DNA of 64,000 bases from Planctomycetota bacterium (GTDB lineage: Bacteria; Planctomycetota; GCA-002687715), in assembly GCA_002683135.1 (NCBI GenBank), contig NYSS01000033.1:19772-83771 (forward strand), in the 5' to 3' direction. Position numbers and translations under genes: made by a program. Positions 1 through 64,000 of this stretch are shown here, in pieces. The notes beneath the pieces were generated by a model. It saw nothing but the letters and a program-made list of their open reading frames with translations, had not been told where the DNA came from and made no database searches. How positions within the stretch are numbered: the stretch's first letter is position 1; each line of letters opens with the position of its first letter.

Positions 1-3000
1 CTCGCTCCACCTTCCAACCGACCATGTGGCAAGACGAATCGCCTGTCGGCCGGACGCGGTCGAAGCACCCGTCCTTCTTGACGAAGGTGTCCCAGCCCTT
101 GAGCCCGGTCGCGTAGACCGCCCCGTCGTGCGGTCCCTGGCGGATCCGCATGACGCCCGACGCGCACTGGAACGGGAATCGGCTGGCCGCGGCCTGGGCG
201 ACGCCGTCCACCTCGTGCTCGCACACCCAGTAGATCCATCCGCGTCCATAGCTGGTGTGGATCATCTTGCCCGCGAGCGGCCCGAACCGCGGGTCCATGG
301 CGAACACCTGGCTGCCGCATGAGTTGTCGAACTCCTGGGGGAACCAGATCATCGGGTGGTCGAAGGTCTTGGGCCGCTTCGGGAGGTGACCGCCGTAGCC
401 GTAGAAGCCCCCCGGACGGATCTTGGAGATCTTCCCCGCGGGCATCCAGTTGCCCTGGTTGTCGGTCACGTAGATGGAATCGTCTGGACCGATGCTCATG
501 CCGTTGGGGACCCGGAAGCCCGTGCAGACGAGCTCGGAGCGTGACCCGTCGGGGGCGACCTTGATCACGGCGCCGCCGAGTCTGTAATCCGTGTACTGGC
601 CAGGCTTGACGTAGTAGAGGTTGCCGGCGGTGTCCGTGTTCAGGTCGAAGTTGAACGCGTGGAACCCGCGCGAGACATCGTCGTCGGCGAGGAAGGTCTC
701 GTACCAGTCCGCTTCGCCGTCGTCGTTGAGGTCATGCAGGCGCACGATGCGGTCCCGCGCCGTCACCAGGACCTTGCCGTCGATGACCTTGACCCCGAGG
801 GGCTCGAACATGCCGGTCGCGAACCGCTGCCACTTCACGTTCTGCAAGCCAGCGTCGAGCCCGGATACGAGCCACAGGTCCCCGCCGTAGGTGGAGACCG
901 CCGCGGTCCCGTCGGGGAAGAAGTCGAGGGCCGACATCTTCATCCAGGCGTTGAACGGGTTGGGCTCCGGCAAACCGATGCGGTCGAGGGCGTAGCCGTT
1001 GGCCGATTCAGAGGCGACCTCACCCTTGGTGACGATGGGATCGCCCCAGCGCTTCGGTCCGCCCTTGGTGTAGGTGTTGGGATCGACGACCTGCTGGCGT
1101 TGGGCGAGGTCGAGGGCCTTCGCGAACGAGGTGAGGTCGGGGGTGCCCTTGCCCGCGCGCCGCAGCACGCGCACCACGCGTGGCTTATCGGACGCAGGCA
1201 GTCGCAGCAGCAGGCGGTCCTCGTCGATCTCCCATTCCAGGTCCGCCACGTCCCCGGCGGCGCCCGCGGCGACGAAGGTGCCGACACCGAGCGAGCCGCC
1301 GGCGCCGGATGCGAGGGCGAGGTGTCCGGCGACAGCGCCGTCCTGTTCCCAGACGCCCTGCTGGTGTTTCAGGTCGAAGGGGAGCACCGCCTGTATGCCC
1401 TGGGCGTCCTTCGCGCGCTCCGCCACGCACAGCAAAAGGTCATTCTTGCCGGGAGCGATGCGCAATGTTTGGGACACGACGACGTGATCGCCTGCGCGAA
1501 CGGACTCCGGCAGCTCGAGCACATTGCGACCGTCGATGTCGTAGCTGATGACGGTCCTACGTCCGTGGTAGTAGTGGCCGCGATGGCGCAGCAGGTCCTG
1601 TGGCAGGGGAGCCCGTGGCGGGTGACCGGCCGGATCGCCGAAGCGATCGTCGGCGCCATGCGCCCACTCCCATGTCTCGAGCCCAGCCAAGGGACGCCCG
1701 GCGGGGGTCGGCTGCCCCTCGCCCCGCAGGCGGTGGTGCTGGGTGTTACTGAGGTCTAAGAACCCGTCGAACCACGCGCCGGAAATAGACATGCGGTGCA
1801 GGTCGTAGGAGAGGCTGACGTGATCGCCGGCGCGTACGGTGAAGGCGCTGGAGACGCCGCTCTGAAGCTGGGACGCAAGGGCCGGGCCGTAGTCGCGCTC
1901 GGGGCCCTTGGCGGCGCCGACGGGATCTGTGGACTCCCTGGGCGGGATACCTACGGGGAGCTGGTCGAGGTAGTCCTGGGTGACCTTGAAGTACTGGCTC
2001 GGGTTCTTTCCCTCGAAGAAGCGCTCGCGGACGTAATGGATGGCGTCGTAGCGTTCCTGTGGTGACAGCAGGGTTTGTGGCGGCATGTTGTCCGACCCGT
2101 ACGTCATGGTTCGCCACATGGAGTGGGGGTCGGAGCCGTACTTCAGGGGGTCCTGCATGAAGTTGCGCGCCGCCGGATTGTCCTTCTTGAACCCCTCCCC
2201 GTGGCACTCGTAGCAGCGGTTCTTGTAGACCACCTCGCCGCGGGAAAAGGCGGCTTCCCCGAAGCCCGCGATCATGGCGCGGTGGTCCACGTCCGCGAGC
2301 GGGCGTACCCAGATGTTGGCGAAGCGAATGGAAGCGGTGTCGGCTTGCAGGCGCAGAGGACCGGGGACGCCGCGGAGCAGCGCGGCGGGACGGGGGAGCG
2401 CGTCGCCTCCGTCGCGATAGATGGCGGCGCCCTTTGGCAGCTCGTCCTTGGCGGCGAGCGCGGCGATGCGGGCGCCGTCGAGGCTCTCGCTGATGTGCGC
2501 CGCGTACGCGATCTCGCCTTCGAACCGGCCGGCGAAGTCTGTCGACGCGGCGCCCGCCTTGAGGACGTGGGATGCCTCGTCAGGGGCGGTGAACTCCTCA
2601 CGCTTGGCCTCGAGCTTGCCGTCCACGTAGAGCAGCGCGGCCCCGTCCCTGTAGGTGAGGGCTGCGTGGTGCCACCCGCCATCCGCCACGTCCGTGCGGG
2701 AGGTGATCGCACCCACCCAGCCGATGTCGTATACGAGCTGGCCGCCGCGGATGAACAAGGCCTTGGCGTTCGGTTTCCACGCACCTCGTGGGGGAGACTT
2801 GGACAGGAGCGTGCCCCCCTCGTGGGTGCGGAACTTGGCGACCCAGGTGAAGTCCCCGCCGCCGACGTCAAGCTGATTGCGGGACTCGGCGAGGCCCCAT
2901 TGGCGGCGGCCGCGTTCCCGTCCGGGGCCCGTGTTGCCCCCGCCGCCGTCGTCGCTGGACCCTTGCACCGTACGTTCGGGCAGTGAGATGTCGTCGTGGA

Positions 3001-4261
3001 TACGCACGCCGTTCAGCCACACGGTCGCGCGGGCCGGCTCACCGGAGTCGTGGCGGTAGGCGACATCGAGGGACTGCCACTCGCCGGCGGGACGCCCAAC
3101 TCGCTGATCCGGCTGGCGTGTATCGAAGATCGACCCGTTGGATGTCTCACCCGGTTGGCGGTCCCGGTCATCCGCCAACTCGATCTCCACTCGCCCACCC
3201 AGGTAGACGCCGCCCCGCCCGCGGAACCCGTTCGGGACCCAGTCCGGTGACGGAGGAATCCAGAAGTCGAGGTGCAGGTGGTGATGTCCCATGCGCAGGG
3301 CCGAGACGACGTCGCCGAACCCCGGCCGTCCTACGAGGGCCCCGTTGTTGACCGTCCAGCGCGCGCCCTGGTAGTCCGGACCCGCGCCGGACGTGTCCGC
3401 GCGTTCGTCGATGTCGATGGCCATGGGCGGCACCGACGGATCCCAGTGGCGGAAGCCCGCCGCGCTCTTGCCGTCGAACAGGACGGTGGCGTTTGCAGGC
3501 GGCGTCCGCTCGGGAGGGAGCGGTGCGTCGCTGAGCGCGACCTCCTCGCTGACCTTCGGGCGCACATCGAGGCACCAGCGGACGCTGTTGGCGAGCAGCT
3601 TCCTGAACGCGGGTCGCTTGAAGTGCTGACGGGAGCCCAGGGATGTGTAGAGGATGCGGGACTCGGGACGGTAGCGGTTGATCCAGGTGACCGGCTCTGT
3701 GGGTCGGTTACCGGTCCGACCGAGCATGAGCACCTGCGCGGTGTCGGCGAGGGGCTGGGTGTTGTAGGTCCCGCCCTTGCCGTAGGCGCGGAACCGGTCC
3801 ACCCCCTGCACGACGGGGTGGGACGCCATCCACGGTACGACCATGGCGGACGTCCCTCGGTTGTTCGGCGCGTGGCTCTTGTAGTGCCCGCCAAAGAACG
3901 GCGGGAACCAGTCGGGTCGTTCTTCGAATGCGTGGGACGAGGTCCTCAGCGCGATGGCTGGTTTGCCGTCGTCGAACCACTGTTTCAGGCGGGTGATCTG
4001 TGCGTCGGTCGCCTTACGGAAGCGCAGGGCCAGGAAGATCAGGTCGGCCTGATCCAGGACGCCCAGGTCGGGGAGCGTCCGCCGTTTCCTGTCCGACAGG
4101 AGCACCGTCGCCTTGATGCCGAGGGATATCTCCAGCTCCTTCGCGAGGGCGGGGACGGTCTCATAGGACCCGTACTCGTTCTCACCGACGATGAACACGA
4201 CGTGCGGGGCAGGGCCGGGGCTCTGCAGCCCGATCAGTAACACGGTGAGCAGCGCACTCAT
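1..4261 (-). CDS. Multi-domain secreted protein, partial (runs off left edge): ThuA-like + DUF1080/3-keto-disaccharide hydrolase-like + LamG-like + cytochrome c (CYECH) + PVC-type beta-propeller/dehydrogenase-like domain
   Basis: Continuous minus-strand frame read by hand from ATG at 4261 (MSALLTVLLIGLQSPGPAPHVVFIVGENEYGSYETVPALAKELE...) to the window edge without a stop. ThuA-like N-terminus, FDGKSAAGFRHWD (DUF1080-like), RGGQLVYDIGWVG...WHHAALTYRDGAALLYVDGK (LamG-like), CxxCH haem motif at about 2201-2215, then FEPLGVKVIDGKVLVTARDRIVRLHDLNDDGEADWYETF. Not in the ORF track because it has no stop in the window. ATGA overlap with the upstream gene. Confidence 0.85.
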   Translation of the reverse strand, partial: MSALLTVLLIGLQSPGPAPHVVFIVGENEYGSYETVPALAKELEISLGIKATVLLSDRKRRTLPDLGVLDQADLIFLALRFRKATDAQITRLKQWFDDGKPAIALRTSSHAFEERPDWFPPFFGGHYKSHAPNNRGTSAMVVPWMASHPVVQGVDRFRAYGKGGTYNTQPLADTAQVLMLGRTGNRPTEPVTWINRYRPESRILYTSLGSRQHFKRPAFRKLLANSVRWCLDVRPKVSEEVALSDAPLPPERTPPANATVLFDGKSAAGFRHWDPSVPPMAIDIDERADTSGAGPDYQGARWTVNNGALVGRPGFGDVVSALRMGHHHLHLDFWIPPSPDWVPNGFRGRGGVYLGGRVEIELADDRDRQPGETSNGSIFDTRQPDQRVGRPAGEWQSLDVAYRHDSGEPARATVWLNGVRIHDDISLPERTVQGSSDDGGGGNTGPGRERGRRQWGLAESRNQLDVGGGDFTWVAKFRTHEGGTLLSKSPPRGAWKPNAKALFIRGGQLVYDIGWVGAITSRTDVADGGWHHAALTYRDGAALLYVDGKLEAKREEFTAPDEASHVLKAGAASTDFAGRFEGEIAYAAHISESLDGARIAALAAKDELPKGAAIYRDGGDALPRPAALLRGVPGPLRLQADTASIRFANIWVRPLADVDHRAMIAGFGEAAFSRGEVVYKNRCYECHGEGFKKDNPAARNFMQDPLKYGSDPHSMWRTMTYGSDNMPPQTLLSPQERYDAIHYVRERFFEGKNPSQYFKVTQDYLDQLPVGIPPRESTDPVGAAKGPERDYGPALASQLQSGVSSAFTVRAGDHVSLSYDLHRMSISGAWFDGFLDLSNTQHHRLRGEGQPTPAGRPLAGLETWEWAHGADDRFGDPAGHPPRAPLPQDLLRHRGHYYHGRRTVISYDIDGRNVLELPESVRAGDHVVVSQTLRIAPGKNDLLLCVAERAKDAQGIQAVLPFDLKHQQGVWEQDGAVAGHLALASGAGGSLGVGTFVAAGAAGDVADLEWEIDEDRLLLRLPASDKPRVVRVLRRAGKGTPDLTSFAKALDLAQRQQVVDPNTYTKGGPKRWGDPIVTKGEVASESANGYALDRIGLPEPNPFNAWMKMSALDFFPDGTAAVSTYGGDLWLVSGLDAGLQNVKWQRFATGMFEPLGVKVIDGKVLVTARDRIVRLHDLNDDGEADWYETFLADDDVSRGFHAFNFDLNTDTAGNLYYVKPGQYTDYRLGGAVIKVAPDGSRSELVCTGFRVPNGMSIGPDDSIYVTDNQGNWMPAGKISKIRPGGFYGYGGHLPKRPKTFDHPMIWFPQEFDNSCGSQVFAMDPRFGPLAGKMIHTSYGRGWIYWVCEHEVDGVAQAAASRFPFQCASGVMRIRQGPHDGAVYATGLKGWDTFVKKDGCFDRVRPTGDSSCHMVGWKVER

Positions 4262-5580
4262 TTGATCCCGAATCCCTTCCTGTAGTCGCGACGGACGAGG
4301 GTCTTGGCGGCCGCGAGTCCCTTCGCGTCCATGTCGGCCGTGTTCCAGTCGATGGGCTTGGCGGTGCGGATCGCGAGGTCGCCGATGAGCACGGCCTCAG
4401 TGAAGGGGCCGGCGACGGAGAAGTCGGTCCACGACTTCTTCCCGGCCTTGGCGGCGTCGAGCCACTCCTTCACATGCCCCCATTGCGGCCCCCTCGGTGC
4501 GCGCGGCTCGGTCTCGGCGACCGCGATGGTGCCGCGCTCCTTCGGCAGCCAGCGCTGACGGACCTGATAGTCGTCCCCGCTGAACATCTTGCCGGCGCTG
4601 CCGATCACCAGAGTGCCGCTGCCGCCCATCTTGCCGAGCCCCTTGTCGAGGAGGTCCTTCGGCGGCTTCATGGAGCCCTCCCACCACGTCAGCTTCACGG
4701 GGGGCTGGTCTCCTCGGGCCGGGAATGTGAGGACGACCTTCGCCCCCTTGGGATAGGTGGCGGGGAACGGGTCGGTCGTCTCGGCGCGGGCGCTGACCGG
4801 GACTCCCAGGTCGAGGCCACGCCAGACCAGGTTCATGGTGTGACACGCCATGTCCCCGAGCGCGCCGGTACCGAAGTCGTGGAAACCGCGCCATACGAAC
4901 GGCAAGTAGGAGCCGTGATACGGACGCTGCTTGGCGCAGCCGAGCCACAGGTCCCAATCCAGGTGGGCGGGGACGACGGGTGCGTCCAACGTCATGTGGA
5001 ATCCCTGGGGCCACACGGGCCGGTTCGTCCACACATGGACTTCGCGGACCTCGCCGAGGACGCCGGCTCGCAGCCGCTCGACGCCAGCGCGCAGTCCGCC
5101 GTGGCTCGATCCCTGGTTGCCCATCTGGGTCGCCACGTCGTGCTTCTTGGCGAGGTCCGTGAGCAGGCGGGCCTCCTCGATGGACCAGGTCAGGGGCTTC
5201 TCCACGTAGACGTGCAACCCGCGACGGATCGCGGCCGCGGCGATCGGGGCGTGCATGTGATCCGGGGTCCCCACCATGACCGCGTCCAGGTCCTTCTCGG
5301 TGGCGAGCATCTCTCGATAGTCGCGGTACTTCTTGGCGTCCGGCTTGGCCTTCCATGCGCCGCCGGCGCGCTTGAGGTCGACGTCGCAGAGCGCCACGAT
5401 GTCGTCCTCGTGGCCGCCGCTCTGGACGAGGCTCCAGCCCCGTCCGCCGCAGCCGACGACGGCGACTTTGAATCGCTCCGCGGGGCGCACGGATGCCCAC
5501 GAGCGGCGGGGGACGAAGAAGACCGACGCGGACGCGGCGCCGGTCGCGAGGAAGGTCCTGCGAGAGAGGGGTCGTTTCAT
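4258..5580 (-). CDS. Gfo/Idh/MocA family oxidoreductase with Tat-type signal peptide
   Basis: MKRPLSRRTFLATGAASASVFF (Tat signal), FKVAVVGCGGRGWSLV (Rossmann), VEKPLTWSIEEARLL (EKP motif). Start placed at 5580 rather than 5625. Confidence 0.93.
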   Translation of the reverse strand: MKRPLSRRTFLATGAASASVFFVPRRSWASVRPAERFKVAVVGCGGRGWSLVQSGGHEDDIVALCDVDLKRAGGAWKAKPDAKKYRDYREMLATEKDLDAVMVGTPDHMHAPIAAAAIRRGLHVYVEKPLTWSIEEARLLTDLAKKHDVATQMGNQGSSHGGLRAGVERLRAGVLGEVREVHVWTNRPVWPQGFHMTLDAPVVPAHLDWDLWLGCAKQRPYHGSYLPFVWRGFHDFGTGALGDMACHTMNLVWRGLDLGVPVSARAETTDPFPATYPKGAKVVLTFPARGDQPPVKLTWWEGSMKPPKDLLDKGLGKMGGSGTLVIGSAGKMFSGDDYQVRQRWLPKERGTIAVAETEPRAPRGPQWGHVKEWLDAAKAGKKSWTDFSVAGPFTEAVLIGDLAIRTAKPIDWNTADMDAKGLAAAKTLVRRDYRKGFGIK

Positions 5581-5632
5581 GGTCCGGACATCATAGGCGA
5601 CCGGGCCTGTCCGGAGTCCCCCCAACTCCCGA

Positions 5633-6988
5633 TCAGAGCCGGCGGGCCGCGAGCACCGTCATGTCGTCGTTGGGAGTCCCGCCGGCCAAGAACCGGGTCG
5701 CCCGGGCGAGCAGGCGGTCTCGGACTGTCACCAGCGGCTCACCGACCGTCTGCGTCATGATCTCGGCGACCCGGTGTTCACCGAAGAGCGAGCCGTCGGG
5801 CGCGCGGAGCTCGGACAGCCCGTCGGTGAATCCCATGACCATCCCGCCGGGATCGATGACGTCGGCCCCCGAGGTCCACGCCATGTCCTCGAACGCGCCG
5901 ACCACCGGCCCGCCCGCGGGGAGGTGGCGGACCATCCCATCCTTGCCGACGATGATCGGAGGGGCGTGGCCCGCGTTGACATACGCGACGTCCCCTGTGA
6001 GCGGATCGAGGCGGAGCAACGTGAGGGTGACGAAGCGGCCCCCGACGGAGCTGCGGACGAGTTCGCCGTTCAGCCGCTCGACGATCTTCACCGGGTCCGG
6101 TTCACCGGCGGCGAGCGTGCGCACCATGGCGCAGACGCTCGCCATGGTGAGGGCCGCTGGATATCCCTTTCCTGCGACGTCGGCGACGAGCAGGAGCAGG
6201 CAGCCGTCGGGCAGTTCGATAACGTCGTACGCGTCCCCACCGACGCGTCGCGATGGCTCGTAGTAGGCGGCCAGTTCCCAGCCGTCGACGCGCGGGAGCG
6301 TCTCGGGGATGAGTCGTGACTGGACCTGCGCCGCGACGCTCAGCTCGCGGTCGATGAGGTCGAACCGGGCTTCGGCTTGGGCGCGCGTGGCGATGTCTAC
6401 GAGCAGGTTGCGGACCCGCTGAGCGAGGATCGCGGACGCGACCCCGATCCCCGCGAGGACGGCGGCCTTCATGCAGGTGATGGGAAAGCCAAACTCCGGG
6501 TGGGCGGCGAGCGCCTCTTCCGAGATGTTGGGGCGCAGATAGAGCAGGTAGAGCAACAGGAACTGGAGCCCGCTCAAAAACCCAGCCCCCAGGCACAACC
6601 GTGGTGACACGGTGATCCCCGATAGGGCTGTCACCAGCGCGTAGAAGAGGGGCGGGATCGACGCTAGGGCGTAGGTGGGATCAGCCAGTTCGGCGTCGAT
6701 CTGGATGATCCAGGAGACCATCGAGACCTGGATGATCATGTTCAGGTACTTGAAGGACCGGTGGTACTTGCCGCTCCGGATGAGCGCCGCCGACGCGGCG
6801 AAGAAGAGGCCGACGCTGCCGCCCACGAACAGAATGACCAGTCGGTGGTATCCCGACAGGGCGACGGTCGTAATCGCGACGGAAGCCACGATCGTCGCTG
6901 AGAGCGTCCAGCAAGTGTGTTCTTGAGCGCGGCGTTCAACGTACAGCGGGTCGTCGCCGTAGGTCGCTGCGTCGCCTTCCTGTGCCAT
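5633..6988 (-). CDS. Membrane-anchored PP2C/SpoIIE-family serine phosphatase
   Basis: N-terminal multi-TM region, then LSVAAQVQSRLIPETLPRVDGWELAAYYEPSRRVGGDAYDVIELPDG...ADVAGKGYPAALTMA and NAGHAPPIIV, typical of SpoIIE. Start at 6988 (or 7027) avoids a long overlap with the divergent gene. Confidence 0.9.
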   Translation of the reverse strand: MAQEGDAATYGDDPLYVERRAQEHTCWTLSATIVASVAITTVALSGYHRLVILFVGGSVGLFFAASAALIRSGKYHRSFKYLNMIIQVSMVSWIIQIDAELADPTYALASIPPLFYALVTALSGITVSPRLCLGAGFLSGLQFLLLYLLYLRPNISEEALAAHPEFGFPITCMKAAVLAGIGVASAILAQRVRNLLVDIATRAQAEARFDLIDRELSVAAQVQSRLIPETLPRVDGWELAAYYEPSRRVGGDAYDVIELPDGCLLLLVADVAGKGYPAALTMASVCAMVRTLAAGEPDPVKIVERLNGELVRSSVGGRFVTLTLLRLDPLTGDVAYVNAGHAPPIIVGKDGMVRHLPAGGPVVGAFEDMAWTSGADVIDPGGMVMGFTDGLSELRAPDGSLFGEHRVAEIMTQTVGEPLVTVRDRLLARATRFLAGGTPNDDMTVLAARRL

Positions 6989-7025
6989 CCGCGGGACCTT
7001 ACCATCAGGTCTCGCAGATAGGCTC

Positions 7026-7871
7026 ATGGCTCGAGAATCCAGAACCGATAGGTCGCCCACGCGTCGGCGCGTTCGCCGTCTCCTCCTCGTCCTCGGGGCG
7101 TCTTATGTCGGGGTGTGTGCCCTCATGTGGTCGGCCCAGGGGTTTCTCTTGTTCCACCCGTCAGAGATCGGGTTGGAGCAGTGGAACAGCCGCTTGGCGC
7201 ACGCGGGTGCCGCACCCATAGAGCTCGTCCGCGGGGGCGCGACCGTGCGCGGGTTCGTGCGTCCTGGGGGAGCGGGTTCTCCCGCACCCACGGTGCTCTA
7301 CTTTGGTGGCAACGGGGAGCGCGTGTGGGGACGTGTGCAGCAGTGGGTCCCGCCGGGATGGGGGTTCGCTGCCATGTCCTACCGGGGATACGGCCCGTCT
7401 TCGGGAGAACCGTCAGCGGACGCGATCCTCGATGACTCCGTCGCGTTCTTCGACGCGCTCGCGCAGCGCCCCGAGGTGGACGGGTCCCGGATCGTGACCT
7501 GGGGGCTCAGCCTCGGGACCGGGGTGGCCGTGCATGTCGCGTCTCGTCGTCCCGTCGCGGGGGTGGTGCTGCTCGCTCCTTTCGACCGGCTCTCATCTGT
7601 GGGGCAGGACCATTATCCGTGGCTGCCGGTGTCGCTTGTCTTCCGCCACGAGATCGCGCCCGTGGTGGAGGCGCCGTCCATCGGGGCGCCGCTCCTGGCG
7701 TTTCATGGCGACGCAGACACCGTCATCCCCATCGAGCGCGGCCGCGCTCTCAGGGACGCATGGAAGGGGCCGGTTACGTGGCGTGAGTTGGAGGGCTCCG
7801 GCCACACCGACCTGGAACGCACGGTCTTCCGGGGGACGTTCCTGTCGTTCCTTCAGGAACTGGAGCGTTAG
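7026..7871 (+). CDS. Alpha/beta hydrolase family protein (membrane/secreted)
   Basis: N-terminal hydrophobic segment, LYFGGNGE, GLSLG nucleophile elbow, HGDADTVIPIERGRAL, GSGHTDLE. Confidence 0.9.
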   Translation: MARESRTDRSPTRRRVRRLLLVLGASYVGVCALMWSAQGFLLFHPSEIGLEQWNSRLAHAGAAPIELVRGGATVRGFVRPGGAGSPAPTVLYFGGNGERVWGRVQQWVPPGWGFAAMSYRGYGPSSGEPSADAILDDSVAFFDALAQRPEVDGSRIVTWGLSLGTGVAVHVASRRPVAGVVLLAPFDRLSSVGQDHYPWLPVSLVFRHEIAPVVEAPSIGAPLLAFHGDADTVIPIERGRALRDAWKGPVTWRELEGSGHTDLERTVFRGTFLSFLQELER

Positions 7872-7977
7872 CTGTGCTGGGGGAGGGGGGCGCGCGTCGT
7901 TCCAGGCATCGCCTGAAACGGGGTCATGCCGACGACGGTTCGCTGCGCGCGCCAGTCGATCGCCGGCACGGGTGCCG

Positions 7978-8184
7978 TTAGATCTTGCCGGTGCGCAGCT
8001 TGTGCGCCATCCGGATGACCTTCATGCGCTCCTTCGCCTTACGGCGGCGGCGCTCACTCGGCTTTTCGTAGAACTTCTTCGACTTCACGGCCTGGTCGAC
8101 GCCCTCTTCCTTGCAGAAGCGCTTGAGGCGCCGAAGCGCCTTCTCGACCGGCTCGTTGTCGCGGACCAACACGCGAATACCCAT
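7978..8184 (-). CDS. rpsU: 30S ribosomal protein S21 (bS21)
   Basis: MGIRVLVRDNEPVEKALRRLKRFCKEEGVDQAVKSKKFYEKPSERRRRKAKERMKVIRMAHKLRTGKI; the longer 369-aa ORF is an upstream over-extension. Confidence 0.93.
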   Translation of the reverse strand: MGIRVLVRDNEPVEKALRRLKRFCKEEGVDQAVKSKKFYEKPSERRRRKAKERMKVIRMAHKLRTGKI

Positions 8185-8484
8185 GGCTTTGTCTCCGGGT
8201 TCTTCCAACCCGTTGCGGACGCATGTATTAGCGCAGGATCTCCCGGACCCAAGACAGCAAGTCACTCGCGCGGGAGCGCGGCCACAACCACTTACGATAC
8301 CACGGCTTGTGGGCCTCGGTCGCGGCGCCCAGCGGCGTCGAGGCGTCCGCCGTTGAAGGGGCGGGCGGGACCCGGGCGTTGGGCCGACCCGCGGACGCGG
8401 CGCCCGTGGCGGCGCGGGGTGGTCGATGGGCGGGCTGGCGGTGTTGGAGACAGCGGTCGGGCCGCGCTGGCCTACAATGTTCCC

Positions 8485-9405
8485 ATGACGGCTTCGGCGG
8501 ACGACGGGCTCGTCGGGACCCGTGTCGGCAAGGACGATGGCATCATCATCGTTCGCCTGATCGGCAAGGGTGGTTCCGGCTCCATATACCTGGGCCAAGA
8601 CGAGGTCCTGGATCGCGCCGTCGCCCTCAAGTTCCTCCACGCAACGTACGCGTCCAACGAGACGCTCCTCACCAGGTTCAAGCGGGAGGGCCGCCGCTTC
8701 GGCAAGCTCGTCCATCCGAACCTCGTCGAGGTTTATGGATGGGGGAAGAAGTCGGGGCGCCTCTTCATCGTCGCCGAGTATGTCGATGGGCTGAACCTGT
8801 ACCAGCTGCTGAAGATGCACGGTTCGCTCCCGATGGAGAGGGCGCTGCGCATCTGTCGTGACACGGCGGCGGGCCTCGCCGAGGCGCATCGCAACGGCAT
8901 CGTGCACCGTGACCTGAAGCCGGAGAACATCATGGTCCGGAATCAGGACAACATGGTGAAGGTCCTCGACTTCGGGATCGCGAAGGACCTCACGGATTCG
9001 CGCCTCGATCTCACCGGTCTCGGTATGTACATCGGAACACCCGCGTATTCGTCTCCGGAACAGGTTCGTGGTGCGACCCTGGACCACCGTTCAGACATCT
9101 TCTCGCTTGGGGTGATTCTCTATGAGTTGCTCACCGGCCGCGTTGCGTTCGATGGCCGCCATAGCACGGAGGTGCTGCGCTCGACGTTGAGGGACGAGCC
9201 GCGACCGGTCACCGAGCTCAATCGTTTGGTGACCGCGCCGGCCGCCCATCTCATCGAGACGATGATTCAGAAGGTTCCTGATCGACGGTTCCAGTCGATG
9301 CTCGAGGTCATGGCCGAAGTGGAAGATCTCATGGGTGCGGCGGAGTCGGTTACCGAGCGGGACGACATCACGGTCCGTCACAGCTTGAAGGAGCTGTTCG
9401 AGTAG
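8485..9405 (+). CDS. Serine/threonine protein kinase
   Basis: LIGKGGSGSIYLGQDEVLDRAVALKFL (P-loop, catalytic Lys), IVHRDLKPENIMV (HRD), VLDFGIAKDL (DFG), GTPAYSSPEQV. Start at ATG 8485; the track ORF from 7534 is over-extended. Confidence 0.95.
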   Translation: MTASADDGLVGTRVGKDDGIIIVRLIGKGGSGSIYLGQDEVLDRAVALKFLHATYASNETLLTRFKREGRRFGKLVHPNLVEVYGWGKKSGRLFIVAEYVDGLNLYQLLKMHGSLPMERALRICRDTAAGLAEAHRNGIVHRDLKPENIMVRNQDNMVKVLDFGIAKDLTDSRLDLTGLGMYIGTPAYSSPEQVRGATLDHRSDIFSLGVILYELLTGRVAFDGRHSTEVLRSTLRDEPRPVTELNRLVTAPAAHLIETMIQKVPDRRFQSMLEVMAEVEDLMGAAESVTERDDITVRHSLKELFE

Positions 9406-9446
9406 CCTTGGCGGCCAGAGAGGGTCTTTTCTCCGCGTCATCTTCC

Positions 9447-12400
9447 ATGTCCACGGTCTGCAGACGAATCTCGGGCCAAGTCGGCCCCGTGGCGCGGACG
9501 CTCGTCATCGGCGGCGTCGCGGGCGTGGCCGTGGGTGCGTGGGATCTCTCCCTCGCGGCGGCGACCCAGGACGCGCCGGTGGCCGCGGCGGCGGCGTACA
9601 CCATGGCGGTGACGACCCTCGCCGGGCTCGGAATCTCGGTCGGCGTGGCCTTGCTGCTGGTCCTCGGCCGCGCGGTCTTCGGGGCTGGGAGCCCGCGCAT
9701 GGCGGTCGTCCCGGTCGGGCTCGCCGCCGGCGTGATCGCGGCCCTGGTCAATCGGGGGCTGTTCGCAGGACCTGGGATCAGCGAAGCGTCGTGGGCCCCT
9801 GTCGTGGAGGCGGTGTTCGGGCCCTTGCTGGGCGTTGTCGCGACAGCGTTGATCCTGTGGGTCGGGGCATGCGCATCCTGGTCAGCGCGTCGTCGGTTGT
9901 TGTTGGCGATCGCCTGCGTCTTGGGGTTCCTTCTCTTCGGCCTGGCGAACCTGGGCTACGGGTCGTTCGGGCGCTTCAACGCGTATCCGTCCCTCAAGAT
10001 CGAGTTCACCCTGTTGACGTGGATTTCGGCGTTCGGCGCGCTCGGGCTCTCGTGGGGTGCGCGTCCGGCGCGGCCACGGCGCGACGCGCTGCTCGCCGCC
10101 GGTTTGATCCTCGTGTCCGGGGGGGTGGGCGTCGTCCAGCGCGGCGCAGTTGGGATTCACCGTGTCCGAGCCCAGATCGCCAACTTGCCCATGCCGGCAG
10201 CCAGGCAGCAGATGCATGTGGTGGAGTCGGTCCTCCTCGAATGGGCCCGTGACCTCCCCGAGATCCCCGTCGAAGCCATGGAGGTCCCGGGGTTCGAGGC
10301 GGGCAGTGATCGCACGGACATCGCCACGCTGCTCGACGCCCAGATCCCGAACCGGAGACAGATGAACGTCCTGTGGATCGCGGTCGATGCGCTGCGCCAG
10401 GATCGCCTTGGTTGCTATGGCTATGCTCGCCGTACGACTCCGCGTATCGACGCATTCGCGCAGGACGCGGTGAAATTCAGCCGGGCGTTGACGCCGACCC
10501 CGGCGAGCGCGATGGCGTACTCGTCGACCCTGAGCGGCGTGCCTAGCAGGGTCACGCCATCCTATGTCCACGTGCATGGTGTCGATGCTCCGGTCCCCGA
10601 TGACTTCCCGCTGGCCTCGGTGCTGGCGGCATCCGGACGCCAGACGATGGGCGTGACCGCGTTCTTCAAGTCAACTCAGCTGCGACCGGAGTTCGTGTCC
10701 ATGGGGCGCGGGTTCGAGCGGTTCAACAGCGACGGGCACATCAAGACGCTGGACGCGCGGGAGGTCACCGACCGCGTCGTTGCGTTGCTGGCACAGCGGC
10801 GGGCGCGCGACCCGTTCTTCATCTTCGCGCACTACCTGGACCCCCACGCTCCCTATCAGTTCAAGTCGGGGCACGACTTCGGCGCTCGCCCGGTCGACGC
10901 TTACGACTCGGAGATCGCGTTCGCAGACTCGGAGATCGGGCGCCTGCTGGACAAGTTGGAAGAGCTGGGTCTCTCAGACCAGACCATCGTCTGTTTCTTC
11001 TCCGACCACGGGGAGAGTTTCGGCGAGCACAACAACTGGAGGCATGGCGGGAGCCTCTACCAGCATCAGGTCGCGGTCCCGCTCTTGATCCGGGTCCCCG
11101 GTCTCCCGGCTAGGACGGTCTCCGAATGGGTGACGCTGGCGGATCTCTGCCCGACGACCTTGTCCCTGCTGGAGGTCCCCGATCCCCATCGGCGCCTCGG
11201 TCGCGATCTCGCGCCGTTGATGATCGGCGCCGACGACGGCTGGGTCGACTTCGCGTACGTGGACCGTCCGCATGCGCCCCGTCGAGGTCCGGCATCGCGC
11301 GAGCGTGGCGTCTGGTCCGGTGATCAGAAGCTCGTGTGGAATGTGGAGGCCAATACCTACCAGGTGTTCGATCTCGTTCAGGACCCGGGGGAGACGAGCA
11401 ACCTGTTCGACCCCGCCGACCCAAGTCAGCGGCGGCTCCTGGGGCTGATGGGCGCGTTTGATCGTCGCATCGCCGGGTTCTGGGGCGAGCCTGACGGGCC
11501 ACGGGACGACGCGGCCACGGCGTTCGCGGCGGCCGTGGGTCAACTGGAGTCAGCGACCGCCGACACGGCGGACGCTGCCATCGCCGCCCTGTTCGAGGTA
11601 TTCGCGGCCCATCGGCTGACCCTCGAGACCCGAGAGCAGGTGCGGGCAGAGGACCGGGACCGACTGCGCAAGCTCGCTGAAGGGGCGCTCGGCGCGCGCA
11701 GGATTCGCGCGGTCTACCGGGACCAGGTCGCGTCGGTCCTGCTGTTCTGCGACGACGCGCGCTCGATGGAGAGGCTGGTCGCGTACCAGGAGGAGACCAG
11801 GAACGTGGCGCTGGCGGCGCAGATCTCCCAGTATCGAAGGCGTCATGGGAGACCGGGTGTCGCGACATGGATGGCAGGGGCTCTGGAGCGGACGGCGTGG
11901 GATCGCAGGCTGTGGCCTGCGTACGCGTTGGCGACGGTTGGCGACGAATCGGGCGTTCCGCTCCTGCGGGCATGTCTGCGTTCGCCAGAGTTGAACGACG
12001 TCCTCGTCGCCGCGGACGGGCTCGGTGCCCTTGGCAAGCGCGACGTCTTGTTGCACGCGTTGCTCGCGCAGGATCGATTCTGGCGTAGCGAGCGGGCGCT
12101 CGCGCCTCTCGTCGATGCGGCGGGTGCGGACCGAACGAGCACCGGTACGGCGTTCCTGATCCACGTAGCCAGCTCCGTGACCGGCGCCGCGGCCAGACGG
12201 GCGCAGGCGTATCTGGAGGCACGCCTTGATGGTGCGGCGATCGCGAGATCTGGCGAGGTTTACCTGGCCGCGTTCGGCGCCAAGGAGGCGCTGCTTTACG
12301 GTCAGCACCGTGACGCGCTGACGGCGCTGCGGGGGGTGAGCGCTAAGGACGATGCATTGCTCGGTCCTCTGTGGCTCCTCAAGCTCCATGCGGCGCTCGG

Positions 12401-12896
12401 TGCTGGCGACGATGCCGCGTTTGACGACGCGGCCGCCCGACTCGCGGCGGCGTGTCCGGGAGACCCGACGATTCAGCGGTTGGCGCGTCGGGTGCGTGGC
12501 CCGGATGGCCCGTTCGTCGGAGAAGCCAAGGCCCTGCGAATCAAGGCGGAGCTCGTTGAGCTCTCCGCTGACGAGAAGCCACAACCCGGCGGGGTGATCC
12601 TGATCCAGGTCGACGTGACGAACGAAGGAGACCGCGTCCTGATCGGTGGACCAGTGAGGGGTAGCCTGCGCTTCGGCTTGGTGGAGCGGGTCGGGAAGCG
12701 GATGGGTCAATCGCAGCACATGTTCGATCTGCCGATGAGCGGGATCGCGCCGGGTGAGACCGTGCGGGTTTCGGCGGTCGGTCGACTCCCGAACCGGGAG
12801 GGCAGCCACGACATCAGCCTGGTGATCCGCCGTGCCGGGGTGCCGGGACCATCAGTGGAGTTGGTTAGGTTGCCTACGGTGGTCGTCGATCCCTGA
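9447..12896 (+). CDS. Integral-membrane alkaline-phosphatase-superfamily/sulfatase-like protein with C-terminal helical-repeat region
   Basis: Multiple N-terminal TM segments; MNVLWIAVDALRQDRLGCYGYARRTTPRIDAFA; FFSDHGESFGEHNNWRHG; HEAT-like helical repeats after about residue 800. A TTG at 9408 is an alternative start. Confidence 0.88.
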   Translation: MSTVCRRISGQVGPVARTLVIGGVAGVAVGAWDLSLAAATQDAPVAAAAAYTMAVTTLAGLGISVGVALLLVLGRAVFGAGSPRMAVVPVGLAAGVIAALVNRGLFAGPGISEASWAPVVEAVFGPLLGVVATALILWVGACASWSARRRLLLAIACVLGFLLFGLANLGYGSFGRFNAYPSLKIEFTLLTWISAFGALGLSWGARPARPRRDALLAAGLILVSGGVGVVQRGAVGIHRVRAQIANLPMPAARQQMHVVESVLLEWARDLPEIPVEAMEVPGFEAGSDRTDIATLLDAQIPNRRQMNVLWIAVDALRQDRLGCYGYARRTTPRIDAFAQDAVKFSRALTPTPASAMAYSSTLSGVPSRVTPSYVHVHGVDAPVPDDFPLASVLAASGRQTMGVTAFFKSTQLRPEFVSMGRGFERFNSDGHIKTLDAREVTDRVVALLAQRRARDPFFIFAHYLDPHAPYQFKSGHDFGARPVDAYDSEIAFADSEIGRLLDKLEELGLSDQTIVCFFSDHGESFGEHNNWRHGGSLYQHQVAVPLLIRVPGLPARTVSEWVTLADLCPTTLSLLEVPDPHRRLGRDLAPLMIGADDGWVDFAYVDRPHAPRRGPASRERGVWSGDQKLVWNVEANTYQVFDLVQDPGETSNLFDPADPSQRRLLGLMGAFDRRIAGFWGEPDGPRDDAATAFAAAVGQLESATADTADAAIAALFEVFAAHRLTLETREQVRAEDRDRLRKLAEGALGARRIRAVYRDQVASVLLFCDDARSMERLVAYQEETRNVALAAQISQYRRRHGRPGVATWMAGALERTAWDRRLWPAYALATVGDESGVPLLRACLRSPELNDVLVAADGLGALGKRDVLLHALLAQDRFWRSERALAPLVDAAGADRTSTGTAFLIHVASSVTGAAARRAQAYLEARLDGAAIARSGEVYLAAFGAKEALLYGQHRDALTALRGVSAKDDALLGPLWLLKLHAALGAGDDAAFDDAAARLAAACPGDPTIQRLARRVRGPDGPFVGEAKALRIKAELVELSADEKPQPGGVILIQVDVTNEGDRVLIGGPVRGSLRFGLVERVGKRMGQSQHMFDLPMSGIAPGETVRVSAVGRLPNREGSHDISLVIRRAGVPGPSVELVRLPTVVVDP

Positions 12897-12927
12897 CCTG
12901 CGTACCATGCGCGCCGGAGTCAAGACT

Positions 12928-13209
12928 ATGAGTGAGCCAGGCGTCTTTCATCCAGGGCACGACGAGCTGCACGGCCAGACGGTCGTCCTGTTCACCACGG
13001 GGCCACGTACTTTCATCGGGCGGTGGGACGAGGACACCGGGGAGATGATCCGTATGGTCGGCGTCTGCATGCACGAGGACGGCGCGAGTGACCTCGGGCG
13101 CGACGCGTGGGTGGAGCAGACCAAGAAGTTCGGTATCCCGATCGAACACCAGACGATCACCGTCCCCAAGGGGGAGGTGGACCGGGTGGTCAAGCTCCGC
13201 GAGGTATAG
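12928..13209 (+). CDS. Conserved hypothetical small protein
   Basis: MSEPGVFHPGHDELHGQTVVLFTTGPRTFIGRWDEDTGEMIRMVGVCMHEDG...; compact ORF between two well-supported genes. ATG 12907 is an alternative start. Confidence 0.7.
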   Translation: MSEPGVFHPGHDELHGQTVVLFTTGPRTFIGRWDEDTGEMIRMVGVCMHEDGASDLGRDAWVEQTKKFGIPIEHQTITVPKGEVDRVVKLREV

Positions 13210-13216
13210 GAGCCGG

Positions 13217-14584
13217 TCAGCTGCCCGTTGCTGGTAGGCAGTGGACGACCCGCCTGGCCAGCTCCGCGAGGCCAGGGTCTCTCGCTCCCATGATGAGCAC
13301 GAGGTCACCAGGACGGGCGAGGTCGCTGACGAGTTGCGGCCACGCGTCGCGGTCCGCGAGGTAGGTCGCGTCGACGCCGGCGGCGCGGAGATCGTCAGCC
13401 AGGTCCCGGCTCGAGATGTCACGGGAGGCGGTTCCGCCGGCGTAGTGAATCTCGCTGATCCATATCCGGTCGTCGGGGCCGAGGACGGCGGGAACGGTCT
13501 GCCCCAACTCCTCGCGCATGAACCGGGCGGGAGCGAACCCGTGCGGCTGGAACACCGCGAGGACGCGATCCGAGCGGGAGCGGGCGGCGCGCAGGGTGGC
13601 TGCGATCTTCGTCGGGTTGTGAGCGAAGTCGTCGACCACCGTGACCCCGCCTCGTTCACCGACGACCTCGAAGCGTCGCGCGACCCCTCGGAAGCCCTCG
13701 ATGGCGCGGGCAGCGGATGCGACGTCCACATCCATGGTCAGTCCAACGGCGATCGCCGCCAACGCGTTGCTCGCGTTGTGCGCGCCGGGGAGCGGGACCC
13801 GTACGGTCGTGCCGCCGACGCTGAACTGAGATCCGGGGCCGTCCGCGGTGAGATCGGTCCCGCGGATCTCGGCGTCCGGACCGAATCCGAAGGTGAGCGC
13901 CCCGTCCCGCAGGGGAGCGAGCTCGCTGTCGTCGGCGACGACGGCGCGTTGGCGCGTTTGACGGGTGAACGTGCGGAACTGTTCCATGACCCGCTCCGGC
14001 TCCATGTGGTCGCGATGGAGGTTGAGGACCACGCCCACGAGAGGAGAGTGCTTGATGAGCGTCCCGTCGCTCTCATCGGCTTCGGCTACCAGCGGCCCTG
14101 CGCCGCGCCACGCGTTGCCTCGCAGGCCTCGGGCGCGCAGCGATATCAGATCTCCTCCAGTCACCAGGCCGGGGTCGCGGCCGGCTTCGTCGAGGATGGT
14201 GAAGGCCATACCCGTGACCGTGGACTTGCCGCTGGTGCCGGCTATGGCGACGGACGGGCCAGCGCCGAGCAGTCCTGCCAGGACATCCGCGCGGTGAACG
14301 ATGGGGATGCCCAGATCCCGCGCCTCGGCGAGGTCCGGGATCGCGGCCTCGATCGCTGTGGACGCGACGACCTGGGCTGCCCCTGCGACGCCGCTGCCGT
14401 CCTGGGGGTGGAGGGTGACGCCGATGGCCGAGAGCCGGCCGCGTTCGTCGTCGATAGCGCCTTCGTCGAGGGCACGATCACTGCCCGAGGTGGGCAAGCC
14501 GCCGAGCGCCCGGTGTTGCGCCAGGGCGCTCATCCCCGTGCCCGCGATCCCCACGAAGTGAATACGTTGCGTGTCTTCGTCCAC
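13217..14584 (-). CDS. Mur ligase family protein (MurC/Mpl-like UDP-N-acetylmuramate ligase)
   Basis: RIHFVGIAGTGMSALAQ, VAIAGTSGKSTVTGM (ATP loop), EADESDGTL, HRDHMEPERVMEQF, VVDDFAHNPTKIAATL. Confidence 0.9.
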   Translation of the reverse strand: MDEDTQRIHFVGIAGTGMSALAQHRALGGLPTSGSDRALDEGAIDDERGRLSAIGVTLHPQDGSGVAGAAQVVASTAIEAAIPDLAEARDLGIPIVHRADVLAGLLGAGPSVAIAGTSGKSTVTGMAFTILDEAGRDPGLVTGGDLISLRARGLRGNAWRGAGPLVAEADESDGTLIKHSPLVGVVLNLHRDHMEPERVMEQFRTFTRQTRQRAVVADDSELAPLRDGALTFGFGPDAEIRGTDLTADGPGSQFSVGGTTVRVPLPGAHNASNALAAIAVGLTMDVDVASAARAIEGFRGVARRFEVVGERGGVTVVDDFAHNPTKIAATLRAARSRSDRVLAVFQPHGFAPARFMREELGQTVPAVLGPDDRIWISEIHYAGGTASRDISSRDLADDLRAAGVDATYLADRDAWPQLVSDLARPGDLVLIMGARDPGLAELARRVVHCLPATGS

Positions 14585-14687
14585 GACCGCCCGTGTGCAT
14601 TGTCCGACCGCCAGGTCTCCGCTCCTGCGCGAAACATGCTAACAGAGGAGTCGAAGCTGACGCGGATTGGCCGGAGAGTTCGTCGGA

Positions 14688-15326
14688 ATGAGACCTGAAG
14701 AATTTGTCATGCGGTATCGCGAGGCCCGCGCCTCGGCGATCCTCAGAACCAACGTCGCGGATGCGGTCGCCCCGGCGATGGAGGCGGCCATTCGTGCGGG
14801 CTTTCGCGTCATCGAGTTCACGCTCAACACGCCGAATGCCCTGCAGCACATCGAGGAGTTCTCCGCGCGCGAGTCCCTGGTCGTCGGCGCCGGGACGGTC
14901 CTGACGGCTGCGGATGCTCGCACGGCCGTGGACGCCGGTGCGCGGTTCATCGTCTCGCCGGTGGTGGATGAGGCGGTGATCGAGGAGGCCGCGAAGCTCG
15001 GCGTCGCGGCTATGCCAGGGACGCACACGCCGACCGAGATGCAGCGTGCCTGGGCGGCGGGGGCGCAGCTCCAGAAGCTGTTCCCGGGGCCAGCGGGGGG
15101 CGCCTCGTACGTCAAGGCGTGCCTGGGCCCGCTGCCGCACCTCAAGATCGTCCCGACCAGCGGGGTCGACGCGGACAACGCCGCGGATTTTCTCGAAGCC
15201 GGCGCCTGGGCGATTGGCTTCGTGGCTCCGTTGTTTGCGCCGGAGGACATGGCTGAGGGTCGGTTCGACCGTATAGAGGAACGCGCGCGTCGATTGCTCG
15301 GCGCGGTGGACCGAACCGGAGCGTGA
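14688..15326 (+). CDS. eda: Bifunctional 4-hydroxy-2-oxoglutarate aldolase / KDPG aldolase family
   Basis: IRAGFRVIEFTLNTPNAL, VVGAGTVLTAADARTAVDAGARFIVSPVVD, LFPGPAGGASYVKACLGPLPHLKIVPTSGVDADN (Lys active-site region). Confidence 0.88.
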   Translation: MRPEEFVMRYREARASAILRTNVADAVAPAMEAAIRAGFRVIEFTLNTPNALQHIEEFSARESLVVGAGTVLTAADARTAVDAGARFIVSPVVDEAVIEEAAKLGVAAMPGTHTPTEMQRAWAAGAQLQKLFPGPAGGASYVKACLGPLPHLKIVPTSGVDADNAADFLEAGAWAIGFVAPLFAPEDMAEGRFDRIEERARRLLGAVDRTGA

Positions 15327-16297
15327 CCCTGTTCAGATCGATCGAAGCATTCGTCGGTGACATGGAAGAGGAGGCGTGCCGCACGCGCGCGCTGCTCGGA
15401 CGCCTGACCGACGAGTCCCTGGGCACCCGCGTCGCCCCAGGATTGAAGGGGCTGGGGGAGATGGCGTGGCACCTGGCCCAGAGCCTCGGCAGCATCGGCT
15501 CCCAGCTGGGCCTCCTTGTCGATGCTCCGCTCCGCGATGCTCCGCCGCCGGCGCACGGACCGCTCATCTGCGACGCTTACGATCGGGCGGTCAACAGCCT
15601 TTGCCAGGCGGTCCTCGAGTGGGATGACGGGGCCCTGATCGAGGTGGTGGATGTCTACGGTGAGCGCTGGACGCGGGGCCATGCGCTGCGCGTCATGCTC
15701 GACCACGAGATCCACCATCGCGGTGAGTGCGTGGTGCTCATGCGCCAGGCCGGGCTCGAGCCGCCGGCGCTCTACGGTCCGGTGTTGGAGACCGTGCCTG
15801 ACCCCTTCGACGCCAACGAGCCCGCGTCGGTCGAGCGCTTAGAGCGGCGGATCGTGGTCGCGTGGCGGATAGAGAACGTGATCTGGTGGGCGATCCTGAC
15901 CGTCGGCGCGGTCGCCGCGGAGTGGTTCTGGCTGCCCGAGTTGGAGTGGTGGCCGCTGGCCCCGTGGTGGAGCGCCGCGCTGATCTCATCGGCGATGCTG
16001 TGTCTCGCGATTGTGTGGCCTTCCCTCGCCTATGCGGCGTGGAGTTATAGCGTGCGCAGGCACGACGTCATGCTCTCGTACGGTGTCTTGTTTCGTGTGC
16101 GTCGCAGTCTCCCGCGTCCGCGCATTCAGCACGTCGACGTGAGGTCTGGGCCCCTCGATCGAGCTTTTGGGATCGTCAAGTGCACCTTGTACACGGCGGG
16201 TACGGGCGAAGCGGACGCCTCTATTCCCGGTCTCGTTCCCGAGGTCGCGGAGGCGTTGCGCGAGCGCCTCCTTGCGCAGGGGCCGATGGGTGGATGA
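15323..16297 (+). CDS. Fusion protein: N-terminal DinB-like domain + C-terminal bacterial PH (bPH2/YdbS-like) membrane domain
   Basis: DinB-like MAWHLAQSLG...MLDHEIHHRGECVVLMRQAG, then TM pair and bPH2 SVRRHDVMLSYGVLFRVRRSLPRPRIQHVDVRSGPLDRAFGIVKCTLYTAGTGEADASIPGL. GTG start overlaps the stop of the upstream gene. Confidence 0.88.
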   Translation: MTLFRSIEAFVGDMEEEACRTRALLGRLTDESLGTRVAPGLKGLGEMAWHLAQSLGSIGSQLGLLVDAPLRDAPPPAHGPLICDAYDRAVNSLCQAVLEWDDGALIEVVDVYGERWTRGHALRVMLDHEIHHRGECVVLMRQAGLEPPALYGPVLETVPDPFDANEPASVERLERRIVVAWRIENVIWWAILTVGAVAAEWFWLPELEWWPLAPWWSAALISSAMLCLAIVWPSLAYAAWSYSVRRHDVMLSYGVLFRVRRSLPRPRIQHVDVRSGPLDRAFGIVKCTLYTAGTGEADASIPGLVPEVAEALRERLLAQGPMGG

Positions 16298-17780
16298 AGT
16301 CGATCGGGATTCGCGCGACGCCCCCCGTCTCGACCGCCTGCACGGCGCGACGCTGCTCGTCGAGGTGGTGCGCTTCGCGAAGAGCTGGGCTATCCCGTTG
16401 GTCTTGCTCCTGTTCGTGGCGGGGCGTGAGCAGGGCGCGCCGTGGTGGCTGTGGCTTGGTCTCTTCGGAGCCGGGTCGTCATTCCTCGCTACCGCGATTC
16501 GATTCTTCACGCTCAGGTACGGCGTCGTCGGTGATCGCCTGATCATCCGTTCGGGCATTGTTTTTCGTCAGAATCGCACGATCCCGGTCGATCGCATTCA
16601 GAACCTGCATCTCAAGAGCGGGGTCGTCCACCGCGCGTTCGGTGTGGTCGACGTGCGCGTCGAGACCGCTGGGACCGGTGAGGCGGAGGCCCAGCTCTCC
16701 GTCATCAAGGCCGCTCGGGCGGAGACCTTCCGAGGCCAGGTTCTCGGGGGACGCCGGGAGCCGGGTAGCCCCGGCGAGGATGACCGGGGAGAGCTCGTCC
16801 GTCGTAGCCGCCTTGGTGAACTGCTTCTGGCGGGAGCGACGGAGAACCGCATCCTCGTGCTGGTCGCGGCGCTCTGGGGGCTGTTCGAGATCGGTCAGGA
16901 CACGGGCTTCGACGTGGAGGGGATGATCAACACCGTAGGAGACCGACTGCCGGGTGGCGCGGCGGCGCCGGCGGCGGTGGTCGCGCTCGCGGTTCTCGGC
17001 CTGACGTTCTTCGGCCTCGGGTGGATAGCGTCGATCTTGTGGACCGTGGTCACTTACTACGGGTTCACCTTGCGGCGGCGGGGGCGTGATCTGCGCAAGA
17101 CCCATGGCTTGCTCACGCGGTTCGAGTCGACGATTCCGGTGGCGCGTATCCAGGCCGTGCGCCTGGAGGCGAGCTTGCCGCGGCGTGCCCTCAACGTCCT
17201 GCAGGTGCTCGCGTCGACGGCGGGTTCGAAGGCGGACGATCACCAGGGTGGGACGAGCGTGATAGCGCCGCTGCTCCAACGATCGGAGGCGGATGACTTT
17301 TGTCGCGTCGTTTATCCGGACATGCGTCTCGAGGACGTGCGCCTTGAGCGCGTTCATCCGCGGGCGCGCCGTCGCGGGTTCATCCGGTTGCTGATTCCAG
17401 GGGTCGTCCTCGCGACCGTGTTTCTCGTCCGCGGCAGCACCTGGCCGTGGGTCGCGTTGGCTTTGTGGGTGGCGTTCTCCTGGGTGCTCGCTCGTGCGCG
17501 TTACGCGATCCTCGGGTACGGCGTCTTCGACCGCTTCCTCGTCGCCCGATCCGGGGTCTGGACTCGCAAGCTGTGGATCGTCCCACAGGAGAAGCTCCAG
17601 GCGGTCCGCGTCGAACGGGGCCCGTTGCAGCGTGTCCTTGGCCTGGCGACGCTGCAGGTGAGTACGGCGGGTGGGGGGGCCCTCAGTGGGGTCCACATCG
17701 CCGACATGGGCGCGCCGGAAGCGGACGGCATGTTCGAGCAACTGTCACGGGCGGCGGCCCGTGGCGGATCAGGCGTGTGA
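16290..17780 (+). CDS. Bacterial PH domain (YdbT-like) membrane protein, three bPH2 repeats
   Basis: Three copies of the bPH2 signature (RIQNLHLKSGVVHRAFGVVDVRVETAGTGEAEA; RIQAVRLEASLPRRALNVLQVLASTAGSKAD; KLQAVRVERGPLQRVLGLATLQVSTAGGG). GTG start at 16290 overlaps the upstream gene. Confidence 0.9.
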   Translation: MDEVDRDSRDAPRLDRLHGATLLVEVVRFAKSWAIPLVLLLFVAGREQGAPWWLWLGLFGAGSSFLATAIRFFTLRYGVVGDRLIIRSGIVFRQNRTIPVDRIQNLHLKSGVVHRAFGVVDVRVETAGTGEAEAQLSVIKAARAETFRGQVLGGRREPGSPGEDDRGELVRRSRLGELLLAGATENRILVLVAALWGLFEIGQDTGFDVEGMINTVGDRLPGGAAAPAAVVALAVLGLTFFGLGWIASILWTVVTYYGFTLRRRGRDLRKTHGLLTRFESTIPVARIQAVRLEASLPRRALNVLQVLASTAGSKADDHQGGTSVIAPLLQRSEADDFCRVVYPDMRLEDVRLERVHPRARRRGFIRLLIPGVVLATVFLVRGSTWPWVALALWVAFSWVLARARYAILGYGVFDRFLVARSGVWTRKLWIVPQEKLQAVRVERGPLQRVLGLATLQVSTAGGGALSGVHIADMGAPEADGMFEQLSRAAARGGSGV

Positions 17781-17806
17781 CGGCGGCGCGATGCGGGTGA
17801 GCAGCC

Positions 17807-19444
17807 TCAGGAGTCTTCCGCGTCGAGGAGCTTCAGGCCGATCCGGCGGGCTTCTTCGGACGCCTCCATCACCTCGACGCTGACGCGGTCGCCCACCTTG
17901 ACGACGTCTCGGGGATGGGAGACGCGGAAGTCACCCATGTTGGAGACGTGGATCAGCCCCTCGAGCCCTTTCTCCAGCTCCGCGAACGCTCCGAAGCTCT
18001 CGAGTCGGACGACGGTCGCGCCACAGGTCTTGCCCGCCGCGTAGCGTTCACCCACATCCCACCATGGGTCCGGCTCCGTCTGCTTGATGCTGAGGGAGAG
18101 GCGCTGGCGTTCGGCGTCGTTGCCGATGACGATGGCGGTGACCGCCTCGCCGACGGAGAGCTTCTCCTTCGGGTGGCTGACGCGTTCGTTCCAGACCAGC
18201 TCGGAGATGTGCACCAGGCCTTCGACCTCGTCTTCGTCGATCTTCACGAACGCCCCGAACTCCTCGAGTCGGGTCACCGTCCCGCGGACGATGGTCGCGA
18301 ACGGGTATTTCTTGTCGAGGGTGGTCCAGGGGTTCTCTTCGACGCGCTTCATGGACAGCGAGAGCTTGTTCCTCTCCATGTCCAGCTGCAGGACCTCGAC
18401 CTCGACCTCGTCCCCCAACGCGACGACGTCTCCGGGCTTGCTGATGCGCTTGCCCCACTTCATCTCGGAGACGTGGACGAGCCCCTGGATGCCGGGTTCG
18501 AACTCGACGACGGCGCCGAAGTCGAGTAACCCGACGACGCGACCCGTTACCCGGTTGCCCTCGGCGTAGCTGAGCGGGGCGTGGTCCCATGGGGAAGGCC
18601 CGGCCTGCTTGAGGCCCAGTGAGATCTTCTCTGCGCCTCGATCGAACTTCAGGACGACGACCTCGACGGCCTGGTCGACCTCGAGGATGTCCGAGACCTT
18701 CTCCACGCGTCCCCATGCGAGGTCGCCCTTGTGGACGAGGCCGTCCGCGCCGCCGATGTCGACGAACGCGCCGAAGTCGGTGATGTTGGTGACGGTCCCG
18801 TGGTGTGTCTGCCCTGTGGCCAGCGTCTCGAAGAGGCTGCCCTTCTTCTTTTCGCGCTCGTTTCGCAGCACGGAGCGTCGGGAGACGACGACCTTACGAT
18901 TGTCCCGGTCGGCTTCGATGACCTGGACCGATACGTCTTTGCCGACGAGCACGGAGAGGTCTTCCACGTAACGGATGTCGCATTCACGGGCGGGCATGAA
19001 CGCGCGCATCCCTATGTCGACAACGCAGCCCCCCTTCACCGCTTCGGTGACCTTCCCCGAGAGCACGGTGCCTTCCTGGGCGCCGTCGGCCATGGACTCC
19101 CAGACCTTGTGCCTCTGCGCCTCCTTGATCGACAACTGGACCTGGCCATCCACGTTCTCGAGCGCCATGACCCAGGCCTCGACCTCGTCACCGATGGCGG
19201 GTGGCTTGGCGCCGAATTCGCTGAGGGCGATGACGCCCTCCGACTTGTAAGACAGGTCGACGACGACGGTGTCGTGGTCGACGAGCAGGACCTTGCCGTG
19301 TGCCGCCGCGTTCTCGCGCAGGGCCTGGAATGTGGGACCGGCCGAAGGCATGCCACCGGACGCCGCGTCCTGGCGCATGGCCTCTTGCAGAGCCTTCTCG
19401 ATCTCCTCGTCCGAGGGGAGGTAGTCCTTGAGGGGGTCGCTCAT
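17807..19444 (-). CDS. rpsA: 30S ribosomal protein S1 (six S1 RNA-binding domains)
   Basis: Six S1 repeats such as GTVTNITDFGAFVDIGGADGLVHKGDLAWGRV and GTVTRLEEFGAFVKIDEDEVEGLVHISELVWNERVSHP. Confidence 0.93.
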   Translation of the reverse strand: MSDPLKDYLPSDEEIEKALQEAMRQDAASGGMPSAGPTFQALRENAAAHGKVLLVDHDTVVVDLSYKSEGVIALSEFGAKPPAIGDEVEAWVMALENVDGQVQLSIKEAQRHKVWESMADGAQEGTVLSGKVTEAVKGGCVVDIGMRAFMPARECDIRYVEDLSVLVGKDVSVQVIEADRDNRKVVVSRRSVLRNEREKKKGSLFETLATGQTHHGTVTNITDFGAFVDIGGADGLVHKGDLAWGRVEKVSDILEVDQAVEVVVLKFDRGAEKISLGLKQAGPSPWDHAPLSYAEGNRVTGRVVGLLDFGAVVEFEPGIQGLVHVSEMKWGKRISKPGDVVALGDEVEVEVLQLDMERNKLSLSMKRVEENPWTTLDKKYPFATIVRGTVTRLEEFGAFVKIDEDEVEGLVHISELVWNERVSHPKEKLSVGEAVTAIVIGNDAERQRLSLSIKQTEPDPWWDVGERYAAGKTCGATVVRLESFGAFAELEKGLEGLIHVSNMGDFRVSHPRDVVKVGDRVSVEVMEASEEARRIGLKLLDAEDS

Positions 19445-19511
19445 GGTAGGGCTTTGGGATCCTGCTAAAACGGTATCCCCCGACCATCGCAGGGGTAGGG
19501 TTCATCCTCCC

Positions 19512-19555
19512 GGCGAATTCCGTCCAACCAAGCGCAAATAATCCGGAATTCCGCC
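19512..19555. repeat. Near-perfect inverted repeat between divergent rpsA and serC
   Basis: GGCGAATTCCG (19512-19522) and CGGAATTCCGCC (19544-19555), complementary with one extra C. Confidence 0.5.
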
Positions 19556-19574
19556 CGCATGGGGGGGGCCTCCT

Positions 19575-20660
19575 ATGTCGCCGCGCCCACACAACTTCAA
19601 TGCCGGCCCCGCCATTCTCCCTCTAGGGGTCATGGAGGAGGTGCGGGAGAGCCTGCTGGACACCAACGAAACCGGGCTCTCGGTGATGGAGTGGAGTCAT
19701 CGCTCGCCCGATTACGACGCCGTCCGAGGCGACGTAGAGGAGCGCTTGTTTCGTTTGCTCGGCCTGGAGGCCGACCACGGATTCCGGCTCCTGCTCCTCC
19801 AGGGCGGCGCCTCCCTCCAGTTCGCCATGGTTCCCATGAACCTCGCCCGCGGGCGTCAGGGTGCCTACGTCCTGACCGGTGCGTGGGCCAAGAAGGCGCT
19901 GGCGGAGGCCAAGCGCCTCGGCCTCGGCGAAGAGGCCTGGTCGGGGGCTGAGACGAACTTCAATCGTCTCCCCTCAGAGGGGGACTGGGCCGAGCCGGAC
20001 GCTTGCGCGTATGTGCACCTGACCTCGAACAACACGATCTTCGGGACCCAGTACAAACAGCTGCCGCGCACCGAGGCGCCGCTGGTTATCGACATGTCGT
20101 CGGACATCCTCTCGGGGCCCATCGACATGGACCGGGTCGGGCTGATCTACGCGGGCGCACAGAAGAACCTGGGCCCGGCCGGGGTCACGGTCGTCTTGGT
20201 TCGCGAAGACCTGCTCGGGAGAACTCCCGAGGGCCTGCCCGCGTACCTGGACTACCGCGCGCACTTGAAGGCCGATGGGATCTACAACACACCGAACACC
20301 TTCGGGGTCTACCTGATGGGCCGCGTGCTTGCGTGGATTGAGCGGCACGGCGGTCTCGATGGGATGGCGCGTCGCAACGGCGACAAGGCGCGGGTGCTCT
20401 ACGACGAGATCGGTCGGACCGGTTTCTATCGGACCACCGCGGACGTCGACAGTCAGTCGCTGATGAACGTGACCTTCCGGCTGCCGTCCGAGGACCTCGA
20501 GAAACAATTTGTCCAGGAGGCGAAGTCGAGCGGCTTCGTCGGCCTGAAGGGGCACCGCTCCGTCGGTGGATGCCGTGCCTCGATCTACAACGCTTGCCCG
20601 CCCGAGTCGGTGCAGGCCCTGGTCTCCTTCATGCAAGAGTTCGAGGAAACGAACGGGTGA
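19575..20660 (+). CDS. serC: Phosphoserine aminotransferase
   Basis: HNFNAGPAILPLGVMEEV, MEWSHRSPDYD, LTSNNTIFGTQY, YAGAQKNLGPAGVTVVLVREDLLG, NVTFRLPSEDLEKQFVQEAKSSGFVGLKGHRSVGGCRASIYNACP. Confidence 0.96.
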   Translation: MSPRPHNFNAGPAILPLGVMEEVRESLLDTNETGLSVMEWSHRSPDYDAVRGDVEERLFRLLGLEADHGFRLLLLQGGASLQFAMVPMNLARGRQGAYVLTGAWAKKALAEAKRLGLGEEAWSGAETNFNRLPSEGDWAEPDACAYVHLTSNNTIFGTQYKQLPRTEAPLVIDMSSDILSGPIDMDRVGLIYAGAQKNLGPAGVTVVLVREDLLGRTPEGLPAYLDYRAHLKADGIYNTPNTFGVYLMGRVLAWIERHGGLDGMARRNGDKARVLYDEIGRTGFYRTTADVDSQSLMNVTFRLPSEDLEKQFVQEAKSSGFVGLKGHRSVGGCRASIYNACPPESVQALVSFMQEFEETNG

Positions 20661-20665
20661 AAGAC

Positions 20666-22303
20666 ATGACGAAGAAGTCGCTTGTATTGCCGCTGCTCGC
20701 GGCGCTGTTGTTCTCCGGTGCAGTCGCCATGCCGGCCGCTGCTCAAGACGCGTTCCAGAACCTCATCCCCGACGATGCCCTGGGCCTGATCCGGGTGAAG
20801 TCGATTGGTGGGCTTCAGAGCGAGGTGCGGGCTCTCGTCGGGGCGATCGACCCGAGCATGGTCGACGAGGTCGACGTCGAGGAGCTGTTGGCGCTGCTTG
20901 ACCTGGCCGACCTCGAGCTGGACATGACGAAGCCCGCCTGCTTCGCCATGGGGGCCCCGGAGGACGCGTTCTCCGAGCCGGTTCCCGTGGTCGTCCTTCC
21001 TTGCAAGGACGCGAAGAAGACGGCTGAAGAGATCAACGCCATGGGGTATGACTCGGACGCGGTCGCCCGTGGCAGCTACGTGGCATTCGCTCCCATGGGC
21101 ACCTACACCGCGGGGACGAAGCCGTCGCCCCTGCTGAACGCGCTCCCGAGCGCGGATGTCCTCCTGCGTCTCAACCTCGGTGGTCTCATCGAGATCTACC
21201 GTGACGACATCGACATGGTCCTGGACATGGCGGCCGAGGAGATGGCTGCGGGGGCTCCGACCGCGGCGGTCGGTACGATGATGGAGTCGGTCACCGATGT
21301 CTTGGGTGATGTGGTCGATTCGGCGCGCGTGCTCGACGTCACGTTCGATATCGACAAGACCCTCGTTGACTTCGGTATGGCGTTGTCCGTCGGTCAGGGC
21401 ACGGCCCTCGCCAAGTCGACGACCATGGGCTCGAGTTCGCTGGGTGCGTTGGCGGGGTTCCTCCCTGCGTCTCACCCCATCTCGATGATGTTCTCATGGG
21501 ACATGAAGGGCATGACGGCCATGCTCGAGACCATGTATGGCGAGCTGGCGCAGGAGATGCCGGAGGAGATGCAGGAGAGCTACACGGCTCTGATGTCCGC
21601 CAGCACCGAGATCATGAAGTTGCTGGGTAACGACATCGCCTTCAGCCTCGGCGCCGGGGCAGATGGCCTTGAGCTGGTGGAGATCTTCAGCGTCTCCGAT
21701 CCGGCTGCCATGATGGCCTCTTGGAAGGAGCTCATGGGCGGTGACGCCTTCAAGGAGGTGGGGACGAGCGCCGTCTTCGGCGAGGCCAAGACCGACGAAG
21801 CTGGCGTGACCTATCAGGCGATCACCGTCAACGTCGACTGGGAGAAGATGATGGCGCTCTCCGGCGGCGGGGCGGACCTGGGTGTAGACATGGCTCCCAT
21901 CATGCAGGCGATCTTCGGCTCCGAGACCATGACGATGCAGACCGCGACGGTCGGCAAGCACGTCCTCATCGGCATGGGCGGCGAGACCTTGCTCAAGCAA
22001 TCCGTCGCCAACATGAAGCAGGGCGGCAGCGCCGGCCTGAAGGCGACCCTGGCGCGGGCTGGCACGGCTCCGGCGTTCGCCTTCGACGCGGACATCCGGG
22101 GGATCTTCAAGGCGGTGAAGGTCATGGCGGATCGGATGGGGCAGGGGGACAGCGTCCCCACCCTTCCCCCCGGTCCCCCCATGGGTGTCGGTGTGTACGC
22201 GGGGCGTTCCGGATTGGTCTACCGCGCCGGCCTCCGCGCCGACGTGGGGATCATGCAGATGATCATGGCCGTTCAGCCTGGGGCACCCGGACCGGGCAAA
22301 TAG
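20666..22303 (+). CDS. Secreted hypothetical protein (signal peptide, DUF3352-like alpha/beta repeats)
   Basis: MTKKSLVLPLLAALLFSGAVAMPAAAQDAFQNLIPDDALGLIRVKSIGGL; intact 545-aa frame, ATG at 20666. Confidence 0.8.
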   Translation: MTKKSLVLPLLAALLFSGAVAMPAAAQDAFQNLIPDDALGLIRVKSIGGLQSEVRALVGAIDPSMVDEVDVEELLALLDLADLELDMTKPACFAMGAPEDAFSEPVPVVVLPCKDAKKTAEEINAMGYDSDAVARGSYVAFAPMGTYTAGTKPSPLLNALPSADVLLRLNLGGLIEIYRDDIDMVLDMAAEEMAAGAPTAAVGTMMESVTDVLGDVVDSARVLDVTFDIDKTLVDFGMALSVGQGTALAKSTTMGSSSLGALAGFLPASHPISMMFSWDMKGMTAMLETMYGELAQEMPEEMQESYTALMSASTEIMKLLGNDIAFSLGAGADGLELVEIFSVSDPAAMMASWKELMGGDAFKEVGTSAVFGEAKTDEAGVTYQAITVNVDWEKMMALSGGGADLGVDMAPIMQAIFGSETMTMQTATVGKHVLIGMGGETLLKQSVANMKQGGSAGLKATLARAGTAPAFAFDADIRGIFKAVKVMADRMGQGDSVPTLPPGPPMGVGVYAGRSGLVYRAGLRADVGIMQMIMAVQPGAPGPGK

Positions 22304-22327
22304 GGCTCCGCGTCACGAACGAGCTTG

Positions 22328-22372
22328 AGCGACGGCGAGGCGGCCTGGTGGCTGTCTCGCCGTCGCTTTTTT
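22328..22372 (+). terminator. Rho-independent terminator
   Basis: AGCGACGGCGAG / CTCGCCGTCGCT, 12-bp perfect stem followed by TTTTTT, just after the gene ending at 22303. Confidence 0.88.
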
Positions 22373-22447
22373 GCCTGGTCTTGGTTGGCCCTCGGATCGA
22401 ATGCGGTCCCGTTGCGATTCGCAATTGTCCCCCGTACGCTCGGGCCC

Positions 22448-24655
22448 ATGTCGCATCTCAGAGCTTGCTCCTGCGTCCTCCTCCTCTCCGTCGTCATCTC
22501 GGGCCAGAGCCCCGATCTTACGGTCGAGTGGATCTACTCCGCCGCCCCGTGGCAGATCGCGGCGACGGAGAGCTGCACGTGGCTGTCCGATAACACGATC
22601 CTGATCGATCGTCCGGACGGCGGAACCGACCGGCTGGACCCGAGGACCGAGAAGCGCGACGAGTGGCTGTCTGCGCGTCGCGCCGCGGAGGCGATCGGGG
22701 AGGCCCTGGGGCGGAACATCCCGCGCGTGCCGCCGCCGACGGGCGCGTCATCGGACGGGAAGCGGGCGTTCTGGCGGTCGGGGAGCGGGCGCGTCATCGT
22801 CGTCGATCTCCCGACCTACGAGACCCGGGTGCTGCCCGGTGCGCCGGCTGACACCCTGTTCCGTCTGTCGCCCGACAGCAGCCAGCTGGCGTTCGTTCGG
22901 GACCACGACCTCTGGTCCTGGGATATCGGCGCGGGAAAAGCGCAGCGCCTGACCAAGGACGGCTCGGACACGATCAAGAACGGGACGCTCTCGTGGGTGT
23001 ATTGGGAGGAGGTCTTCGGACGCCAGGACATCGGTTACTGGTGGTCCCCCGACTCCAAGTCCATCGCGTTCTTGCGCAGCGACGAGAGCATGGTCACGGA
23101 GATGACCTACATGGACTTCCGGCCGGAGGTCCCGCGCCTCATCAAGCAGCGGTACCCGAAGGCAGGGACGACCAACCCCGTCGTGTTGCTGGGGATCGCC
23201 ACCATCGGTGAGAAGGGGGTGACCTGGGCGAAGACCGGGGAGGAGCCCGCGGAGTACATCGTCCGGGCCAAGTGGTTGCCGACGAGCGACCGTGTGTCCG
23301 TGCAGACCCTCAACCGCAACCACGACCGTCTCGACCTGTGGTTCGTGGATCGGGCTACGGGGGAGGGCGCACACGTGCTCACCGAGACGGATCCCGGGTG
23401 GATCAACGTCCATGACGACCTCTATTTCTTGAAGAACGGGGAGCACTTCCTGTGGGTGTCGGAGCGCGACGGGTGGTCCCATCTGTATCGCTACACGATG
23501 GACGGCAAGCTCGTGAACCAGGTGACCAAGGGGGAGTGGGCGCTGCACGGGTCGACGCCTATCTTCTGGTTGCGGCAAGCGGTGGCGGGCATCGACGAGA
23601 CAAACGGGTGGGTCTACTTCGGCGCGCTCGAGCATGATCCGATCGAGAATCACCTGTATCGAATCCGGCTCGACGGCACCAAGATGCAGCGCCTGACGCG
23701 CTGGCGCGGCACGCACTCGATCAACATGTCGCACGACGCGGCGTTCTTCCTCGACGAGCACTCCAATACGTCGACGCCGCCATCGCTGACGCTGCGTCGC
23801 GCTGCGGACGGTGGCATCGTCCTGACGCTGGACGCCGCCAAGACGAAGGCCGTGGCGGCTCTCGACTGCGTGAATCCCGAGCTGTTCCAGATAGAGAACC
23901 GGGACGGCTTCGAGATGCCTGGGTACATCTACAAGCCGAAGGACCTGGATCCGGACGGCGTCGGCCCTGACGACAAGCCAAAGAAGTGGCCGGTGATCTT
24001 CTATACCTACGGAGGCCCGTCGTCGCGCTCGGTGACCGACGGCTGGGACTTCGATCGCTGGTGGAACAACATTCTCGTGCGTGCGGGGTACGTCGTTGTG
24101 TGTGTAGACAACCGCAGCGCGACGGGGTTATCCAAGAAGGACGAAAACACCATCGCCGGGCAGATGACCGGGGACCACGAGCTGGCGGACGTCCTCGACG
24201 TGGTCAAGTGGATCAAGTCGCAGGCGTGGGCCGACCCCGATCGCGTCGGGATCTGGGGTTGGAGCAACGGTGGCATGATGACCCTGCTCGGCATGACCAG
24301 GTCGGAGGAGTTCAAGGCGGGCATCTCCGTAGCTCCGGTGACGAAGTGGAGCTACTACGACACCATCTGGGCGGAGACGGTCAACAAGCGCCCCCAGGAC
24401 AACGCGGCCATGTACGACCACATGGACCTGACCAAGCGGGCGAAGGACCTGCGCGGTCGGCTGTTTCTCGTGCACGGCACCTACGACGACAACGTCCACA
24501 TCCAGAACACCTGGCATTTCGTCGACGAGATGCTCAAGGCCGGGAAGATGTTCGACCTCATGGTCTATCCCATGCGTAAGCACGGCATCGCAGACGCACC
24601 CGCCCGCGTGCATCTCTACAAGCGGATGCTGGAGTTTTGGGAGCAGCACCTCTGA
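22448..24655 (+). CDS. S9 family peptidase (dipeptidyl-peptidase IV-like)
   Basis: DPP-IV N-terminal propeller (WVYWEEVFGRQDIGYWWSPDSKSIAFLRSDES), catalytic GWSNGGMMTLLGMT, HGTYDDNVHIQNT, MRKHGI. Confidence 0.94.
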   Translation: MSHLRACSCVLLLSVVISGQSPDLTVEWIYSAAPWQIAATESCTWLSDNTILIDRPDGGTDRLDPRTEKRDEWLSARRAAEAIGEALGRNIPRVPPPTGASSDGKRAFWRSGSGRVIVVDLPTYETRVLPGAPADTLFRLSPDSSQLAFVRDHDLWSWDIGAGKAQRLTKDGSDTIKNGTLSWVYWEEVFGRQDIGYWWSPDSKSIAFLRSDESMVTEMTYMDFRPEVPRLIKQRYPKAGTTNPVVLLGIATIGEKGVTWAKTGEEPAEYIVRAKWLPTSDRVSVQTLNRNHDRLDLWFVDRATGEGAHVLTETDPGWINVHDDLYFLKNGEHFLWVSERDGWSHLYRYTMDGKLVNQVTKGEWALHGSTPIFWLRQAVAGIDETNGWVYFGALEHDPIENHLYRIRLDGTKMQRLTRWRGTHSINMSHDAAFFLDEHSNTSTPPSLTLRRAADGGIVLTLDAAKTKAVAALDCVNPELFQIENRDGFEMPGYIYKPKDLDPDGVGPDDKPKKWPVIFYTYGGPSSRSVTDGWDFDRWWNNILVRAGYVVVCVDNRSATGLSKKDENTIAGQMTGDHELADVLDVVKWIKSQAWADPDRVGIWGWSNGGMMTLLGMTRSEEFKAGISVAPVTKWSYYDTIWAETVNKRPQDNAAMYDHMDLTKRAKDLRGRLFLVHGTYDDNVHIQNTWHFVDEMLKAGKMFDLMVYPMRKHGIADAPARVHLYKRMLEFWEQHL

Positions 24656-24709
24656 CCAGGGCTTCAGCGGGTCTATCGCTTCTCCCGTGGCTGCCTCTAA
24701 GATGCGGCC

Positions 24710-25120
24710 ATGGTTGAGATCGACGTCGTCTACGAGGGGGACCTCCACACGGAGGCTCTGCATGGGCCGTCCGGTAACACGCTGACCACGGATGCGCCGA
24801 AGGACAACGAGGGGCGGGGGGAGAGCTTCTCACCCACCGACCTCGTCGCCACGGCCCTCGGCACCTGCATGATCACCATTATGGGGATCGCCGCCCGTCG
24901 CAAGGGGCTCGCTTTGGAGGGCGCGCGTGTTCGGGTGCGGAAGTTGATGACGATGGAGCCAGTGCGTCGGATCGGAAAGCTCGAGGTCGTGTTCGATTTG
25001 CCCGCCGGGCTGTCTGAGGCCGACAGGGCGGTCCTCGAGCGCGCGGCGCTCGCGTGCCCGGTGCACAAGAGCCTGCACCCGGACACGGAGATCCCGGTGA
25101 CCTTCAACTATGGTTCTTAG
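24710..25120 (+). CDS. OsmC family protein
   Basis: ESFSPTDLVATALGTCMITIMGIAARRKG ... ERAALACPVHKSLHPDTEIPVTF; two conserved Cys. Confidence 0.92.
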   Translation: MVEIDVVYEGDLHTEALHGPSGNTLTTDAPKDNEGRGESFSPTDLVATALGTCMITIMGIAARRKGLALEGARVRVRKLMTMEPVRRIGKLEVVFDLPAGLSEADRAVLERAALACPVHKSLHPDTEIPVTFNYGS

Positions 25121-25155
25121 CTGAGCGGCGGGCGCGATCTGGGGGAGAGGTGGGC

Positions 25156-25185
25156 GCGCCCCGCCGAAGCGGGGCGCCTGTTTGT
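25156..25185 (+). terminator. Rho-independent terminator
   Basis: GCGCCCCGC-cgaa-GCGGGGCGC stem followed by CTGTTTGTT, downstream of the OsmC gene. Confidence 0.75.
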
Positions 25186-25189
25186 TCGT

Positions 25190-25474
25190 CTACCAGCAGA
25201 TCCGTCGACGGTAGCTCCGTCGGTAGGAGGGCCTGTAGTATCGCGGATAGCGATAGGACGAGTAGTACGTCGGGGCGCAGTACGAGCCACCGAAGAGACC
25301 TCCGCCGACGTAGCCGCCACCGACGTAGCTGCCACCGCCGTAGCCGCCACCGCTTCCGAAGCTGATGCTAAATCCCCCCCCGCCGCTGTAGCACTGGGCG
25401 CTGGCCGCCGGCGCGAAGGCCACAGCGAGCGCGAAGACGAGCGCGAATGTTCCGAGCGTTCTGTTGATGCTCAT
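25190..25474 (-). CDS. Small secreted Gly-rich / Tyr-Arg-rich protein
   Basis: MSINRTLGTFALVFALAVAFAPAASAQC signal peptide, then GGGGFSISFGSGGGYGGGSYVGGGYVGGGLFGG and a YYSSYRYPRYYRPSYRRSYRRR tail. Confidence 0.75.
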   Translation of the reverse strand: MSINRTLGTFALVFALAVAFAPAASAQCYSGGGGFSISFGSGGGYGGGSYVGGGYVGGGLFGGSYCAPTYYSSYRYPRYYRPSYRRSYRRRICW

Positions 25475-25800
25475 GACGATCTACTCCTTGATAGTTGTTG
25501 CGCGTCTACGCGGACCGGCTCCCACCGTAGGCACCGAGACCGCCCCGTTCGGGGCACATGACCCGAGCGAGCATGGGGACATTTGCACGGGGCGTGCCAC
25601 AGTTGCCTTCGTCAAGGCAAGATCATTTGTGCCAATGGTTTATGATCGGTGCGCTTGAGCCGACTCTGTTTCGGCGTGTCTTCCCGAGAGGACAGGGCGT
25701 GTTCCCCGGAGGCCACGGGCCCGGTATCGGATGCGTTACCCTCAACGCGACCGCTCGTCCCCAAGTCTTCGATCGTCGTTGTTTTGTGGAGCATCCTCCG

Positions 25801-27567
25801 ATGCGTTTGTTCCTGCCTTGCTTGTGTGCCCTGGGTCTGGCGCTGTCAGTTGCGGCTCAGGACGCCACCGTCTACTTCTCGCCGCGCTACACCGAGACTC
25901 CCGCGTCGGGGCGCGGAGGGTTCATCTCGGACGCGGCGGCGCCGTGTCTGCCGACTCCGGTCTTCGGCAACGGTTTCGTGATCGAGTCCGCGATCGCCAA
26001 CCCGCAAGGCGTCTGCTACGTCACCCCGGGTGTGTTGAACACCACGTTGGTCAACAGTCTCCCCGCGCAGATGACCAACGATTTCGTCGAGGTATCGAAC
26101 TTTCCGCAGTTCAACTTGTATCTCGGGGATATGGACAACGACGGCGTGCCGCACGAGAGCACTAATTTCCGCGGCGTCGACGCGATGTACATCCTGACAC
26201 CCTCGGTGGGTCGACCGAACAACATCCACGAGATGTTCGTTTCGTGTTGGTCCGGTTCGTCGGGCAGCGCTGGCTATCTCGGCGCCACCATCGAGGAGTC
26301 GGACATGGTGCTCCTGCCGGCGGCCGGGACGGCGTATCCGGTCAACTCTCCCGCGGGTACGCCGGTCTATTTCATCCGCCGCGCTGACTGGATCACGCTG
26401 CTCGGTTTCGTGTCGACGTCCAGCGGGCTCGACGTGAACGCATTCACGGTCGACCAGAGCTCAGGGGATATCTACTGCAGCTTCGACAACAGCACCATCA
26501 CGGGGGCTATGCTGATCACGTCGCCGGGCGGATCGCCTGCCACGACGACGATCACGCGCGGCGACATCATCCGGATCCCTGCGGCCGCCTACACCCCGTC
26601 GGGTCCCTACGGCGTCGTATCCAACCCGGTGAGCGGGTTCGCTGAACGGGTCTACAGCTCGACGGACGTCGACGCCATGGTGGCGAACGCGGGTGGGACC
26701 AACACGACCAGCGGCACCGTCAATGTCTACAGCCTCTCCGTCGATTCGAGCGGAGGCATATCGGCGACCCCGTCGGGATTCGCGACGCCTGACCTGCTGT
26801 TCACGATCTATAACCAGGGCGGCCAGTCTGGGGGCTTCGCCAACCCCAGCGCGGCGGCCATCTACACCACGTCGGGCGGCGGCGCGTACGCCAACCTCAA
26901 CGGTGTGATCATGGATCAGCCCGCGTCGATCGGCATGAACGACGTTTCGTTCAACAGCAGCTACTACGCGGGCACGCTCGATGCCATGTCGGTCGTTCGG
27001 CACACGCCGAACCTCGATCCCATGGCGGACCGGCCGGTCCACCTCGACACGTTCCCGACGAACGGTGTCATCACCGATCCCGCCTACACCGGTCGGATCA
27101 CGTGCTACGTATCAGGGCTGCCTCCCGGCGGGCAGGCTGGTGTGTTCGCGCGGCTGGACACGATCGGAGCTGGCGGGTTCGTGAGCCGCTGCAGCCTGGC
27201 TGGATCGGTGCAGGGCTACCCGGATCTCTACGTCGATCCGTTCGGGGTCGCCAACCAGAGCTGTGTGCTGGCACCGGCGAACTCCATCGTCGGCAATGTC
27301 TGTCAGAACCCGATCGCGCAGACGTTCTTCAACAACCCCTCTTCGGGCACCGCGACGCCGGACCCGAATCAGAGCATCAACCCGGTGAGCGTCTTCACTG
27401 ACCCGAGCAACGGTGCGCAGAACGGTGACCTGTGTTTCGAGCTCGACCTCACGGCTTCGTTGCCGCCGGGCACGATGCCGGCGAATCCACCGCTGGTCAT
27501 CACCATCCAGGTGCTGGACTTCTCGACCGTACGCCTTTCGAGCCCGATCGCCTTACAGCTGAACTGA
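25801..27567 (+). CDS. Secreted hypothetical protein
   Basis: MRLFLPCLCALGLALSVAAQDATVYFSPRYTET; long intact 588-aa frame; contains GDMDNDGVPHE, an acidic DxDxDG-like loop. Confidence 0.78.
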   Translation: MRLFLPCLCALGLALSVAAQDATVYFSPRYTETPASGRGGFISDAAAPCLPTPVFGNGFVIESAIANPQGVCYVTPGVLNTTLVNSLPAQMTNDFVEVSNFPQFNLYLGDMDNDGVPHESTNFRGVDAMYILTPSVGRPNNIHEMFVSCWSGSSGSAGYLGATIEESDMVLLPAAGTAYPVNSPAGTPVYFIRRADWITLLGFVSTSSGLDVNAFTVDQSSGDIYCSFDNSTITGAMLITSPGGSPATTTITRGDIIRIPAAAYTPSGPYGVVSNPVSGFAERVYSSTDVDAMVANAGGTNTTSGTVNVYSLSVDSSGGISATPSGFATPDLLFTIYNQGGQSGGFANPSAAAIYTTSGGGAYANLNGVIMDQPASIGMNDVSFNSSYYAGTLDAMSVVRHTPNLDPMADRPVHLDTFPTNGVITDPAYTGRITCYVSGLPPGGQAGVFARLDTIGAGGFVSRCSLAGSVQGYPDLYVDPFGVANQSCVLAPANSIVGNVCQNPIAQTFFNNPSSGTATPDPNQSINPVSVFTDPSNGAQNGDLCFELDLTASLPPGTMPANPPLVITIQVLDFSTVRLSSPIALQLN

Positions 27568-27576
27568 GCGGGTCCG

Positions 27577-28122
27577 TCAGCCCCGTCGTCGTCGTAGGGC
27601 CATCGGTACGCCGAGGAGCAAGCTGGCGGTGACGAGGCACCAGACGGCGCCGGCGAGGGTGGTGAGCCCGCCCATCATCACGCCGCTCGCGACCTTGCCG
27701 ACCGCCGTGTCCGCGGGGCTGGCAGCTCGACTCTTCGAGTTCCCCAGCTCCTCTTTGACCTCGCCCGGCTCCGTGTCCTGGGGGTCGACATAAAAACGCC
27801 CGTGTGTCCAACCAGCGAACTGGGCGACGGTGTAGGCGATGGTGTTCGGGATCATCCAGCACATGACCGCGACGGTGAGGGCGCCGAGGAGCAGGCGCTT
27901 CCAACCGATGTGATCCATCGCACCGGTGATCCCGTTGTAAAGGAACAGGATCGCGGAGCCGGCGTAGACGCTCATCATGTACGCGGGCTTCTCGTTGTCG
28001 GTGTTCGTGTCCATGGCGAGGCGTGCGGCCGCCACCATCCACAGGACCCAGATGATCGGACGGAACTCGCGGTAGATCTCTGTCAGGCCGCGCATCGGAT
28101 GCCCTCCTCCGTTGAAGCTCAT
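27577..28122 (-). CDS. Hypothetical membrane protein
   Basis: MSFNGGGHPMRGLTEIYREFRPIIWVLWMVAAARLAM... with several TM-like segments; convergent with the preceding gene. Confidence 0.7.
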   Translation of the reverse strand: MSFNGGGHPMRGLTEIYREFRPIIWVLWMVAAARLAMDTNTDNEKPAYMMSVYAGSAILFLYNGITGAMDHIGWKRLLLGALTVAVMCWMIPNTIAYTVAQFAGWTHGRFYVDPQDTEPGEVKEELGNSKSRAASPADTAVGKVASGVMMGGLTTLAGAVWCLVTASLLLGVPMALRRRRG

Positions 28123-28164
28123 GGCCGAAATCGTAGCGGCTGCGGTCGCGCGCGTCCGCGCGGG

Positions 28165-29490
28165 TCAATCGCGGGCCTGGAAGTTCCCGGCCCACGCCCG
28201 TCGGCCTCCGATCGCGAGCTCGACGGAGTAGGAGCCCGAGCGGTGGAGCGGCAGGGAGAAGACTCCCCGGGTGAACTCGTGACCCACAAACTCTCGCGAT
28301 TCGCGCCGGTGGCTGCCGTCAGAGCGCGTCCAGCGCACGACCAGAACGGTCGGTTGTCGCGGCGCCGCTTCGACCACCAGCTGGGCCGTGCCGCTGACCT
28401 TGAAGTCGGTGCATACCTGGTCTGATCCGGGGGCGCGCAGCTCGACCTTGCGGAGGGTCGTCGGCAGCGCCGTGGGGACCTCCTGATCGAGATTCCGCCA
28501 CGCGCCGGCCGCCAGGCGTCGCAGGGCAGCCGTGCCCATGACCGCCAGCAGGTGGGCCGCGTCCTGTTCGGAGGCCATGCCGGCGGCCTGGGTCACGATG
28601 ACGACCGTTCCCTTTTGGGTCTCGACCATGGCGGCGGAGGCCGCCCGCCGCCATGAGCGGGCGTCGAACCCATGCACCACCAGGTGGAGCTCCAGGTCCC
28701 GTGCGTTGGCCACGGTCGGGACCGCGCGTACCAGGCGGGCGAGGAAGTTCTGATCATCGCGGTGCAGCGCGTCACCACGCAGGATCGCGACGAGCGCGTC
28801 AGCGAATCCCTGGGGTGTTCCGGCGTTGCGGCGGCGTGCGTACCAGGCCTCCCAAGCATCTCCGAGTCGTCGCACATGATCGCTGCGGCGCCGGGGATCC
28901 GTATCGAAGGGGGAGGGAACGACGGCCTTGCTGTCGCCGTCGTGAAGCCAACGCTGAGCCGCCGCCACGGGCACGGCGTCGAATCGGTGGTCGATCTGGC
29001 CGAGGACATATGCGTCCCTGGCGCCGCGGCTGGCGATGGGGCGCAGTCCGCTGAGGTGGAGCCCGTCGACCCAGGGCTGCAGCTGCTTGCCGAGCCAAGA
29101 GACGAGCAGGTCTGTGGCTGCCGGGTCGTCATGGACGATCGTGGCTTCAACCAGGTCGCCTACGGTGAAGGCCTCGTCGTGCCGTTCCCGCAGGAGTCCC
29201 CGTCCGCCCCTGTAGGCGGCCTTCGGGTACGGGACGACGTGCCCGTATCCGACCCCGGTTCTTCGAGCCTCCGCCAGCGCCGCGGCGGCGACGAACACGC
29301 GCGTGAGGGTTCCGAGGTGTCGCTCACCGACCCCGTTGAGGGAGATGGTGGCCTTGGTCTCCAGGTTGTGGGCGTAGACGGCGAGCCGTCCGCCCGACGC
29401 CCGGACGAGATCTTCGAGAGATACGTCGCGGTGCGGGTTGATCTGGGCCGCGAGGGAGGCGGCGAGCAGCAAGAGAACCGACGTTCGCAT
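28165..29490 (-). CDS. Serine beta-lactamase/transpeptidase-fold protein with signal peptide and degenerate catalytic motifs
   Basis: MRTSVLLLLAASLAAQINPHRDVSLEDLVRASGGRLAVYAHNLETKATISLNGVGERHLGTLTRVFVAAAALAEARRTG...VHDDPAATDLLVSWLG, class A-like layout. Confidence 0.75.
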   Translation of the reverse strand: MRTSVLLLLAASLAAQINPHRDVSLEDLVRASGGRLAVYAHNLETKATISLNGVGERHLGTLTRVFVAAAALAEARRTGVGYGHVVPYPKAAYRGGRGLLRERHDEAFTVGDLVEATIVHDDPAATDLLVSWLGKQLQPWVDGLHLSGLRPIASRGARDAYVLGQIDHRFDAVPVAAAQRWLHDGDSKAVVPSPFDTDPRRRSDHVRRLGDAWEAWYARRRNAGTPQGFADALVAILRGDALHRDDQNFLARLVRAVPTVANARDLELHLVVHGFDARSWRRAASAAMVETQKGTVVIVTQAAGMASEQDAAHLLAVMGTAALRRLAAGAWRNLDQEVPTALPTTLRKVELRAPGSDQVCTDFKVSGTAQLVVEAAPRQPTVLVVRWTRSDGSHRRESREFVGHEFTRGVFSLPLHRSGSYSVELAIGGRRAWAGNFQARD

Positions 29491-29624
29491 GGGGGAAGGG
29501 GATCATACGATCCTGGCCTCGGGGCTGACGCCGCCACTCCAATGCACTTGTCTTTACGGTTCATCCGGACTACGCTGCAAAGTGCGGTGTGCGACCGGTG
29601 GCCGTTGAGGGCAGGAGGTCAGAA

Positions 29625-30080
29625 ATGCGGCATCCCTTTCAACGGGCATCCAACGACAAGGACACGGTACGGACCGCGTTTCAGGTCGCTCTGGTGCGCG
29701 TCATCGAGGCTTACTCAGATGACGGCGGGCGCATGTCCGGACGCAAACTCAGCGGCCTGCTCGGCAAGTCCGCGAACCACATCTCCCAGATGCTGAACGA
29801 CGGGTTCGTCCCGTCCGGGCCGGCTGTCCTCGAGATGGCTGGGGTGCTCAAGCTCACGGACGCCGAGCGGGACGCGCTCGTTCGCGCTGCCATGGAGACA
29901 AAGGCGTCCCAGCGGTCCCGAGACAATTTCTGGATCAACGAGACGCGGCGGATGCTGGCGGAGTCCGATGCCGAGAAGGAGCGCTTGGTCAGCTTCCTGG
30001 CGTCGAAAGGGCTCCTCGACGCGTTCGTGGCTTGGTCCGACGGACAGTCGAACCGGAAGGAACAGTCACGCAAGGGCTGA
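29625..30080 (+). CDS. Helix-turn-helix (XRE-like) DNA-binding protein
   Basis: GRMSGRKLSGLLGKSANHISQMLNDGFVPSGPAVLEMAGVLKLTDAERDAL; AGGAGG ribosome binding site just upstream of ATG 29625. Confidence 0.72.
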   Translation: MRHPFQRASNDKDTVRTAFQVALVRVIEAYSDDGGRMSGRKLSGLLGKSANHISQMLNDGFVPSGPAVLEMAGVLKLTDAERDALVRAAMETKASQRSRDNFWINETRRMLAESDAEKERLVSFLASKGLLDAFVAWSDGQSNRKEQSRKG

Positions 30081-30397
30081 GGCGAACACGGTTTTTGGCC
30101 CTTTTTGGCGCCGGTTTCAGCGAGCTCGGCGTCTATACGAACGGACTGGGTACGGGGGGCTTCGCGGTCCAAACATCCCACCTCGGCAAGAAACGGCAAA
30201 CAAACACACACACCACTTTCGCACACCTCAGACTCACCGGACCGCGCCCCCCGGCACCCTTCTCTCCCGCTCCGTGACTCCCGCTCGAATCCCTTGGGGA
30301 GCGGCCTTCGGTCACGTCTCTTGAGCCGTTGCCCCTGTACTGACAACGTGTTACGTTCCATCGACCTCCTGCGCAAAGGCGCGGTTTGACGGCGACC

Positions 30398-33300
30398 ATG
30401 GACACGAAGAACCCGATCCGTTTCGTCACGGCGGCGTCGTTGTTCGACGGGCATGACGCGGCCATCAACGTCATGCGGCGGATCCTCCAGCAGGCGGGCT
30501 GCGAGGTGGTGCATCTCGGGCACAACCGAAGCGTCGCGGACATCGTCCAGGCGGCGATCCAGGAGGACGCTCAGGGCATCGCCGTGTCCTCCTACCAGGG
30601 CGGCCATCTGGAGTTCTTCAAGTACATGAAGGACCTCCTGGATGAGCACGGGGCCGGGCACATCAAGATCTTCGGGGGCGGCGGTGGGACGATCGTGCCG
30701 CGTGAGATCGAAGACCTGCATGCGTACGGCATCACCCGGGTGTTCTCGCCCGAGGATGGCCGACGCCTTGGTCTCGAGGGCATGATCAGTGCGATGGTCG
30801 AGGCCTGCGACTTCGACCCTCTCGAGGTCGCCGCGCCCACGTCGCTGTTGCCGAGCGGCGGGCCGGTGCTCGACGACAGCTGGCGATCGAGTCTCGAGAT
30901 CGCGCGGCTGATCACCTACGCCGAGCGCAACGGTGTGCGCCCTCCGCAGGAGGTCGAGGCGATCCTGGGGCCGCTTCGCGCGGCGTCGCAGGAGAAGAGC
31001 GGTCCCGTCGTTGGAATCACCGGGCCTGGGGGCGCCGGCAAGTCGTCGTTCACGGACGAGTTGCTCGTTCGCTACTTGCGCGATTTTCCCGACCATCGGG
31101 TAGCGGTGTTGGCTGTTGACCCGAGCAAGCGGACGACGGGCGGCGCCCTGCTGGGTGATCGCATCCGCATGAACGCGGCCTGCAACCCGCGCGTCTTCAT
31201 GCGCAGCCTCGCGACCCGTGGATCCGGCGCGGAGATCTCGGACTCGTTGGCAGAGGCGATCGATGTCGTCCGCGGCGTTGGCTTCGACCTCGTCATCGTG
31301 GAGACATCCGGGATCGGCCAGGGCTCGTCCGCGGTCGTCGACCTGACAGATGTCAGCCTCTACGTCATGACGCCTGAGTACGGGGCCGCATCCCAGCTAG
31401 AGAAGATCGACATGATCGATCTCGCGGACGTGGTGATCGTCAACAAGTTCGAGCGGCGCGGTGCCGAGGACGCGTTGCGTGACGTTCGTAAGCAGTACCG
31501 GCGTGCCCGGGAGCTGTTCCACGCGCCCCCTGACGAGGACCTGCCGGTATTCGGTTCGATCGCGGCGCGGTTCGCGGATCCCGGGGTGACGGCCGCGTAT
31601 CACAAGGTCGTCGCGTTGTTGAATGAGCGCTGTACCCATGCCCTGGTAGCCACCGGCGGTGTCGCGGGGGGGACTCCTGATCGCAACGCTGTCATCCCCG
31701 CGCACCGGACCCAGTATCTGTCCGAGGTCTCGGAGTGCGCCCGGCGATACCGTCGCTGGGCTGATGAGCAGGTGTGTCTGGCCGCGGAGCTCGACGGCCT
31801 CGAGGTCGCGCTGCGACGCGTCTCGGACGGAGGGCGTGACGCGGTCCAGGCTGCCTTGGAACAGGTGCGTTCCGAGATGGACCCTGTGGCGACCGCCGCG
31901 CTCGCGTCCTGGCCGGAGCTGCGCGAGGCGTATTCCGGCGACGAGCTCGTATCCAAGGTGCGCGACCGTGAGGTCCGGCAGCTGTTGCGTGTGCCGAGCC
32001 TCGCGGGAACCCCGGTGCCTCGGGTGGCCCTGCCCCGTGCGGAGGACAAGGCTTCGGTGTTGCGGTACCTGCTCCTCGAGAGCGTCCCGGGTCGTTTCCC
32101 CTTCACGGCTGGTGTGTTTCCGCTCAAGCGGGCCGACGAGGACCCGAAGCGGATGTTCGCTGGCGAGGGGGGGCCGGAGCGGACGAACCGGCGGTTCCAT
32201 TACCTGTCCCGCTCGGAGAAGGCGAAGCGCCTGAGCACGGCGTTCGACTCGGTGACTCTGTACGGAAACGATCCTGACTTGCGCCCCGATATCTACGGCA
32301 AGGTCGGGGAGAGCGGTGTCAGCGTCTGCACGCTCGATGACATGAAGGCGCTGTTCGATGGCTTCGACCTGTGCGAGGTCAACACCAGCGTCTCGATGAC
32401 GATCAACGGTCCCGCCCCGATGATCCTCGCCATGTTCCTCAACGCCGCCATCGATCAGCAGGTCGACCGCTTCGCCGCGGAGAAGGGACGCCAGCCGGAC
32501 CCCGAGGAGATGGCAGGGATCCGAGCGCGGACCCTCTCGGTAGCCCGGGGCACCGTACAGGCGGACATCCTCAAGGAGGATCAGGCACAGAACACCTGCA
32601 TCTTCAGCACCGAGTTCGCGCTTCGGATGATGGGTGACGTCCAGGCGTTCTTCATCGACAACGAGGTTCGGAACTACTACTCCGTGTCGATCAGCGGTTA
32701 CCACATCGCGGAGGCGGGGGCGAACCCGATTACCCAGCTGGCGTTCACTCTCGCCAACGGATTCACCTACGTCGAGTATTACCTGTCCCGCGGGATGGCC
32801 ATCGATGACTTCGCGCGCAACCTGAGCTTCTTCTTCTCAAACGGGCTCGATGCGGAGTACACCGTGCTCGGTCGCGTTGCGCGCCGGATCTGGGCGGTCG
32901 CCATGCGGGACGTGTACGGCGCTGGCGAGCGCAGCCAGAAGCTCAAGTACCACATCCAGACCTCGGGCCGATCCCTGCATGCGCAGGAGGTCGACTTCAA
33001 CGACATCCGTACGACGCTGCAGGCACTGTTGGCGCTGCAGGACCATTGCAATAGCTTGCACACCAACGCCTACGACGAGGCCGTCACCACCCCGACGGAG
33101 GACTCGGTGCGTCGCGCGATGGCGATCCAGTTGATCATCAACAAGGAGTACGGCATCGCGGCGTGCGAGAACGTGCTTCAGGGTTCTTACATGATCGACG
33201 AGCTCACGGATCTGGTTGAGGAGGCGGTCCTGAGTGAATTCGACCGCATCTCGGATCGCGGGGGTGTGCTGGGTGCGATGGAGACCCAGTACCAGCGCGG

Positions 33301-33652
33301 TCGCATTCAGGAAGAATCGCTGCTCTACGAGCGACTCAAGCACGCGGGCGAGCTGCCGATTGTCGGCGTCAACACGTTCGTGAACGAAGAGGTCGATCAC
33401 GAAGAAGCCATGGACGCGCTTGAGTTGACCCGCGCGTCTGACGCGGAAAAGAGCGCCCGGCTGGATCATCTGCACGCCTTCTGGAAGACCCACGCTGACG
33501 AAGAAGAGGACGCCTTGAGGCGCCTCCAGGACGTCGCGACGCAGGGTGGGAACATCTTCGCCGAGTTGCTGACCACGGTGCGCGTGGCCAGCCTCGGGCA
33601 GATCACCCAGGCGCTCTTCGACGTGGGCGGCGAATATCGCCGCAACATGTGA
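30398..33652 (+). CDS. icmF: Fused isobutyryl-CoA mutase (B12-binding + MeaB-like G-protein + mutase domains)
   Basis: ASLFDGHDAAINVMRRILQQAGCEVVHLGHNRS (B12 domain), GITGPGGAGKSSFTDEL (P-loop), FGGGGGTIVPREIEDLHAYGITRVFSP, NEVRNYYSVSISGYHIAEAGANPITQLAFTLANGFTYVEYYLSRGMAIDDFARNLSFFFSNGLDAEYTVLGRVARRIWA. Confidence 0.96.
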   Translation: MDTKNPIRFVTAASLFDGHDAAINVMRRILQQAGCEVVHLGHNRSVADIVQAAIQEDAQGIAVSSYQGGHLEFFKYMKDLLDEHGAGHIKIFGGGGGTIVPREIEDLHAYGITRVFSPEDGRRLGLEGMISAMVEACDFDPLEVAAPTSLLPSGGPVLDDSWRSSLEIARLITYAERNGVRPPQEVEAILGPLRAASQEKSGPVVGITGPGGAGKSSFTDELLVRYLRDFPDHRVAVLAVDPSKRTTGGALLGDRIRMNAACNPRVFMRSLATRGSGAEISDSLAEAIDVVRGVGFDLVIVETSGIGQGSSAVVDLTDVSLYVMTPEYGAASQLEKIDMIDLADVVIVNKFERRGAEDALRDVRKQYRRARELFHAPPDEDLPVFGSIAARFADPGVTAAYHKVVALLNERCTHALVATGGVAGGTPDRNAVIPAHRTQYLSEVSECARRYRRWADEQVCLAAELDGLEVALRRVSDGGRDAVQAALEQVRSEMDPVATAALASWPELREAYSGDELVSKVRDREVRQLLRVPSLAGTPVPRVALPRAEDKASVLRYLLLESVPGRFPFTAGVFPLKRADEDPKRMFAGEGGPERTNRRFHYLSRSEKAKRLSTAFDSVTLYGNDPDLRPDIYGKVGESGVSVCTLDDMKALFDGFDLCEVNTSVSMTINGPAPMILAMFLNAAIDQQVDRFAAEKGRQPDPEEMAGIRARTLSVARGTVQADILKEDQAQNTCIFSTEFALRMMGDVQAFFIDNEVRNYYSVSISGYHIAEAGANPITQLAFTLANGFTYVEYYLSRGMAIDDFARNLSFFFSNGLDAEYTVLGRVARRIWAVAMRDVYGAGERSQKLKYHIQTSGRSLHAQEVDFNDIRTTLQALLALQDHCNSLHTNAYDEAVTTPTEDSVRRAMAIQLIINKEYGIAACENVLQGSYMIDELTDLVEEAVLSEFDRISDRGGVLGAMETQYQRGRIQEESLLYERLKHAGELPIVGVNTFVNEEVDHEEAMDALELTRASDAEKSARLDHLHAFWKTHADEEEDALRRLQDVATQGGNIFAELLTTVRVASLGQITQALFDVGGEYRRNM

Positions 33653-33852
33653 AAAGCGAGATTCCCTAAACCGCTCCCCCCGTCCAGGTCGACAGATCCG
33701 GTAGAAGACCGGCCCCTCCCCGAACCACGCCTGCGGGGTCCGAGAAGCGACTTCCTCTGTCCGGTTGCGGCAGGCGGGGCCGCTTCATCCGGCCTTCATT
33801 AACCAGGTGGGCGGCGATCTCCAAGAGCGGTCGCCGCAGGGAGCAAGCAGCG

Positions 33853-35778
33853 ATGCCAGCCATGACAAGAGTAGTCCTTTTCCTGGCGGTCCTCGCCGGA
33901 CCGCTGAGCGCGCAGGTGCCGACGGGTGTCAACCTGGGCCGCGCCATCTACCCCGAGGCGGGGTTGGTGGCCATAGACGAGGTCACCGTAGCCGTACAGA
34001 CAGTCGGGGCGGACGGTTTCCTCGGTAGCTTCGATGACTCGGTGGCGATCCTGCGCGACATCGGCGGAGAGTGGAGCGTCGTGCACGTGGTCGTCGGTGT
34101 CATGACGCCTGGGCTGATCGCGGTCGGCGGGGGCAAGGTCGCGACGGTGACCTCGGGTGTCGACGGACGGGTGGCGACCCTCGACGACGCCGTCGTCGTC
34201 ATCCATGATTGCGCCTTGGGTACGCCGAGCAAGCAGAGCGTCCCGCTCGGTGGTGCGTTCGTCGGTGATCCGGCCCTGGTTGAGGACGTACGGACCGAAG
34301 ATCTGATCTCGAGTATCGGTGGAATGAGGGTCGCGGCCACCCTCTCCGGTCCTCACGCTACCCCGCCGTTGGCGGCATCCGATGTGGTGGCTCTGGTGGA
34401 TGTCTCGTCTGCGTCACCCACAGTGACCCACGTCGACGCAGGGACGTGGTTGCACCGGATGCCACCATCTCCTCACAGCTTGCCGGGAGAGATCCACGAG
34501 GTGTTGGTCGTTCACGGTAGGGGGGCCGACCAGGCGCCGACCACGGCGGACGATGTGTTTGTGGTCGTTGAGCGCTCCGGGTCTGGACCGTGGACGGTGC
34601 GTTCTGCCCAGGTCGGCGGTGGTTTTGTCGATGGATGGCGCTGCCGCACCCGACGCTTCGATTCGGACCACGCGGTCGCCGTGTTGGCGCTCCCCCAATC
34701 CCGCGCGGGCCTGAGCTACAGCCCGCCGGCGGATCTCGAGCCCTCTCAGCGCGCTTCGGTGGCTTTCCTGGCGGTGTCGGGTATGGAGGACCCAGCGGAT
34801 GTCCTGATCCCGAGCGTTCAGTGGTTGAGCGAATCTTCGCGATGGTTGCCACCGGCCCCATCGGTGCGTCACGTCTCGGCCTTTGTTTGTCTCACCGATA
34901 GGGTGCCGAACCAGCTCGTCGAGTTCACGGACCTGGATGCCCCCGAACCGACCTTGACCTGGCATGCGTGGCCGCGGGGATGGATCAATGAACCGGTGAT
35001 CGGCTTCGTCGGGCAGTCCATGCCCATCGCCACGAGCCGTGACGGCGCGATCGCTACGCCTCATCCACAAGTTGGACACGGGGGCGGTTGGACCTTCTCC
35101 GATAACGCGTCGATGGTGAGTGAAACGGTCGTTCTCAATGAAGGGGTCGTCGTGCAGCTCTCGAGTACGTCGCTGCGGTACGTGGAGAACGTGACCGGGG
35201 GTGGTGTGCCGCACTCGATCCCGAACCCGCCGGGACAGGTGCTCACGACCAATCTGGTGCGCTTGAGCGGTGGCTCCGTGGCGGCGTTGTCCGCAGGATT
35301 TGACGGCGTCCTCGGCAACACGGATGACGGCATCATGGTGTGGACAGGCCTGCCAGGGGTCACGGTCCTGGGGCAGGGCCACCCCGAGCGCTCAGATGGT
35401 GGGCCGCGACTGCGGGTAGCTGACGGGCTCTACCCGCGCGCCACCTCAACCGCCCCGATGAGGGTGCTGCGGGATCAGGCGGGGCCCGGTGCGCCCGGTT
35501 CCTGGCGATGGGGCTTCCTCTTGCTCAGCGCCCAGGCCGGCTTCCAGGATTACGGTTGGGGGCGCTCGTTCCTCTCATTCTCCGAGCTCTGGCAGCTCGC
35601 TGTGCTGGACCCGGCCGCCGGCGTCGGCTCCACCGGCATTGGGGTGTCCTACATCCCGTTACCTGGCAACGTGAGCCTGGTCGGTGTGGAGGCGGCGCTT
35701 CAGTGGATCGTCCACAACCCCCTGAGCCCTTGGGGCTACGACACCAGCAACGGACTCCAGGTTCGTTTCGGTTTGTGA
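33853..35778 (+). CDS. Secreted hypothetical protein with recurrent GxDGxxxxxDD motifs
   Basis: MTRVVLFLAVLAGPLSAQ signal; motifs GADGFLGSFDDSVAI, GVDGRVATLDDAVVV, GADQAPTTADDVFVV, GFDGVLGNTDDGIMV. Confidence 0.78.
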   Translation: MPAMTRVVLFLAVLAGPLSAQVPTGVNLGRAIYPEAGLVAIDEVTVAVQTVGADGFLGSFDDSVAILRDIGGEWSVVHVVVGVMTPGLIAVGGGKVATVTSGVDGRVATLDDAVVVIHDCALGTPSKQSVPLGGAFVGDPALVEDVRTEDLISSIGGMRVAATLSGPHATPPLAASDVVALVDVSSASPTVTHVDAGTWLHRMPPSPHSLPGEIHEVLVVHGRGADQAPTTADDVFVVVERSGSGPWTVRSAQVGGGFVDGWRCRTRRFDSDHAVAVLALPQSRAGLSYSPPADLEPSQRASVAFLAVSGMEDPADVLIPSVQWLSESSRWLPPAPSVRHVSAFVCLTDRVPNQLVEFTDLDAPEPTLTWHAWPRGWINEPVIGFVGQSMPIATSRDGAIATPHPQVGHGGGWTFSDNASMVSETVVLNEGVVVQLSSTSLRYVENVTGGGVPHSIPNPPGQVLTTNLVRLSGGSVAALSAGFDGVLGNTDDGIMVWTGLPGVTVLGQGHPERSDGGPRLRVADGLYPRATSTAPMRVLRDQAGPGAPGSWRWGFLLLSAQAGFQDYGWGRSFLSFSELWQLAVLDPAAGVGSTGIGVSYIPLPGNVSLVGVEAALQWIVHNPLSPWGYDTSNGLQVRFGL

Positions 35779-35808
35779 GCCGAGGGGCGTTCGTCCCGTG
35801 AGGCTGCC

Positions 35809-36144
35809 CTAAAACGGCGCGTCGGGCGGCATCATCTCGAGCGCCAGCAGGATCAAGGGGTGGGCGTGTTCGAGATGGGCGGCGAACGGTCCGTCGGTGT
35901 AGCCGCGGCTGCCGCGCGAGGCCATGGCCTGGTGAGGCTCGGCGATCAGCGAGATAACCGTCTCGCGGAACGGGGTGAAGGCGACCGAGTGCTCGATGGT
36001 CAGTCTGTAGAGGATGTCCCCGAGATCGGGCGCCAGGAGAGCCTGCAATTCGAACTGTTTCTCTGCGTCATCAGGGATGGCGAGGGGGCCCAACTCGTCG
36101 AGGGACTGGGTCAGGATGAGTTCGTAACGCTCCAGGATCTCCAT
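35809..36144 (-). CDS. Hypothetical protein
   Basis: 111-aa ORF MEILERYELILTQSLDELGPLAIPDDAEKQFELQALL... fills the gap between well-supported genes; no recognisable family. Confidence 0.55.
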   Translation of the reverse strand: MEILERYELILTQSLDELGPLAIPDDAEKQFELQALLAPDLGDILYRLTIEHSVAFTPFRETVISLIAEPHQAMASRGSRGYTDGPFAAHLEHAHPLILLALEMMPPDAPF

Positions 36145-36437
36145 AGCTCCAGCTGGGGGTAGGGGACGCTCCCCGTGAAGGGCGAACAGCGTCCGGACCT
36201 TGAAGTGTACCCCAGCAACTGAGCGGGGCTCCCACTCGATTCCCTTCGAGTTCTCATACGGGTGAGATCATGGTGGTGATCATCTGGGTTCCCTCTTTTC
36301 GGGCCCCGTGTCGCTCCGGTGTTCCCAAGTCTCGGATGCGTAAGGGCGTCACGATCCTGGCCCGAGGGGGATTGGATGTGGAACTCCGGCAGAATCCCGA
36401 CATGATGAAGAAGCAGGCAGGGTTTTCGGAGCTGATC

Positions 36438-39098
36438 ATGCGACGTGCGATGGCCATTCTCTTGCTTCTGGCCGGGGTGCTGAGTGCCCAGGAGACCCCT
36501 GTCTCCTGGACCGTCAAGTCGCCTGCGCAGGTCACGGCGAACGTGACGTTCACGCTCGATGTGACGGTCGCCATCGATCCGCCGTACCACATCTACGGGC
36601 TCGATCCGCAGGAGACAGGCGAGTCCACGGCCTTCTCGTCGCCGCCGCCGGATGACCGGGTGACCGTGACAGGGGAGCCCTCTCCGTCCCGTCCAGCGAG
36701 CCTCCACGATGACGAGTTCGGCAAGTACACGTACTGGGAGAACGAGGTCACCTTCAAGGTGTCGGTGCGGGTCAACGGGGCGGAGGCATCCGAGAAACTC
36801 ACGTTCGATCTCGTCATGGACTACATGGCGTGCACTGAGGAGGGTTGTCTGCCGCCGATGGCGCTGACGCGGCAGATCACGGTCGCGGTCGCCAAGGGTG
36901 AGGCGGCGTCGGACCCGCCGGCCGTCGATCCGATTGGTGCAGGCGAGTTTGGGGTCATCCCCGCCGATCCGGCCGAGCAGGCGTACCCGGTCACGCTCAA
37001 GGGCGGTTCGGTCGGCGAGGTCAAGGACGGGCGTTTCGACGCGAAGGTCACCGTGTCCATGGCGCCGCCGTATCACATCTACGGGTTCGGGGACTCGGAA
37101 GAATCGACCACGTTGAGCGTCGTCGGGACCGCGGGGGTCGCGCGAGCGGGTGATCCGACCGCGGACCGAACGCCCAAGGACTACGCCGACGAGTACAACA
37201 GCTACACCTACTGGGACGGCGATGTCACGCTGACCCTGCCCTTACGTATTGTCCGCGCGACGGCCGGCGAGGCCATCAAGTTCAAGCTCCGTGTCGCCCA
37301 CCTTGCTTGTGACGCGACAGGGTGTCTGCAGCCCAAGAACCTCGAACTCGATCTCGAGGTGACGTCGCCCGATCAGGTGGACGCGCCTTCGTCCACGTTC
37401 GACGGCGACGCGACGCCCGGTCAGCAGGTCGACCTCCTGATCCCGATAGGCGCCGCAGGGGCGACCGCTGGTGAGACGATCCCGGGGTCGAAGGTGCGGT
37501 TCTCGAAGGACCACCTCGCCGCGGCGGGGGACGGTGTGGTGGAAGCCATGGGCGACGGGCTAGCTCTCCGCGTGCCCGTCCTGGTTCACGAGAACCTGGC
37601 CGATGGGGAGGCCCTCGCGTTGGAGGGCTACGTCGAGCTGGCGTCCGGACGGATTCCGTTCACCGTCGCCGGGGCCGTGTCCCAGCCGATCACGGCCTTC
37701 ATCCTGCTCGCGGCGGTGGCGGCGCTGTTCGCGTTGCTCACGCCGTGCGTCTTCCCGATGATCCCGATCACCATCTCGTTCTTCACCAAGCAGGCCGAGT
37801 CGGCCCCGTACCCGCCGGTCACCATGGGTGCGGTCTACTGCATCGGGATCGTCTTCTCCTTCACGGCGATCGGTGTGCTCTTCACGCTGGCCCTCGGGCC
37901 CGGGGGCGCCATCGCCTTCGCCCAGAGCCGCGTGACGCTGGGTCTGATCGCGCTCTTGTTCATCGTCTTCGCGCTCTCGCTCTTCGGGATGTTCGAGTTG
38001 CAGCTCCCCGCGTCGGTGATGAACCTTGTGGGACGGGCGCAGGGTAAGGGGGGGCTCATCGGTGTCCTGCTCCTGGGGCTGCTGTTCGCGGTCACGAGCT
38101 TCGCTTGCACCGCGCCGTTCGTCGGGACCATCCTCGCCGGTGCGGCGGCTTCGGGCTCATGGACCCGACCGATCCTCGGGATGGTGGTCTTCTCCGGGGT
38201 CCTCGCGGTGCCGTTCTTTTTCTTGTCGATCTTCCCGTCACGGCTGAAGAGCATGCCTCGAGCCGGCAGTTGGCTGAACGAGGTGAAGGTCGTCATGGGC
38301 TTCGTCGAGATCGCGGCCGCGTTCAAGTTTCTGGGTGACATGGAGCCGACGATCTTCACGCGCTTCCTGATCCTCTGTGTCTGGACTGTCACGTTCAGCG
38401 TGTGTGGTTTCTACTTGCTCGGCCTGTTCCGCTTGCCTCACGATGCACCGAAGGAAAAGGTCGGTGTATTGGGAATGGTGTTCTCCTTGTTCTTCCTTGG
38501 CTTCGGGCTCTATTGCACGAAGGGGCTCGACGGCGAAGCGCTGTCCAAGGACATCGACGCCTACCTGCCGGACGAGGTGGTCGCGCGGACGCCCCTTGGA
38601 CGTCGTCAGGCGATCGTCAAGGAGCTCGGTCTCGTGGGGGGCTCGGATCGGGTGGGATACGACCGGGCATTCCATTACTGGGACAAGGACCGGGGACAGG
38701 TAGTCGACGAGGCTCCCTACGAGGACGCGCTGGCGGAGGCCAAGCGGCTCGGCACCGCGTTGTTCATCGATTTCACGGGCTATGCCTGACCCAACTGCCG
38801 TCAGGTGGAGAAGAATGTCTTCACCGACGAGAGGGTCCGGGAGGCCTTCAAGAAGTTCGTCGTCGTCAAGCTCTACTGTGATCAGAAGTACGGCCCTTCG
38901 TCGGGCGAGCGTGCCGCTTTCAACATGGAGTTGGAGAAGACGCTCACCCCCAGCACCCAGCAGCCCCAGTACGTCGTCCTCGACCCAGAGTCCCGGGAAG
39001 CGGTGGCCACCTGGGGATGGGTCCGGGCCCACCTGAGCGACCCGCAGTTGTTCGTGGACAAGATGCTCGCGGGGTTGCAGGCCGTGAAGGACTTCTGA
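36438..39098 (+). CDS. dsbD: Selenocysteine-containing DsbD-type thiol:disulfide interchange protein (UxxC in C-terminal thioredoxin domain; TGA 38787-38789 read as Sec)
   Basis: Signal peptide MRRAMAILLLLAGVLSAQ; two DsbD-alpha-like domains (YMACTEEGCLPP, HLACDATGCLQP); DsbD/CcdA membrane domain (LLTPCVFPMIPITISFF, SFACTAPFVGTILAGAA); C-terminal domain GTALFIDFTGYA-[TGA]-PNCRQVEKNVFTDERVREAFKKFVVVKLYCDQ..., in frame to a TGA stop at 39096-39098. The track splits it into 36270-38789 and 38805-39098. Confidence 0.9.
38787..38789 (+). other. In-frame TGA selenocysteine codon
   Basis: TGA sits exactly at the first Cys of the expected FTGYxCxNC motif; the frame continues for about 100 more conserved codons. 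Confidence 0.88.
38804..38825 (+). promoter_or_regulatory. Candidate bacterial SECIS stem-loop
   Basis: GGUGGAGA-AGAAUG-UCUUCACC: 8-bp stem (one G-U), 6-nt loop with G at loop position 2; loop starts 22 nt after the UGA. Confidence 0.8.
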
Positions 39099-39175
39099 CC
39101 GACACGCCTGCTGGGCCAGCCGTCTCCCTCCTATAATGTGCGGAGGCGGCGCTGGCCGCCGGGGAATGAACTGAG

Positions 39176-39817
39176 ATGACCACATCTGGGGATCACCGCA
39201 CCACCGAGCAGCTCGTCCTGCGCATTCATGGCGGTGATCTGGATGCGTTCAACCAGTTGTTCATGCGGTACTACCCGCGCATGAAGCTCCTGGTGCGGCT
39301 CCACATGCTGGACAAGCTGAAGGCACAGGTGGAGGCGGACGACGTGATCCAGGAGATCTACATGGAGGTCTACAAGAACTTCCACAAGTTCGAGTATCGG
39401 GACCCGGACTCGTTCTACAAGTGGGTGGTCAAGGTCATCGGCTGGAAGATCAAGGACTTCGACAAGTACTTCTTCAAGACGTCGAAACGACAGCCCGGTG
39501 AGACGCTCTCCTTGCAGCAACGGGCACCCGGTGGGACGGAAACCGCCCCGGTCCTGGGTGATGGGATCGCGGGGGAGGACACCACGCCCTCGGCGATCAT
39601 CATGGAGAAGGAGGGCTACAAGATGCTCGCCCAGGCTTTGCAGAAGCTACCCGGGCACTTTCGCAAGGTGATCCAACTCCGGCATCTCGAGCAGCGTTCG
39701 GTGAAGGAGACCGCCGAGATTCTTGATATGAAACCAAACGCAGTGAACGTCCTGTTCCATCGTGCGCAGTCGCGCTTGCACGACGTCTTGAAGGAAATGA
39801 CCTACTTCAAGACCTGA
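39176..39817 (+). CDS. RNA polymerase sigma factor, sigma-70/ECF family
   Basis: ADDVIQEIYMEVYKNFHKFEYRDPDSFYKWVVKVIGWKIKDF (region 2), LPGHFRKVIQLRHLEQRSVKETAEILDMKPNAVNVLFHRAQSRLHDVL (region 4). Confidence 0.93.
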   Translation: MTTSGDHRTTEQLVLRIHGGDLDAFNQLFMRYYPRMKLLVRLHMLDKLKAQVEADDVIQEIYMEVYKNFHKFEYRDPDSFYKWVVKVIGWKIKDFDKYFFKTSKRQPGETLSLQQRAPGGTETAPVLGDGIAGEDTTPSAIIMEKEGYKMLAQALQKLPGHFRKVIQLRHLEQRSVKETAEILDMKPNAVNVLFHRAQSRLHDVLKEMTYFKT

Positions 39818-39845
39818 TCATCGACGCCCTTTCTCCCATCAGACC

Positions 39846-41264
39846 GTGGATTCTCCTGGAGAAGATCGCGAGGCCGTCCTCGCGAAGATCAGAGCCGAGG
39901 TCGACGCGGTCCTCGCCGCCGGTGAGGTCCCGGATCGTGCTCGGTGGGCGGATCTGCTGCCGGAGGGTGACGATGAGCTCGATACGCTCATCGAGCTGCG
40001 GACCTTTCGTCACCAGCAGGCGGTTGGCGAACTCGATGTCGATGACGCGGAGCGGCTCCTCGCCGATATCGAGGCGGAGATTCAGGACGCGCTCAACCAG
40101 GGTAAGACGCCGGACCTGGTTGTTTACGAAGCCCGTTATCCCCATCTCGCCAACCGCATCGAGCGCCTGGGCTCGACACACGAGTTCGTCTACGACGCGT
40201 TGAGCGGTGACCACGTGCCCGCGTCGGTGGCTCACAAGGAGGACGACGCTCAGACGGCGCTCGGTCGCTACCGGGTGCTCGGTCGCATTGCTGACCACCC
40301 GGTGGGGACGGCTTACCTCTCCGTTTCGGACGACCCCCCCGAACGTGTGGAGCTGCTGGTCCTCGATGCGCGCATTCCACGGGGTCTCGGCTGGGAGATC
40401 GTTAGGGAAGCGGACCAGAGTCGCAGTCTGCAGGGTCCCGGGCTGCTCCCGGCCCGTGAAGTAGGCGATGTGCGCGGTGTGCGCTTTGTCGTATCCGAGC
40501 ACAAGGCGGGGGTCAGCCTGTCCCAGGTGCTGATGGATCTGGCGTTTCATGGCGGCGAGCGCACGCTGGAGCACGCCATGCCGCCTTATGGCCGTCCCGT
40601 GGGCGACGAGCATTCGGCTGAGGATCGCGCGGAGGCGAACGCCAACGGCGCCCAGGCCGCGGCCGTGCTCGGTGCCGATTCCGTTCACGTGCGCCGCTCG
40701 ATCGCGTTGGTCCGTGACATCGCCAGGATCGTCGCCGCGGCTCACGTGAAGGGACGTCTTCACCGCAACCTGTCGCCGTCGGCGCTCGTGATCGCTCGGG
40801 ATGGGGCGCCGTGGGTTCGCTGGTTCGGCCTCACCCGTTACCTGCCGCCTCCGCGACCGGTGGCCGTCCGTACCCCGCTATGGCGTGCTCCAGAATTGCT
40901 GGCCGGGGCAGAGGTCACCAAAATCGACTGGCGCGCGGATGTGTGGGGCGTGGGAGCGCTGCTGTTCTCCATGCTGCGGTTCGAACCGCCGTTGCTGCTC
41001 CATCCGGGGGATATGGACCGCTCGCGCGTGTTACGGGAGGGCGCCGACCGGATTGAGCGTCAGCTTGCCGCGGTGCTGCCGGTCCTGCGCCCGACCCTCT
41101 CGCGGGCCCTGTCTTGGGATCCGAGCGCGCGCCATGCAAGCTGCGAAGCCCTCGCCGACGAGCTGGATTCACTCCTCCAACGCCTCGATTCGGGATCACG
41201 CGTGACCCCGCCGCAGCGTGAGCCACCGAAGAAGCGCCGCGGTTGGTTCCGCCGTCGCGGGTAG
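39846..41264 (+). CDS. Protein kinase-fold protein, probable pseudokinase
   Basis: Kinase-like layout with LHRNLSPSALVI (HRD to HRN), VRWFGLTRYL (DFG to WFG), APELLAGAEVTKIDWRADVWGVGALLFSML; directly downstream of a sigma factor. Confidence 0.85.
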   Translation: MDSPGEDREAVLAKIRAEVDAVLAAGEVPDRARWADLLPEGDDELDTLIELRTFRHQQAVGELDVDDAERLLADIEAEIQDALNQGKTPDLVVYEARYPHLANRIERLGSTHEFVYDALSGDHVPASVAHKEDDAQTALGRYRVLGRIADHPVGTAYLSVSDDPPERVELLVLDARIPRGLGWEIVREADQSRSLQGPGLLPAREVGDVRGVRFVVSEHKAGVSLSQVLMDLAFHGGERTLEHAMPPYGRPVGDEHSAEDRAEANANGAQAAAVLGADSVHVRRSIALVRDIARIVAAAHVKGRLHRNLSPSALVIARDGAPWVRWFGLTRYLPPPRPVAVRTPLWRAPELLAGAEVTKIDWRADVWGVGALLFSMLRFEPPLLLHPGDMDRSRVLREGADRIERQLAAVLPVLRPTLSRALSWDPSARHASCEALADELDSLLQRLDSGSRVTPPQREPPKKRRGWFRRRG

Positions 41265-41277
41265 GCGACCCGCGCCT

Positions 41278-41550
41278 TCAAATCCACATGATCACGACGA
41301 GGATGGCCACCAGGACCAGGGCCGCTACGAGTATCGGGACGTTCCAGCCCGTCACTTGATCGGGCGTGAGCCCCTCCCGTTCAAGGAAGTCCGCGTAGGC
41401 GTCGTCGTCCATGCCGCCGAGCTCGACGGAGGCGGCTTCGATCTCGTCAGCGTCCTTCCACCCGGTTTGGATGTCGGACCCGCAATGGGGACAGGACGGT
41501 CGCCCAGCGCGGAACGACTCGCCGCAATATCCGCATGCGATGGTTCCCAT
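41278..41550 (-). CDS. Small zinc-ribbon protein with C-terminal TM anchor
   Basis: MGTIACGYCGESFRAGRPSCPHCGSDIQTGW... (two CxxC) and C-terminal VPILVAALVLVAILVVIMWI. Confidence 0.8.
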   Translation of the reverse strand: MGTIACGYCGESFRAGRPSCPHCGSDIQTGWKDADEIEAASVELGGMDDDAYADFLEREGLTPDQVTGWNVPILVAALVLVAILVVIMWI

Positions 41551-42623
41551 CAACCCTGCAGAGAGATCTTCTTGCGGCGCGGGGCGTCAGCGTTGCGCAT
41601 AGCGCACGCGGTCGCGACCCGATCGGCGAGGGCGCGGAACGGGCCCGCGAGCGATTCGTCGTCCGACAGGGCAGCGGGTGTCCCGGTGTCGCCGGAGACG
41701 CGGATCCCCTGAACCAGGGGCAAGGTCGCGAGAAACGGGTGCGCCTGGGCTTCGGCCCAGGCCTTCACGTGGCCCTCGCCAAAGATCTCGCCAGCCATGT
41801 TCTCGACGAGGCCGAGGAGATGGATGCCGGTCTGATCGAACATGGCGATTGCCTTGCGCGCGTCGACCATCGCGACCTCTTGCGGTGTCGAGACGACGAT
41901 CGCTCCGGTAAGGGTGATGGACTGCGCCATGGTGAGCGCCACGTCTCCCGTGCCGGGTGGCAGATCGATGATCAGGAAGTCGAGGGGACCCCAGGCGACG
42001 TCCCCGAAAAACTGTTGCAAGGCGCCGTGGAGCATGGGGCCCCGCCAGACAACGGGCTTGTCCTGTTCCACCAGGAAGCCCATGGACATGAGCTTCATGC
42101 CGTGTGCTTCGACGGCGCCGAACATCTTCTTGCCGTCGGGTCCCTCCACCGGATGGGGGTGCTCGTTAGTCGCGCCGAGCATGGTCGGGATAGAAGGGCC
42201 GTAGATGTCGGCGTCCAGGACGCCGACGCTGGCGCCTTCGCGGGCGAGCGCGGCGGCGAGGTTCACGGCCACCGTTGATTTGCCGACGCCGCCCTTGCCT
42301 GAGGCCACGGCCAAGACGTTACCTACCTGGGCGAGGGGGTCCTGCGCGTCCTCCACCGTGCCCGTGACTCCGCTGAACGTGACCTTCACGTTCGTGTTGA
42401 TCTGCCAAGAGAGCGCCTCGATCGCCGACCTCGCGGCGGCTTCGACGGAGGCCATGACCCGTTCGCCAGGCACCGGGACGGAGATCTCCGCTTTGACAGC
42501 GCCGTCGCACTCGGTGACGTGCTTGACCCATCCCAAGGAGACGATGTCCCGGTCTGTGCCCGGGGCCTTCACCTGTCGCAGGGCTTCGTTGACCTCGCCG
42601 ATTTTCGTCTCGCGATCACTCAT
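41550..42623 (-). CDS. Mrp/NBP35 family ATP-binding protein (iron-sulfur carrier-like)
   Basis: MSDRETKIGEVNEALRQVKAPGTDRDIVSLGWVKHV (DUF59/MIP18-like), NVLAVASGKGGVGKSTVAVNLA, LDADIYGPSIPTMLG, LDFLIIDLPPGTGDVALT. Start at 42623, not 43151. Confidence 0.94.
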   Translation of the reverse strand: MSDRETKIGEVNEALRQVKAPGTDRDIVSLGWVKHVTECDGAVKAEISVPVPGERVMASVEAAARSAIEALSWQINTNVKVTFSGVTGTVEDAQDPLAQVGNVLAVASGKGGVGKSTVAVNLAAALAREGASVGVLDADIYGPSIPTMLGATNEHPHPVEGPDGKKMFGAVEAHGMKLMSMGFLVEQDKPVVWRGPMLHGALQQFFGDVAWGPLDFLIIDLPPGTGDVALTMAQSITLTGAIVVSTPQEVAMVDARKAIAMFDQTGIHLLGLVENMAGEIFGEGHVKAWAEAQAHPFLATLPLVQGIRVSGDTGTPAALSDDESLAGPFRALADRVATACAMRNADAPRRKKISLQG

Positions 42624-42706
42624 GGGATGTCTCCGTGGGGGTGCGATATGGTTACAGACCCGCGCTCGCGGGCCAACGATTACAATGGGGTTAGAGAGGG
42701 AGAGGC

Positions 42707-43576
42707 ATGCCAAGACTCTATGTACTCGGGGCTGGTGGGGGTGTCCCAACGCTGCATCGGCAGACCTCCAGCTACTTGGTGGAGGGACGGCGGGGGCCGG
42801 TCTTGTTCGACGCAGGCACCGGGCTGTCCCGGTTGGATGATCCGTTGTTTCGGGAGATGGTCGCTCGCTCGAAGCGCGCCTGGGTGCTGCTGGGTTCGTG
42901 CGGGCATGGCCGGATAGCGGGGCTGCACTGGCTGCCGTCTCTGTTGCCCGGGCTCGAGGTGACCATCGGGGTCCCGCCGAAGGGCCGATCGGCCATCGAA
43001 CGACTGCTAAAAAAGCCCTACCTTCCGTACGGTCGGGATGCGTGGGAGGAGAACCTGGCGACGCTACGGATCGTCGAGCTGGAGCCTGGCCGGACTGACT
43101 TGTTCGGCGAGCCTGTCGACGTTCGGATGTTGAGCGGGCCCGAGCCCACATGCGTCTTTCGCGTTCGAGAGGCCTGCTACGCGACCGGTTGTCCCGCGCG
43201 AGAGGAGACCGCCGAGCTGGCCGCGCACGCGTCCGTCTTGATCCACGACTCCTACCTCGACTCCGAGGACCTGGAGGCTCGGCCAGGGCTGGGGGAGCTT
43301 CACGCCACCGCGGGCGCCGCTGCTCGACTCGCCGCCGAGGCCGGGGTGCGGGATCTGGTGCTGGGGCATCTGAACCCTGCCCACGAGCCGGGGCGCATTG
43401 AGCGGCTTCAGTTCGAGGCGACGACGACTTTCCCGCGTTCCGTGATCGCCACGGATATGGGGTGCATCAAGATGTCAGGGGTCCCGGAGGAGTCGATGTC
43501 TGGGGACCTTGTAGACGAAACGGACGGGGTGGCTGAGCCTGCCGAGACCGACGGCGTTGATGCGCTGCTCCCATGA
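42707..43576 (+). CDS. Metallo-beta-lactamase-fold protein with degenerate HxHxDH motif
   Basis: MPRLYVLGAGGGVPTLHRQTSSYLVEGRRGPVLFDAGTGLSRL...WVLLGSCGHGRIAGLHWL...ASVLIHDSYLD...LVLGHLNPAH. Confidence 0.82.
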   Translation: MPRLYVLGAGGGVPTLHRQTSSYLVEGRRGPVLFDAGTGLSRLDDPLFREMVARSKRAWVLLGSCGHGRIAGLHWLPSLLPGLEVTIGVPPKGRSAIERLLKKPYLPYGRDAWEENLATLRIVELEPGRTDLFGEPVDVRMLSGPEPTCVFRVREACYATGCPAREETAELAAHASVLIHDSYLDSEDLEARPGLGELHATAGAAARLAAEAGVRDLVLGHLNPAHEPGRIERLQFEATTTFPRSVIATDMGCIKMSGVPEESMSGDLVDETDGVAEPAETDGVDALLP

Positions 43577-43603
43577 ACGGCGTTCTTCGGCCAGAATAAA
43601 GAT

Positions 43604-45271
43604 ATGTGGCGCGTCCACGTTCTCGTGAGCGGTCGTGAGACCGGGGTCTTCGACTGCTTCGACGGCAGGGAGATGGTGGTTGGCCGTGATCCTGCGGCTG
43701 ACATCGTCGTCCCCGAACGGTCCGTTTCTCGTCGGCATTGTCGCGTCGTCGGCGCTGCGGACGGGGTCGACGTACTCGACCTGGGGTCCGCCAACGGCGT
43801 CTACTCTTCTGGTCGTTCGGTGCAGCGGATCAGGCTCGGCGAGGGGGAAGAGGTCCAGATCGGGATGGCGCACTTGCGCGCCAGCAAGGTGACGAATCGC
43901 ACGGGCATGGTCCCGATCCAGGGATTCGTGGAGACCGCCTCTGGAGGCCCGGGCGATGACCCGAGCACGGCCTCATTCAGCGATTCGTCGCGCTCCATCC
44001 TCGACGCGAGCAACACGGCCTACAAGGAGCTGGAGAAGGAGCGCTTGGCGCTGCTGATCGAGGCGGGGAAGAGCCTCTCGCAAGCGCTGGAACTGGACGA
44101 TCTGTTCGAGCGCATCATGGACCACCTGTTCCAGATCCTGCAGGTGCGTCGCGCGGTCCTCGTGCTCAGGGAAGCGGACGGCCGCCTCGAGCCCCGTTGC
44201 TTGCGTCCGGAGACCGAGCAGCGTGAGCTGTCCGAGGTGGCGAGCCAGAGCATCCTGCGCACCGTGATGGAATCGGGGAAACCGCAGATCATCGACGACG
44301 CGCAGCTCGACACGGGTTTGAACATGGCTCAGAGCATCCTTGCGGCAAACATCAAGGCGGCGATCTGCGCGCCTCTGACGAGCCACAATCGGGTCATCGG
44401 AGCCCTGTACGCGGACTACCCTGGGCGGGCGCAGCTGTACCGCCGCTCGGATTTAGACTTCTTCGGGGCCTTCGCCAGTTTGGCGGCGGTCGCGCTCGAC
44501 AACGCGCGCATGCAGTCCGAGTTGCGCGAGCGAGAACGGTTGCAGCTGGACCTGCAGATCGCCGCAGAGATCCAGCTGGGCCTGTTGCCCGACGACAACC
44601 TCGACGCGCCCGGCTTCGAGATGGACTGGGCCTACGTCCCGTCCAAGCATGTCGGTGGCGACTTCTATGATTGTACCGTCATTGACGACGACAAGGTCGC
44701 GCTGGTCTTGGGCGACGTGGCCGGCAAGAGCATCGGAGCGGCCTTGTTCATGGCGCGGCTGATGTCGTTCTTGCGCGCGACGGTCCCGGAGGACCCGTCC
44801 CCGGGAAGCGTACTCACGCGCACGAACGCGCTCCTCGGGGCGCCTGCGGATCGCGTGTTGTTTGCGACGGCGTGCTACATGGTCGTGTCCCGCTCGGAGG
44901 GGAAGCTGCGCTACGCGTCGGCGGGGCACAACCCGGCGCTGATACTCGAGCCGGAGACGGAGGACTTCAAGGAGCTCGGCGCGACCGGGATTCCGCTCGG
45001 GATCGACGCGGATTATGTCTACGAGGGGAGTGACATCGCCGTGGCGCCCGGCGCGCTGGTCGTCCTCTACACCGATGGGATCGTCGAGGCACGCAACTCC
45101 GCTGGCGAGCAGTTCGGCCTGGAGAAGCTGAAGCTCCTGATCCGGGAGCACCGCGATGCACCCGTGAAGGACGTTACCCGGGCTCTCAACGAGACGATCG
45201 TTGTCTGGTGCCGTGGCTCGACTTATACCCGCGACGATATCGCCATTGTCGTGGTGCGCATCTCCGGTTGA
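43604..45271 (+). CDS. FHA - GAF - SpoIIE (PP2C-type) phosphatase
   Basis: FHA: MVVGRDPAADIVVPERSVSRRHCRV; GAF: LDDLFERIMDHLFQILQVRRAVLVLRE; SpoIIE: LQIAAEIQLGLLPDDNLDAPGFEMDWAYVPSKHVGGDFYDC...GDVAGKSIGAALFMARLMSFL. Confidence 0.94.
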   Translation: MWRVHVLVSGRETGVFDCFDGREMVVGRDPAADIVVPERSVSRRHCRVVGAADGVDVLDLGSANGVYSSGRSVQRIRLGEGEEVQIGMAHLRASKVTNRTGMVPIQGFVETASGGPGDDPSTASFSDSSRSILDASNTAYKELEKERLALLIEAGKSLSQALELDDLFERIMDHLFQILQVRRAVLVLREADGRLEPRCLRPETEQRELSEVASQSILRTVMESGKPQIIDDAQLDTGLNMAQSILAANIKAAICAPLTSHNRVIGALYADYPGRAQLYRRSDLDFFGAFASLAAVALDNARMQSELRERERLQLDLQIAAEIQLGLLPDDNLDAPGFEMDWAYVPSKHVGGDFYDCTVIDDDKVALVLGDVAGKSIGAALFMARLMSFLRATVPEDPSPGSVLTRTNALLGAPADRVLFATACYMVVSRSEGKLRYASAGHNPALILEPETEDFKELGATGIPLGIDADYVYEGSDIAVAPGALVVLYTDGIVEARNSAGEQFGLEKLKLLIREHRDAPVKDVTRALNETIVVWCRGSTYTRDDIAIVVVRISG

Positions 45272-45289
45272 TGTCCCGGAGGCGGTGAC

Positions 45290-46282
45290 TCAAGGCACCA
45301 TGAGGTGAGGCATCTGGTCGCCGTAAGGGAACAGGCCGAACAGGCCTCCGGTGTGGAGAAACAGCGCGCGTTGACCGGGCGGTAGGGACCCGGTCCTGAT
45401 CAGTGACAGCAACGCGCCGAACGCTTTGTTGGTGTAGACAGGGTCGAGGATGATCCCGGTGAGGATCGCCAGGTCGCGGATGCGCTCCAACTCCTCGAAG
45501 GTCGCGCGTCCGTAACCTGCTCCGACGAAGCCGTCCTGTAGGGTGCCCTCGGGCACGGCGGAGTCGATGTCTGGGAGGTGGTCGCGCCGCATGCCCTCGA
45601 GGATCGACGTGACCTTGGCCCTGAAGAACTCGGCGTCGTGGCAGACCGGGACCCCGACGATGCGTCCTTTGAACCCATAGCGTTGCGCGCCGGCGAGGAG
45701 CCCCGCCAGCGTACCTCCGGAACCGACGGGGACGACGAGCAGGTCGAACGAGATCGCCGCTTCGTTTTCCTCGTCGCAGATCTCCTTCATGCAGCGGACG
45801 TAGCCCAGGGAGCCGAGGGGCGTGCTGGCCCCCTCCGGGATCACCAGAGCGTCACGACCCTGGGCGCCCAGTTCCTCTGCTCGTTGCGCCATGTGTTTCT
45901 CCACCTGCTCGTAGGCGTCGTCCGAGAGATGGTGAATCCCCGCTCCGACGAGCAGGTCCAAGAACAGGTTGCCTTCTACCGAGGCTGCCCGCGCGCCGCG
46001 CAAAAACAACTCCACATCGAGGCCGCTCCTCCGCGCAGCGATGGCGGTCGCGCGGCAGTGGTTGCTCTGGGCGCCGCCACAGGTGAGGACGACATCGACG
46101 TCCGCTTCCAGGGCATGCGCCAGGACGTACTCGAGTTTGCGGACCTTGTTGCCGGTCAGGGCGGCGCCCGTGAGGTCGTCCCGCTTCACGTAGATCTCCA
46201 CCCCGAGCTCGCGGCTCAGCTCCTGGAGATGATCGATCGGCGTCGGGAGACGGGCGAGTTCGATGCGTGGTGGTTCGTTCAT
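45290..46282 (-). CDS. PLP-dependent ACC deaminase / D-cysteine desulfhydrase family protein
   Basis: LPTPIDHLQELSRELGVEIYVKRDDLTGAALTGNKVRKLEYVLAHAL, TCGGAQSNHCRATAIAA, VPVGSGGTLAGLLAG. Start at 46282. Confidence 0.92.
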   Translation of the reverse strand: MNEPPRIELARLPTPIDHLQELSRELGVEIYVKRDDLTGAALTGNKVRKLEYVLAHALEADVDVVLTCGGAQSNHCRATAIAARRSGLDVELFLRGARAASVEGNLFLDLLVGAGIHHLSDDAYEQVEKHMAQRAEELGAQGRDALVIPEGASTPLGSLGYVRCMKEICDEENEAAISFDLLVVPVGSGGTLAGLLAGAQRYGFKGRIVGVPVCHDAEFFRAKVTSILEGMRRDHLPDIDSAVPEGTLQDGFVGAGYGRATFEELERIRDLAILTGIILDPVYTNKAFGALLSLIRTGSLPPGQRALFLHTGGLFGLFPYGDQMPHLMVP

Positions 46283-46368
46283 GCGGCGAGGGGTTCGACA
46301 GGGGCGCCTGACAGAGTAAAAGTATGGGACAGGAGCCGATTTGGTTCCAACCACGATTTGGAGGATGT

Positions 46369-46602
46369 ATGCGAGTTCGGGTCCTGCTCTTCGGTCCACT
46401 CGCTGAGGCGGCGGGCACGGAAGCCGTCGATGTGGAGGTCCCGGATGGGGCCACGGTGGGGGATGTCCCGGGTCTGGTGGACGGCTTGCCGGAATCCCTC
46501 CGTTCCCTCGCTTATGCGGTCAACGCCAGCTACGCTCCGCCCGACAGGCCCCTCGCTGATGGCGACGAGGTGGCCCTCATACCCCCTGTGAGCGGAGGTT
46601 GA
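46369..46602 (+). CDS. moaD: Molybdopterin synthase small subunit (MoaD/ThiS family)
   Basis: MRVRVLLFGPLAEAAGTEAVDVEVPDGATVGDV...DGDEVALIPPVSGG with C-terminal GG, directly before moaE. Confidence 0.9.
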   Translation: MRVRVLLFGPLAEAAGTEAVDVEVPDGATVGDVPGLVDGLPESLRSLAYAVNASYAPPDRPLADGDEVALIPPVSGG

Positions 46603-47045
46603 GCGTGCTGGTGCAGATCACGGACGGCCCGATCGATGAGGCTGCGGCCCAGGCCTACGTGGCTAACCCCAAGTGCGGGGCGGTGCTCGTCTTTCGGGGG
46701 GTCGTGCGGGATCACCACCAGGGGAAATCGGTCAGCAAGATCGACTACCACTGCTATCGCGAGATGGCCGAGCGGGAGCTTCGATCCGTCGCCGAGGCCG
46801 CTGCGACCGCGCACGGACTTGATCGTCTGGCGGTCGTGCATCGCATAGGAGAGGTGTTGGTCGGGGAGGCCAGCCTGCTGGTCGTCGCCGCCACCGTCCA
46901 CCGTCGACCGGCATTCGAGGGTATCCTCGCGCTCGTGGACGACCTGAAGCGTCGTGTGCCGATCTGGAAGAAGGAGTACGGTCCGGACGGCTCGCATTGG
47001 GTCGATGGTGTTACGCCGAACTCCGAGAGCGGACCCGGCGGCTGA
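46599..47045 (+). CDS. moaE: Molybdopterin synthase catalytic subunit
   Basis: CGAVLVFRGVVRDHHQGKSVSKIDYHCYREMAERELRSVAEAA, VVHRIGEVLVGEASLLVVAATVHRRPAFEG, VPIWKKEYGPDGSHWV. Confidence 0.94.
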   Translation: MSVLVQITDGPIDEAAAQAYVANPKCGAVLVFRGVVRDHHQGKSVSKIDYHCYREMAERELRSVAEAAATAHGLDRLAVVHRIGEVLVGEASLLVVAATVHRRPAFEGILALVDDLKRRVPIWKKEYGPDGSHWVDGVTPNSESGPGG

Positions 47046-47078
47046 TTTTCGGGCTTTCATCACGCCAGCAGGAGGGGC

Positions 47079-47831
47079 ATGGAGGAAGAACGGGCACGAT
47101 TCTGCAACGCATGCAACGCCGTCGTCGGGTGGTACGCCACCTTCTGTGACGGGTGTGGGATGCGAGTCCAGGACCGGGGGGGCGATCCGACCGTGCAGTC
47201 GGGCTCACCCGCGGTTAGAGAAACTTCCTCCATCGAGCAGGACCTCTACCGGGCACACCTGCGGCTCATCCACAAATCGCGGGAGCGGAGCGAGAGCCTC
47301 AAGAAGGGGTGTCAGCGGATCGTAGGGGCCGTCAAGCAACTGGAGCGCGACCCGAGGACGGAGGATAGCGTTCGCAAAGCCATAGGACTCTCCGAGCGTC
47401 TCATCGATATGGCGGACGAGTGGGAGGAAGTGCAGCATCACTACAACCGGCAGAGTGAGGGTATCGAGGAGGATTTCCTGGCTCGGATCGACGACCTCGA
47501 GGCTGACCTCGAACTCGCGCCGCATCATCAGGTCGCGATCGAGGAGGAGGTCGGGTCCTTCATGCGCTCTCTTGAGGTTGGTGCGGAGGAAATCCGTGAG
47601 GCCGGTCGCTTCCTGGAGGTGGTGCGATCCCGTCAGAACAGCCGTCTTCTGGCCTTCGGTGGGAGCCGGGGCGCGACCCTGACCGTGGGCTTTCTGTGCA
47701 TTTGCATGGGGCTGGGTGGCGCTGCCTACGGTTTCTGGGTTGAAGGTCTCGAGCTCGAGACCCTGGCTGGGACGGCTGGCCCGGCGATCCTCGGCGCGAT
47801 AGTGATCTTTTTGCACGCGCGCGCACGATAG
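47079..47831 (+). CDS. Zinc-ribbon, coiled-coil membrane protein (hypothetical)
   Basis: FCNACNAVVGWYATFCDGCGMRV (CxxC pair), central helical region, two C-terminal TM segments. Confidence 0.75.
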   Translation: MEEERARFCNACNAVVGWYATFCDGCGMRVQDRGGDPTVQSGSPAVRETSSIEQDLYRAHLRLIHKSRERSESLKKGCQRIVGAVKQLERDPRTEDSVRKAIGLSERLIDMADEWEEVQHHYNRQSEGIEEDFLARIDDLEADLELAPHHQVAIEEEVGSFMRSLEVGAEEIREAGRFLEVVRSRQNSRLLAFGGSRGATLTVGFLCICMGLGGAAYGFWVEGLELETLAGTAGPAILGAIVIFLHARAR

Positions 47832-48063
47832 TGCGCCTCGGCTGCCGGCCGATCGTCTTCCATTGGGCTGCTGGCCACCGGTATACTTGGATTGTCTGCG
47901 TGGCAGTCGTGGGCCGTGACACCGGCCCCAACTGCCGTATTGATGAATGGTTAGCGACGCGTTTGCTATCGCCGAGGGCGGTCCGGTTCCGTCTCGGGCG
48001 CGTGTTCGCTTGTGCCGTTCCGTAGAGAGTCGTGATGCGACCCTCGCGACCAGGAGTTGACCG

Positions 48064-48663
48064 ATGACAACCAAGCAGTTCCTGACGCTGCCCGCATTGC
48101 TGAGCGGGCTGCTCGTGGTGTGCCTCCTCATCGCACCCGCCGTGGGTAACGGCGGGAGCAAGGTGAGTGGCAGTGATAGCGGAGGCCCTTCGCTCTGGGC
48201 TCAGGTCTCGTGGGCGGAAGGCTACGTCCGCGCCCACGCGGAGGGAGTCCCTGGGGCGCCTGTGGAGTTGTCCGTCACCCTCGTGACGATTGGAGCTGCC
48301 GGGCACTCGACGTCGCAGTTCAGTCTGCCGGGTGTCTTCGATGTCAACGGCGAGTACGTGATCGGTGTGCCGCTGTCGAACTTGCTCCCGGGTGCGGACT
48401 TTGACCTCGTGGTGAACGCGGTCAGCCCCGGGGCTAACGGCGTGCTGGAGCAGTCCGCCACCTGGGGCCTCCGCAAGCGGACCTTCGATCCCAGCGACCC
48501 CAACGCCCCCACGGCTCCGTCCGGTGGCTCGGGGCTGGTCGCCGCTCCGGGTACGCAGGCACCGCTCCTGCCTTACACCTGGGCTGCGCTGCCTTACCAG
48601 TCTGACGTCGTCCTCTTCCAGTGTGCGCCTACCGGGATCGAAGGCGTGATCCCCGTCAACTGA
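48064..48663 (+). CDS. Secreted hypothetical protein
   Basis: MTTKQFLTLPALLSGLLVVCLLIAPAVGNGGSK signal-like N-terminus, single clean frame. Confidence 0.7.
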   Translation: MTTKQFLTLPALLSGLLVVCLLIAPAVGNGGSKVSGSDSGGPSLWAQVSWAEGYVRAHAEGVPGAPVELSVTLVTIGAAGHSTSQFSLPGVFDVNGEYVIGVPLSNLLPGADFDLVVNAVSPGANGVLEQSATWGLRKRTFDPSDPNAPTAPSGGSGLVAAPGTQAPLLPYTWAALPYQSDVVLFQCAPTGIEGVIPVN

Positions 48664-48685
48664 TCCTCTGATCGAAAGAAGAGTG

Positions 48686-49771
48686 ATGAGGATCTCTACG
48701 ATTTTGGAAGAACTCCGCGCCGCCCGTGATCGGGCTGATGCGGGGCACGGCCGAAGAGCGGTACTCGACCGCATGGCCGACATGATCACCGAGCTCGAAC
48801 GCCAAGCCGGGGCTGACGAGACTCCCGAGCGCACGCGAGAGAAACTCGCGTGCCTCCTGCAGCACGTGGAGAGCGCTCACGACGCTCTGGGTAGCCGCAT
48901 GTTCCACGTCGCCTTCGCCCTGAACGTGATCGGCGAAGGGATGGCGCGCGCGAATCTGCTGCACAAGAGCGTTATCGAGTTCATTCAGGTCGGACTGTAC
49001 TTCTTCGGTCTGGAGCAGATCGAGCGGCGTTGGTCGTCCCGTGCCTCGGTGTATTCCGGTATTCACGCGGATCACCTGGGCGATTTCCTGGGCCGTTGCG
49101 CCCTCAAGGAGCTCCTTTGCGGTGCTCGCGTTCGGATCGATGAGGGGCGTGTCTTCTGCCTTACTTACGCGTACCTGAACAGCATGCGGAAGGCGTATTG
49201 GAAGCACTGCCGTGCATCTGAGGATGCCCTCGACGTCGCGATCACGTCCGAGATGGTGTCGGGCGAGCAGGCGGAGGCGATCCCGGCGCCTGAGGCATCG
49301 GATCCCTCGGATCGCGTTGCCCTCATGCTGGAGATCTTCGACAAGAAGCTGACGTCACGACAGCGGTGGATCTACCTGGCGAAGAACCGGTCGACCCTGT
49401 TCGAGGAGCGTGGCCCGACCCAGGGCATCGACGGAGACCTCCTAGCGTTACTGCTGGGAGAGGGCGGTTCGCCGGGAGCGGACCTCGGCTGGGCGGAGAT
49501 CGCGCGGCGCCTCAGGGTCAATGAGAAGACGGCCAAACGTGAGTACTTGAGGGCGCTTCACGTGTTGCTCAAGGAGAGCTCCGAGGCCATCTTTGGGGGC
49601 GCGCGTATTCCGAGCAACTATGTTCGACGTATCCTCGAGCAGATTCGGGGGATCGTCTACGAGAAGGACCTGCGTATCCGGTCGGCCACGGGCCGCGGGA
49701 TGCGCACGCTGGTCGATAAGTGGGAGGTGGCTCTGCGCTTTGTGTTGAACCACGAGCGCGTCGTTGCCTGA
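48686..49771 (+). CDS. Hypothetical protein with sigma-70 region 4-like HTH (divergent sigma factor-like)
   Basis: KKLTSRQRWIYLAKNRSTLF...LGWAEIARRLRVNEKTAKREYLRALHVLLKE resembles a sigma region 4 HTH; FCLTYAYLNSMRKAYWKHCR resembles the end of region 2. Confidence 0.65.
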   Translation: MRISTILEELRAARDRADAGHGRRAVLDRMADMITELERQAGADETPERTREKLACLLQHVESAHDALGSRMFHVAFALNVIGEGMARANLLHKSVIEFIQVGLYFFGLEQIERRWSSRASVYSGIHADHLGDFLGRCALKELLCGARVRIDEGRVFCLTYAYLNSMRKAYWKHCRASEDALDVAITSEMVSGEQAEAIPAPEASDPSDRVALMLEIFDKKLTSRQRWIYLAKNRSTLFEERGPTQGIDGDLLALLLGEGGSPGADLGWAEIARRLRVNEKTAKREYLRALHVLLKESSEAIFGGARIPSNYVRRILEQIRGIVYEKDLRIRSATGRGMRTLVDKWEVALRFVLNHERVVA

Positions 49772-49815
49772 CCCCGCTGTTACGGCTCTCCAGGAGCCCA
49801 GTGTGGAATGCGGTG

Positions 49816-50751
49816 ATGGTCGCCCACGACGGGTGTGACTACGTCTCCAGGTATCTCGAGCGTTGGCTCGACGAGGGCGAGCGGTCCAGGATCGATCTCG
49901 ACCAGGTCGGCTCCCACGCGAGCGCCTGTCCACTTTGCTATCAGCGCCTCTCCGCGTTCTTCCTGACCATCGATCTCCCCGAATCGTCCTATCTGAAGGA
50001 GACCATCGACGAGCTTGCGTTCTCTCTCCTCAATCTCGCTCGCGCGATCATCCGCGATGGCCCGGAGGAGGGGGAGGACGCGTCAGCGGTGATCGCTATC
50101 ACGCGCGAAGGTGGCGGTTCGGCGGAGGAGAACGTCGAGTCCGGTAGCGAGATGATCGAGGACGCCGAGGACTACGCAGGTTCCGCCCGGGTCGGAGGCA
50201 TGGACCTGGCGGAGCTGCGCGCGCAACTGGCGGACATAGAGCAGGGCGCTGGGCTGCGGAACGACCTCGCCCTGGATCTGTTTCACCGCGTGGCGGAACT
50301 CAAGAGTCGCTACGAGGCGGAGGCATGGAATTGGATCGGCGCCTTGCACTACGGAGCCGAGCGACTCGATGAGGCTGAGGCCGCGTTCTTAAAGGCGCTG
50401 TCGCCACGGGATGGCATCCACGAGGTCCGCTCGTTCGCCCACTGCACCCTGGCCTATATCTTCAAGCATCGAGGCGACCTGGACCGAGCGGTGCTATCGG
50501 CCCGTCGGTCCGTGGTCCTCGCCGAGGAAGACGGGAAGGACCCTTACTTCGGCCGCTTCGCCGAGCTGTACCTTCGCTTGTTGCGCGACGCGGACGAGGA
50601 TGGGGCTCAGATCCGCGAAGTCGCGCTGACGTTGAAGGCGACGGACTGGGATCGATTCAGAGGTGACATCGCCGCCGCCGCCAACGCTCCGGTTCTGGAG
50701 GCCTATCTCCGGTCGCCGCTCGCCAGCGAGTTCCCCGTCAACGGCGCCTGA
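49816..50751 (+). CDS. Putative zinc-finger (ZAS-like) protein with TPR-like repeats
   Basis: YLERWLDEGERSRIDLDQVGSHASACPLCYQRLSAF (HxxxCxxC) followed by TPR-like LYHGAERLDEAEAAFLKALSPRDGIHEVRSFAHCTLAYIFKHRGDLDRAVLSARRSVVLAEEDG (approximate). Start at 49816. Confidence 0.7.
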   Translation: MVAHDGCDYVSRYLERWLDEGERSRIDLDQVGSHASACPLCYQRLSAFFLTIDLPESSYLKETIDELAFSLLNLARAIIRDGPEEGEDASAVIAITREGGGSAEENVESGSEMIEDAEDYAGSARVGGMDLAELRAQLADIEQGAGLRNDLALDLFHRVAELKSRYEAEAWNWIGALHYGAERLDEAEAAFLKALSPRDGIHEVRSFAHCTLAYIFKHRGDLDRAVLSARRSVVLAEEDGKDPYFGRFAELYLRLLRDADEDGAQIREVALTLKATDWDRFRGDIAAAANAPVLEAYLRSPLASEFPVNGA

Positions 50752-50900
50752 CGCAAGCGGCTGCGCCGCAGTACCTTCACGCGCTCGGCACACCCCGTTC
50801 TTGCTGATGTCCGAATTGCGGGCGTTTTCTTCGCCGTTTCCGGGGGTGCTTTTGCCTATAGGGGTGGAAACGAACAACCCGCCTATCAGGCGCAAAATTC

Positions 50901-50966
50901 GGTAGCTCAACTTTGGAGGGTGGACACGGGGTTTACCCTCCTCTATGGCAGGGGAGTTGAGCAACC
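50901..50966 (+). ncRNA. Candidate structured RNA element
   Basis: P1 GGTaGCTCAACT (50901-50912) / AGTTGAGCaACC (50955-50966); P2 GGAGGGT (50915-50921) / ACCCTCC (50935-50941); followed directly by a terminator. Confidence 0.4.
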
Positions 50967-50971
50967 AATAA

Positions 50972-51019
50972 AAGAGGCCGATCCGAAGTGCGCGCACGTT
51001 CACTTGGGATCGGCCTCTT
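50972..51019 (+). terminator. Strong intrinsic terminator (possibly bidirectional) between convergent genes
   Basis: AAGAGGCCGATCC (50972-50984) / GGATCGGCCTCTT (51007-51019), 13-bp perfect stem extended by AAGTG/CACTT inside; followed by CCCTTTT. Confidence 0.85.
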
Positions 51020-51098
51020 CCCTTTTGGCTGTTTCCCGATCCGCGGGCACGCCGTCGTCCCGCTGAGCACCCGGCGTCGGCGATCCTCGGGCCGTCAC

Positions 51099-53276
51099 TC
51101 AGGCAGCCTGCGGCTGGTCCAGGTCGAGGACCGAGTCGGTCCAGGGCTCGTAGTCACGATTGCACGTGACCATGATGACCTGGTGGTCCCCGAGGTTCTC
51201 GAGGACCTCCCTGGTGACCGCGAGGCGTTCCTCATCGAAGTTGACGAACGGATCGTCGAGGAACAGCGGCAGGTTGATCTTGCGTGAGAGGTGACGCGCC
51301 ATCGCGATGCGCATGGCGAAGTACAGTTGATCCTGGGCACCCTGGGAGAGGTTCTCAGGGCTGATTGGGACCGCATCGCCGCGGCTAATGACCGGTTCGA
51401 GCCCGGCTCCGAGGTGAACGCGTGTGTACTTCTCTCCGGTGATCTTGGCGAAGATGCCCGACATCTCCTCCGAGAGCCGGAGGACATCGCCGTCCTGGAA
51501 GTCCTTGACGCAGCCGTCCAGATGGTCGATGGCCACCTTCAGGGCATCACGCTCGAGGTCGTACCGCTCAAGTCGGTGCTCCTTCTCTCGAACGTCCTCT
51601 TCGAGCTCCGCGAGGTTGAAGTTGGTGCGCGCGCCGAGGGCGGCGAGCTCGATCCGCGCCTCTTCGAGCCGGGTACGATCCCGCGCTGCCACTTCTCCCA
51701 TCTCCGCGAGCCGTTGACGGATTCGTTCGATCTCCGATCCGACGTGGCCACGATCGGTGATGCGGGCGAGCGAAGGGTGCTGCTCCAAGACCTCCTCGAG
51801 CGCCGCGCCAACCGTGCCTCGTTCTCGGGATGCGGTCTCGAATTCCACCTCCACCGCTTCCCGGTCGCCGAGCGCCTTCATCGCGGCCAGGAGGCGCTTG
51901 CGCTCCTCACGTAGCTCCGTGAAACCCGCGAACTCGGCCACCACCTGCTCGGGATCGCGACCGAGCAGCGATGGGCCGGCCTCAGCGAGGAACTCCTCAC
52001 ATCGCTTTTGCCGTTGCGTCACGGAGTCCTGCAGTTGGCGGATGCGCTCTCGTAGCGCAGCCTTTTGTTCCTGGAAGCCCGTGCCGAGAGCCCGCCCGAC
52101 GCTGAAACCGAGCAGGCATCCCGTGGCCGCCGCTATGGAGCCGATCAGGGTGCCGAGCGGCGTCAGGATACCGGTGACCATGGCTACGCCGCCCAAGAGT
52201 CCGCCGAGGATCACGCCGTTCAGGGTGTTCGGGATGGGCCGGAGCTGCTCCAGATCTTCGCGTTGGCCCACGAGCTGGTCCCGCTCGTGCTGTCTGCCCT
52301 CTTCGTCCCGGGCATAGGCGCGCACCTTGCTGGGGAAGTCCGGCGCGACGTTCTTGAGGTGGGAGTAGCGTTGGGTGACCTGCTCGCCGACCTCGCGTTC
52401 GCGGTCCGCATACCGCTTGAAGTTGTCGCGACGGGACAGGGCGGCGTCGTACCGGCGATCCGCCTCCTCCCGCCGTCCGAAGAGCCGGAACAGGCGCTCG
52501 TGGGCTTCGAGCGACGCGCGGTCGTAGGTGATGTCTTCGTCCACACGCCTGAGGCGGATCTCGAGATCAGCGGACTCCGCCTCCAACTCGAGCGCTCGTG
52601 ACAGCGCTTCGCGGCCCTGTTGGAGCTGCGTGCGCTCGGTCTCGAGGTCGGTGCGGGTCTGTTCGATGATCCGGCCGCGGCCCGGCGCGCCGGAGCGCCA
52701 GGGGTTCTCTGTCGTCAGCTCCGAGTAGCGTCCGTGAAGCTCGTGAAGCGCGCCCTTGTAGTCCATGGACGTGGAGCCTGAGAGCAGCCGGCGGATCTGA
52801 TCCGAAACCGCGGTCGTCAGGCTCTGCTGGCCGAAGAACACGGTGGCGCGGAAGATCGCCTCGTCGCGGAAACCGAGGAGGTCGCTGAGGTGCTCGAAGT
52901 ACCGTTGGTCTTCATCTCGGGCCCCGCGGGGATCGGCGCGCCCGCAAAAGATCTCTTCCTTGATCCCGCTCGGGTCCGTCCCGTGGATGCGCGTGTCGTT
53001 GCTGTTGAAATCCCGGTAGACGCTGATGCGGGATCCGTCTTGCCGCTGGAATTCGAGCTCTCCTGCGTACGATTCGTGCTCATCCCACGGCTCATACTTG
53101 CGCGCCAGGTTGAGGTCGCGGAAGCCAAACAACACGCCGAAGATGGAGTTGATCAGCGTCGATTTGCCCGCCTCGTTGCGACCGAGGATCAGGTTGAGCT
53201 TGTCCGGGGAGAACGTGACGTCCAGCCCGCGGTTGAAGACGCCGAACCCGTGTAGGCGGATGCGCCGTAACTTCAT
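51099..53276 (-). CDS. YhaN/SbcC/Rad50-like AAA ATPase
   Basis: MKLRRIRLHGFGVFNRGLDVTFSPDKLNLILGRNEAGKSTLINSIFGVLFG; coiled coil; LSQGAQDQLYFAMRIAMARHL; LPLFLDDPFVNFDEERLA. Confidence 0.92.
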   Translation of the reverse strand: MKLRRIRLHGFGVFNRGLDVTFSPDKLNLILGRNEAGKSTLINSIFGVLFGFRDLNLARKYEPWDEHESYAGELEFQRQDGSRISVYRDFNSNDTRIHGTDPSGIKEEIFCGRADPRGARDEDQRYFEHLSDLLGFRDEAIFRATVFFGQQSLTTAVSDQIRRLLSGSTSMDYKGALHELHGRYSELTTENPWRSGAPGRGRIIEQTRTDLETERTQLQQGREALSRALELEAESADLEIRLRRVDEDITYDRASLEAHERLFRLFGRREEADRRYDAALSRRDNFKRYADREREVGEQVTQRYSHLKNVAPDFPSKVRAYARDEEGRQHERDQLVGQREDLEQLRPIPNTLNGVILGGLLGGVAMVTGILTPLGTLIGSIAAATGCLLGFSVGRALGTGFQEQKAALRERIRQLQDSVTQRQKRCEEFLAEAGPSLLGRDPEQVVAEFAGFTELREERKRLLAAMKALGDREAVEVEFETASRERGTVGAALEEVLEQHPSLARITDRGHVGSEIERIRQRLAEMGEVAARDRTRLEEARIELAALGARTNFNLAELEEDVREKEHRLERYDLERDALKVAIDHLDGCVKDFQDGDVLRLSEEMSGIFAKITGEKYTRVHLGAGLEPVISRGDAVPISPENLSQGAQDQLYFAMRIAMARHLSRKINLPLFLDDPFVNFDEERLAVTREVLENLGDHQVIMVTCNRDYEPWTDSVLDLDQPQAA

Positions 53277-54658
53277 CAGGCTCCCTCCTGAGCCGTCGCT
53301 TCTGGCATGTCTCCGTCCGCCGAAGGAGCGCTGGTCCGCTGGCGGTCCGCTGGCGGTTTGTACAGGATGTCTCGCGCGTGTTCCTCGTCGAGGAATTGCT
53401 CCAGGCCGACCTTCAGCGCCGCCCGTGACACGGTGAGCTCTCGGTGGACGGGTGAATCAGAGCCGGCGGTCAGGGCGCGGTCTTCAAGGTCGGCGATGTG
53501 CTTCAGCATGCGACGGGCGAAGAAGCCGCGGATGGTGTGTTCACCCTGGATGCGTCGCAACAACCCGCTACGCACGAGGTCCGTCCGGTCGACCAGTTCG
53601 AGGTGGCGGAAGCGCCCGCGCACCTTGGTCGCGATCTTCTCGAGGTCGCAGATGAACTCGAGGGGCCCGACGAGCTTGATCCGCGCGATGATGTTGGAGG
53701 CGGCGCGCGCGAGGATCGCGGCGCACAGGCCATCCGGGTCGGTGATGCGCTCGGAGAGGAGGTCGATCGTCCATTCCTCGAGGTGCGCCGCGTTCACCGG
53801 AACCCGTGTGAACGCGACGTTGCTCTGCTCGATGTTGACCACCAACAAGGACTTTCGGCCGGCGTCGCCACGTTCGAAGCGGCGACCAGCCAGCGTGCCC
53901 GGGTAGGCAGCTGCCGTCCCCTCGAACTCGTATGTCGCGAAGCCGTGGTAGCCACCGAGGGCGATGTAATCGAGCTCGGACCCGGCGATCGCAGCGGGGT
54001 CGACGGTCTGGGTGAACGGCCGTGCCCCTGCCTCCTCGTGGCCAGGCAGCTCGGCGCAGAGGAGGCCGACGTGCAGGCCCGGGTCCGCGATGTGTGCCGC
54101 CATGAGCCCGTGTCCGTTGCCCACCAGGAGGTCCTCGGGGGCGTCTCCGAGGCCAAGTCCCTTGCTCTCGTGGCTGGCCTCGCCGTGGATCTCGGGCAGC
54201 TGCCGTTCGAATCCCGGGAAGCGCTCGGGGGAGGTCCCGGGCTGGGCCGCGGAGCCGTAGAAGAAGACCTCTTGGCCGCGGATGGTGTGCTTGAGCGGAT
54301 GCGGCAGCGTCGATGTGATCACGTCGACGCCCGGCCACCGCTCGGTCCGGTAGACCGAGTCTCTGTAGCCGGCCGCATCGCGATAGCCGGGGACGATGAC
54401 CACGGGTTTCTTGTGAGCGACCAGTCGCCCGAGCAGGCCGCGCGCGAAGCTCAGGGTCTCCGGATCGGGCTCGTGTCGGTCGAAGAGATTGCCGGAGATG
54501 AGGACTCCGTCGATGCCGCGCTCAGGGTCGAGGGCGACGTTCACGGCCTGGCGAAACGTCTCCATGACCTCGAGGCTTCGCGGCCCGGCTTCGTTGCCCA
54601 GATACTCGTGACGGCTCCCCAGATGCAAGTCGGCCAGGTGGAGAAATCGCACGGCCAT
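53276..54658 (-). CDS. YhaO/SbcD/Mre11-like metallophosphoesterase-fold protein with degenerate motifs
   Basis: MAVRFLHLADLHLGSRHEYLGN, ISGNLFDRHEPDPETL, VVIVPGYRDAAGYRDSVY, YIALGGYHGFATYEFEGTAAAYPGTLAGRRFERGDAGRKSLLVVNIE; stop overlaps the start of the ATPase gene. Confidence 0.88.
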   Translation of the reverse strand: MAVRFLHLADLHLGSRHEYLGNEAGPRSLEVMETFRQAVNVALDPERGIDGVLISGNLFDRHEPDPETLSFARGLLGRLVAHKKPVVIVPGYRDAAGYRDSVYRTERWPGVDVITSTLPHPLKHTIRGQEVFFYGSAAQPGTSPERFPGFERQLPEIHGEASHESKGLGLGDAPEDLLVGNGHGLMAAHIADPGLHVGLLCAELPGHEEAGARPFTQTVDPAAIAGSELDYIALGGYHGFATYEFEGTAAAYPGTLAGRRFERGDAGRKSLLVVNIEQSNVAFTRVPVNAAHLEEWTIDLLSERITDPDGLCAAILARAASNIIARIKLVGPLEFICDLEKIATKVRGRFRHLELVDRTDLVRSGLLRRIQGEHTIRGFFARRMLKHIADLEDRALTAGSDSPVHRELTVSRAALKVGLEQFLDEEHARDILYKPPADRQRTSAPSADGDMPEATAQEGA

Positions 54659-54961
54659 GGGGGCCCCTCTCTGCTTCCGTCAGCTTGCTCAAACGCCTTC
54701 TGCGCGGCCGGGGACGCGTCCCGGTCGCGCTCCAAGAGACGACGCAGAGCATACTTTTGGCGGACCTCCCAGTCAACGAACAGTGCGCTGCATTTGCAAC
54801 CGCAGTGTTCGTCAGACCGCAACATGGAGTGGTGCGTTACGTGCACGCAGCTCCTGTCCGTCCACGGACCTTGACTCTCGTCAGGTTGGTGACGGGTCGC
54901 GACCCGTCGAAGCCCTGTCGTCGCGGAGGCTTCGTCTTGGAGTCGGCCGGGTGACAGCCGA

Positions 54962-56050
54962 TCAGGTCCGGGCAAGCTCCGGACTCAACTGCATCCCGGC
55001 GCCGCCGCGTATGAACGCGGCCGGATTCGACGCGTGTCCTGCCGCTTCGGAGCTGGCGACAAGGCCGTTCCGCACCAGATCCTCGAGGGATTGATCCAGC
55101 TGCATCATCCCGTCCTTCTTGCCGGTCTGCATGAGCGACTCGAGCTGGAAGGTCTTGCCTTCGCGAATGAGGTTGGAGACCGCCGACGTGCTGGCGAGGA
55201 TCTCGAACGCCGCGACGCGACCCTGGCCGTCCTTGCGTGGGAGGAGGCGCTGGGCGATCACGCCTTTCAGCGACTCCGACAACATGACGCGGATCTGCTG
55301 CTGCTGGTTCGTCGGGAAGACGTCGATGATCCGGTCGACCGTCGCCGGGGCGCTGTTGGTGTGCAGGGTCCCGAACACCAGGTGCCCCGTCTCCGCCGCC
55401 GTGATCGCCAGCTGGATCGTCTCCAGGTCCCGCATCTCGCCGACGAGGATGATGTCCGGGTCCTCCCGCAGCGCCGACTTCAGGGCGTTCGAGAAGCTCA
55501 TGGTGTTGTTGCCGACCTCGCGCTGGTTGATCAGCGACTTCTTGCTGCCGTGCACGAACTCGATCGGGTCCTCGACGGTCAGGATGTGGCTCGAGCGGGT
55601 CTCGTTGATGTGGTCGACCATGGCGGCGAGGGTGGTCGATTTGCCGGATCCGGTCGCGCCCGTAACCACCACGAGTCCGCGGTGGAGCTCGCAGAACCGC
55701 ATGATCTGGGGAGGCAGCCCGAGCTGCTTCGCGGTCAGGATGGTGGTCGGGATGAGTCGGAAGGCCGCGGCGATGCCGTTGCGTTGCTCAAAGACGTTGC
55801 AGCGGAGACGGGTGACGCCGGGGACCTCGTAGCTGAAGTCCACTTCCTTCGTCTCCTCGAACGTGGAGGCCTGGTCGGCGCTCATCAACTCGTAGAGCAG
55901 CTTCTTGTTCAGCTCGGGCGTCAGCTCGTCGTAGTCGATGGGGACCAGGTCGTTGTTCAGCCGGACCATGGGCGGGTATCCGGACGACATGTGGAGGTCA
56001 CTGGCGCCCCGATCCTTGGTGATTCTGAAGATCTCGTCGATCGCTGCCAT
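54962..56050 (-). CDS. pilT: Type IV pilus retraction ATPase PilT family
   Basis: VVTGATGSGKSTTLAAMVDHIN, HILTVEDPIEFVH, INQREVGNNTMSFSNALKSALREDPDIILVGEMRDLETIQLAITAAETGHLVFGTLHTNSA. Start at 56050. Confidence 0.95.
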   Translation of the reverse strand: MAAIDEIFRITKDRGASDLHMSSGYPPMVRLNNDLVPIDYDELTPELNKKLLYELMSADQASTFEETKEVDFSYEVPGVTRLRCNVFEQRNGIAAAFRLIPTTILTAKQLGLPPQIMRFCELHRGLVVVTGATGSGKSTTLAAMVDHINETRSSHILTVEDPIEFVHGSKKSLINQREVGNNTMSFSNALKSALREDPDIILVGEMRDLETIQLAITAAETGHLVFGTLHTNSAPATVDRIIDVFPTNQQQQIRVMLSESLKGVIAQRLLPRKDGQGRVAAFEILASTSAVSNLIREGKTFQLESLMQTGKKDGMMQLDQSLEDLVRNGLVASSEAAGHASNPAAFIRGGAGMQLSPELART

Positions 56051-56164
56051 CGTCCCTGTGCCTCCGGGTGGAGGGTCCCGATCATCCGGGCTCCCTCCCG
56101 GTTCATCATCGGGACTGCGTGAGGCGGCTCTTGAGCCCGTGGCCACTCCGTGCGAAGGTTCCGC

Positions 56165-56539
56165 ATGGCCCAACCCCCCGCCGATTCGAACCGCCGGCGC
56201 TACCTGCGGCTGCAGGACAACTTTCGCGTCGAATTGGAGCCGTGGGCGGGTACCCCTCTCGCGTGCGATGAGGAGGAAAAACCCGACCCGGTGGTCGCCT
56301 TTTCGCGCGACCTTTCGATCGGGGGCATCTGTGTCGTCGCCGACCGCGCGACGTCCGCAGGGGGGATCGTCGAGGCGACGATTCACGTCGCCGAGATGGA
56401 TCAGGCGCTGAAGGTCGTCGGTGAGGTCATCCGTTGCGACGTCCGCGCCGACGGCCGCTACGAGATCGCCTTGCGCTTCGCGCCGGGTTGGATCGACGAG
56501 AGCGTCCGCAGCCAGCTCGAGCGGCTGGTCTACGGTTGA
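56165..56539 (+). CDS. PilZ domain protein
   Basis: NRRRYLRLQDNFRVELE (RxxxR) ... FSRDLSIGGICVVAD (DxSxxG). Confidence 0.88.
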   Translation: MAQPPADSNRRRYLRLQDNFRVELEPWAGTPLACDEEEKPDPVVAFSRDLSIGGICVVADRATSAGGIVEATIHVAEMDQALKVVGEVIRCDVRADGRYEIALRFAPGWIDESVRSQLERLVYG

Positions 56540-56543
56540 GGCC

Positions 56544-57965
56544 TTAGTCCAGTATCCCGAGGGCCTTGAGCACGCCCGTCGAGTGCAGCAGCACCACGAG
56601 GATGATGGCCGGGACGACGTATTGCAGCAGGCGCAGCCACGCGGCATAGAGGTGACCCAGCGTGGAGCTGCGGACGAACTCATCCCGTCGGACCTTCTCG
56701 CCGAGGCGCCAGGCGCAGAACACGGCGATCAGCATGCCGCTGAGCGGCAGCATCCAGTTCGACACCACGTAGTCGGCGAAGTCGAACCAGTTCCCTTTGG
56801 TGATCGCACCCCACTCTTCACCGAGGATGCTCTCCTTGGCGCTGGCGAAGTTCGCGCCGAACAAGTCGGTGCCGCCGGAGAGGGCTGACGGGATGCCGAA
56901 GAGGGTGATGGCGGCGGTGCAGACGAGGGTCGCCTTCTTGCGGGACCACTTCTTCTGGTCGATGAAGTAACTCGCCACGACCTCGAGGAGCGAGATGGAG
57001 GAGGTCAGGGCGGCGAAGACCAGGAGGCTGAAGAAGACGATGCAGAGGAACTGGCTCCCGGGCATCTGGGCGAGCGCTACCGGGATGTTCTGAAAGACGA
57101 GCCCCGGGCCCGCCGTGGGGGTCATTCCGAAGCTGAAGGTGATCGGGAACAGGATCAGGCACGCCATCAGGGCGATGACCGTGTCGAGGACGCAGATGGC
57201 TACGGAGTTGCTGACCAGGCAGGAGTCCTTACGCAGGTAACTGCCGTACGTGATCATGGCGCCGACGCCGAGGCTGAGGGTGAAGAACGAGTGCCCCAGC
57301 GCCTCGAGGATCCCCTCGGCGGTGAGGTTGTCCGTGTTCGGCTCGAAGACGAACTGCAACGCCTTGTCCCAGCCGGACTGACGGGTGGCCTGGACCAGCA
57401 GGACACTCAGCATGACCAGCAGGAGCGGCATGAGGATCCGCGCTCCGCGTTCGATGCCCCTCTGGATACCTCCCAGGACGACGAGGGCCGTCAGCGCCAT
57501 GAAGAAGACGTGCCAGCCCAGGTTGGCGTTCGTGTTCTCGTACAGGTTGCCGAACACGGCGCCGACCTCCTTGGGGTCACCGCCGGAGATCTCTCCGGAG
57601 ATCGACAACCACGTGTAGTGGCATGCCCAGCCCGCGACGATGCTGTAGTAGGACAGCATGACGAACGCGGCGAAGACGCCCATGCCACCGACGATCTTCC
57701 ATCGGGAGCGCTTGCCTCCCAGGTCCTCGAAGGCCCCCACGGGTGACTTCTGGGTGGACCGACCGATCATGATCTCGCCGATCATGATCGGCAGCCCGAC
57801 GACGACGATGCAGACGAGGTAGATCAGGACGAAGGCGCCGCCGCCGTTCTCACCGCAGATGTAGGGGAACTTCCAGATGTTCCCCAGTCCGATGGCCGAG
57901 CCGGCCGCCGCGAGGACGAACCCGATCTTCGAACCCCATGCTCCGCGGTTCTCACCGTTGCTCAT
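56544..57965 (-). CDS. Sodium-dependent (NSS/SNF family) transporter
   Basis: WGSKIGFVLAAAGSAIGLGNIWKFPYICGENGGGAFVLIYLVCI; SFFTLSLGVGAMITYGSYL. Confidence 0.95.
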   Translation of the reverse strand: MSNGENRGAWGSKIGFVLAAAGSAIGLGNIWKFPYICGENGGGAFVLIYLVCIVVVGLPIMIGEIMIGRSTQKSPVGAFEDLGGKRSRWKIVGGMGVFAAFVMLSYYSIVAGWACHYTWLSISGEISGGDPKEVGAVFGNLYENTNANLGWHVFFMALTALVVLGGIQRGIERGARILMPLLLVMLSVLLVQATRQSGWDKALQFVFEPNTDNLTAEGILEALGHSFFTLSLGVGAMITYGSYLRKDSCLVSNSVAICVLDTVIALMACLILFPITFSFGMTPTAGPGLVFQNIPVALAQMPGSQFLCIVFFSLLVFAALTSSISLLEVVASYFIDQKKWSRKKATLVCTAAITLFGIPSALSGGTDLFGANFASAKESILGEEWGAITKGNWFDFADYVVSNWMLPLSGMLIAVFCAWRLGEKVRRDEFVRSSTLGHLYAAWLRLLQYVVPAIILVVLLHSTGVLKALGILD

Positions 57966-57974
57966 CTACCTGCC

Positions 57975-59780
<1,806 letters not shown>

Positions 59781-59872
59781 GACGGCTCCAGGAAAGTCCC
59801 TATGCCACAAACCGTTACGCGTCTCGCGCCGTCTTTATACCGGAGAGCGGGTCGGTTCGCTGAACGAGGGGC

Positions 59873-62752
59873 TCAAACCAGCTTGAGGACACCGCCCGGT
59901 CGATCCGGTGCCGTGAAGCCCCGAACCCACTCGACGATGCCTCGGCTGCCGTCCCGGTCGGAGTGTTGGACGGCCAGGTCGCACGCGCAGGTCAGCCCGG
60001 CGTCCAGCCCGGGGGCGCCGAGGAGCGCGGCCGGGACATCGAATCGGTAGATGGTCTGGATCGCGTCGGTCTTGACGTCGGCGCTGATCCGTCCGTGCGG
60101 TGCCCAGTAGAGGTCCTCTCGGACCCAGCTCTTGCCGTCCGGTCCGATGCGGACCTGGACCGTCCCGTCGGGTACCTCGAGCACCAACCGAACCCCATCC
60201 TCCTGGCCGTTTTCGTTGCACGCACGGTCGGCGTCCGCGACGACGCAGCGGATCTGCAGGACCTCGGGCGTCCACCGGGCCTGGACCGTGGCGCTGACGT
60301 CCCGGGTCGTCCACCAGGATGACTGGACCACGTGGTCGCCGCCGGCGAGGTGGGCGCCCCCCCCATCGGGCCACGGCGCGTCCCGGTCGTCGGCCTCGTG
60401 GGCGACGAGCGCCGGTCGCCTGTCGGCCGTCGGCAGCGGCGGATGGGACAGCTCGATGCGAACCGGCAAGGCGTCGACGGGGACGATCATGCGGACGCTA
60501 CACACCTCGGTGTCCCAGGCCCATCCATCGGCGTCATGGCGGGTGCCCGGGGCGCTGCGTGCTTCTACCGGGTTGTCATTGCAGATGACCTGGTCCGGGG
60601 GGCCGGGCAAGCCGTGGAGTTCGAGGTCGAGCGCCCGCACTGCCCCCGGGTGTTGGCCCGCCGGCTCGTCCACCGTGACGATCTGATGTAGGGGCTCGCT
60701 GCGCAGGTGGACGCCGATGTCGCGCCTCGGTCCGTCGCCATCGGCGGGGCCGTCGTTGTCGTCTTCGACCAGGGTGAAGGTGCCGTGACCACCGGCGAAG
60801 ATCTTGACCCGCAGGACGTCCGATTGGGTGTCGTCGCTGTTCCGCCCCGGCTCCTGCCACGGAACGATGGCGCCGCCCCTCGCCAGCACCGGCACCCGGT
60901 CCATGGGGGCGTCGAGGGTCACCTCGCAGCCATCGACGCGCAGCGGTCGCCCTTCGGGGAACGTGTGCCACCGTCCGGGTGGCAACGACAGGTTGAGGCG
61001 CGTCACCCCGGGCTCCAGGACCGGCGCGACCAGGAGTCCTGAACCCAGCATCCAGCAGTCCTCACGATCCGCGAGATCGGGGACGTCGGGCCATTCCATC
61101 CACAGGGGGCGAACCATGGGGGTGCCGTGACGCGCGGCGTCGTGCAGCATCGCGTACATGTAGGCCAACAGCCGGTACCGCGTGCGGATGGCCGCCCGCG
61201 CACAGGACGTCCAGGGTTCGCCGAAGCTCCACGGCTCCTGGTCGGGCGTCCCGAGGCAGGTGTGCACGCGCATCAGTCCGAGGTGCGCGGCGGCTTGAAG
61301 CCAGCGGACGAACAACTCCGGCGACGGTGAGCCACCGAAGCCACCGATGTCCGGTCCGTACATGGGGAAGCCCGACGCCGACATGTTCAACGCCATCGGG
61401 ATCGAGTGCTTGAGGTCATCCCAGGAAGAGAAGTTGTCGCCGCTCCACGCCGCCGCGTATCGCTGGGTGCCCGCGTAGGCGGCGCGTGTCAAGACGAAGG
61501 GGCGCTTGTCCGGGCGCATGCGGGCGACGCCGTCCCGCGTCGCGCGGACCATCTCGTGGCCGTATGCGTTGTGGACCTCGGCGTGGGAGATCGGGCCGTC
61601 CTCCGTCTGGTGTACGGCGTCATCGGGGAAGGTCCCACCGGGGCCGTCGAACACGGACGGTTCGTTCATGTCGTTCCAGTAGCCGTCGACGCCGTCCGCG
61701 ACGAGCGGCCCATAGAGCTCGCCCCACCAGTCCCGCGCGGCGGGGGAGAAGAAGTCCGGATACGCGCACTGGCCCGGCCAGCATGTCCCGTGGCCCTCGC
61801 TGCCGTCGGGCAGCTTCACGAAGGCGTCGGCCTTCTTGCCCTCGGCGTATGCGTGGTAGGTCTCCTCTACCTTGAGACCCGGGTCGATCATCGCGACGAC
61901 CTTGAACCCGTCATCGTGGAGCGAGTCGGTGAGAGCCTTCGGGTCGGGGAATCCGTCCGGGTCCCACGTAAAGCACCGGTAGCCGTGCATGTAGTGGATG
62001 TCGAGCCACAGGCCGTCACACGGGATGTCGTGCGTCCGGAAGGCACGCGCGATTTCCTGTACGCGCTCGGCCGGATGATAGCTGTAGCGACACTGGTGGA
62101 ACCCGAGGGCCCACCGCGGCGGCAGCGCAGGTCGCCCCGTGAGCGCGGTGTAGCGACGCACGACGTCCAGGGGGTCCGGGCCAGGCACGAGGTACACGTC
62201 CAGGCGTCCCGTCTCGGTTCGCACGCGCAGCCGGTCGGGATCCCACGCTCCGCAGTCGACCGTGACGCGACCGGGATTGTCAACGAGCACTCCGTACGCG
62301 CGCCCGTCGCGGACGCCGATCCAGAATGGGATCGACTTGTAGATGGGGTCGGTGAGGCGGTCGTACATGAAGCTGTCGGTGTTCCAGAACCGGAACACAC
62401 GGCCGCGATGGTCGAGCTTGCCGGCCTTCTCGCCGAATCCGAAGGTCCGCTCACCATGCGGATAGACGAACGCGACGTCACGCCGCTGTCCGGAGCTCAC
62501 GAGTTCGGATGACGGCAACTCCGCGATGGTGGCGCCGCCTTCGTCCATGACGACGACCATGTCGCCGTCGATGCGGGCGGGAGGCGCTCGGTCGACCGGC
62601 CGACGATCGATGACCGCGTGACTCCTGTCCGACGGCTGCTCTTCACCGACCAGGTATTGCAGCCGGACGACGCCGTCCGCCAGCGGGGTCACGCGCAGTC
62701 GCGCGTCCGGGCCGCTCCCCAGCTCGGTCCAGGTCTGCCCGTCAGCGCTCAC
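59873..62752 (-). CDS. Glycoside hydrolase family 31 alpha-glucosidase-like, with C-terminal carbohydrate-binding-like domain
   Basis: FGFGEKAGKLDHRGRVFRFWNTDSFMYD, GYWNDMNEPSVFDGP (nucleophile region), WSGDNFSSWDDLKHSIPMALNMSASGFPMYGPDIGGFGG; about 170-aa C-terminal CBM9-like extension. Confidence 0.94.
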   Translation of the reverse strand: MSADGQTWTELGSGPDARLRVTPLADGVVRLQYLVGEEQPSDRSHAVIDRRPVDRAPPARIDGDMVVVMDEGGATIAELPSSELVSSGQRRDVAFVYPHGERTFGFGEKAGKLDHRGRVFRFWNTDSFMYDRLTDPIYKSIPFWIGVRDGRAYGVLVDNPGRVTVDCGAWDPDRLRVRTETGRLDVYLVPGPDPLDVVRRYTALTGRPALPPRWALGFHQCRYSYHPAERVQEIARAFRTHDIPCDGLWLDIHYMHGYRCFTWDPDGFPDPKALTDSLHDDGFKVVAMIDPGLKVEETYHAYAEGKKADAFVKLPDGSEGHGTCWPGQCAYPDFFSPAARDWWGELYGPLVADGVDGYWNDMNEPSVFDGPGGTFPDDAVHQTEDGPISHAEVHNAYGHEMVRATRDGVARMRPDKRPFVLTRAAYAGTQRYAAAWSGDNFSSWDDLKHSIPMALNMSASGFPMYGPDIGGFGGSPSPELFVRWLQAAAHLGLMRVHTCLGTPDQEPWSFGEPWTSCARAAIRTRYRLLAYMYAMLHDAARHGTPMVRPLWMEWPDVPDLADREDCWMLGSGLLVAPVLEPGVTRLNLSLPPGRWHTFPEGRPLRVDGCEVTLDAPMDRVPVLARGGAIVPWQEPGRNSDDTQSDVLRVKIFAGGHGTFTLVEDDNDGPADGDGPRRDIGVHLRSEPLHQIVTVDEPAGQHPGAVRALDLELHGLPGPPDQVICNDNPVEARSAPGTRHDADGWAWDTEVCSVRMIVPVDALPVRIELSHPPLPTADRRPALVAHEADDRDAPWPDGGGAHLAGGDHVVQSSWWTTRDVSATVQARWTPEVLQIRCVVADADRACNENGQEDGVRLVLEVPDGTVQVRIGPDGKSWVREDLYWAPHGRISADVKTDAIQTIYRFDVPAALLGAPGLDAGLTCACDLAVQHSDRDGSRGIVEWVRGFTAPDRPGGVLKLV

Positions 62753-63807
62753 TTGTTTGAGACTCGGATGAACCAGTCCGGGGCGCGTTCGGCGAACACC
62801 TCAACGACCTCGATCGCGGTGAGCCGAAGTGCCTGGACGCTGAGGAGGTCGTCGACATCGACGATCGAGAGCAGCTGGCTTGCCCGATCGCGGAGGTCCG
62901 CGATCTTGGGGTCGGAGACCTCTATCCCGTCGACGGATCTGCGCGCGATCTTGGCCGCTCCGGCCCGTCCTCGCTCGAGGCCGTCCAAGGCCGACTCGAG
63001 CTCGTCGTTCAAGCGAGCGAGCGCCGTCACGGTTTCGTGACGCCCTGTCGCCCCGATGCCGCTGATGAGGAGCGCGGCTACGGCGGCCGCAGCCAGGCCC
63101 CCTGTGGCCGCGCGCACGACGCGGGCCTCGGTGTCTTGTCGGATGTCGTCGAAGTAGCCTTCCTTCAAGACCCGTGCGAGCAGATAGCCGACGACGAATC
63201 CTCCGATGTGGGCGGCGTTGTTCACCTGTGGCACGAGGAGCCCGAACACCAGGATCATGACGCTCCACTGCAAGAGCTGGCGGGCGACATACTGGTTGGC
63301 TGCGTCGGGACGAGATCGCGTGTTCGCCAGCAGCAGGCCGAGGAGCCCGCAGATGGCGCCGCTGGCGCCGGCGCCCCACGAAGGGTCGTTCCTCAGTTGA
63401 CTCCAGATCGCGGACGTCGCGCTGCCGGCCAGCCCGGTGACGAGGAAGACCAGCAGCAAGCGCGTCGGGCCGTAGATCCGGTCTGCAAGGCGTCCGAGGT
63501 TGTAGAGCGCCATCCCGTTCAGGAGCAGGTGGGCGATGCTCAGGTGTAGGAACATGGATGTGAACTGGCGCCACCACTCGCTTGGGATGAAGAAGGAACG
63601 CCACCCGGAGGCGCCGGCGGCCCAGGACGCGTTACGGTCAATCGCGCCGATGGTGAGGAGGTTGCCGCCCTCAAAGTTGACGCCGCCGCTGAGCACCACC
63701 TCGCCGACGAACGCCAACCCGATCGCCCAGATGAGCAGGTGAAGGCTGCTGAAGAGGAACGTGCGTCCTCTGATCGTCACGTATCGACCGTACTCGGGCG
63801 CTTCCAT
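62749..63807 (-). CDS. Rhomboid family intramembrane serine protease
   Basis: WWRQFTSMFLHLSIAHLLLNGMALYNLG, WGAGASGAICGLLGLLLA (GASG Ser), NNAAHIGGFVVGYLLA (His). ATGA overlap with the GH31 gene. Confidence 0.94.
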   Translation of the reverse strand: MEAPEYGRYVTIRGRTFLFSSLHLLIWAIGLAFVGEVVLSGGVNFEGGNLLTIGAIDRNASWAAGASGWRSFFIPSEWWRQFTSMFLHLSIAHLLLNGMALYNLGRLADRIYGPTRLLLVFLVTGLAGSATSAIWSQLRNDPSWGAGASGAICGLLGLLLANTRSRPDAANQYVARQLLQWSVMILVFGLLVPQVNNAAHIGGFVVGYLLARVLKEGYFDDIRQDTEARVVRAATGGLAAAAVAALLISGIGATGRHETVTALARLNDELESALDGLERGRAGAAKIARRSVDGIEVSDPKIADLRDRASQLLSIVDVDDLLSVQALRLTAIEVVEVFAERAPDWFIRVSNK

Positions 63808-63833
63808 GGGGGCGTCATGTTAGAACATCTCCC

Positions 63834-64000
63834 GTGGTTGGGGATGGCAGTCTGCACTTCAGCGTCCTGGGCAGCGGCAGCCGCGGCAACTCGGTGCTCG
63901 TGACGGGCGGCGGGACGACGGTTCTCGTCGATGCTGGGCTGAGCTTGAAGGAGACGCGTACGCGGATGGCGTCGCTTGGGCTCGATGTCGAGTCCGTCGA
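63834..64000 (+). CDS. MBL-fold metallo-hydrolase (YycJ/WalJ-like), partial at right edge
   Basis: GTG start, VVGDGSLHFSVLGSGSRGNSVLVTGGGTTVLVDAGLSLKETRTRMASLGLDVESV; no stop before the edge. Confidence 0.75.
   Translation, partial: MVGDGSLHFSVLGSGSRGNSVLVTGGGTTVLVDAGLSLKETRTRMASLGLDVESV

Follow-up and report, generated by a model that had tools for sequence, protein, structure and literature searches.

A candidate two-hairpin SECIS element in the coding region of a bacterial DsbD-type selenoprotein gene

The DsbD-type gene in the 64,000-nucleotide stretch of DNA analyzed here (the window) probably carries, within its coding region, a bacterial SECIS element composed of two abutting hairpins, a reading to which we assign a probability of roughly 0.6. 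The TGA at 38787-38789 would be decoded as selenocysteine (Sec), giving a DsbD protein with a UPNC active site in its C-terminal thioredoxin domain. The near helix (38799-38829) would fold the mRNA back and place the abutting far hairpin at a normal distance from the ribosomal decoding site, where SelB with Sec-tRNA would dock on the far G[G/U] loop (38831-38849, loop CGGGA) and deliver Sec at the UGA. We infer that SelB binds the far loop, that the near helix serves as a spacer and that Sec is actually inserted; the computations themselves establish the Sec machinery, the conservation of the TGA, selection on both hairpins, the near/far exclusivity of the loop motif and the recurrence of the layout in selD.

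The DsbD gene and its in-frame TGA

The gene, its domains and the recoded codon are as follows.

36438-39098, plus strand: DsbD-type thiol:disulfide interchange gene with one in-frame TGA (predicted Sec)
36537-36869, plus strand: DsbD N-terminal domain, PF11412 (E 2e-12)
37707-38330, plus strand: DsbD transmembrane domain, PF02683 (E 3e-25)
38718-38987, plus strand: C-terminal thioredoxin-like domain, PF13899 (E 4e-9 with the TGA read as Cys), predicted active site U-P-N-C
38787-38789, plus strand: TGA, predicted Sec codon (residue 784), in place of the first Cys in the CxxC of the C-terminal thioredoxin domain

All three Pfam domains score above their cut-offs and together make up the domain set of the DsbD family; for the C-terminal domain PF13899 is the best match, and PF13098 falls below its cut-off. 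The mechanical open reading frame opens at 36270, and the start codon is likely the ATG at 36438 (MRRAMAILLLLAGVLSAQ), which was picked by means of the signal peptide. Aligned at the active site, the gene reads FTGYA-U-PNC against FTGYTCTNC of the Cys form. Downstream, at 39176-41264 of the window, the translations show by eye a 213-amino acid sigma factor-like open reading frame and then a 472-amino acid protein kinase-like one.

Recoding of the TGA at 38787-38789 as Sec is well supported, because the organism's own genome (G000) encodes selA, selB, two selD genes and a tRNA-Sec(UCA), and because dozens of homologues keep the TGA. The tRNA-Sec scores 73.8 bits with anticodon tca, and each of the two selD genes has an in-frame TGA of its own; selA, one selD and the tRNA-Sec are clustered on contig C184 (7833-10199, L329). 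The second Sec-selD, on contig C12 (5952-7327, L330), adjoins a Sec peroxiredoxin-like gene. At least 10 further genes of this genome have an in-frame TGA at a redox site (L018, L019, L311, L312, L315, L320, L321, L323, L324 and L326), among them the two selD and peroxiredoxin-like, TlpA-like and AhpD/CMD-like genes, which amounts to a rich selenoproteome.

Among 60 relatives searched, the TGA is retained in members of the same genus (87% identity), of the family and of the order, and Cys forms occur between them; in the phylum, 380 of the 399 genomes searched with a profile gave a match, many of them containing one TGA. The best 80 loci of a protein search of bacterial contigs are all Cys forms at 30-43% identity and served as controls. 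We aligned 91 Sec and 136 Cys distinct homologues at the codon, of which 90 and 134 were usable, the latter comprising 56 from the same phylum and 78 from other phyla. TGA and Cys exchange at this codon across the homologues, giving the Cys homologues at the UGA that bSECIS takes as a criterion. A tree built without the SECIS columns contains 17 changes between Sec and Cys states and puts the window gene in a clade (support 96) shared by two Sec genomes and a Cys group.

It is hardly credible that the TGA is an ordinary stop codon, a sequencing error or a pseudogene lesion, or that TGA has been reassigned in this organism. The stand-alone 839-amino acid open reading frame does end at this TGA, and we found no support for such readings; independent genomes across the genus, family and phylum carry this TGA too, with the domain conserved on either side of it, and the organism's own genome holds complete Sec machinery. 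Reassignment fails because the DsbD gene itself terminates with another TGA (39096-39098).

The near hairpin

The earlier note, made from the sequence alone, had proposed a SECIS-like stem-loop just after the TGA, which here forms the core of a longer helix.

38804-38825, plus strand: near hairpin, 8 bp, loop AGAAUG, loop start at +22
38799-38829, plus strand: extended near helix, in which CGUC (38799-38802) pairs with GACG (38826-38829) and A38803 is bulged; MFE -16.9

The sequence of 38804-38825 is GGTGGAGA AGAATG TCTTCACC, and the stem is present exactly as described, with eight uninterrupted pairs (seven Watson-Crick and the wobble G38808-U38821); the 6-nt loop with G in second place and the 22 nt from the TGA to the loop were likewise found in the sequence. 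The 22-mer folds at -9.8 kcal/mol. Published bacterial SECIS geometry requires a loop of 3-9, a stem of 4-16, a spacing of 16-37 nt, a G in the first two loop positions and an MFE of at most -7.5 (PMC13188914), and the near hairpin fits it with a loop of 6 nt, a stem of 8 bp, -9.8, a spacing of +22 and G at loop position 2. Folding stability above shuffled controls, on which the earlier note had staked its proposal, is also found: the 47-mer from the TGA folds at -17.7 kcal/mol, with z -3.4 against dinucleotide shuffles.

The caution that the pairing could be due to chance was warranted too. The exact 8-bp stem arises in 8% of synonymous variants that preserve both the protein and the codon usage of the gene, and the hairpin energy has p=0.06; the MFE of the near domain has p=0.0095 against synonymous recodings. 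There are 51 such hairpins of 8 bp and 6 nt on the plus strand of the 64 kb, and the codons for VEKNVF provide much of the near-stem pairing. By itself the near hairpin is only marginally beyond chance, and it becomes convincing because of the comparative data. The suggestion that it is a functionless by-product of the VEKNVF codons, with some other signal driving Sec insertion, draws on the 8% of variants that share the stem; we regard it as very improbable in view of the contrast between Sec and Cys homologues, the stability excess of the near domain in far-motif homologues and the synonymous sites frozen between two species, all described below.

In the near loop AGAAUG the G at position 2 is followed by A, and the loop thus lacks the G[G/U] that occurs in the motif hairpin of 10 of 10 other Sec genes examined in the genome.

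The far hairpin

38831-38849, plus strand: far hairpin GAGGGUC-CGGGA-GGCCUUC, 7 bp, loop start at +48; candidate SelB-binding loop

The far hairpin has a 5-nt loop and folds at -7.7 kcal/mol, within the bSECIS limits for loop, stem and MFE, and in its loop CGGGA the G at position 2 is followed by another G. A far hairpin with a G[G/U] loop and the observed stability has p=0.0038 among synonymous variants, and the near and far hairpins jointly have p=0.0005. The linear spacing of the far loop, +48, is outside 16-37 nt, but falls to about 17 nt with the near helix folded (9+1+7), a path close to the linear spacing of single-hairpin genes. Once UGA has entered the A site, roughly 11 nt of the mRNA are occluded, and a SECIS has its lower part unwound (PMC4513850). 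Effective spacing was discarded as a discriminating statistic, since codon-shuffled sequences fold back nearly as far (17.5 vs 18.5). The evidence for the two-hairpin model is stability, loop motif, exclusivity and conservation, and fold-back alone is not diagnostic. Weighing against the model are this lack of any advantage in effective spacing over codon-shuffled sequences, the agreement of the near hairpin, taken by itself, with the published model, the position of the far loop at +48, beyond that model's range, and Rfam, which returned nothing relevant in the whole window at the gathering threshold or around the site at E<=10.

G000 was also compared with its congener G001. Degenerate codons for the same residue are identical at 65.6% gene-wide (n=491), whereas synonymous codons are unchanged at 18 of 19 positions within codons 1-20 after the TGA (binomial about 0.004, calculated by hand). 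The frozen block stops where the far hairpin stops, and its single changed codon allows one extra pair in the near helix. The relatives L102, L103 and L111 share with the window far loops CGGGA/CGUGA at +48, and in the closest Cys relatives, the sisters L106-L108 (genomes G008, G012 and G010), the far hairpin is absent altogether; the far element is therefore missing where Sec is missing.

Near and far motifs across the homologues

Homologues were compared with codon shuffles that keep the amino acids and third-base composition, with independent seeds. Sec homologues have an excess of hairpins whose loop begins at +17..28 (mean z about -1.3, compared with about -0.3 or weaker in Cys homologues) and a smaller one at +41..46 that is hardly seen in Cys homologues. 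The best bSECIS-like hairpin differs between Sec and Cys homologues of the same phylum at p about 6e-8. Where the near loop lacks G[G/U], many Sec homologues bear a second hairpin further on, for example with loop GGUC at +44.

We then applied fixed criteria: a contiguous stem, E<=-4.5, a near position of +15..30 or a far position of +38..52, and a loop of an optional base followed by G[G/U]. The motif and distance windows were chosen after inspection of the first data set and applied unchanged to the second. A G[G/U] hairpin in the near or far position was found in 84 of 90 Sec homologues, against 22.9+-3.7 expected from codon shuffles (maximum 32); the corresponding counts were 9 of 56 for Cys homologues of the phylum (6.4 expected) and 6 of 78 for other Cys homologues (3.5 expected). 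Near and far motifs are largely mutually exclusive: among 61 representatives at 75% identity, 25 have the near motif only, 24 the far motif only, six both and six neither (OR 0.06, p 2e-6). Sequences with the near motif have no far excess (z 0.05), and in those with the far motif, the type to which the window gene belongs, the near domain is more stable than in synonymous variants (z -1.42, p 1e-9).

A replication set drawn from a single class of the phylum (49 Sec and 28 Cys sequences, all new) gave the same picture. The G[G/U] hairpin is present in 45 of the 49 Sec sequences (19.0+-3.3 expected) and in five of the 28 Cys sequences (2.1 expected), exclusivity holds with OR 0.11 (p 0.004; p 0.03 on 34 representatives), and the near-domain excess in far-motif sequences has z -0.88 (p 2e-5). 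Covariation in the far helix, scored in 24 far-motif rows from one clade picked regardless of the far helix, includes double changes at four of six pairs, with a score of 0.274 compared with 0.106 when shuffled and at most 0.12 in slid controls; near-stem covariation could not be counted in one alignment owing to register shifts between homologues. Phylogenetically independent pairs agree in direction, with too few supported pairs for significance. Codons 13-17 after the TGA encode PAVAG in far-motif Sec homologues (e.g., L113, L172 and L176) and PEVxx in Cys homologues. In the former, the stretch GCG GUC GCC GG makes the GGUC hairpin, so that the protein sequence itself seems to be shaped by the RNA signal.

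These patterns bear on which loop SelB would read. If the near hairpin were the whole SECIS, SelB would read G38813 in AGAAUG at the normal +22, and the far hairpin would be coding-driven or accidental. The fit to published geometry (PMC13188914), the near-hairpin signal of Sec homologues, which is highest at +17..28, and the near-loop G retained in L102 all speak for this, and it remains the strongest competitor; we nonetheless consider it rather unlikely. Its loop is without G[G/U], unlike the motif hairpins of the 10 other Sec genes, a far hairpin of this form is rare in synonymous variants (p=0.0038), the far hairpin is retained in L102, L103 and L111 and missing in the Cys sister group, and homologues with the motif in the near loop show no far-hairpin excess. 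It is less probable still that both loops contribute, with SelB docking on either, or with one hairpin stalling or pacing the ribosome while the other binds SelB. Both hairpins do lie within one block of frozen synonymous sites, and the motif occurs in both of them in 12 of 90 Sec homologues, but the strong exclusivity suggests that one docking loop is enough.

We therefore return to the two-hairpin model, in which the near hairpin is likelier to be a structural spacer than the loop that SelB binds. Of the earlier proposal of a SECIS at 38804-38825, the Sec codon and selection on RNA structure after the TGA hold up, whereas the element probably extends past 38825. The near loop loses ground as the recognition loop: G[G/U] is borne by the far hairpin at 38831-38849, and among homologues of this type it is the far loop that is conserved, while the near one varies.

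Recurrence of the layout in other Sec genes

A hairpin with a G[G/U] loop was found in all 11 Sec genes examined in G000, and in DsbD it is the far one. In six genes this loop lies directly at +18..25; an intervening stem precedes it in DsbD (+48), the two selD (+33) and two TlpA-like genes (+31 and +60). One of the latter, the WUGPC gene L315 on contig C45, has its sole G[G/U] hairpin at about +60, behind a stem of -13.6 kcal/mol, and may represent the two-part layout at its most extreme. The Sec-selD genes of this genome and of relatives have a motif-less near stem abutting a far hairpin with loop AGGU(C/U/G)CU at about +33. The near stem has z -1.68, the far stem z -2.3 and the next segment +0.1, and far-stem covariation is 0.454 vs 0.150.

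Comparison with known systems

The Sec-selD genes of the same genome and phylum resemble DsbD in having a motif-less near stem directly before a motif-bearing far hairpin; they differ in that the far loop of selD, an unrelated gene, at +33 is inside the classical spacing range. TsoB (NF045694), a rhodanese/DsbD fusion-like selenoprotein, shares the DsbD membrane domain with the window gene but has another domain layout and another Sec motif (UxxxxU), and the window gene was rejected as TsoB with a score of 139 against a cut-off of 805 bits. The "Thiol:disulfide interchange protein" selenoprotein family (PF13098, UxxC; "Trx-like 2", cd02953, of the GOS survey) likewise has a thioredoxin-fold UxxC with Sec at the first Cys; cd02953 is, we presume, the DsbD gamma domain. 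In the window gene, by contrast, this domain forms the C-terminal end of a full-length DsbD that also has the N-terminal and membrane domains. Thiol:disulfide interchange proteins with Sec already constitute a known predicted family (PMC13188914, PMC1794560, PMC2398784). The Sec form of DsbD, a membrane electron carrier to the periplasm, occurs widely within one bacterial phylum.

Published methods for detecting bacterial selenoprotein genes look for one hairpin, 16-37 nt from the UGA (PMC13188914), and in one test about 13% of known selenoprotein genes were missed (PMC12013277). Our literature searches, of partial coverage and thus no proof of absence, found no description of a two-hairpin or distal bacterial SECIS. 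The odds seem to us evenly balanced that there is a recurrent class of bacterial SECIS with the SelB loop 30-60 nt downstream of the UGA and a stem in between that restores the usual distance, represented in G000 by DsbD, two selD and probably two TlpA-like genes, beside single-hairpin elements served by the same SelB. If such a class with a distal loop is real, it would account for part of the missed genes, and a simple rule would follow, namely that distance is counted around the folded stem, making the spacing requirement of SelB directly testable.

Compared with bacterial SECIS elements of the bSECISearch consensus and the E. coli fdhF type, the window has in common a coding stem-loop after the UGA, a small apical loop with G[G/U], here that of the far hairpin, and the SelB/tRNA-Sec machinery. 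It differs in having two abutting hairpins, with an intervening stem that lacks the motif, and in its motif loop, which lies at +48 (44-52 in similar homologues) where the model allows 16-37 nt (PMC13188914). Sec in this family had already been predicted; the proposed SECIS layout departs from the published single-hairpin model in where its motif loop lies.
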